NCBI GenBank assembly: GCA_963402885.1
Contig: OY727093.1
Span: 12,659,501-12,723,500, forward strand
Length of the DNA stretch: 64,000 bases
Source of the DNA: Antedon bifida
Lineage: Eukaryota > Echinodermata > Crinoidea > Comatulida > Antedonidae
Direction of reading: 5' to 3'
Shown here: piece after piece, positions 1 through 64,000 of the stretch
How the letters are laid out: each line of letters begins with the position of its first letter
Numbering within the stretch: the stretch's first letter is position 1
Made by a program: the position numbers and the translations under genes
The notes under the pieces: generated by a model
The model's database searches: none
What the model saw: only the letters and a program-made list of their open reading frames with translations
Told to the model about the DNA's origin: nothing

Positions 1-1250
1 CGCCAACTCTTTCTATTCCTTACTAAGCATAAAGAGACTAAACGTATAAGCACTATAATTATAGTTTATCCGTCCTGTAATATGCGAGTTCTTTCTGTTA
101 ATAGAATAAATAAAAGAAGCAACACAATAATACAGATTGGCTGTAACGTTAAACAGTGCCCTCGGTCGTTTCATAAAGTTTATCCGTAATAATAAGTGTG
201 TCCCAAACGCAGTGTTCTACTGAAAGTATATGATGCAGAGTCTCTGTGATTGTTATGTATCAGATATTACACATAGTTTAGTTCAATTCTCAAACCAATA
301 CCAGTTGTCTAGGAAACAAATGTTGCAGCTATAGATATTAATAAAGAAAAACGGGCAATTGGTAGAGTGTTTGAGGGCGCTGGTAATAATATAATCACAC
401 ATTGTAGGCCTATGAGAAGCGTTAGTGTAGTACATAGTGTTGATTGCGAATCAATTTCAATCAGCTTAGTGTTTGTTTAGATCGCAAGTTGGCAAGCATT
501 TATTTCTAGAGAAAATATTTATTTAGTAAATCAGTTTTAATGATTCTAGCAAATTTACAGTTACTGTACATTGACCAAGTTAGAGTTGGATGAAATAGAT
601 ATTTTTGTTTAAATTGTAGTTATAAGCAATCTGGTACTTCAGTAATAAAAAAGGAATATAAAATGTACAAACTAAAATGGACAACACATATAACGGTATG
701 CAGTTACAACCCCTTCTTTCGGAAACTCGGTATACGTATTCCCGTATACGAAAGAGGGGCAATATTTTAACACTAGGTTTAGTAACGGAGAACTTGGTTG
801 AGTCCTGAATGTATCCCTAAAATTTCATGCTGTATTTGAATTTCAAGAATAATGACTGTGTTGAATTGAGGCATAATTACGTACTATCCAACTAGAATAC
901 CGTCTAATACAAAACACTCGTTTTTCCGGTAAGAGCGGAATGTTTGGGCTTCAGAGGATACCCACCTGTAGTTTGTATTATATTGGCGAGAAAGTATGCT
1001 GTGATACCATTCACTAAAACGTGTGACTAGGCTATAAGTTAATTAAACTGAAGAAATAAACATTAAATGGAATTTAATTTGTAACAGCCAATAATATTGA
1101 AAAATGCAATGGAAAGCTAAAGATCAGCGGTAAACAGGTAATAATGCATCCGATTATGTTTGATATATATGCAATAGGTAGGTACTAATAACCGTATTTA
1201 CAACATGCAAAATGGATAGACCAGATGGAGTATATTCTCCCCTCGTCGAA
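1..1250. repeat. Segmental duplication, left copy
   Basis: This stretch matches 16526-18008 nearly base for base at the start (window base 1 equals base 16526) with small indels and substitutions; the alignment fades after the shared TATTCTCCCCTCGTCGAA near 1231-1248. The right copy carries about 190 extra bases (17527-17718). In the right copy this sequence is the 5' flank of the minus-strand LRR receptor gene, beginning about 670 bp upstream of its start codon. By inference a sister gene should start about 670 bp to the left of this window. The identity is seen directly; the sister gene is inferred. Confidence 0.9.
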
Positions 1251-1317
1251 CTTATTTTTGCAATCCTGGTGACGCCCATGGATTGCATCACGATTTATAC
1301 AATACAAGCTAATGTGC

Positions 1318-1433
1318 ATTTTAACTCACATTATGTGTTGTGTTTACGGTAATTCCAACAGGTAAGTGAAAAAGCCCACGTCTACTACAATTGACTTTTA
1401 TAACCAATATCTGTGTTAGGAGATAGATACACA
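1318..1433 (-). pseudogene. Relic first exon of an LRR receptor paralogue
   Basis: The minus strand here resembles the end of exon 1 of the LRR receptor gene (15648-15760). It reads VNCSRRGLFHLPVGI in the position of VNCSGRGLVHLPAGI, and the splice donor GTGAGT after the exon is retained. About two extra bases upstream of the VNC codon break the frame, and the part corresponding to the first cysteines is degraded. No signal peptide or downstream LRR exons follow in the expected place. I read it as the remnant of a further tandem copy of the gene. Confidence 0.75.
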
Positions 1434-1494
1434 GAACTTGATCTCAGCTTACATTGTTCATTCAATCAGCCAATGCAAAAATAACATAGCATAA

Positions 1495-1860
1495 AAAGAA
1501 AAGTAAACAAAAGTAATTTCATACTTCTACGACTAATTTTATTGGTTTTGTCGCCTAATAATATCAGAGATCAGTGTTGGAATTATACATGAAACATATT
1601 TACTTACTTGTTCCATATTTTAATAAAAATAATGACAATAGGCCTACATTCCATTAAAAGCAGTGCACTGCAGAGATGAATTGTGAAACTGTCATCAGTT
1701 TACAGTATAAACAAATCTATCTAAAGTAAAATTAGATACACTTAAAACAAACATACCTCTATAGCAGCATCAAAAACAAATTAATTGTTCCATCTGTCAA
1801 TGTATCTGTCTCTCTGCACCCTTTCTGCTTGGCACTCATTTAAATTAAGTTGAATATATC
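1495..1860. repeat. 365-bp direct repeat, left copy
   Basis: It is highly similar to 2398-2765, sharing long blocks such as the run beginning CGACTAATTTTATTGG and the end TTAAGTTGAATATATC. The two copies bracket the LINE fragment at 1856-2397. They are far too long to be a target-site duplication. On the minus strand the region has an exon-like segment that is frame-disrupted by a 5-base insertion in this copy. Confidence 0.85.
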
Positions 1861-2397
1861 CACTAATGATGATTGGTTAAAATGGAACCAAAATACACCC
1901 AGACCTTATAAAAAGGGTCAACAAAGATTTTATATGATGCGTCAGCTAAGAAAATTTAACATTGACAACACAATTCTTAAACTTTACTATAATGCTATGA
2001 TTTCTAGTGTTATTTCATTCTGTTCTACAATCTGGTTTAACTGTTTAAGTCAAAAAGATTATGCATTATTAAATAAAATAAATAGAAGGGCGTGTAGGAT
2101 TACTGCAATGACCATAGATGATATGACATCTACCTATGAAAATACTGTGATCTCTATGGTAAAGCGTATCCTATCACAACCTTATCATCCTCTCTTCAAA
2201 AAAATATAATTTTCTCCCATCATTAATCCGACTTCAATCCCACCGTGTACGAACAACCCGTTATTCCAAATCATTTATCCCTAAGTCAATTACAGTTTTC
2301 AACAACACCGTTACTAGATAATTTCGTTCTGTTTAAGTAATTTATTGTGTATAATGTTTTTGTGCAATTTTGTATAGTGTGTATTATGTTCTTATGA
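1856..2397 (+). mobile_element. LINE fragment (CR1/L2-like reverse transcriptase C-terminus)
   Basis: The reading frame at 1850-2209 contains the segment after the RT catalytic region typical of CR1/L2-type non-LTR elements: KKGQQRFYMMRQLRKF, then LYYNAMISSVISFCSTIWF and LNKINRRACRIT. After a frameshift near 2205 the family's terminal motif continues (RLQSHRVRTTRYSKSFIP). About 110 bases of 3' tail follow, up to 2397. The catalytic domain and endonuclease are missing, so this is a 5'-truncated, dead copy. It is bounded on both sides by a 365-bp direct repeat. Confidence 0.85.
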
Positions 2398-2765
2398 AAA
2401 AAGGTAAACAAAAGTAATTTCGTTCTTCTACGACTAATTTTATTGGTTTTGTCGCCTAATAATAATGTCAGAGATCAGTGTTGGAATTATACATGAAACA
2501 TATTTACTTACTTCTATATTTTAATAAAAATAATGACAATAGGCCTACATTCCTCTATAAAAAAGCAATGCACTGCAGAGATGAATTGTGAAATTGCAAC
2601 CAGTTTACAATATAAACAAATCTATCTATCTAAGTAAAATTAGATACACTTAAAACAAACATACCTCTATAGCAGCATCAAAATTAATTGTTCCATCTGC
2701 CAATGTATCTGTCTTTCTGCATCCTTTCCAATCTGATTGGCACTCATTTAAATTAAGTTGAATAT
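2398..2765. repeat. 365-bp direct repeat, right copy, with exon-like segment
   Basis: Second copy of the repeat at 1495-1860. On the minus strand it has an open segment reading ECQSDWKGCRKTDTLADG then TINFDAAIE, ending at a good donor (GAG before GTATGT) near 2665. The matching segment of the left copy is frame-disrupted. No acceptor with a clear pyrimidine tract and no partner exons are visible, so it may be a true exon, a relic, or part of an interspersed repeat. Confidence 0.6.
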
Positions 2766-3455
2766 ATCACAAACAAAAATCAGTGGCTTCTCATGATTGG
2801 GGCATAACACACCGAGCAGTCTTATAAATGTTGATTTTAATTTTTTGTTACACCAACAAATTAAATAGACTCCTATCAACTAACGTAGACTTACTAATCA
2901 TTAAGCAGAGTCAACATTATTGTTTTGATTGATAGGCAAAACATACAAGGAAATGACTTCATTGGTAAAGAAGTAATCTTAGTATTTGGGGAAATCTCCT
3001 GAAATTGTTCACAATAACAACAGATTAAATAAAATACTGTCCAGATAACAATGAACATTTCGTAGACTACTACAATTGTTTATAATACAAAACCAGAACC
3101 ACCCTGTACAATATATTGCTTAAAGGGTTAAAATTGTATATACAGAGACCATATTAAACAACTTGCTTACGGCACTATTTCTAGCTAAAGTTTAAAACTG
3201 AGGTTTTTGTTGAGACAATACCACGATGATACATAACACGATTTATTAAAATAACATCGCACATCTTGATAATGATAATCTGAATACATAATCTATCTCG
3301 GGATAAATATATTTAATAAGAATAGCATATTACGGTGCGACGGAACCATTAGATGATGGTAGGTATACTCTAGTGAAATTTATATACAGTAATTGTGTTT
3401 ATTTAGGTAAACACAGCTTAACGATAGATTGATAATCTACATTTTAAAGTCCTGA
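2766..3455. other. 3' flank of the LRR receptor gene
   Basis: No gene is seen here. It is AT-rich DNA downstream of the minus-strand LRR receptor gene. An AATAAA on the minus strand at 3403-3398, about 53 bases after the stop codon, is the probable polyadenylation signal. Confidence 0.55.
3398..3403 (-). terminator. Polyadenylation signal of the LRR receptor gene
   Basis: AATAAA on the minus strand about 53 bases past the stop codon at 3458-3456. Confidence 0.5.
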
Positions 3456-15856
<12,401 letters not shown>

Positions 15857-16309
15857 TTTCTACGTTTAGTACTGATCGCGGCCAGGATGCAGTAATATAG
15901 TCAAACCCAAATATTTTGCTATCACGATTAATGTCAGAGTCAAATAGGCCTAGTTAAAATTACATGTTACTTCCTCCTACATTATTTTCCAATGAATGAA
16001 TCTTTTCAGTTTTAATTCTTGAGATCACTCACAAGTGAAAGTCAAACACCTTTAGTTAAATATTCTATTATTATAGAGGTTTTATTAAGAATCGGTTTCC
16101 TATTCTATGTTTATAAGGGAAAAGTGAGATTTCTTCCCTTTTCGGTGTGACGTATACGACTTTAATTTACGCCATAAAATCGTCTTAAAATGAAATTGTC
16201 TGTTATATTCTCAGTTATGTGATCACCATAGGCGTATATTCGATCGGGCTATTTTGAGCAGATTTATTAGATATCTAGCTGCTCCAAGTCCTTTTATTTT
16301 AATTTTATT

Positions 16310-16520
16310 AAACCTTATTTAAAGAGGGTAACCAAACAGCATATGCTGACACTCAAGGGACCTTCACCTCGCTGTTTACGTTAGACCAATAAAAGATAAA
16401 ATAACCTTTTTAAAACTCATTTTTGTATTTTTATGTGATTTTAACTTTGAACAAACGAAAATAATTTTACCGTGTTTGACCATGAATAAATGAAATAAAT
16501 TGAATTGAAATCGGGAGAGT
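16310..16520 (+). mobile_element. Probable LINE 3' tail
   Basis: A non-coding segment ending in ATGAATAAATGAAATAAATT, which looks like the AT-rich repetitive tail of a CR1/L2-type non-LTR element. No protein-coding LINE sequence is attached. It lies about 450 bp upstream of the LRR receptor start codon and just before the duplicated flank. Confidence 0.35.
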
Positions 16521-16525
16521 TGAGA

Positions 16526-18008
16526 CGCCAACTCTTTCTATTCCTTACTAAGCATAAAGAGACTAAACGTATAAGCACTATAATTATAGTTTATCCGTCC
16601 TGTAATATGCGAGTTCTTTCTGTTAATAGAATAAATAAAAGAAGCAACACAATAATATACAGATTGGCTGTAACGTTAAACACTGCCCTCGGTCGTTTCA
16701 TAAAGTTTATCCGTAATAATAAGTGTGTCCCAAACGCAGTGTTCTACTGAAAGTATATGATGCAGAGTCTCTGTGATTTTTATGTATCAGATATTACACA
16801 TAGTTTAGATCAATTCTCAAACCAATACCAGTTGTCTAGGAAAGAAATATTGCAGCTATAGATATTAATAAATAAAAACGGGCAATTGGTAGAGTGTTTG
16901 AGGGCGCTGGTAATAATATAATCACACATTGTAGACCTATGAGAAGCGTTAGTGTAGTACATAGTGTTGATTGCGAATCAATTTCAATCAGCTTAGTGTT
17001 TGTTTAGATCGCAAGTTGGCAAGCATTTATTTCTAGAGAAAATATTTATTTAGTAAATCAGTTTTAATGATTCCAGCAAATTTACAGTTACTGTACATCG
17101 ACCAAGTTAGAGTTGGATGAAATAGATTTTTTGTTTAAATTGTAGTTATAAGCAATCTGGTACTTCAGTAAAAAAAAAAACACATATAACTACGGTATAC
17201 AACCCCTTCTTTCGGAAACTTGGTATACGTATTCCCGTAAACGAAAGAGGGGCAATATTGTAACACTAGGTCTGGTAACGGAGTACTGAAGGTATCCCTA
17301 AAATATCAGGCTGTATTTAAATTTGAATAATAATTAATGTGTTGAATTGAGGCATACTTTACGTACTATCCAACTAGAATACCGTATAATAAAACACACT
17401 CGTTGTTCCGGTAAGGGCGGAATGTTTGGGCTTCAGAGGATACCCACCTGTAAGCCGGTATATTGGCGAGAAAATATACTGCGGTAGGCCTACCGTTAAC
17501 CAAAACGCGTGACTAGGCTATAGTCTAATTTCAACTTAATATTTGGCAGTGATAGGTTCAATACGTGTAAATAAAAATCAGGCACAGGTACTAAACTGTG
17601 ACGTCATCAGTAACATCTGTGCTTTATAGATTTTAAACAAAGATCGTTTCAAATGATTATTGATTACATCACATGTCAATGTTTTCATGAAGAATCCAGT
17701 ATTGGTATTTCATATTCAGTTAATTAAACTAAAGAAATAAACATATGCATGGAATATATTTCGTAACAGCCGATAATATTTACACTTTGAAGAATACAAT
17801 GGAAGGCTAAAGAACACCGGAATAAACAGGTAGGGCATCCGATTATGTTTGAAATATGCAATAGGCCTAGGTAGGTACTAGTAACCGTATTTACAAGATG
17901 AACAATTTATAAGTGAGTTACCACCAGGCAACAACAATGTAAATTAATGTATTAATTAGTAATAGTATCCCCTGCCTGAGTGTTCAATGGTATTCTCCCC
18001 TCGTCGAA
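16526..18008. repeat. Segmental duplication, right copy
   Basis: Counterpart of 1-1250, beginning CGCCAACTCTTTCTATTCC. It forms the upstream flank of the minus-strand LRR receptor gene. It contains about 190 bases (17527-17718) absent from the left copy. No gene of its own is seen; the apparent reading frame at 16505-16750 has the same text in both copies but no recognisable domain. Confidence 0.9.
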
Positions 18009-18039
18009 AATTACTTTGTTTTGTATTGTCTCTGTGCTG

Positions 18040-18965
18040 CTTGATGTTTTGTAATTGTGAACCATTATTAAATTGTTGTATCTGTATATATATTGTAACT
18101 ACTGTATGACTATATTTTGTAGACATTTTGTATGGGTCGAAACTCTTGTTACGAGGGTGTTCCTCCGTTTTTAAAGGAGAGTAACCAATAAATATTATTA
18201 TTATTTATTATCTCTCCACCCCTACCAAGAATATTTGATTAATTATAAAATAGTATAGACACATATAACTTATAAGAACATACAATGCATTTTGTTATAG
18301 GCTTTATCTATATACGGATAAAACTATGTAGGCTTAACTTCATTAGAAGTACAACCATTGCTGGTAGTTTTTCATGCCTAATTTTATCTCTTTTTATTAA
18401 CCACTTAATATAGAATACCCACTTGGTTGCTATTTTTGTACATCTTACCAATAAGTGTGATAATATGATTACGCTATAGGTATTCATTAAAATGATCATA
18501 CTAAGTAGGCAACGTAGATATTAACATAAATTACCAAAAGTAAAACTGATTTGATAGCTCCCTCCCTGACTAAACGGAACAACACGTCGTCGGATATCTT
18601 GTCAAATCTCTATATATTATGTAATGAACACAGAACAAAACTGCCTAATAATATGGTTATTTTACTATGTTATTGTACAATGATAATAATTAATCACGAG
18701 GGGAATTCATTTCCATTTAATTTACACATCTCAAAATTGTGTAATATTAAGTCTTATACAATTGGTCTAACTTCTATAGTAGGTTAGTGAGTCAATTTTT
18801 AATGTATATTCATACCTTTTAAAAATTTTTTTATTATAATTTTTTATGATTGTATTTTTTAAATCTTTTAACTCACGCTTTCTTTTTTTATTGTTTTATT
18901 GCAGTTTTATACCATTTTAACTCCATATGTTGATGATGATTTTTACAAATAAAATGAATGAATAA
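18040..18965 (+). mobile_element. LINE-like 3' tails and non-coding debris
   Basis: Two tail-like endings are visible: TTTTTAAAGGAGAGTAACCA followed by AATAAATATTATTATT near 18160-18210, and AAATAAAATGAATGAATAAA near 18949-18967. Both resemble ends of non-LTR elements on the plus strand. The frame at 18551-18787 shows no recognisable domain. No host gene is seen here. Confidence 0.35.
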
Positions 18966-19020
18966 ATGTTTTTGGTCTTTCAATAACAGCAATGTTAATA
19001 GTAACCATATGTGAGGGAAA

Positions 19021-20294
19021 ATGACGTATTCTGAGTGTGTTAGTGACGATGAATACTACATTTGTCCATCTGAATTCGGGGACTCGTCTAAAACATCCTG
19101 TTGTATCGATAGCTACGGCGTTGGACAGTGTTGTGTTCCAGAGACGATAGGGGCCACTAATGATCAGCCTTGGGCAGGCTACCAGACAGATACGTAAGTT
19201 ATAGTTCTGCACAATATCATTGTAGGTAGTGTGTGATATTTATACTAATTATGAATGAATATGTTTATAAATGTAATAAAATAATAATAATAATAAATAT
19301 TGAATAGAAAATTTAATTTTGTAAACTGATTATGTTAATATTATTAATTTCAATGTCTAATTAATTCTATATCGGCATATCGAATAAATTCAACAATAAA
19401 ATATTAATGTTCTCTGTTGTGTAGCGGTATCTCTTTTAACTTAAACCAAACGTGATTAAATTAATATTCTGCTTAAATCTATATTGATCAAGTGACTAAT
19501 TGTAATTTTCATTTTTGTTATTTTGTTTATTAACACATCAACCATTATGAAATCAGTAGGCCTATTCAATGACTGAATAAATAGAATATGCCTGCAACGT
19601 ATATGCAAATTTATATTGAATACTAAAGATTATAACTGAGATTAATATGAAATATACAGTAGTTCATGAAGTTGAGATGATGATAATAAAGTTGATGGAA
19701 ATAATAATTATCAGGTTTCTGAAATATCATCGTATATTTATTTTGTAGAGTAATGATATTCAAATAGATTCATGAATATTTAAATGTTCACCTAATTACC
19801 ACATTTTCTTCTTATTTTACAGTCCTATGATATATTATATGGATTATTTATTGATATTCGGAGCCAGTGCTGTATTGTTAGTGATAATGGGACTACTGTG
19901 CTGTGAATACTCGGATTTTACTTTAGAACAAGACAACTCGTATCTAATTAAACAACACTCAGTTGCACCTAACACTAGACTTTCCGAACCTCACGACTAC
20001 AATGGAAACAATTTCCGGGTTCTTCGTGAGTATAATCGGCACATTGACACTGTACCTTCGGCACCGCCGAGTTATTACGAAGAATTTGACAACGGAACCT
20101 TCGGTGGTAATTATGAAAGACATCACTATCCCGAACAATTGACTGAAAACACCAACACTTTTAAAAAGTCGAATCAGCATTGCCATACAGACACGAAAAT
20201 GCAATATCAATTAGAATCAACGTCGTGCCACAACTGGTACCTTCCACCCTCCAACGCTCCTCGACGATCACCTTCCTTTAATGATTGGTCTTGA
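19021..20294 (+). CDS. Shisa-like (STMC6) single-pass adaptor protein with PPxY motif
   Basis: Two exons, 19021-19193 and 19823-20294, join in phase (AC + T) across a GTAAGT donor and a TTATTTTACAG acceptor to give 214 residues. Residues 6-38 hold six cysteines in the order C, C, CC, CC, the signature of the Shisa/CYYR1/WBP1/VOPP1 (STMC6) superfamily. A membrane segment follows (about 66-85), ending LLCCEY. The cytoplasmic tail has PPSY (139-142), a WW-domain or NEDD4-type ligand, and a proline-rich end. These proteins act as adaptors controlling receptor trafficking. Oddity: no signal peptide precedes the first cysteine and an in-frame stop lies just upstream, so the true first exon may be further upstream or the ATG at 19021 may be the start. 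AATAAA at 20611 may end the transcript. Confidence 0.75.
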
Positions 20295-23200
20295 GGACAT
20301 AGTACTACCACGGTGGTAATTGAAAGCAAAAAAACTCCTTTATTATATGCTTTCCTAATACAATATATTTATGCGAAACATTTGAATAATTAAAATTAAA
20401 CCCAGATGATTTATAATTCCTCCGCCTCTCAACTTTTTTTCTGATTGATATTGCATGGAAATACTGGTCACACGATCTAAATTCTTTGAAAAACTTGAAT
20501 CGTTTATTTCCCAAGCCATTCTTCTATCCGACTAGTTCAGTCTCTCAAAACGTTACATGTGCCTTCCCTTTAAACAATCCGAATTCACCACAAGTAAAAC
20601 AGCATTCATTAATAAATTGTAAATCGTTTATTTATACTAATGCCCTTTGGTAGGGATTTGGAAACCTCAACTAAATAATGACGTATGTAAAGACATAAAT
20701 AATGTTAGTTCTAACTTTTCTTGCTATTACTGAAAATCGATGAAATAAATTTGAAAGAAAACGAAAGAGTTACTTTTAATCTGTTTTTCAATTTGCTTCT
20801 TCACGAAGACTTGATGAAACAAACGAATTTCACAGATGTTAATGCATATTACCAGTGAAGAGTTAGTACAATTAATTTAACTCTTCCCTGATATTACTCA
20901 TTACACATATATTTATTCATATTCTAAACAAATAGAAATCAGTAAATTTACTAAATAAAATGTAGGCCTACAACTATTGGTACGTATTTCTTATTCTGAA
21001 GATACGTGAATCAATAGGCAGTTAAAACAAGGAAGTATATATATGCAGCATTCCTTAATAGAACATAGTGAGAAATGACAGTCATAGACAGAACACACGG
21101 CTGTCCGAACAATTCTGATGGAGGAATCGAACTATTGGTTTTATAATAATTAGAGAGTGCCGGCGTATTGTAATTAAATAGAAATTTCTGCCACCTGACA
21201 ATTATCCTTTGTCATTTCCAACTGGAAACATTGTTATCAATGTGGTATATTATTTACTTGTTTTTAGGGGAATATAGTTTACTAAAGATGCTCATTGTAT
21301 ACGTATATAAATGTAGGATAAAAATAATAGATAGATATCGCAATTTATAATATCAATAAATAACAGATAAAGCTTAATCCAGTTCAGCCTGGACACAATC
21401 GTGTTTTACTGATACAATAACATGAGTTGATGTGACCCAAATTCAACAACGACACTCAGCTTATGTGTAATCTTCACCCGTGGCGATGATGTCAATCTGC
21501 CATGCAGTAGATATTTATAAAAAGCGCGCTCATTTGACGTTGGTCGCCTTCCTGCTGCAATGATGTAAACACCTATACCTCCAAACTGCCATGCCTCCAG
21601 CTAATTTCATCGCAGAGAATGGAAACAAATGTCAAAGCAATTTAATGTTTCTAATTTTCTTTTAAATCGACCGATAAAAACTATTCTAGAAACATGTTTC
21701 TTTAAATTGTCACTATATAATGTTTATGTAATATTTATTAATAAATTAATGTATTTATTTATCGCGCATGCTTTTATGTAGAACAAATATTTCTTTGATG
21801 AAAATTTGGACAAAAACGTTTTAAATAGACAGTTCCGACACAGTGATTTAGATTTTTTGTAGATCAAGGCACACATTTATTACGATAATGGAATATACGA
21901 AATAATAACACTACTCTTTGTTAGAGACCACTGTCTACTTATATTCAACAATAATAACTAGAGACACATGTTCAATAGAACATGTACCCAGTAATTTCTC
22001 ATACTTTGACAAACTGTCAATATTCTATAAATGAGAGACCAAATTGGTAGAAAATCGGTTCAATAAATAGACTGTTTAGTGCACGGTCTTCTGAACAAAT
22101 TTTGAGAAAATCAGAGTTTTTGTTTGCATTTAAAAATGTAAAGAAAGAACTGAAAGAAAACAAAACCCAGTCAGCTGAAATTGTGAAGGCTAGGAAGTTG
22201 TTTGGTCATAGAAAAAAGAGGCTGAAGTCTACCTTTGAGTGAAAGAAAAACTACCATCGAATACTTTCAAATGAGAGGGACATGATATGAAACTAACTGT
22301 TTCACTTGATTCTTTAGCTTATTATTTTATCGTGCATTATGTGGAGGATTAACTAATCTATATGACCGTCCTTTAACCTGTCGAACTTCAAATCACCTGA
22401 GGAGAGAAAAAAAGTGACATTGCAACACCTTGAATACCGCTTTAAAGATCATCTAAATAAATACAGTTTTATCAATATTCAAAAAGTGAAATAACCTGAC
22501 CAAAACACTAAGTTCTAATCGATCATGAATCTCCATTTTTAGAACCGGAACATCACCACCTTGCATGCAATCAATAACTGTAGCATGTGTACTTGTTGTA
22601 TGGCGTCACATGATCGTATATTAAACTGAAGCACACTCGGCACACCATAATCGCTCTTGTACTACCTTTTTACTATGAAGGAAAAAAACTGCTGCTGCTA
22701 CGAAATATAATTTCAATATGCTATCGTATGTCATATACATGGTACAAATTTTTTTACGTCATGATACGTGAGCTAAACTGTGCGTATTTGTGAGAGGCGA
22801 AAACACGACCGCAAATGCACATCGTTGTCCGAGGAGGGACTATTTTGAATTGTGTAATGATAATTGGAAAAATTACTTTAATAAATATAGCGCCTAATAT
22901 CAAAGATAACGCAGTGATAACGCACAAACACAATGAAAAGGTGATTCGTCTGAATATACCGTATTTTATATAGGCATAGGCCTTCTGGTTTACAACTTTT
23001 TAAATTAGGCCCTACTATAATTTTTTCTGAATGTGCAACGGTTTTATGTAATGTTTCATTGCAAACAACTATTTTTGTTAAAAGAACAAATAACGAACGA
23101 TCTTAATTTGATTTTTTCGGTATGCAAACAATCATTTAGATGCTAATCAATCAATCAATCAAATACATTTTTATTCTAGTTTTTTCATTAGTTTATGTAA

Positions 23201-26200
23201 ATAACACCAAAAGTTACGGAAGAACTTAGAAATTAGCAAAGCAGAGACCATTCAAAACGATAAAATAAAAAAGGTTAATAAGAAAAGAATAAATTACTTT
23301 AAAAAGATGATAACAGTGAAATGTAGCAGGCCTACATCATATAATTCGAGCGTAAAACTCATAGCATGAGCATTAATTACCGAGCTCTACAAAAAACCAA
23401 TGAAATTATAGTAGTTTTATCCGTGTTCAAGCATGAAATAATGCATCATTTTACGAATGTTAACAGCGTAGTAAATTGTTTGATTACAAGGTCATTGCAA
23501 GGTAGAACAATATTATACAGATGCTGATTGCTGTTATCTGGCGCAATACGGCCTAAAACTCGCCAGTTTCTCTCACGAATTGTACACTACACTAAAACTA
23601 CAATTTTCGCATAGCAAATATGAATATGCATGCGCACGAACACTTTTAAAACCATTTTCCTAATGAACAGGCTTTATACACCCTGCTGACAAACTTGATA
23701 TTTAGGCCTACAAAGCTAATAATAATATTCTTGTACTTTCTATTGTATTCCAATGATTTTAGGACGGCTCAATTGAAAACTACAGTAAGACGACACCTGA
23801 AAAATGCTATAATATAATGTAATGTATCAGCAACTTAGAACGTAGAACAATTTAAAAAGTAAATGAGTGTAGGGGATTTTAATATAACCGACTAAAAGTG
23901 CAAATCACGATAGTGACGTCATAAATTATCTCAAATAAATCTCTCAACTTAATAAAGTGCGATGTTCTTTTTGTGACAACCACCACCACATTACAAAGTT
24001 TGTAAACTATGAAATAAAAATGTTGTTTAAACAAATATAAATGTGAATGCTCCACTAAACATAGGCCTATAAACAAAATTAAATGATTGAACCGGAGAAT
24101 AAAATGAGTAATCAAACAATGCCACAGTTTGTATTCGGCTCATGAGGGAGAGTGCCAATCTGGTATTTGTTCGTTATTATTAGCGACCTCTCCTTACTGT
24201 TGATTTAAAATTCATTCTCAAAAACATGCGCAGAATGACTGTTGGATCAGGGAAGCTTCATGAAAACAAAAGGTCGCTATAAATACACCATCCCGCCACG
24301 ATCATCTTTCCCTATCACGTCAGGAAAAGTGGCGACGCGCAATGAGAGATGCTAACAGAAACGACATGTGTCACAATGTTCGATTCGTGCTGTCGGGCGT
24401 AACTTTAATATACAATTACAATGGATAAAAGTCATAAATTCTCAACAGATATTCATCAAGCTTGTATTTATGAGCTATTAAACCGCTTACAATACTTCCT
24501 ACTATATTGATTTATTTCACGGAAATGAATAAATCAATTATTTTCATATTGACATTGGAAGTGCAATTTTTTACAGGACTAAAGGTTATTATTTTTAAGT
24601 TAATGTATTAATTAGTAATGGAAGTAAAGTTTTTACTTTATGAATGATATATATCCAAACAGGTTTATGCAACTCCTAATTAATATTATATTTTATATGA
24701 CGGTCGGATACTAATTGGTATTTTACGTTTTTGTAATACAGGGATAAATCATCTCACTCTCTCTCCACACACCCTTTTAATGTTGTATTGTAGACAACAT
24801 TGTCCAAATATCGGCACTGGCTAATAGTTGCACTGTATGTATTATTAAATATTTCAGTTAATATACAGATTAAGATATGATAAACAGAAAGTATTGATCG
24901 GATTGTTAAAACATAATATATTACCCTCTGTTCGTTACGAAAGAATTTCTTATAGAGTGTTATCCCCTTAGTTGGGATGTTCCAGAGAAGAGGTTAGTTA
25001 TTCGTCCAAATAGTATATATTATTTATAAAATGTCGTAAAAGCAATCGATGTTTCAGTCAGGTAACTTCTGACATTTTTTAAGTAGGTGCAATTTTTATT
25101 CTTATCGTTAAAATGACGTTGCTTTCGTACCACCACCAGACAATTTGATGATCCATAGGTATATAGGTACAGCTTAAATTAAACATTGCTATATAACAAG
25201 ACATCGTCGACGACAAACATGGTATGCCATAACAGTTTAAAAAAAACCACACAAGATAATGTATGTGCACAATGTTTAATAAATAAGTTTACACAAGCGA
25301 TTATGATGCCTGTGAAAGGCCTTTACTATTAAATAAATGTTATAATGATCTTAATTCCCAGACCACCATAATTTAGGCTACATATCTACTACAGAATTAT
25401 CAACATTTAGGCCTATATTAATTATTTTTTATTTTCTTGAAACTACTATAATAATATCATACAATGAATAAAAAAACAGTTTAGACGTATTTCTATATAG
25501 ATGTAAACTCACGGTATGCAATGTTACATTTCTTTCGTTGGAAATAGTAATTTTAGTATACTGTTTAAATAGACTTAGCAATGACTTGTAATGTTACTGT
25601 TTAAGTGGTATAACAATAATGTATTAATTTTAAAAATGAAAAATAGTTTAGATATACATTTGTATAAAGTCGATTGGAGAGTATGTCTAAAATTCTACAA
25701 TACATTCTAATGCATGGGGTATAAATAATTACTATGTAATACTTAATTAACATATTTTACATTTCAACTTTTGAATTAATTTATTAAATCAAGTTTGTAG
25801 AAAAATTAAAATAAGTATTGTGTTTCTGAATTCTGAATTTGGATTTACTGAAAAAAAAAAGAAAAAAAATCATCCACTGACTACAATGCAATTCGGAATA
25901 CAAATACCATGCACCTTTCTGTTTGCAGTCTAATGACAAATATTACAATAATTACTCTTATATTTTTTATACGAGTTTTTCTCTCTCATGAATTTTAAAT
26001 GGCTCTCACTTTTCATGGCATTTTAAATTTTAAAAATATAAATAACTGTTTGAATATTCAATGATAACCGTTGTTGTTAACTAAATCTTCAACTCAGACA
26101 TGTTCAAATCAATAATTAATCAGGTGCCGAATAATAAATTCTTATCAATGCTTCTTAACAACACAATTTCAATTACCCGGGCTGCTTCCCTACCATACCT

Positions 26201-26801
26201 ATGGGGGCTGCATCTAGTTATTGAATTTACCAACGACTGCAATTAGCGTTATACGGAAACCCTTAACTGCCTTTTCACACATGTAATTTACTTACAAAAT
26301 ATCTTACACTTGATATTGTATGCACATCACAGAGTAAGTGTATAGTAACACATTGCCCCGAGTTATAAGTTAAATAATGTTGTTTTTCAATCCCCACTCC
26401 ACGTCACTGGCGTGACACTACGCATTATCTATAATCGTTTAGAAAGCATTATTTACAATATTTGTAGTGCGCATGCTCTATGATCAATTTTACAGCATAA
26501 AACTAATTATTTAAAAAAACACGTGATTTTAATGATACGCCAGTTTAGTATGTGAACTAAGGACACCCACTATACAATAGTAATAATAGTTTAAATATGT
26601 TTAAATTTTAATAATAATAACAACAACTATTTTGTGCAATTTAACGTGAGTTATTGTGAAAATATACATTACATTTTTATGTTTCAAATTTACAATTTAT
26701 AATGAGAAAACTGTTGATAAGCAAACCAATATGCGTATGTTGTTATTTTGTTTTCATGTGTGGAGCTAATTACAATCTGGAATCTGCATCTTTTATTCGG
26801 T
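20295..26801. other. Long region without a recognised gene
   Basis: AT-rich DNA with no multi-exon gene I can support. A short lysine-rich open stretch at 22100-22240 (reads KENKTQSAEIVKARKLFGH, coil-like) follows an AG at 22116 but has no partner exons. TATA-like sequences at 21511 (TTTATAAAAAGCG) and 24277 (GCTATAAATACACC) lie in locally GC-richer DNA but lead to no convincing coding sequence. Confidence 0.4.
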
Positions 26802-29800
26802 TCATTTTCGCTCTGATCCAACATCTGCCAATCCAAGTTTAAAAACCTACAAATAAGAAAACCATGGTGTTAGGTAATAAATAAACTTTATTCGGTAAAT
26901 TTTGTCACAACGCTGTACAAAAGGAAGAATGAATCAAAAATTATTTAAAAAAAACCGTATACTATGAACAAAAGGAATTAAACTTACAAACTGAATAAAA
27001 AGATAACACTTGTTTGTTGAACAGACAATAATATAAAGATAAATTACAATGATTGATTGGGACCAGTTTGAATATGAAATATATCAACAGATCAGACATA
27101 ATTTCCAACAACACAGAATCAGTATCAGTTCTAGTATTAATAAAACATAGGAATTGGTGCTAAGCCGTAATTTGAATTGATCGATCATTGTAACGATAGT
27201 TATACGGACATAATATGAATAGTTTAATGATCAATATTGTCATGTTTCAGGAGAAACAATTTACCTTTAAGCTCTGTCTACACTATCACACTTTATGTGA
27301 CAAGAAAAATATGATGTGCCCATAATGGACATGATGATTTCATATCACCACCATAATTGGGCATATCACTACCATATTTGGGCACATCACACTTTTTGTC
27401 AAACTAGTTTGATAGTGTAGACAGAGCAAATGGGAATCTATCGTCAACGAAATCGACAGCACGCTATTTGTTGACCGAAAAAGATTTAGTTGAAGATTTA
27501 GGTTCATAGCCTGGGTGCAGTACAAATTTAGCGGGAAAAAAGTATAGGAAAATTTTTTTGGAGTTTTTCTGATAGAGTATACCATATAGAATGTCAGAAA
27601 AAAAATCCCCATCCCAGGGTCTTGGGGAAAATTTTTTACGGCACTTTTAAATTTTGGCCTATATAACACACACAAATTCCTATTAAAATTTTTCCTATAC
27701 TTTTTTCCCGCAAATGTGTATATTAACTGTTCTGCACCCAGGCTATCAACTTATATAGAAGGTTTGATTGTTTAGGGTTAAAGTTGATTATTTCGGAGTT
27801 AGATTGCATTGGTTATTCAGGAGTCCATTATTTTTGGCTCGATTGACTATGCATGGTTGATGTTGATTATTTAGGGGTATAGGTTGATAGTTACATTATC
27901 ATGCAGCTGATTTCAAAGGCCCTTAAAAGTACATGGTAGTAGGTATTATTAAGAAAGCTTCGAAACCAGATTGAGACATTGTATTGGACGGATAATATCG
28001 GCGACGTATAATTATGATTATTAACAATTAATGGTCATATTAAATTGATCCAGTCTGTAAGATTTAACCGCATCACTAAAATGCTTTGTTAATTTTCATA
28101 AATTAATTCACCTAAATTTGATATAAAGTAATATCATCAAAGTGGAAGACAGGATATTTTAATGGTTTTTCGCCTCACTCTATTGGCTATTGTGTTTTAC
28201 TGGTAATCAAATATTAAGATTTATTGATTCCTACTATAGACACAACACAAGGACGTAACGCAACGTAAATAATTTGACCAATCACAATCCATGGATTATT
28301 CGAACTAGCGCTTGTCATTGGTCAACTCGCTTGCGTTGCGTCTACGTCCTTGCGCTGCGTATCGTATAGTGGGAAGCTTTATTTATTACTTCCTTCAGAC
28401 AAACAGCCTTCAGAAACCTCAATTCCTATCTAAAAAAAATATTTTAGCAACATCCAATAGTAAAATAAAACAATTAGGTCTATAGTGCTATTATTATATT
28501 ATTAGAATAATAAATGTTTTTAATATTAATTAACCTCTGTTTTTTCTAACCACAATTATAGGAATAGGTATCCAGACGAATAGATAAATAAAATACAGCA
28601 ATTTTGTGGTAGTATAGTAAGTGTAAAGAGTCAGTCATAAATGTTAATTATATAATAATAATTATAATATTATATAGTAACTTATTGTTAATCTTTATTT
28701 ATTTTTCATATTAAAATTATATTAATAATTGCAGTGGTAACGTATTCTTAAACTGTAGATTTACAGCGGATGCTACTAACCGATATGAACATCTTGATTT
28801 ACAATTCATCACTAAACTCAATTATTGGATGATATGAATCTCTTATTATAGAAACCAATCCCATCAATCGTATTATCGTACACTTTTTGAGAGTTGTGTT
28901 GTTTCCAGTTGATTTACTTTGCAATCAACATTTTTTTTATTGCATCCGTTGTGCTCTGTAATGTGAATGGGTATACTAAGCCAAACGTTTCTTTACGTTC
29001 GTCGGAGTTAGCAAAAGTGACCCACTTAAAAGAATTGTATTCAAGAAGAAAAACATAATATTCTAGACGGCGTGGGTGTGCGTGATAACTTTACAGTATA
29101 CTAATTAAGTGCAAACTTAAAAGGGCATGCGTTTATGCCTGTTTTCTACAAGGCGAGTTTTTTTTTTCGCGCTGAATCTAAAGACTTAATGCGCGTGCGT
29201 ACACAGTATACATATTTTTATCTACTTTGTGTATGACGTGAAAAAAAAAATGCTCGGGAATGTTCGATTCACGCGAATATATATTTGCTAATGGAAAACA
29301 AGATATACGTGTGATACTTGGTGAGTAAACCTACGTCATAAAAAAAATAATTTGTCTTCAGCTTCGAATGCCATCATTTAGAAATATAATCATAGGGACA
29401 ACGAAGTACAATCGTCCAGATACCAGTGTCAATATGCGCTCGAATTAGTAACACACTATATAAGGACGATAATAAGATTATATTATTATGCCTACAATTT
29501 TCAGATAAAAAATCATATATTCTTATATAACATCAATTGAATTAAATTGTGTTCCATTTCATATTCATAGTATATAATAATCAGTTAAATAAATGTATTG
29601 GACTATGTACGGACAGTGTAACAATGTACCCGTTGACCATTTAACTGTCCCGTAAAGTTTTCTAGCTAAAACATATAGTCGTATATACCTTCACATACGA
29701 GCAGTATTTTTATGTGGCACCTTATGTTAACCATCGCAGTAATATATCAATATCTAATGCTAATGATAACGCCATTTAAGATGACTGTAAACACATTAAA

Positions 29801-32800
29801 TAACTATTCAGGAAATGGGACACGACAAATCTAAGTCAATGATCATAGTGCCGGTTTTCCGTATTCCAGTGACACAATTTAACGTTAATTAACCACAAAT
29901 CTAACACACCTTAGCTCTAATACGCAAGCTTTCTTACTTTTTTTTCATGTACGCCTGCAGAGTAAGTTTTACTTTCATCATCAACAACCAAATCCGAAAT
30001 AAATAACGTGTTTAAGAACATAAAAAGCATTCATAGTTACTTAGAATTCAATAAATCAAATTTAATTAGCAATTAAGAAGCGTCTTGAAGAGCGCAAACA
30101 CTTCGTAACTAGGCGTGACATTTTCAGTGATGTAATTCCGAAAGTCCAAGTGTAAATAATGTTCGGAAATTAGAAATTCATGACACGGATAGAAAATTAA
30201 GATTGGTTAAAATAAATGATACTCTGATGAAAAACGTGATCATTTTTAGAGAAATATAATTATAAGTTAGGAAAGAAACAAGATTTTACATTATACAGTA
30301 TTCTTACGTAAACGATTTAAAACAAGTTGAATTGACTATTTTAAATCAAAATGTACATTTCACACATTCTCATATTCTAGGTATACTATTAAATTTTATT
30401 GAAAATATAATTAAGATGAATTTTGCTGTGATGTGCGTGCTAAATTGAAGTGAATTAATACCATTAGCCTTTTACTCATATTCTGCTAATATTTATGCTA
30501 AAATGGCTATGGTTTAAACGATGGATTACATTCAATTGATATAGAAGGTTTTTTTTGCTGTTGCTCTTGTATGAAACTTTGTCCTAAGGCTTTTGAATTA
30601 TAAAATGGTTTTAATATATTGAAATCTGACTAAAGAAACAAATGCAGTTCACAGTTATGGAAACCAATGTGGTTGACCATGGTGGATAAACTGAACATTC
30701 ACCCGTGTCGTAGCCCATGTCATAAAGATATGACCAGCTTTGTGTGTAACTCGCCTCCTACATCCAACTCGGTTGATCTTCCTCTGTTCTTTTATTAACC
30801 TATGCTACCAATACTGATACCAAACAATTTAGTCAGGGCAAACATTATTAGAAACGTTACGGTTCCGAAAGTATTCAAAAAATGCATTTAACTAAAGTAG
30901 GACCGCAAAATTTTTATCGATACGTTAAACAAGATTAATTCTCACCTTTTCCACAAGAATGCGAAAGATAAGTATTGGGGAATTAAACAGTCACAAAAAT
31001 GCACAAAATGATAAATGAACTTTCCTTGAGGTACAACCAGATTTACATTGACGTAGTAGTAGACATTGCTCAAGAGATCTAATAAACGATCGGGGACTGT
31101 TTAACGATGACAATAATAGCTGATATAATATATAATAATAGCAAAGTACGGTACCTATCTTATTTGTACTATAACTTACCAAAGCGTCACAAATTAATTC
31201 AGGTTGTTGCAACTTTTAAAGAAGTGTTTTTTCCCAAATTAAACGGTTGATATCTGATTTTAGGATTTTTTGTTCATTAAAAAGGTTTATGTTAATGCTA
31301 AAAATGTGCAATGATTATCATTCTAGGTAAAGTAGCACTCTATCGCTATAAACTGATAGGTTTTGGAATTGTGTGAAAATACGGTACCGATTTCAATAGT
31401 TCCTGAAACAGATACAAGATACAAAACCAATACCAAAAGATTTATATAAGAAATAGGCCTATGAAAACGTAATTTTTATTTTTTACCAATGTTATGATGT
31501 CTTGCCAGTTAGTTGAGAGTAGTTGAAATGCTTCTTCCATTCGACACATACCATCGTCTGGTTTTATACCAGGTACAAAATCTTCAAGTACCTCCTAAAA
31601 CAAATGTGATTAACGGTTTAACCATTTTTCGAATTATAACCAATATAATGATGATGTGTGTCAAAGTCTAAAGACCCATTTACACTAGGACGATAACGAT
31701 AAAAAAAATTAACATACATTTTTCTTACATAAAACAAAGAAATTTGTTTTCAATAGAACTATAGGATAACCATTTATGTTGTTAAAAATATAAACTTACT
31801 GGGAGTGTTTCTTGGTAACCGCCGTCATATACCCTTTTTCCGACTGCAAAAAAAAGAAAAGAAAATGCATCATTAGTACGATAAAACAACATAATATCAG
31901 AAATGTCAGATCAACTCAAACCTTGAAATAAAAAACAGACGAGAGATGTACTTGATAATAATTTAATTGTGAAAATATTTTCTCCCCACAATTTCAAATA
32001 TTATATAGCCTACTGTATAGTTAAATTGTTCCTAAAATAATTATAAAACACTAGCACTCAAAAAGAAATATTACTTGTTAAAATATAGTTTTTATAAATT
32101 GAATACATGATATATGTAAAATACGTAGTATAGACAATTTAAATTGTTGTAGAGATTGCTAAGTAACAGCAGTAATAAGTATAGTGAGTTAATAATCAGA
32201 AGTGTTTATGGAAATATACGAGATAAGCGATAAATTTTATAGATATTAAAGCAGACACTAAACATACTGAATGGAAGTTCATTACAATTTGAAATTGAAA
32301 CTTAAAGAATGACTGTACATTGCAGGTGATCTTTTATTAACCTGTCCTATTTCAATACGTAATTGCTCAGTAATTAATCTTGTTGCTAAGTTGATAGACT
32401 CAAATTATTTTGTAGATTTTGTATTTTGTAGTATTTATAGTTAATAGTTAGTTATAATTTATATATCGATCCTATTGATATTTTAGTATATCGTTTTTGT
32501 TTGTGAAGAAAATTGTCGACTACATATCCTTATATTTTATGTTTGAATCAGCCGTGGCTGGAATACTCCAAAATACTATACTAAATAACTAGCATAGCAC
32601 CTTGTCAAACTAGGTACAGTAGTAGAAATGGGAGTGGACAGATGTAAGCATTTCTAGTGATGTAAAACACTTCAGGAATTAGATAAATAATTTAAATATT
32701 ATGTAAAATAATTAAAATAAAGGACATTTAAGGTATAGCTCTTGGCTAATAGTTTTCCTGTGAACAAAATATTTAACAAATATATGTATATATAGTAAGA

Positions 32801-34752
32801 GTAAAAATAAGTAAAATGAGTCAGTGAGTGAAACCAAGTGACTAAATTACATTAAAATGAATATTTAATAACATTTCGTACTGCTTACGTAATTGGCACG
32901 CATAACCAATGCACTTTTAGAAAATTAATAAGATCACGAAACGTTGTTTTTAATAGTTTTAGTGTACACAATTTTGCTGTGAAACATGAAATCAAACATG
33001 CTTAACAGTTTATATTTATGAAATAAATTACTTAAAGCACAAATTTAGCATACAACATAGGCCTATTGTTTGTTTATTTGTATATCGTGTACAATATTTA
33101 GAATATACTATTTCTTTTCCAATTTTGTTCTCTGAGATGCCTACGTAAATTATGATAACGAAAAAGTCAACTGTGTCTAATTTCTATCAAACTTGAACAT
33201 AAAACTTTATCAGGGAAAATACGATGGCGTTCGTGTAATAAAAGTTTCGGACAATCGGATCGCCCACGCTGATGATAGACAAGTAGGCCTAACATCAATA
33301 CAATAAACGCAATATTAAATAAAAATGATATTGATTAAGTACGTGTTTGGCAATGAGATGAGAATTCAATCAATCATTTACCCATTGCTAATTATTGCAG
33401 GGCGTGTGGTTGTGATGGTAGCCGTGTCTAATAAATGATAACATATTGATAATTCAACCAATTAACATGATATCGTATTGTCCAAAACATTGTAATAACA
33501 CTTTATTTCAATATTCAAACATATTAGATGTACTTTATTTACCATCTTTGTTTGAAGAATTGATCAGGTTAAAGATTTATTCTTGACAACCGTAACAAAA
33601 GCCATGATATTCTCTATTATTCATGTTGGTTTGCATAAATTAAAGATTTGAATTAATAAAGTACAATAGAAATAATATTGCTTTTTTAGGTCCTCGTTTC
33701 AATTTAGATATAAATATTAAAAATGTATCTTCCATTAAATATACATACATTACACATAATTTTGCCGAGCAGTGCACGTTTTGTATGTGTATTATTGCCT
33801 AAACAATTTAAGTAGCTTCTGATTCTTCCATTTTGGTGCAAACTTCATATTTTTTTTTGCATACAGCTTATCAACCTTGTACTGTGTAGCTTAATATCCC
33901 TTTTCATCGTATTAAATAGGGGCCTAAAATATTGTATCTATGAATAAGTACTGTAGTAGGCTAATCAGCCAATAAGAATAGAACAAAAGATGGAATAATG
34001 ACGTATATCTAATGTTACATTATATTAAACTATGGAGGAACCACGATTAAACTAATTGTAGTTGAAATAATCCAATTTTAGGTGGAGAAGACTGGTACAC
34101 TCTCCCCTGAGAGAACAAAGTGCAGTAGGCCTACTAAGACGTGAATTGCACGTCATACGAGATATATTTTATATCGAGTCTTCCAGTGTGTGGCCTCGTA
34201 ATAGACCGTGACACTGTGTTCCTTACTTTTTAATGAAGTTAATTGCCATTCTGATGACAATACAAGGTCAATGAAATTAAAAGCATAATTCAATCCAATC
34301 TAATAGGACCTAATTAAAACACCACTGTAAATATCACACTATATTTAAGCCTATGAGTTAAAATAACAATGCTGACGTTATTGCCTTAAATATGCCTACG
34401 CGTTACAATACAATAAGTTTTTACCGATATTGCATTTTGTTAAATAATGTTTTAAATAGATTTTGTGTGTTTCTTCAGTTCCAACGGACCAATTTCATAA
34501 CACAAAATTTTCGTTACCAGGCCAACTTTAAAAAATGGTAAGAAGCTTTCTCTGTTAAATTAATAACTAAAACGAGTTATGAAACGGCTAATAATCGAAC
34601 CAATATTGGAAACAAAGTTATAATTATATATTACGGTACTTACATATTGGCTTCCTTGCGGCTGACGTCGTTGATATGAAACATACTGCGAGAAACAATG
34701 AAAGACAAAGCCAACTAAAGGCTTGTCTATTTACATTTAATGAAATCGACAT
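26802..34752 (-). CDS. Gene B: secreted amidated peptide precursor (ARKPIF-GKR, SIFamide-like layout)
   Basis: Exons 34752-34644, 31843-31800, 31594-31487 and a tentative terminal exon 26846-26802 join in frame (101 residues). The first exon is a signal peptide (FSWLCLSLFLAVC core, likely cleaved after TTSA) followed at once by ARKPIF. The second exon adds GKR, a classic amidation and dibasic cleavage site, then VYDGGYQETLP. The third adds an acidic amphipathic tail with one cysteine (GMCRMEEAFQLLSTNW). The layout, a single RKP..F-amide directly after the signal and a non-peptide tail, recalls arthropod SIFamide precursors (AYRKPPFNGSIF-GKR), but similarity is short. First three exons have strong splice sites except the weak donor at 31486 (GTAAAA). 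Without that splice the frame stops near 31440. A TATAAA lies at 34800. Confidence 0.6.
27271..27427. mobile_element. MITE with 18-bp terminal inverted repeats
   Basis: Perfect inverted ends GCTCTGTCTACACTATCA and TGATAGTGTAGACAGAGC bound 157 bp. The inside has a further repeated GGGCACATCAC/ATATCACCACCATA pattern. No coding capacity. Confidence 0.9.
27506..27746. mobile_element. Fold-back MITE
   Basis: Inverted ends ATAGCCTGGGTGCAG and CTGCACCCAGGCTAT, with a second inner pair (GCGGGAAAAAAGTATAGG facing CCTATACTTTTTTCCCGC), enclose a 241-bp element that can fold into a long hairpin. No coding capacity; the minus frame across it is incidental. Confidence 0.9.
28226..28376. mobile_element. 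Short TIR element family alpha, copy 2
   Basis: Ends TTCCTACTATAG and TATAGTGGGAA with the shared interior GACCAATCACAATCC and TTGGTCAACTCGCTTGCG; related to 8038-8160 and 37175-37297. Confidence 0.75.
28377..31480. other. Intronic or intergenic DNA, nothing recognised
   Basis: AT-rich sequence inside the proposed last intron of gene B. I see no repeats shared with the rest of the window and no coding frame with domain content. Confidence 0.4.
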
Positions 34753-34794
34753 AATACTCTTTCGAAATTTATTAAATTGTTTTAGAGATACCTG

Positions 34795-34800
34795 TTTATA
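34795..34800 (-). promoter_or_regulatory. TATA box of gene B
   Basis: TATAAA on the minus strand about 45 bases before the ATG of gene B. A TATATA at 34807-34814 is an alternative. Spacing suits a short 5' UTR. Confidence 0.4.
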
Positions 34801-37174
34801 AAAATGGTATATAAAAGCTAGAGAAACCTGTTGATAGTGATAATATTATAGATATGGTAGTTAAGCAAGCTTCGAGTTGAATTTATAGACAGACGGAAAC
34901 GGAACTGAATATATATTGACATTTAACACTGAAGATGCTATTGGTTATAATTTGGTAACTATTGGCGCGTTCTGGTCCAGTGACTTTTATGTAATCTGCG
35001 TCATGCACCACTTTACGCAAAATTCTCACTCGTTCACTGTTGCCGTGAAACGGAGGTGTAGGTTGAATCAATAATAATTATGCAAACTAGTTTTCTTCGT
35101 ATCTTATAAAAAGTGAATTGAAATTTAACTTAAACAAATAGTATATTCATTGATGGTCATGGTGACATTGTAATTTACGTATCGTATTATTTTAAAGTCA
35201 AGATTTTTGTGAAATGAAATATGTGAAGTCATCACTTTTAGCCAAAGAAAACTGTCTGAAATCGATTCTTAAAACAATTTAATTTTACGAAATATGATTT
35301 ACATAGGCCAACAAACAATAACAAATATTATAGTACAGTTATTAAATGTACCGTAATTGTCTGAACGACAAATCAAATATATTATTTATTAGTTCATGTT
35401 TATATTATAAATGTATATCATTACATAAGAGCCAGCTTAATTATTCACGTGTTGAGTAAATATTATTTTAGAACAACCGTATTGGTTGATACGAAGACAA
35501 TGTCTTATATTGAAATGGATTATTTCTATGAATAAATAAAAGAATGGATATGTTAATGTTTGACAAATCAAGGAAATAGAAAACATTGTATTAGTAATTT
35601 TTGTATATGCTTTGTTCAGAGGAGCAAAATCTCATTGGATCTGAAGCAGATTCGGTATTTCGATTATCAAACGCCATGACGTAAGGTTGTCGCGCCTAAA
35701 AGGGGAACTGCTGTTATAGAGTTATAGAGTAGTGTTTGAAATATGACGTCATATGTTAATTATGAAAATTAATTTTATTTAATTTAAATTGGATTTCCCT
35801 CTGGATTTTAGTCTCTTGAAATTCCGATTTTTCTATATCGTATGTATTTAATAGTTTGTAAAGATGATGAAAAGAATTAAATTATTTAAATCAAAATGAA
35901 AAAAATATAATAATTGGGCTACATTTTCTTTACTGTAAGTAATCTATTTCGTGCATTTAAAAAAATAGAAAGTATATTCATCATTAATAGTTTCTGACGA
36001 ATGGAGTAAATAAGCAATGCACTTTTTATATTAACGCGACACTGATGGTATCTTATACGAGCAGACCGACCCAATTAGGATTCTGCCTTTAGACTGGTAT
36101 ATTCATTCCATAATTGGTGATTTAAATTGACGCAATCCCACGTATAAAATTAAAACTGATGTACATGATCGTGTAGAGGATGTCGGATAACCTTACATAA
36201 AACGTTAATATTAATGAACGAGATAGTACTTGACCATTTATTAGGTACTATCTGTGATAGCTTTAGGTGGATACATGCATATAACGTGTTGTACAAGAGG
36301 AAATAAAGTATTTATTTACTTATATTAATCTGTATTGATGAGGAAGGAATTTGCCAAATTATCCTTTAACAAATGTGAAGAGATGGCAATGACATTGACT
36401 CGGTGGAAATTAACATTCAATTACGAAATATTGTTTCAATGAACAGGAAAATCAGTATAAAATACATATATAATTGCCATCATTGAAATGGAACTTAGCT
36501 TAGTTAAATAATATTTAATAATATAATAATATTTTTTTTATTCGTCTGTCATGACAAGATTGGGCCATATATGAATTGAAATGGAACTTAATTTTGTCAC
36601 GTTAATATCTTAAAGTCAGTGGGTAAGATACAAACAAAAGGAGATGAGACGATTTTTCATTTCTATTAGTATTACCATTACATTTGTGGGCGTTTTCACA
36701 GCCCTCAATTATGCACAAGGTTGAAAATGAATGTGCGAAAAATCGATCATTACCGATTGCGTCCATAAAATCGATTTGTACGGTTGTCAATACAATATTG
36801 AATACTATAACCGATAAAATTATATGGCAAAATATATTAAATAGATTAGTGGTGCAAATTCACAATTCACAACAAAAAAAACCCATCACAGTATTAAAGT
36901 TGTACTATTCTGGTAATTGTTAACATGGTTATTCTTTTTCACTTTCTGTGAAGTGTTAATTTGAAGAAGCAGTAATAATCTGAAAATCAGATTAAGTACC
37001 ATATCAAAATATTTATGTATCTGTGATAATTAAATATTAGAATGTTCAATAATGAGATCTTGATATTGACATTGCTATCAAATATTGTGATTTATAGACT
37101 ACGTGGACTGAAAATATTAGCGCCTACGATCTTTGTTTTGTTTGACTGTAAGCGCGCAATACATGGCGCTGTTT

Positions 37175-37297
37175 AAGCTTGGTTCTTCCCACTTGTACAC
37201 AACGCAATGGATCATCTGGATGTCACTGTTGTGATTGATCAACTTACTTGCGTTACGCCTACGCTCTTGTGTTGCGTCAAAGTGGGTACCAAACTTT
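37175..37297. mobile_element. Short TIR element family alpha, copy 3
   Basis: Ends AAGCTTGGTTCTTCCCACTT and AAAGTGGGTACCAAACTTT, interior TTGCGTTACGCCTACGC; the most diverged of the three alpha copies in the window. Confidence 0.75.
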
Positions 37298-38331
37298 ACG
37301 TGGGTGCTTTTTAGTCCTAAAGTGTGATATGGATTACTTTCAAACATACATACATACATTATAAATACATATTTATTCAGATAACATCACTTAAACGAAC
37401 ATAGAAATGGTTATAGCAGATATACAATTCTTATTTCAGAAAATGGAGAACCGTAACAACTGAAAACACGTTGGCAATTTATAAATCTATGCTATTTTAT
37501 GGGTTGTACCCTACTATTTTTAAAAATCTTTCTTTAAGTCTCTTCCTTTAGATATACGTCAAATTTCACGTTACTCTTCCTCAAATATGCTCTTTAGATG
37601 GCCAATTTATTCAAATCAAATTTTTATATATAAATTGTATTATCTACTTAATAATATAGAGTTTCGTTATTGTTCTGAGGTTCTCTAATTATCAGCGTCA
37701 GCTAAAAGGACCACCTTCATAAAATAGTGTAATGAAATAAATAAAATCAGAAGAGAGTGCAGTTTTAAAACGCGTTAAAATACTTTGTAAAACCTTGAAT
37801 CCTACATACGCATCAAATTGAGATAAATATCAGAAATGCACCTGCAGGGAGAGATTTATTTCAACAGAGTTCAACGAGATAGTTATAATCCGTTAAATAA
37901 ACCCCCTATGTTGAAGGCTACCCACCTAAATATTAAAGCACCGTGTCCATTTATGATAATATAATCGAGATTAATCTACAGAAAAACAGTATTGTCTATC
38001 TACTGCACTTGAGCAATATAATCGTTTCACATAGCTCTAACTTTCGAAAATGTGTTATTAAGCTACTGTGAGGAATATCGCCCGATTGTTGGTGTCACAC
38101 ACCAATCGCATTTTGCACGGCTGGCGGCTCAAACATTTCACCCTTTTCTAAATCATCGCCAGCCGCAACGCACACTTGTGCTCAGGTTTAATTCTTTTTT
38201 TCACTTTCTAAGTTATACCCGACAATAGTTTTTCGTCACAAATTTTACTTTAACACCTACTGTTCGCCGTAAGGTATAGTAGGGTATTAAAGTATCTTAT
38301 ACATTATATTCTGACTGATTGACCACCATTA

Positions 38332-38466
38332 TGGCTACGCCCAAGGCAGAATCATGGCTGCCAAAAATAAGTGGGGCAATTATAGGTCATTGTTTTGTCA
38401 GCGGTTTGGCGCACTCATTTGCCCTCAAACACGGGCTAGGGGCGAGCAATAAGTATTTACACATTT
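38332..38466 (+). CDS. Small hypothetical ORF in a GC-richer patch
   Basis: An ATG-to-stop frame of 44 codons reading MATPKAESWLPKISGAIIGH, then a hydrophobic and basic end. The surrounding 38060-38470 is clearly GC-richer than its neighbours and includes small palindromes (GGTGTCACACACC). No splice sites, TATA box or homologue are recognised. It could equally be part of an interspersed repeat; I would not treat it as a gene without transcript evidence. Confidence 0.15.
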
Positions 38467-40110
38467 AAGGGTTTATGATTCTAGGCGTATCCTTCACATT
38501 TTAACTACTACACTATTGTTATTTTCGGAATTGTAAAGATTTAATTCAATACTTATATAATAATAAATTCAAGAGATTTAACTAACACTACTGAAATCCA
38601 CAATATTTTGTAAATCTAAGCATAGTACAGATTGAAATAAAAGGCATTGTAATTAATCATTGACTCCAAAAAATTAAACCGGAACATTTGAATAGGCTAC
38701 TGTAAATAACCCAGATGTTAATATGATAGAATAAACTAAATTGCAAAATAAGTCATAGATAGTGGCCATATTCTGTGTTGTGAAACCTTTGGAGACATAA
38801 ACTTCAAATGAAGTGCAATTTTGTCGAAAATGTAAAATTCCATTACCAAAAAATATACCAAACAAAATTCTAGTCTACAAACGTAGACAGATACATGCTT
38901 TTGGTTTCACATTAAGTGTCAATCAAGATATATTTTGGTTCGCATTTTATAGGTTAGGATGAAAGTCTGCACCGATTTTGTTACGAAATATGGACTATCA
39001 GGAGTGTATTACAGTACTGTACTTGCTTTATATTTTCAGATGACAGTATCTTGCTTTGTAAAGGTATAGGAGCCAAATTAGGCAATGAAAAAATATATAA
39101 AATTGTAGACCAAAGCATGCAGAAACTTGAAATGATGAATTAACACATTTTGATTGTTTTTCATCATCATTGTCATTTCAATTTATTTTCTTTTCTAGAA
39201 GTACATTCACTAAAGAAGAATAAATAAAGAGTTATATATTATTTGACAGCTGCACAAAAGTCAAAGCTAGATGTGTAAACTTTGTTTGGAAAAATCTTAC
39301 AAAAGTATTTTAAAGTAACCAAAACACGATTCTAAGCTTCGAAAATTTTAATTAATTATTAAAATAATTAATTTACTGATAAAACTTTCTGAAGTTGAAA
39401 TTTTGTTAATATTTTACTAGTATTACTTTTCTGCTGTTTCTGTAAATCGTAAATGTACACATACTAATTATATTATTGTATGGATGATAAAGACAGTTCT
39501 AAAGTTGCAGAATCAAAATATCCATCTATTTAGAGAATTCATCAATAGTAAAACAAACATAGCTACATTTAGGTTGCACAAAGACGTATAGTCGATTATG
39601 CTTTGACAGTATTGATTTTGTAATTGAACGCCGTAAAGCATGATTTTGGAAGTCAAAAAGAAGATTAAAAGAAGAATGGGTTTAGATATCAGACATTCCA
39701 AATGTATTACGTGACAGATGAAAATGTATAAATTGATAAAAACACAGGAAGTGAGAATATCTATTTAAACAAAATAATGTTAGTGATTGATGGTATCTAA
39801 ATTAATCTTTGATCATAAGAGGCAATAGCCTTAACGTTACGTATTTCTAGTTTATATTTACAGCACCATCTAATTCAAGAACCCATTCAATCAGAAACCT
39901 CATGCAGAGTGTATTTATTCCTTAACCTATTAATTATTAATGAATAATAAAGATATATGTAAAGGTGATACCTCAATTTTGTCGGGGCTTATATTTGCCA
40001 TAAATGTAGTAAAATAACCAACTCTGGGTGCCTAATTGATTTGTACATTCTTTTCATCAATAATAATACTAGATTTTTTACTAATACTTTATTTAATTCT
40101 ATGCAATGTT

Positions 40111-40868
40111 CTATGCAACTTCTACCGCACCCTCTATCATCTTTCCTTGTTTTTGACCAACAGCGGGCGTAAGGTATACTATTAACTCAAACATAAGGTA
40201 CGATTTTTAAGTAGTATTTCGTAGTAGTATAATCGGAATCCTGCTTAAAATTGTCACTAGTAACTAGACTCATAGTCATATAGTCATAGAAGCGAGTGGA
40301 ATTTGCGTTTACTATTCCTTGACGAGACGATTGTAAAAATTATAAATTTTAAAGAATACATAATACAAACAATGTAGGCCTAGGCCTATATCTATAGGCC
40401 TAAAGTAAAGAGAACATTATTTTCTATTTAAAAAGAAACTAATAATGCTATTTAAAAATACTACTTAACAAAGTTTAGCAACATTTTTTAGGTTATCGTT
40501 ATTTTTTTTATTTTTCCAAAAAAAAAAACAAAAAAATCATCAACAAAAAATAACAGATAATAGCCCGTCGAAAAACAATGAACTGTGAGAAAATCACACT
40601 TACTAGCCACTAACGTGGCAACACAGTTATTAAATGCAATGCTCTTGCTTTTTCTGGACATATTTGTTGTCTTACCTTCAACGCCTGGTGCAATGTCATT
40701 TCGTAGCGAACGCATGGCTGGTAAAGGATAATGTTTACTACAAACCATTCTTCCATTTGTTACCTTGCACGCCTGTCTTTTGTTAAGCTTACTAGCTTCA
40801 CTACATTCTCCTTGGTATGATAGCAATACTACATAAACGATTAGTCCTATAATACGGTTGGTATTCAT
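40111..40868 (-). CDS. Gene C: small secreted peptide precursor with a cysteine pair
   Basis: Exon 1 is 40868-40676: signal peptide MNTNRIIGLIVYVVLLSYQG, then LNKR and a peptide starting QACKVTNGRMVC. The N-terminal glutamine after KR could cyclise, and the two cysteines eight residues apart could form a loop. A strong donor (GAAG before GTAAGA) ends the exon in phase 1. A second phase-1 donor (GTAAGT) 72 bases further on, at 40603, would add 24 in-frame codons. A tentative terminal exon 40178-40111 gives a stop followed 18 bases later by AATAAA (40093-40088), for 86 residues in total. A TATA-like TATTTAAA lies at 40938-40931. The family is not recognised; it may be a neuropeptide, hormone or other short secreted protein. 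Confidence 0.55.
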
Positions 40869-40930
40869 GATTTTTATGTTAGCTAATCGGCTACTACAAA
40901 TACGAATGAAAGCAGAATCTTCTCCAAGTT

Positions 40931-40938
40931 TTTAAATA
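40931..40938 (-). promoter_or_regulatory. TATA-like box of gene C
   Basis: TATTTAAA on the minus strand about 63 bases before the ATG of gene C. Confidence 0.35.
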
Positions 40939-41261
40939 CATAGGTGGTACATAATAAGTTGTATAAAACTTATTACATAAGCAATTATATGATTACGGTA
41001 TGTCAATTAATAATGAGACAAAATAGATTATAATGAATTAATTTGTATTATCTATATAAATGTATATTTATATTAGTAAATAGATATTTAATTGAATTAA
41101 TAGATACATATTCTCTGGAGAACGGTACTAATTACGAAATATGTTTTGTGTTTATTCGATCTAACGAGAGGATGTGACGTTTACACCCATATTTCCAAAT
41201 AGGTATCATTTCGTACAAATATTTATAATAAGTCTTCAAAGCAATTATTATTATATGGACG

Positions 41262-42819
41262 TCAGATTATACTGGATGAATCGTGTCTGGGTCTGTGTTT
41301 ATAATCAAGGGAATATGCATAATGTTCCACCATCGTGGTCGATAGTTCTACAATCTTATAAACAGCAAAAGCTAAAACGCTAAAGTTCATCTCTTTGTGG
41401 TCCGAAGAGGGCGGTATTTACTTACTGTAAATTATGGATAGATGTTTACCTCTACAATTATTTAACTATGGGAGTAGGTTGATTGAACAGTTAATTATTA
41501 GAATCATTTAGTTGTATTTTCGACATTGTGTTTGTTGACTTTTTTAGGTACAAGAACAGTATTTACAGTTCGTTCCTAATATATTTAACTTAATTCGAAT
41601 GATATACCAGTATAACATCCCACGAACACTGTTAGTAAAGTGGAATTAACCATAGTGGAATAGTTTACTTCCATGATCAGAACAAAGGTAACAATCATGG
41701 TATGTCATTTGAAAGAAAAAATAAATTAAAAAAAACGCTGTTCTTGTCAATTCTATTTTATGTACCTAGTTGTACTCTCCAACATTTTAGGTTCCAGACG
41801 CCGATTCGACTTAAAATTGATATAAATATTTTGGCCCATATGGCGTTTCATACGTACAATACTTTATCTTACTTCTACGAAGAAAACCGAAACGCCGACT
41901 GCTGGGCAACAACATAAAAAAGACATTAAAGATGTATTGTCCCCCTAAAAAAATAATTCTTAACAACATTTTTGTTGAATATGCCATTTTAATTTAACAT
42001 AATAGTTATCCACTTTGACCAAAAAATGGATCGAAAAAAAATGTATTTACCTAAAAAAACTGTAATTTATAGCAAAAAATGGTCAAATTGGCTGCCAGCC
42101 AATGGGTTTTTGGTTGAATTTAACCATTTACTTTGTCATTTTATAAGTGAAAACTTACTTTTTTTCGTTTTTCTTTCTACAGAAGTGATTAACTTTATTA
42201 AAACTACAAAATAACATATTAAAAGTCTGATTTAATTAATCTTCATTTAATGCATCTTTAACTATACTTCGGGCAAGTATACAGTAGTTGTATAGAGATA
42301 ATTGTTCGGTTAACTACTAAAAATAATGATCGGTAATTATAATCCTTCACCACATTCAAGGCTAAACTAAGACGTAACTACGTTTACTTTATCAAAAACA
42401 CATAATGTAATCAATAATTGTAACATGATAAACTTACGTGTATTGGAGTTTGATAAGTACCCCATTCCAATGGGCGGGGTAAACGGTGTTGGACTTAGAT
42501 TCAATTGATGATGATCACGGTGATAGTAGCCAGAGTCTTGAAAACGATCATCTTGATTCTCCAAATATATTCGGTTATCAACTGAATAGGGCCGCTGTGG
42601 TGGTAGACGGTACAATCCACTCAGCGAGTTACTGACAACATCATGTCTTTTTCCAACACGAATTGGAAACTTTGGTACACTGCGTTTTTTAATATATTGT
42701 TCTGCATTTTGCTGCCCTAATATAAAGCATCTTGATGGTGCTAGTAACACGTATAAAACTAAGCACAATAAGTATATGCATCGTTTGGACACGTTGGCGG
42801 TCATTTTGATGTTTTTCAT
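41262..42819 (-). CDS. Gene D: neuropeptide precursor encoding SVPKFPIRV-amide
   Basis: Exon 1 (42819-42438) encodes a signal peptide (CIYLLCLVLYVLLAPSRC core), a spacer QQNAEQYI ending in KKR, then SVPKFPIRV followed by GKR. Flanking dibasic sites and the glycine donor predict one nine-residue amidated peptide. A long tail rich in Tyr, Pro, Arg and Asp follows. The exon ends in phase 1 at a GTAAGT donor. A terminal exon 41371-41262 (acceptor TTTAGCGTTTTAG) joins in frame and continues the same Tyr/His/Arg-rich composition to a stop, giving 163 residues. AATAAA lies at 41156-41151. The intron carries a MITE (41926-42261). The peptide matches no named family that I recognise. Exon 1 is strong, the terminal exon moderate. 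Confidence 0.7.
41926..42261. mobile_element. TTAA-ended MITE, copy 2
   Basis: Left end TTAAAGATGTATTGTCCCCC is intact; the right end is eroded to GCATCTTTAA. The interior matches copies at 5790-6142 and 45653-46008. It lies in the intron of gene D. Confidence 0.85.
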
Positions 42820-42865
42820 TTTGTAACTGAAGCGAATATGTATGTTGAATTAATATCTGGATGAT

Positions 42866-42873
42866 CTTTTATA
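42866..42873 (-). promoter_or_regulatory. TATA box of gene D
   Basis: A consensus TATAAAAG on the minus strand about 47 bases before the ATG. It places a transcription start near 42840 and supports 42819 as the first coding exon. Confidence 0.65.
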
Positions 42874-42899
42874 GTTAAAATTTTAATTAAAAACTTGAT

Positions 42900-45640
42900 G
42901 TTAATTTTGTCAAATTTGAATTATTTCATTTTGTTAAAAGCATTATCCGGAAACACTTGCATCAAGGGACATCTTACATACAACTTATGTTATTGTAAAA
43001 TAACTCTGCTTCAATAAGTTCCATATTAATTTATGTTTCTTGTTTATATAAAATACCGCATGCGTTGTAAAAAAGTTATGACCATATTAGGATGATTGAT
43101 TATGATTGTAATTACTATACCAGTAGCTTAGTCATAACCTAGAAATATTATTAATTATATATAATTATTAGGCTATAAGTAAATTTATAGGTCAAATGTT
43201 ACGAATTATTTGCATACGTTCATTGACTTTCAAACGTACTTTTTTGCATTCAAACGTAAGTTCTACCACTACTTTGAAAATGGTGCTTCTTTACATTGAA
43301 TACAGTAATTAGTAAAAACTAGATGATACGCGAACGACTAGGGTTGTTCTTCGTATGCATTATGCTTCTTGCTTAGAAAGAGGAGGTCACAGTGCAATAC
43401 AATAATATAAATATATGGTTCATATACAATACATGTGTGTAGCTAAAAATGATTGATGTAACTTATATGTGATTTATCATGAAGAGTCCCCTTATACACT
43501 TTGTAAATCTTAAATTGCAATTGATCATATTTAAATTATGTTTTTACTGACATCCAAAATCGCAATGTGAATGTCATAATCATTCATCATTTTTATTTGC
43601 TTCTATTATTTTTTTTTACGTTTTATTTGAACGTCTAATAATAGAATAAGGAATGTGTCGGAAATTATGTCACACACCCGTTTGTCTCATAATAAAGATA
43701 ACATAAATATTTACTCGCCTATGTCATGTTATTAAACTACTAATTCATTAATCAGTATTAGAAGTTGTAAACTCGTGTAGTCAGTTATTATTACACGAAT
43801 TTACACTAGTGGTTCCCTCGGGTATGACAAGAAGCAAGACTGTATACTTATAGACGATTACGCATGAAGTCGATTATTATTAGCGATATAATTAATCATT
43901 TGAGTAAGATCTCAGGCAATGGAATTACGGACATCTCATTCATTAAAACAACTGAGTTGAATTAATTCAAACTTAATTCATTTGTTCGGTCATTCGTTTT
44001 ATTTCTTAGTTCATTCACTCGTTCTTTCATTCGTTGAGCTGTTAGACTTTGTATCAATTACCTAATCGCGCCAACTGGTAATCAGACATCCACACAGTGG
44101 CATCTAGCCTACTTTCGAAACCCATTCTTCAAGTAGTGAATTGAGTCGAAACTAAACCCAACTAAGTTTCATTTCATACTCCAGGATTAAAAAAAAAAGT
44201 AACGAGCGCCATCATTTGCGAGATGATTGCAAAATGCGTTTTAGTAAACACCTACCTGTGACGGTAGTTTGGAAATATGTTACGGTATGTTTCAGACTAA
44301 TATTACACAAGGTTAACCACCGAAACCAGTAGGCATAATATTAATCAATAATTATCACAACAGTGCGTGTAACATTCCAGAGCTTTTCATTGGTTAATGG
44401 CTGTTTGTCGTCATATTTGTCATAAAATTTAACGTAAGAAGGGCATACTCAAAACCTCGTCTATTTTGGTAAATATAAAAGGCAAATCAAATTATTAGCC
44501 CACCTTAAATCCAACCTAGACCTCTGTACTGCACACACTGGTATTACCGTAAATACTCACGTCGTCGCTACCGATGATCCTTGCACAAGGTCATGACGTC
44601 AAACGTCACAATATTTTCTGAACAGTTGACGCCCTCTATATGAATATTTTACGTTTAAACCACGAACATAAAATGATTGACTTCCAATCAGAATCATTTA
44701 AAAATAACTAATGCCCTCTATAAAACTAGAAATAATCTACTTTAGGCATAAATAAAACAAACAATTAATGGATAAACAATTGAGTGTACAGTAGGCCTAA
44801 CTCTTGAATATATTTGAAATTGTTAAGAATTGATAACTGTATTATATATTTATTACTTAAATCTATGTCGGTATTATCATGAAAGAGTGATATTGAATTA
44901 TCGAGATGACAGTAGTTCAAATAAAGACCACTGAACTGAAATACAATTAAATAAGTTTTATAACGATTAATTTCCCATAAACTACAATGACGTTTACGAG
45001 AATTCAATTTATGTATTTTAAGCAGACCTCAATTTTAATAGGAAATTGACGTACGTAGATTGATCGATATACGAAAGTTGTGACGCTTCCAAAAATGTGG
45101 TTTTTGTTGTGTCTTGTGTTTTATGTATTGCTTTTCATTTGCCGTTTATTATTATGTTGTTTAAGATGTACAGTCATTTTCAAATACAATTGAAATATTG
45201 TTGAACATTCTTGACACGTTCTTAAAAAGTACGACCATTTACATTTACATGTTGATTAATGTAACGACATTGGTGTTATAAACAGACATTAAAGACGTTA
45301 AACTTGATGATAGATAATCGTGAATCAAGAGTTTTTGCACGGCTTTTTGCCGTAGGTCAAAATGGTAATTGACGAGTTCTAAGACGTTGTATGTATAATA
45401 ATCACGCTCTAATGTATTTTCCACTTTTAGCACATAAAATACAGTTTATTTAAACATTTTATTCATTCAAACAATACATTGAATATAATAGTATGTATTG
45501 AAACCGATTTAATCTTGTGAATGATTAAATAAAAACATTTGTGTGAGTTATTAAATACCTCAAACAAATTTTGTTGATAATTTTAAATTTACTGATTAAT
45601 TAATACCCGTTATGTTCCAGTTAGTTAAGAGCGTATTCTA
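42900..45640. other. Spacer, little recognisable content
   Basis: AT-rich DNA. A plus-strand TATAAAAGG at about 44472 has no coding frame downstream. The only protein-like hint is the minus-strand LRR-like stretch at 44765-45007. Confidence 0.4.
44765..45007 (-). pseudogene. Possible LRR-like fragment
   Basis: The minus frame contains FSGLYLNYCHLDNSISLF, IDLSNKYIIQLSILNNF and KYIQELGLLYTQL, which have the spacing of leucine-rich repeats (two to three units). There is no signal peptide, no good splice sites and no neighbouring LRR exons. It may be an eroded fragment of an LRR gene or a chance frame in AT-rich DNA. Confidence 0.2.
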
Positions 45641-45652
45641 TGCTTATTTGTG

Positions 45653-46008
45653 TTAAAGATGTATTGTCCCCCTGAAACATTTTTTTTTTACATTTTTGTT
45701 TTTGTTGAATATGCCATTTTAATGTCACATAATAATTATCCACTTTGACCAAAAATTGGATCGAAAAAAATTGTATTTACCTGAAAAAACTGGAATTTAT
45801 AGCAAAAAAATGGTCAAATTGGCTGCCAGCCAATGGTTTTTGGTGAAATTTAACCATTTATTTTGTCATTTTGTAAGTGAAAACATTATTTTTTCCTTTT
45901 TTTTTCTACGGAAGTGATTAACTTTATTAAAACTACAAATTAACATATTCAAAGTCTGATTTAATTAATCTTCATTTTTCATATTTTTGGGGGACAATAC
46001 ATCTTTAA
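45653..46008. mobile_element. TTAA-ended MITE, copy 3 (best preserved)
   Basis: Bounded by TTAAAGATGTATTGTCCCCC and GGGGGACAATACATCTTTAA, which are perfect 20-base inverted repeats including TTAA at both ends. The 356-bp interior matches the other two copies and has an internal TTGGCTGCCAGCCAA palindrome. Confidence 0.9.
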
Positions 46009-46559
46009 GCTTGAAGGGAATGGGGGAGTGGGATGCGAATGTAGACCCATATCCTTCACCCAGATGTAAACACATATTCAACTATCAACACAACCATTTA
46101 CTGTACATGACAATTTGTAATACACAAAAATATTATAAAAATGTTCTGCGTAATTTATGATACGTATTATGTAAAGTCATGTACGCTTACTGAATTTCTT
46201 ATTTCTAACACATGAGGACAAAGCGAATCCCCAGTAAACAACATTATTTAAAAGAAGGTTTCTGCTTAACCACACTAATTAGAAATAGTAATGATGAATC
46301 TGAAAATGAAGCTATCATTCAATAACATGCGCATCTTAAATAATAAACGGTGAATAGAGTACTTATTTGATTATTACTCGTTTTGTGTCATCTATAAGAT
46401 GTCGAGCAATTGATCCATTTTCATCTACGCAATGTAGTCAACTGCAGAATTGATGCCAATTAAAAATATTGGAAAAACGGAAAATTCATTTAATCAATCT
46501 TGGATAAAAGATATTTTACATTATCATTTTTATATTCCATTTAATGATCATTCACATTC

Positions 46560-47560
46560 ATAAACAATTTAACTTTAAAGCGGGCATGACGTCACAATTT
46601 ACAAATTAAACTCGAATTATAAAGGTTATGTATAACTAATGGAGATCAAATTCTCGGTGTATTCTATATTTAAACACCCCTAAAAATGTACTATAATACT
46701 TAAGCCCTATCTTTTATAACTTAAAGATATATATTTTATACTACTATTGCTAACTTCTTTTAGGCCGAGTATTCTCAAGCCCTGTCAAAAGAATAGCGTT
46801 TTCCGAATGTTCGACACTTTTACTTTATCGTTTTGATTTAGTTTTTTGTTTATTTTATTTGATCTCAATTGAGATCTAGCCACTGATATGTAATTTTTAC
46901 CAGTAATTCGGATTCTTTAATACAATTCTAATGTATACGATGAGCTAGTCACATGCCAGTCTCTGTGTGTTTTAGTCGCATTTTAATGTGTTGTTTGTAA
47001 AACGTCTTCCAGGCTTTGCCTTTGTTATCACGTATATTACATTATCTTAATGTGTTTTTTGTTTTGATGGAGATAAATAAAGATTGATTGATTAATTTAT
47101 TAGATTCCGATCACGTTGATCGTCAATAGTGCAACTTGCTGCTTGGTGAAGCAGTGTGCCTAGAAATATATAGTCAAATTCAATTTAACAGTATCCTTTA
47201 CTCAATCACATTCCCTAGTAATAAATATAGTTCGTATGATACTAAAAACACCAAATTGGTTATTCCTTAACCTTCTGAGACTAAGCAAAAAACCCATGAT
47301 GAACACTTCAGAACTATAAATGAATTAGAAAAAAAAGTAATACAGTACCATCATTAATTATAGAAATATACATAATTTCATTTGCAGATATCACATATTT
47401 ATTTATAATTGTCGAATCATTGCTAATTCGAAATGGATAAAGGGAGGCTTAAAATCTCCAGAGTGTATTATTTGAAATGAAAGTAATTTTACGTAATTCA
47501 CGTATTTCGTATTTGCACAAACAATTTAACTTTAAAGCGGTCACGACGTCATTACACAGA
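46560..47560. repeat. Pair of short dispersed repeats, with pLTR and LINE debris between
   Basis: AACAATTTAACTTTAAAGCG followed by a GACGTCA motif occurs at 46566 and again at 47520. Between them, 46825-46890 resembles the terminal repeat of the Penelope-like element at 5412-6863 (TTATCGTTTTGATTTAG and GAGATCTAGCCACTGA). Also, 46960-47095 ends in GGAGATAAATAAAGATTGAT plus GATT units, like a LINE tail. No gene is seen. Confidence 0.45.
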
Positions 47561-49270
47561 TTGATAAACTCAATAATCAGCATAATGTTTTAACGGGATA
47601 AGATGTAACAGCACTTGAGTAGGAAAAACGTCCAACGTAAATAAGTGGAATTTTCTTTGATTACAGTTGCCAAGGTATATGAGATGATCTTTGTGTTATC
47701 ATATAATTAATTACCGTACCTGATATATTAAAGATGATCGACGGTATAAAAGCAATGAGGGGTTCTTCCTCAAGCCATAGGTTAAAACTACTCTATTCAA
47801 GACGTGTTTTCCATAATTGAATAGTATATAAGTTATTTGAAGTGTTGAAGATTGTTACGGTGACTGTTGCATATGTCCTCGATGGTTTAATATTCTGTTA
47901 TGTAATATTTGTTACGATAGTTTTGTGGTGGATTACATAGCCTACACCTTTACAAACTGTAAGATTTTTTCCACTCCATAATCGACATTGGTTTGCGCAT
48001 GTCTTGTAAAAGGCTTAAAACCAATAATTGTGTTGAATAAATATAAATTTACATATTTCCAAATTTGTTTGAGATGCGAAAAACGCGCAAACCAATCATA
48101 ACGAACTATAACTGTTCGATTCGGGCAAATAAATTCGCCAAATAGTGGAAAACAGGCTTTAGAAGAGAAAAAAATATAGCAAAGTAAACATTAGAATCCC
48201 ATAGGCCTAATGTGTATTTGACGAAAGTAATTTCGTATCATAGTAGTTTAAATGTCGATTTGAACTCCCTGGTGACGTTTTAAGGGGGAGATTATTCATG
48301 GAGATTACGTTCTGAAAGGTGGCATGCATATAATACATATGTATGGTACAGCAGACAAACAAGATAACCAGGTCATTCTATTTGACAAACCTCCTGCATA
48401 CAACCCCCTCTGCACTCCATTCCAACCGTTTACTCATCTGTTTTAATAACCAGAAGGGGCCGATTTTTAAATAAAGCCTTTGTGTCGCATGATAAAATTA
48501 TCTTTGTGGTTACATACTGGTACTTCACAGAAGGATACACGGGCGCCCAATCGACAATGAACGTACTCGACAAAATTTAATCATTCTATATTGTTGGCCT
48601 AGTAAAACCAATAATTCCAATAATGGATGATACTAACTAGATGGCTTGGTGTATTTACTCCCTCTATAATTGTTGCGCTATCTTACTGTACTTCAAGTTT
48701 GTTTTTTGATTAACACGTCATTAACTTATACCGTTTATTATTATTATTAGTAAAATACACAGCAGATTATTGACTTCAATTCATAATGCTATGCTCGTCT
48801 AGCAGGTAATTATTTTCTTTAAACGTTGCGATATTATTATTCTTTTATTGCCAGTATTATAACAGAAACGATGTGATAAACTATTCCTATTACATAAATA
48901 GGAATCAAAATCACAATAACCAAAATTAAGCTACCAACAAAGTCTGTGAACTTTTAACCGAAGTTGAAAGCAAAGTTAAATACCATTAATTAAATACCAG
49001 TTGAAGTAGTATTTTCAATCGGTTTATATTGCGTAAGTAGATTTTCAATTTTCAACCAAGCAAAAATTAATTGCATTACAAAATGCAATAATAGAAATTT
49101 CATTCGGCTGATGTTGCCATAAGTCATTGTTCTTCCGAAAACAAAAGATATTTCGAATCAATTATTTATTTGAAAAACATTGTCGTCATCAATGTTTCAA
49201 GTAAACAAGTGTTAGTGAGTGGGATCGAATCTCGTTCTTCGAACTACAAAATGTTTTGGACGAATGGCAA

Positions 49271-49320
49271 ATAAGCCTACTAACCGTTTGAATATATATG
49301 CAAATGGTTAGTAGGCTTAT
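49271..49320. repeat. Near-perfect 20-bp stem hairpin
   Basis: ATAAGCCTACTAACCGTTTG at 49271-49290 is complementary to CAAATGGTTAGTAGGCTTAT at 49301-49320, with one G-T wobble, around a 10-base loop (AATATATATG). It is not part of any repeat seen elsewhere in the window. It may be a short fold-back element or a structured RNA; the stem is short for a microRNA precursor. Confidence 0.7.
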
Positions 49321-50769
49321 CCCATATAAACTGAAAAACAAGGTTGTTCGTACGATGATGTTGGAATACGGCGAACAAAAGTCTTTCGTCACACACTACA
49401 CATTTTGTCATCGACAGCGCGCACAAAATTGCAATAACTTAACGGATCAACTTAACCTGTGACCCGAACGAAATTGACTGTCATTAATTCTTAAAAGGAG
49501 AAACGTAAACAAAAATAAGTACAATTACCGTAAGCTTTCAATTTAAAGGGTTGCTGCACTTCTATAGACAGCAATTTATTTTAATCATTAGAGAAAATGA
49601 CGCCTCGCTTAAAAGCTGGTATACATAGGAATACTATGACGAATAGACGTCAACTTGTTATAATGTTCGAGCTCTTCAATTACCATTTGCAAATGTAAGA
49701 ACTTAGCCGAAGCCAAATTAATAATAATTAATTCATGTTATTGATTATTAGAATATTTCGTTTAATGTTATTATGTAAGCGATTCGAAAACACCAGTACA
49801 AAATGTAGGCGCGCCTAATTAGTATTTTTTCTTTAGGCTAAAAATATAACATTATTTGCAACCACTTGTTTTCGGTGGTAAATCCGATGGATCATTATTA
49901 AATATAGACCTAACCTTTAAAACAAGTTATCGTTCTCAAAAGAATTTTGACAGATTTCAGTCTTCTGCCTACCTTGTTGCTTGTTTCTAGTTGCTATTAG
50001 TGGTAAGTTTCATTATATTGCGTATTTATGTTGTTTCATTTACATTGTATACTTACATACATAGACTCCGCAAAATACGTGTCGAGGTATCGAGTGAGGA
50101 CACTGCCATTGGCACGCATGCGCACTTGAAACCTGACTGAACTACTTCCTATCTCCTTTGCATATTTCTATAACTTTATGAAACTATACATGAATGTTCA
50201 TGTATCATATGGGAAGGAAACTATATTCAATCGGACAAAAACACCGAATACTCTAAAGACCTTTAAAAGTCAACAGACTAGAAATTCAATTTCCAATCAG
50301 AGATCGAGAATGAACTTTCAACAAAGAATTAAATTATATTTACGATTGAATTAGTTTATTCTGTAAGCCCACTGTTTCTACATTCTACAAATTATCATTC
50401 TAATTCCCTATTTGCACATTTAATTTCCATAAATAACAAATAAATTAAGATGAATTGGCCTTAAGTAAGTTGTTTATAGACGGATGCAGATTGAAAATAA
50501 AGTACATGAGTGGTCTGTAAAATGTCACTACTAATTATTCTTCGTAAAGATGTTCGATAGTCAATTTTGTACAAAATGAATGCGACAGAATTGTTTCTAT
50601 TAAAATAAATAAATCAAAGTTTAACGCGGGCTGCATAACCAGAAAACAAGCATATTCAATGCTATGTTGTTAGCAAATGAGCTGTTAACAGTAAGTATAG
50701 TGCCCTGAAAGTAGGCCTCTGTATTTTAAACTAAACGATGATCTGAATGAATTTTAGATAATGTGCCGG

Positions 50770-51240
50770 TTGGGTGATTCTGAGAAATCCAAAAAATAGG
50801 TCCAAAGTCAGATAGCTTTATAATATTCATCATCACGAACGCTGAACGTCTTGCGACTTACCAATCAGAGCGATAATTGGCCAAAGTGTGCATAGACTTA
50901 TTTATTTTCTTTTGGGTGGTTTTGGGTCGTCTTGGCTTTTCTTATAGATTTGGATAGAGGTGGGATATCAGAGTCTAGACGATAAATGTGTCCACACATG
51001 TCAAGCGTCTTCTCTTTAATCACTCTGCTTCACTTTTCCTCGTTTGTGCTGTTATATAAACCTCTATTTGTTAATATTAGGCCATCTGATGCCTAAAATG
51101 CGTCTTAGAAATTTTCTGTGAAATATGTCAATTTCGTCTTCCATTATGCAAGTCAGAGTCCAAAGTTCACTATATATAGGAATATGCTGGCCACATAATG
51201 TGTTGAAGAAGAGCAGTTTCAAATGAAAAGAGAAAACACC
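50770..51240 (-). mobile_element. Antisense non-LTR retrotransposon fragment (RT C-terminal part)
   Basis: The minus strand reads YSELWTLTCIMEDEIDIFHR then KFLRRILGIRWPNINK before a stop, and in a later frame CGHIYRLDSDIPPLSK. This is the conserved C-terminal block of non-LTR retrotransposon polyproteins (pattern WTLT, LDxFHRxxLRRILGIxWPN, GHxxRL). Several stops and frameshifts show that it is dead. Confidence 0.75.
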
Positions 51241-54200
51241 TCTGATCAGATATAATTCTAAGTGAGTTTACACAATATTAAACATGTTTTATAATAATAT
51301 ACACATTTCATGATTTATATCAGATAAAATAATTCGTATTGATTGCTGTAATTTATAGGCAATATTATTATGATGAATATATAAATATTATATGAAGGCT
51401 GTATTGCGTTAAAGATAGTATGTAAATGTTGTAAAGTTCGATTCGATTTACCTGTATTAAATCTGAATATTTATGAGAACAGGTGAGACGAGACAACGTC
51501 CTGCTCATTTCTGTAGAATTTTAGAGTTTGTCTTTAAGAATGATTGTCATTTAATATAAAAGTGTCCGATATTGCTATAACCATCATGAAAAGGCAATAT
51601 AATTTGATTTCAGGATTTGTTCAGCCGATTTTGAAAGGGTATCGTGTCTTCTGACAACCCTTTCCACTATGACTCCATTTAAATAACAGCATACTCCTTA
51701 TGCCTCTCTTTAAATTCATGTGAATGGATTTCTACTGTTGGGAGTGACTAGATTCACAAATTAAAATAATAATACAAAAACATAGACTCATTGGATAGTA
51801 TAACAATAGCAAGCTGTTTTGAAACTCATAGATACAAGTTGATCTACAAAAACATTACAAAAATGAAAAAGCGATTAAAACCATACAAAGGCAATATAAT
51901 ATATTCATTTCATTCTTTCCATAAAACTAACCAAATGTATTAATAGTTACAATAACAAATGCGATAGAAAAATATTGCCTTGTGTAGTAATAGGTATATT
52001 TTCATACGATAAAAGAAGGTTATTTTTTGTATTGATGCCCTAGATCGTAGGCTATACAACAGTGTTTAATGCAAATGTGATTTTTATTATTACTTCGAAG
52101 GCAATTTATATTAATTGTCGGGATGAAAACCGAATGATCATATTTTACTGATTCGGAGTAAATTTTCTATTATCAAAGCCGCAAGCACTTCTGTCTGTTT
52201 TTTTTATTACTTTTTGCAGCCTAAGATACCTATGTTATAAAATATGCAATTGTAACCATCAGATTACTTACCACTGACAGCCTAATCACGTTATAATTAT
52301 ACTTGTCGTAGCTAATTTTCTGACCTTTATATAAGGTGATAAGTTCTTATTAATCTTTATGTCATTGAATTAAATGAATGAAATCTGAGTAGTGCTTCAA
52401 CAACACGTCTAACTACTCAAGCTAAAACATTAAAACATTTCATTAACTGATAATAATTTTACTGGAACGTATATCGGCTTACATTTCTAATAAATACTAC
52501 AAGTAGGATTTGAGACTCAAGCTGGATAAATTACCAACGTTACAACGGCAATCAAATAACCATAAAGTGAACTTCATAATCAAAAAGATTTCCGTTGATT
52601 TGGATAGTTAACATTTAACTTTACATGAGCGGGATGCACTCGCGGTTTCCGAGTGAAATTCGATGAATAATTCCTTTTTTTTTAAAAACAATTATGGCTA
52701 CGTAATCACTATTTTATTGATTAATATAAAGATGGACCACGCGTTTTGTATGAATATCTGTACCACGGGAGACAATATTAATATATATAACTGATCCTAG
52801 CAATAGCGAGCCTACCATGACTACCGGGGTCAATGGATAAACAGGCCTACGGTTAGTCTACAAATACCAGGTCAAAGGAGTAAAAAAACATCTGATAGCA
52901 CACATACCTTAACTTTAACTTGTAACACTTAAAATGTAGGACACTGTACGTAGTATTGATAATCACTCAACTTCAATCTTTATTGCTGGTTTTTAATTGC
53001 GCTTATTTTCCACCACTACATGCACTTTCCAATGAGGCAGTCACTTTAATTAACAACTAAAGCTTAAGAGATTTCAAAGCTATTGTCTAATCACCTGTGC
53101 GTAAAATAATTCAACAAACAATGTAGCTTAAAGGGTAGCTCCGGTTTAAAAAAATATATTGTTTATTATATACCTTTGCAACAACATTGATAGTAATCAA
53201 ACATTTTTTCCGAAAGGAATGTAGCCCAGTGAGCGTTGTAAAAAAGCCGAGGTCTTTTTTTTTATACGAAAATTGACATTTTATGTAAATTCGAGGCATA
53301 ATTCTTAAGGGAAGATATAAATCTAAAGAATAATCAATTTTACATAGGAAATTACTATTTTTATGGTGAAACGTTAACCGGTTAACGATAGTAAATCACT
53401 GAAAATAATCTATCCATAGGCCTATAACTTTACAAATTTTCTAGCAGCAATTTTTAAAAAGAAGCTTATTTCACGAAGTTTATTCTGTCGATAAGTAAGC
53501 GAGGTTATGTTTTAAAACAATATACGTTTAAACTCAAATAGCTAACCTTTTAAAGTCGATAGGCGTGATCGTTCTTCCAATAATGATAGTTGAAACATTA
53601 TTTATTTCCCCTAGACGTTACTCATAGGGATTTTATTTGCAAATATACATAGGCCATGGCCTAAAATACAAAATAATAATTTTATACAACAAATCCATTC
53701 TTGGAGAGCCAACATAATATTGAATTCCGAAAGCAACACAAGTAAGCTGTTTTTTCTCTAATAACTTAACATTTTATTTATTTTAACATCGTTTTTTCTC
53801 TATAAGATAAATGTAATATCTGTGATTGTTTTCAAAATACTCAATCTCAACAGCAATTTTTCTCACGTTGATAGTTAATATAGATTATAATCCCTAAGGC
53901 GTTACGTTTAGTTGATTAACAATCCCTAATGCTTAAAACGTTGGCGCATGCCATTAAACTTCCTTATTAATTTCCTCGAATTGGATGGCATAGAATATCT
54001 CATTTACCAAATTAATCAAATAATTATGTTTTTTTTGTATCTGACATTTAAAAAGTTTTTATACTATATTACACTATAACGTCTAGTGATACCCAAACAA
54101 ATGTAATTAGTGGGTGTCAAATACCACGAGTTATCATTTAACTAAAACGTTTCATGTTACACCATTTAAATATTTAACGACACGATCATTTGTCCATATA

Positions 54201-54507
54201 ATTCGTGTTCCATGCCTAAAAAGAAATCACAAAATAAAGTTTAGTAACATGGAGTATTAATGCATACGGTACTCAAGTTGCCTCAACAGAGATACGCATG
54301 CGCACACTTCAACCAACGGTAGAGTACAATTTCACTCTTCTCTGATTTAACGGATATGAATAAAACAATGATACAAGCGATGAAGATACGAATGCAGTGA
54401 TTGTCAGTGGTTGAATAAAAAGAATAGTGAAATGTGAATGTTCAATTTTGTATATGATGATGATTTATCTACAAATATTTTAATATAAATGAAAACTTTA
54501 AACTTAC

Positions 54508-57500
54508 ATCTTTCCGAAACATTTCTAATAGTGGCAAGCGTAGATTATCATAGTCTCTTTTACCTGAAAAGTAAATATCAATAATTAAAGTACATTTTAG
54601 GAAAACAAAGCTTGTTGACATTTTTTCAGAAATTATTTCTGATCTTATCTTATGTAACATTTTCATTATTTACACCAAGAAGGATATTTAGCGTTTAAAG
54701 AACTTTTAGCTGAGACTTCTGGCTTGCGAGTCCCATACGTGGAATGAAATAAAAATAAACCAGTGTTTGGTCATATGAATTTTATTTTAACAATCTGACG
54801 TAACAGACATCAGATCTTCTGTGGCACCACAAAGATGTGCACACTTTGGTATTGGAAATTATTAATTTTAACTACAACTATTAAGGCTACCACACACAAA
54901 CACGATAATCAAATTGTATTATATTTGAACATTGCATGATTTGTATCTATATTGAATGATAGTGTCTTTGAAATTGTGAAGTCAATATCTCAAAGCATTT
55001 TGCTAATGCAATGATTACTTTTGCTGTTGTGTGTATTTATCAGCCACAAACTGCCACCTCGGTTTACGCACGTTTCGCTTATAATTAACCCGGACACTGC
55101 ACTTCAGGTGTTGCCTGTTTCAAAACAGATCAATTAGCCTTCTTACCAATCTATTCTGTGATCAAATATTCTTTAGTGATAATGAGTTTGTATGTGTTTA
55201 CATTACTGATGTCCTCCTTTTAAAGAATCTTTTATAACCTATTCCAGGAAGTAGCAATTTTTTTTGTAGTTATGAGCACTTACCAGCAATATGCGAACTA
55301 CATACTTTAGCAATACAGGATATCTTGTAATTGCATCGTTTGCTACAAGGAACTCTCTTCTCTATTAAAGCACCTTTGAAAAAAAATAAGACACTATTAA
55401 ACGGCGCGTCAATATAAACATACATAGGTCTGCAACTGGCATTTCCAAGAGCAGAGAGTGCTTTTTGTTCACACTTGTTATTTTTTTTGAATTACATTTT
55501 ACAAAATGATAAGCAAACATTTTAAACTCATAAAAACAGTACGATGCCATTAGAAATGTCGATTTCTAACAAGCTGGTGTGTTAATGTGTTCGAGTAATG
55601 ATACTATTATTACATTTCGAATCGAATCGGTAGACCATTCGGTTTTATTGACATTACCGTATAGTGCACCAAGTCAAAGAACACGGCACTTTTCTTAAAT
55701 CAGTTATATCATGGTTAAGTATTATACTCGTGCCGATAACTAAATTGCTTCAAAGATTATTCTATTTGGCAGTGCAATCAAGTTGAATATTTCCATTAGA
55801 TTGGTTTGATGATTAGCCAATTTTGTAATAATATGAAACTGTAATGATATTGTGGTTAATCAATTGGAATCAAGTGATATTGAATATAGATGAAAATCCA
55901 ATTTAGTGTATTGTTTCATTTACATAAATCTGGATGAGAAGCCACACTGTATATAGAATGATTTTAAAGCATTGAATTAAATACATCAATGTTTCCAATT
56001 GGTTAATACCAGACATATTTTTGTTGGGAACATGATGTGTTAGTGTGTGTGGGTTGTGCAATAAGTCGCCATACTTGATATTTCTAATCAAATAATGGCG
56101 CACCCCATGGAGTATACGAAATTCAAACATGATTTCAAAATATAAAATACAGAAATACAGAATGTGCATTGTGCAATAATAAATGTGTAATGATCAATTT
56201 CAATCCATTATGGATTATGCATACGATATTCACTAAAATATAAATACAACATGTTCAGTATTATTTAAATATTTTCAATTAGACCTCCAAACACTAAACA
56301 AGATAGTATACGGAGAATAAGACAATTCAGATTAAAATAAAACGTCCTGAACTAGATCGACTAAAGCTGGTTATATTTTTTTCTTTAAAAATTATCATTT
56401 ATATGACTGTTAATGAGTTTCTCTATTTACATAACGGAATAAAAATCGTTTAAAATATACATCACACGTTGATTACTATTACTTCGACAAAAAAATCCTA
56501 ATAATAATCATTACTGTCTAACACTATAAATTTGTCTAATGATTTCATGGTATTTTTTTTAACCTTGACTGATTTTGCCTGATTGAATATCATGCCTTCT
56601 AATCCACTCCTACTCTCAACTGTGTTTATTAGAAACCAATCAATTTATAACCTATTCGAGACTTTCAATTTAATCTCAAGCAACCTAAGCTTCCAGGCCA
56701 ATTGACCCATTAATGTTGACTTCTTTTTTTTAATAATAAATGTTAGTTTCAAAGACTCGTTCATTCATTTAAGTCAGTTTATCGATTGTGGTTATCTCGT
56801 CGAACAAATTAAGTATCAAACCCCATCTATTTGTTTTCAGCAAAGCATAAAATAGCATAAAATAAGTAAACAACGAGCACATTCACAATACCAACCAGTA
56901 TCTCTTCTCACATCTTATGAACCTATAGGTTCTGTTATTAATTTACTACAGATAAACTAAATACGTAACTAAAACTGTCTCACATTGTGTTTATATAGAA
57001 TTATCGGGAGACATTTCAATTATACAAAACAATATTTAATTATGAATTGTATAACAGCGTGCATATTGCCGTTGACATTGTTTTTAATAAGTTTACAAAA
57101 TAGATAAAGTGGTTGAAATTGACTGATACTTCAGAAAATACAATTTGTCAGTTAACAGTTATCGAGATAATTGCAAAGATAATTCACGTGAAAATCGGTG
57201 CACTCTGTTTTCTACTACAATTATAAACAGACACACAATACGTCCTTATCTTCAAAAGATGAAAAAAATATAAATAAGTTTCAGCATTATCGTAGAATCA
57301 GAATGATATCAGAAGTGTGTGTCATTCACTGTATAATTAAGGTCTAGTGTATCATTTTAGCCAAAAAAGTTCACTTGTTTGTTTAACACTTCAGATGGTT
57401 GTTTTTGAAAGAAATGAAGTCTATTAAAAGGAAAATGTTGTTTATGCGTGCCTCTAATAACTATAGATAACAAATTAGATAGAAGAAAAATACCGAGTAC

Positions 57501-60500
57501 GATGAAGATAACCCATAATCACATTGACATTGGATATAAGCATACGTATTCAAAACTTTATATGTTTAAAATGATCCACACAAGGTAAATTAATATAATG
57601 TTGAATTTAAATGAACAATTACAGTACGCCATTAGATTTTTTTTATCTCATGACAAATGATAATTTAGCTATTTTAATTCACGTTAGCTACAGTACAACG
57701 GTACTGGGAAAATTGTGACTTACTTTTTTTCATATTAAGAACACGATATTCTTTTCTATAAGTACTGCAGGAAATCATCATGCCTGCTTTTTGTAATATG
57801 TTACAGTATACCTTAATTGTAATAAGCGAGTGCTTTGAATTGCTATATAATGTGGTTTAAGCTTGTATAATTCGGAAACGTTCACCCAGACATCACGTGA
57901 CAGTCCCACTAAGTAAACTAATATGTTTTAATTTAGATTAAGCTCAGGCAGAATATCACATTTTATTTGACTAAAGATACTGAATTTCCTTATCGTTAAA
58001 TTACGCCGTGATTTTAGGTTTACATAATGGCTTTAATTAAACGTTGCTATCGGCAACAGCTCAACAACCATTTACTATTTTTTAAAGAAGACTCGGTGCT
58101 GGCAGGCAGGAACAGCATCCCAAAAAGTGAATATGGTAATATCTGTTTTATGAACATCGTTTCTGCTAAAAAGATATTACGTATTTTAAACAACATCGTA
58201 TTTTAATAACGGTATACACTTTCAGTAGAAAACAGATTCTTATTAATGGCAAATCGATAACCAATACATAATTCAAAACAATGATTATTTGATAACCTTG
58301 GATGAACTCTATTCGAATACAATGGGAATGTTGGAAAAACACATAATCCTAATATACTTAATCGCTTCGGCTTTTAAATTCTTGACTCAATCATTCATCT
58401 ATAATTTATTTATATATGCAGTCTTGATGTCAATAGAACTTCAATTAATCACTTAAAGTAATAGCGTTAAAACATAGCAAGATGTCATTTTGAAGTTAAT
58501 CATTTTTTTTATTCAAAGGTTAATACAATATAATTTAGGATCAGCCCTTGTCGTCAGGCATTAAGTGCTGCGGATTAATTTTAAGATAATGTCAATATCA
58601 CCATGTTAAGAAAATTCATTCATTTTCAAACGTAAAAACGGAACAAAAATGGCTTACTGAAACCCGCCCTTTAAATCTATTTGGAATTACGGTGTTGAGC
58701 ACAATGCGCTAACACATGCACTCAGAAAGAATAACGGTTAATATCTTGCTTCAACTTTCCTTAATTGATTTGTTGACTGATAAACGAAGAGAAAATTCAA
58801 AATTAATCAGCATAGTTATACCGCGGTAAACTATTTTTTCCTACTTTCTACTTTATATAAACTGCTGTAACTATATTTTACAAACGTCCATTGTCCGTAC
58901 TGTATAGGTTTTACTTCAGTGTAGAGTTCCAAGATTAAATTAAAAAGCACAAGTATTTGATGGGTCCAGTGGCCATATTCACCAACCACACTTGAGTGAG
59001 ATAGAGTGCTTAAGTGTTTCACTTAAGCTAATGAAAGGTATTCATTTAGATAAAAAAATTATTTAATTTTAAGGGTGTTTCCCTTCGCATAAATGGAAAT
59101 GGTATTTGGAAAATCTGATACAAAATACTGATAATAATTATTGCAGTGTACTACATTTTAGGACGACAGTAAGAAAAATGAGAATATGCCAGATTCATCG
59201 AAAATGTTTCAATCGAAGTTGAATTCCTTGTATTGATATATTTCGACGCTAAATTCAAATTGACAACTGCTCTGTCAGGCCTTTGACTGCTTTCAAACTA
59301 AAATAATGACAAATTCGTCCGCATCATCATCTTACACTATTATTGTTACGATCGCTGCCACTTATTAAATATAGGTATTGGTGGCAAAGTATCATTAGTA
59401 AACAAGTATTCGAATCTATTTGCTGTTAGTGCAATGTGAGACGAAGCTTTACATCAATAAACATAGCATTTATGGTGATGAAATATTGAATTTCATTTGA
59501 TTTATATGAGCTTATATTTCTTATAGTATACAATATAGATATTATATGTAGGCCGAATCCGATATTTAAAGTAAGTTTTAAGAAATCTCAGAAACATAAA
59601 TCTTCATAATTATGTCGAAAAAACTCGATATCGTTCTAGTTTGACAGTATAAATAAAGATTGAAAAATCCGTTAATCCTGCCTTCTCAATTATAAATCTC
59701 GTTTTTAATTCTTTCTGGAATAGGTTGGTTAAGGTAGATTATTCTAGGTGGAAGAGATAGCCTGCAAAAGTCGGTTTTGTTTGTAAGCATGTAGACTTTA
59801 GTAAATGATGAAAGTAATATAAATAAATATAATAATAGTAATAAATATATATAAGAAACAAACACTAAAGCAAAGACAGGTTCATGCTGCGATTGAGCTT
59901 GGATATCTAGACAGTTTGCGACACGGATACTCGTGAAACTTTCTACTGGAGGTTTGTCAGACCTGATTAGATCTTGTTAAACCGGTGTGTACTCACGTCT
60001 TGATGCAATCAAGTAACGTGTAACGGTAAACTGGTAAACGTAAAAGTGGATAGAAGAGAAAGAGAAATCAAGCGAAATAGGGCACTAATAGTGCGCTCTA
60101 AAGATATTTGGATATAGTATGGTTAAAAATTAATGTAAAACATAATTAACTAAGACGCCAAATGTATATGGATAAAAAGGTGAACAGTTCATTAAAATGG
60201 GCGATCAGTCATGTAACGATATTTAACGCTTCCGGCCTAAGAATATCTCAGATCACTGACAGTTTTAATTAACATGAATCAAAGTTTAAATCGGCGCAAT
60301 TGGAAATGGAAAAAACATTTAGCGATTTTCTGTTTGTTATTAAAAATGTTGTGTCTAATATATGCACATCAGTGTAAAAATAAATTTGTGTTCGTTTAAT
60401 GTACACGTACTAAAAGAGAGATTTGTTGCAGTCACCGGCTAATGTTACATATTTATTATACTAAAGAAACACGTTTAATACAAGTTGAAAACTACAGTAT

Positions 60501-63500
60501 AACACAAAAAATAGTTATTTTTATTTATCTCACTAAAATTGTCCAAAGTTTAAAATAGTATGTACATGTGTTAGTGAGGTTTGTTTAAATTTTGAATGTT
60601 TCCTTTGTAAATTAAACTCAATATCACTTGTCAAATTATTAAGTATTGATACCATAAATAGAAGCCTTCTTCTTTTTAATTACGTAGAACGATTCTTATG
60701 AATACATGACTTAATTGGCTCTCAGAACAATTCCATTATCTGAGCCGATATTAGTGTGTTATGCATTTAAAACACTTCTTTTATAAACATAAGCTTCACT
60801 TCTCTATTAGTCCTTCTCTTTCAAACGCTACACAAACAATTGTTTTAAGGCGTGATTTATGTTAAAATAATTATTATTGAAGGTATCAGAAACACTACTA
60901 AAACTAGTTTTAATGATGATATATATATTCGGTCTTCCTAGTTGATGTATTGTTGTTAACCAATTAAGATTTCTCTTACTTCGGTTGCATTCGGTGTGTA
61001 ATTCAATAACTAATAACCATATATATACACTTAGATTTATATACAACATTTTGATAAAAACTATACGAATTTGACCGAAATTTACCTAAATCAACCCAAA
61101 AATTTTCATATTTTGTTGCGAGCAATGTTACACGCACACTTCAATGCAACATAATTCTTACTAAAATTCAGGTTACCTGAAACTGGATTGATAATAAAGT
61201 CGTTTCCCATGTCTAATGTTTTGCTGTCTGTTTTTATTTCTTTCTTTTATGTGATAAAATTGTAAAAGTGGATCACAGATACATAATAAAGTTTTTTGAA
61301 AATCTTTTTTTTCTCTTTGAATTAAGCCTCGTAACCAGTTGTAGACATTTTAATGGAAACTGTAAAAATATCAAGGTGAGGTAGATATTAGGTATTTATC
61401 ATCGGTTTTATTCTTTAAATTTCCAATATAATTAAACTTGACTATTTCTTTATCTTATCAATAAAAACGTTTTTCAAATCATTTTTTATACATATATGTT
61501 CAATTAAAATCCCCATTAGCAAATACAAAAATGTATATTGTATAGAATATCGAGTTACAGGTTGGCATGTTATATTTAATCTTTAGGCAATTATTCCGAA
61601 TTGGATTTCCGAAAGGACAATCATATGAACTATACAAACTATGATTTGTATATGAATTTACCTTAATAAAACGGTGACGTGACATTTATTTATGGTTAAT
61701 GAATTTAATTGAAGGTCATTTTACGAGAAAAATGAATTTATCTTGAATGATTGAAAAATTTTACAAAATGTTTTGTATAAGAAAAAACTAATTACACTTA
61801 CTTCTATTGCACGTCAATTGATTTTGAAACTGTTTTCAAACTTAAATGAGTTACTGCACATTGTTAGCTGGATATCTTTTCTATATGTCTACCAAAAATG
61901 TATTTTCATTTTCACCGAAAGCAATTCGATTAGTTTTTTGTTTAAAATTTCAATATGGAATACAACAAGGGAAATTATCAATTAGGCTTGTAATGAATGA
62001 ACAACATTGTAGATCGTGCGATCACACACCTTTAAATGATCTGGGGCGCTATGTTTCCTCAATCATGATGCAAATGCAATGAAACCAATTCTAACCTTAA
62101 ATTGGAATACATACTTGAATGCTAATAATGCTCTTGTCTACAACCAGTATTCATGAAGAAGACAATTGTTTAGTGAAAAGATGAACAAAAAAAAAAAAAA
62201 AAAAAGACATACATAACTGAGTGTTTGACGTACTGAACTAAAAATATTGTTGGAAGGAATGGTAACTGAAAATCTCGTATTTGCATAAACAATGGGGTTT
62301 TCAAAAATATAAAAATATTGATTAATGGTAATGTTGATGTATGATATAAATTAATTATGTGCCAACAATGTACCACAAGCAGTTGACAACACTTATGATT
62401 GATATTTTAATATTATGTTAGAAACAATGATTGATTTAATACAGAGTGTACCAGATGCTCTTTGTATTTATAAACCAACAAAAGTGATTAATTAATAATG
62501 ATGATGGCGTGAAAAAATATAATAATGAATTAATCATTTTAGTAAATAAAATTCCATGACAAGCAATACTGTATGAATGACAGATTTACATGCACCTAAA
62601 GATGTGACGAAAAGAATTGATTTGTTAAGGTTGAGGAAACGATTACGAGAAAATGACCACAATGATAACATTAATTGATGATGTCAACTTTGGCAATTTT
62701 AAGAATATTAAACATAGCATTGATTAAAGAGTATAGTTCATTATGAAAACTCAATATCAAATCGATTATGCTATCTAGCAATAACTATAAGAATATATGA
62801 TTACTATTTATTTGGTGTATAATGAACTTAAAAGAGTAATACAGTTAATAATGTGCTGAAGACTGATCCAATTCAACCGTAAATTATTGATACTCGACCT
62901 AAATAAAATAAGTGGATATAAACTAAACCTAGTTAACCTGAAAAGAGGAAATCAATTATTCTTTTAAAGACAATATTACTAAATTGTGTTCGCTTTTAAT
63001 CTATAAAGGCATTTATATCCGGTTCCTTTCTATTATAGACACTACACTATTTTAGAGAATTTGTACAAGAACAAAAATACAGAAAATGTGAAATTAATGT
63101 GAAACGGTAAAGATAACAAAAAATATGCGATGGTGAAAACAATTAACCTAAACAAAATTCCCACAGAAAGCAGGTTTGGAGTTCAATTCTCCGTAATATT
63201 TTCACTTTACATGATTTTCATCTTAACCGTTTTAAATTCTCTTTATATCGACCTTAAATAAAGTGAGGCAAATCTAAAAGTGTCTGTGTTTGTGCTATCT
63301 AAGTAAAGCATAAAATATCCTGGTTTTTTTTAAATTGCTCGTTTGAAAAATACTTACATTCACCTACAATAATGTACTTCAATTAAACAAACACATATTT
63401 TATGAAAAATGAACTATTATGCTTTGTTTATAAACGGTATTTAAATCTTAGGTTACAGTTACCTGTTATCGAATTCTTATACGGTCTCATAGTACGTATT

Positions 63501-63597
63501 TAAGAAAAAATGCAAACATGAGTATATGACGAATAACGTACTTACCTGTTGTACACATGAACATGAAAATAAGGCAAATTAACGTTGTGTGTTTCAT
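54508..63597 (-). CDS. Gene A: cysteine-rich amidated peptide precursor
   Basis: Exons 63597-63546, 55373-55284 and 54563-54508 join in phase. Exon 1 is a signal peptide, MKHTTLICLIFMFMCTTG, with a strong donor and a TATA box 75 bases upstream. Exon 2 (phase 1 to 1) reads ALIEKR followed by a 23-residue peptide starting VPCSKRC and ending KVCSSHIA, with four cysteines able to form two disulfides. The exon 2/3 junction rebuilds GKR, an amidation plus dibasic site. Exon 3 continues DYDNLRLPLLEMFRKD and ends in phase 0 at GTAAGT. A further exon is expected but not identified; reading through gives a stop at 54471-54469. An internal KR sits between the first two cysteines. Long introns (8.2 kb and 0.7 kb). 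The family is unknown to me. Confidence 0.6.
55600..63500. other. Long first intron of gene A, otherwise unremarkable
   Basis: AT-rich DNA. A poly(A) run of about 19 bases lies at 62187-62206 and may be the tail of a retroposed insert, but no flanking duplication is obvious. A plus frame at 61984-62082 (contains QHCRSCDHTPLNDLGRYVS) has no recognised homologue. Confidence 0.4.
61033..61049 (-). other. Alternative signal-peptide-like first exon start within gene A intron
   Basis: From 61049 the minus strand reads MLYINLSVYIWLLVIELHTE, a signal-peptide-like start, and a GTAAGA donor follows at about 60980 in phase 1. It would splice in frame to the exon at 55373. There is no clear TATA box. 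If real it is an alternative first exon of gene A. Reading through instead gives RSKR, NLNWLTTIHQL and GR, a weak amidated-peptide look. Confidence 0.2.
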
Positions 63598-63668
63598 GAT
63601 GATTGAAAATGGTCTGCACCCGTATAGTAACATTCAAATTTGAATCAAAGCTGTGAATTCTCGGAAAC

Positions 63669-63676
63669 TTATATAC
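63669..63676 (-). promoter_or_regulatory. TATA box of gene A
   Basis: TATATAAG on the minus strand about 75 bases before the ATG at 63597, leaving room for a start site near 63640. It supports the small signal-peptide exon as a real first exon. Confidence 0.55.
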
Positions 63677-63904
63677 AGTGAAGCTGAAAAGAACTGCTGT
63701 AGCATCAGCCAATGAATGAAGCCATGTATAATTAGACCTGAGAGTGGTACGAACTCAAATCTTATTAACAACATTCCAAGTTTAATTATTGTGATTATGT
63801 CGTTTGATCCCACGTAAAACGTTTCAAATAATACAATGGGCAATTTCATTTGTTGTTTACGAATAATTATATTTGATAGTAGGCTATAAAGGTAAAGGTG
63901 AATT

Positions 63905-63965
63905 TCGTATTCATATTGAACCCCTGTATGACAAGTGTTCTAACCACTCGGCTACACAGCCCACA
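63905..63965 (-). mobile_element. Partial tRNA-derived SINE (tRNA-Leu/Ser-like head)
   Basis: The minus strand contains TGTAGCCGAGTGGTTAGAAC, a perfect A-box type sequence, and GGGGTTCAAT as a weak B box 22 bases on. The acceptor stem does not close, so it is a SINE remnant and not a tRNA gene. Confidence 0.5.
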
Positions 63966-64000
63966 TCTTGCTAATTATGTACAACTGTAACAGTTCATAC

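Follow-up and report, generated by a model that had tools for sequence, protein, structure and literature searches.

Gene A and its predicted peptide

The minus strand of the window, by which we mean the whole stretch of 64,000 nucleotides analysed, carries a real-looking gene, as judged from its reading frames and signals, for a secreted amidated peptide with four cysteines. The elements of this candidate, designated gene A, are as follows.

63675-63669, minus: TATATAA box, beginning 78 bases before the ATG (63597)
63597-63546, minus: exon 1, coding for MKHTTLICLIFMFMCTT, which resembles a signal peptide; one base of a Gly codon completes the exon, in phase 1, at CAG/GTAAGT
55373-55284, minus: exon 2, coding for (G)ALIEKR, VPCSKRCNYKISCIAKVCSSHIA and the first base of a Gly codon; donor CTG/GTAAGT
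55353-55285, minus: predicted mature peptide VPCSKRCNYKISCIAKVCSSHIA-NH2, 23 amino acids, four Cys, charge of +4 from Lys and Arg
54563-54508, minus: exon 3, coding for the remainder of Gly, KR and DYDNLRLPLLEMFRKD; donor GAT/GTAAGT
54215-54186, minus: proposed exon 4, coding for AWNTNYMDK and a stop
53782-53777, minus: possible poly-A signal, the first AATAAA beyond exon 4

The sequence-only reading of this DNA had described three exons joining in phase, and translation of the minus strand reproduces the coordinates and frames it gave. The TATA box (TATATAA) and the GTAAGT donors that it cited, the latter three in number, are present in the sequence, as is the 23-residue peptide with the spacing C-x3-C-x5-C-x4-C, a pattern that a six-frame translation of the window shows in no other place. 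The peptide is flanked by EKR before and, across an in-phase intron, by GKR after, which amounts to a dibasic site on either side and a Gly for amidation. The codon of this Gly is split after its first base, and GKR therefore exists only in the spliced form, where it is rebuilt exactly, as had been stated; the unspliced DNA reads GKC in frame at the same position. The mature peptide is predicted to end in an Ala-amide, and VPCSKRCNYKISCIAKVCSSHIA-NH2, amidated and with two disulfides, has a predicted monoisotopic mass of 2504.23. An internal KR lies between the first and second cysteines. The tail behind the peptide, previously described as acidic, has a net charge of only -1 and is nearly neutral, so that the description overstates the case.

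The putative signal peptide in exon 1 reaches a best 10-residue mean of 3.1 in the hydropathy scan, and a second in-frame ATG is found upstream at 63633. The donors of exons 1, 2 and 3 score 9.0, 7.0 and 3.5, and the acceptors of exons 2, 3 and 4 score 2.5, 4.4 and 4.4, under generic splice-site weights not derived from this organism; the acceptor of exon 2 (TTTTTTTTCAAAG) is the weakest. The first intron spans 8.2 kb. As exon 3 ends at a donor, the three-exon model stayed open. Seven in-phase acceptors are listed from 54470 to 52500, that of the proposed exon 4 being the nearest, and some tail would result from any of them. With this exon the predicted product is MKHTTLICLIFMFMCTTGALIEKRVPCSKRCNYKISCIAKVCSSHIAGKRDYDNLRLPLLEMFRKDAWNTNYMDK, 75 residues followed by a stop. 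The A+T-rich stretch around the 3' end of the gene contains nine listed matches to A[AT]TAAA.

Database searches with gene A return little. The product of the three exons matches no Pfam family at E values of 1 or below, and the sequence search of the PDB gives only a chance match of the precursor to vitronectin (E = 3) and no match for the mature peptide. Text searches of the literature with stretches of the predicted products of gene A and of genes B and C (the latter two being described below), including KFPIRV and FPIRVamide, produce no match, and searches for notations of the cysteine pattern lead only to a tenascin paper, unrelated by its title. Viral contigs searched for a close relative of gene A contain three pattern matches, none of them confirmed. 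In the literature on amidated four-cysteine echinoderm neuropeptides, as sampled in extracts, PMC9793003 alone describes such peptides; the searched terms are absent from PMC12002301, which deals with the bombesin type. As far as Pfam, the PDB and the text searches reach, the earlier statement that the cysteine spacing fits no family stands. Amidated peptides with four cysteines have, however, been predicted in crinoids before, namely PCNP6 and PCNP7, according to the relevant part of PMC9793003.

Neighbouring candidate genes and the surrounding window

Three further candidate secreted-peptide precursors, genes B, C and D, lie on the minus strand within about 32 kb of gene A.

42819-42438, minus: candidate gene B; signal-like start, KKR-SVPKFPIRV-GKR, exon ending at GTAAGT; TATAAA at 42873
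40868-40676, minus: candidate gene C; signal-like start, NKR-QACKVTNGRMVCSKHYPLPAMRSLRNDIAPGVE..., two-Cys peptide; ends in phase 1 at GTAAGA
34752-34644, 31843-31800, 31594-31487 and 31402-31346, minus: candidate gene D; signal, ARKPIF-GKR, tail and stop

In genes B and D a short linear peptide precedes GKR, an arrangement seen in neuropeptides. In gene D, ARKPIF-GKR comes straight after the signal peptide, and an intron in phase 1 immediately precedes the GKR. Gene B has no Pfam match, and gene C has no significant one (the best is Hyccin, E 0.12). The exon scan offers a single in-phase candidate, 37316-37248, for the next exon of gene C. An assignment of gene C to the calcitonin type, suggested by a starfish sequence, is not supported, as no Pro-amide end, which extracts on that type describe, turned up for the gene, traced here through one exon. 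TATA-like boxes occur within 150 bases upstream of B, C and D, which is unremarkable in A+T-rich DNA.

The tails of A and D share the appearance of G-K-R-x-Y-D ... L-P ... L-E-x-F. Over the whole tails this similarity is not significant, as 33.6 % of 2000 shuffles are as good; for the first 16/20 tail residues the proportion falls to 0.7 % of 20000 shuffles, the stretch having been picked by hand after the fact. It is conceivable, though we hold it doubtful, that gene A founds a lineage-restricted family of amidated two-disulfide hormones with the spacing C-x3-C-x5-C-x4-C, within a cluster of common origin formed by at least the four genes A to D, whose members would have diverged beyond recognition while D kept an IFamide-like form. 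If real, a group of dissimilar precursor genes within 32 kb would allow the origin of new peptide families to be followed.

The palindrome TAGGCCTA is strongly over-represented in the whole window, with 22 copies and three of its 6-mers at 9.4-9.5 times expectation, and this motif is usual in echinoderm DNA. The G+C content across the window ranges from 29 to 35 % in 4-kb bins; genome values in the accessible part of PMC7351957 are 33.22 % for Anneissia japonica, a feather star, and 33.71 % for a sea urchin. The motif and the base composition make an echinoderm source plausible, but the G+C content is no marker of crinoids in particular, which are one candidate among others.

Other features were observed outside the candidate genes. 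A large open reading frame at 5375-3456 on the minus strand matches DUF7630 (E 3.4e-8) and has a sub-threshold ephrin-receptor-like match; exons around 7565-7951 and at 8.8, 13.3 and 15.9 kb, possibly parts of one gene with it, have a leucine-rich-repeat look on visual inspection. A direct repeat joins 1-970 and 16526-17452, approximately 16.5 kb apart, in pieces that are 87-100 % identical. A dispersed repeat, possibly a mobile element, is present in three copies (5805-6142, 41942-42248 and 45672-46008), the first of which adjoins a GIY-YIG-like open reading frame at 6139-6534 (E 1.3e-5). The open reading frame at 1844-2209 on the plus strand matches ALKBH8_N (E 2.2e-9) and may be the end of a retroelement reading frame. 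Two tRNA-like matches, at 7017-7088 on the minus strand (47.3 bits) and 7286-7354 on the plus strand (31.3 bits), are located in or beside an inverted repeat.

The exon chain in shuffled sequence

The chain sought in the real and shuffled windows begins with a first exon resembling a signal peptide; the exon joining it in phase must contain a dibasic pair, and the one after that must open with a split G[KR][KR]. The real window contains one chain of the gene A type. Shuffled windows were generated with a Markov model of order 3 in a run of 300, and with orders 3 and 4 alternating in a run of 1000. At strict settings no shuffle contains the chain in either run (0/300 and 0/1000), with the qualification that the thresholds were set after the exon scores were known and that Markov sequence differs from real intron. 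At relaxed settings some chain appears in 13 of 1000 shuffles, one with at least two cysteines in 1/1000, and one with at least four in 0/1000. Single exons may arise by chance now and then, as a lone four-cysteine exon after a dibasic pair is present in 6 of 300 shuffles, and a lone exon opening with a split G[KR][KR] in 24 of 300. The joined chain is much rarer in shuffles than either exon alone. The reading frames, splice signals, and cleavage and amidation motifs of gene A are present in the DNA, and their combination exceeds the shuffled level.

The exon scan of the window comprises 24 exon-and-frame combinations for the plus strand and 46 for the minus strand, and exons 2 and 3 are among these 46; its details are shown only for intervals with a dibasic pair, at least three cysteines or at least 50 residues. 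At strict settings exon 2 is the window's only exon-like interval in which a [KR]R pair is followed by at least two cysteines. The start of gene A is included in the 100 signal-like ATG starts listed. Relaxed settings yield a two-exon start like that of gene D in 21 of 1000 shuffles, and strict settings miss gene D itself. Codon usage does not discriminate between the exons and open non-coding stretches: the score of the gene A exons is reached by 25 % of 3000 open sets drawn at random, and the exon of gene B receives a negative score.

The same results bear on the alternative that the exon chain of gene A arose by coincidence or belongs to a dead gene. The uninformative codon test, the weak acceptor of exon 2, the occasional relaxed chain when cysteines are ignored, the frequency of the lone exons, and the choice of thresholds with knowledge of the exons all lean towards it. 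They are opposed by the empty strict run of 1000, by the absence of a four-cysteine chain from as many relaxed shuffles, and by the TATA box, the three GTAAGT donors and the in-phase exon bearing a stop. We consider this alternative very unlikely.

A probable peptide hormone among known amidated peptides

The reading that we favour, and which appears reasonably probable on the sequence features described, is that gene A codes for the precursor of a single peptide, a hormone or neuropeptide, in an echinoderm-like animal. Its signal peptide would direct the product into the secretory pathway, where two disulfides would form within the four-cysteine segment. A prohormone convertase would cleave after EKR and after GKR, a carboxypeptidase would remove the basic residues, and a peptidylglycine amidating enzyme would convert the exposed Gly into the C-terminal amide, yielding VPCSKRCNYKISCIAKVCSSHIA-NH2. 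The target of the amidated peptide would be a receptor in the membrane, probably of the G-protein-coupled kind. For gene A we infer transcription and splicing, processing of the precursor with formation of the disulfides, a receptor, and expression in the nervous system. The reading is favoured by the presence of further candidate secreted-peptide genes on the same strand, two of them with GKR, and counting against it are the weak acceptor of exon 2 together with the 8.2-kb first intron, the uninformative codon usage, and the internal KR, which could be cut.

The sequence-only reading had taken gene A for a neuropeptide precursor. The shuffle controls and the neighbouring genes support the part of this claim that concerns a gene for a secreted, dibasically cleaved and amidated peptide; the neuropeptide nature is just plausible, since a cationic amidated antimicrobial peptide with two disulfides looks alike at this level. 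Gene A might accordingly encode a beta-hairpin antimicrobial peptide of this sort, cut and amidated in the same manner and acting on microbial membranes. The charge of the peptide comes to about +5 when the free N-terminus and the amidated C-terminus are added to the +4 of Lys and Arg. The precursors of tachyplesins, polyphemusins and gomesin carry Gly-Lys-Arg and a C-terminal propiece. Arthropod beta-hairpins have equal cysteine arms, whereas those of gene A, of 3 and 4 residues, are unequal, which counts against this reading. The beta-hairpin class, as delimited in the available portion of PMC13001179, has 11-25 residues, a charge of 1-8 and cysteine pairs at least three residues apart, and gene A falls within these ranges with its 23 residues, net charge of about +5 and spacing of 3-5-4. 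The two disulfides and C-terminal amide of tachyplesins, polyphemusins and gomesin, described in extracts of PMC13001179 and PMC4410394, point in the same direction. On the other side, the amphipathicity of the peptide is unremarkable: of 2000 shuffles, 14.6 % equal it as a helix and 16.1 % as a strand. Genes B and D nearby resemble linear neuropeptide precursors, and the review of marine antimicrobial peptides PMC10608444 names, in the part consulted, no four-cysteine echinoderm peptide. An antimicrobial role seems rather unlikely to us; if it held, gene A would extend a class in which the best-known peptides with two disulfides belong to other phyla.

The hormone-precursor reading overlaps with a narrower one, which we therefore weigh separately: gene A might be an ortholog of AnjapPCNP6, AmedPCNP7 or another listed precursor, and so be known in kind and perhaps in sequence. 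Section 36 of PMC9793003 presents AnjapPCNP6 and AmedPCNP7 as predicted amidated peptides of crinoids with four cysteines each, in spacings that differ from one another; an amidated four-cysteine peptide is, by description, what gene A would encode as well, and the G+C content of the window is near the feather star value. Against orthology, SVPKFPIRV-NH2 and ARKPIF-NH2 match none of the PCNP peptides spelled out in that section, and the literature text search with the strings of genes A, B and C found no counterpart. We regard orthology as unlikely. As far as the predicted product allows a judgement, gene A is ordinary in kind, matches no family in the searches made and has a possibly new sequence. 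Its interest lies mainly in this sequence and in the surrounding cluster. If transcribed, gene A would add a peptide of defined mass, 2504.23, to the echinoderm-type peptides without known relatives, and orphan peptides of such kind can be matched against orphan receptors.

Several established peptide types were considered for gene A and set aside. The ambulacrarian orexin type (ArOXP, AjOXP, AmOXP) requires six cysteines, of which the first two are adjacent in eleutherozoans according to passages of PMC4772807, PMC9793003 and PMC6586643, and the echinoderm eclosion-hormone type likewise has six conserved cysteines in the corresponding passages of PMC5627052 and PMC9793003, against four in gene A. 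The echinoderm calcitonin type, as outlined in source excerpts, combines two N-terminal cysteines with a Pro-amide, and gene A has four cysteines and an Ala-amide. The relaxin/insulin A-chain motif CCxxxCxxxxxxxxC, in the form excerpted, is not fitted by the 3-5-4 spacing.

Likenesses of a more general kind extend to a number of these systems. Orexin-type precursors share with gene A a multi-cysteine peptide and an amidation Gly in a secreted precursor, while differing, as the orexin extracts describe them, in having six cysteines where gene A has four at spacings of 3, 5 and 4. Several amidated cysteine-containing peptides are known only from echinoderms, according to parts of PMC4772807 and section 36 of PMC9793003. 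Among the peptides excerpted, Arnp25 of the starfish and Ajnp25 of the sea cucumber resemble gene A in that an amidated cysteine peptide stands close after the signal peptide, but have two cysteines in place of four. The placement of ARKPIF in gene D recalls the IFamide peptides, SIFamide and Ovnp27; the latter, of brittle stars, follows right after the signal peptide, and its authors consider convergence with SIFamides possible, as stated in an extract of PMC5627052. Tachyplesins, polyphemusins and gomesin are, in the excerpts at hand, short cationic peptides with two disulfides and a C-terminal amide, as gene A is by prediction, and gene A differs from beta-hairpin peptides in its unequal cysteine arms and its modest amphipathicity. 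AnjapPCNP6 and AmedPCNP7, compared by their partial description only, are like gene A in that each is a single amidated four-cysteine peptide, with two predicted disulfides, carried in a secreted precursor.
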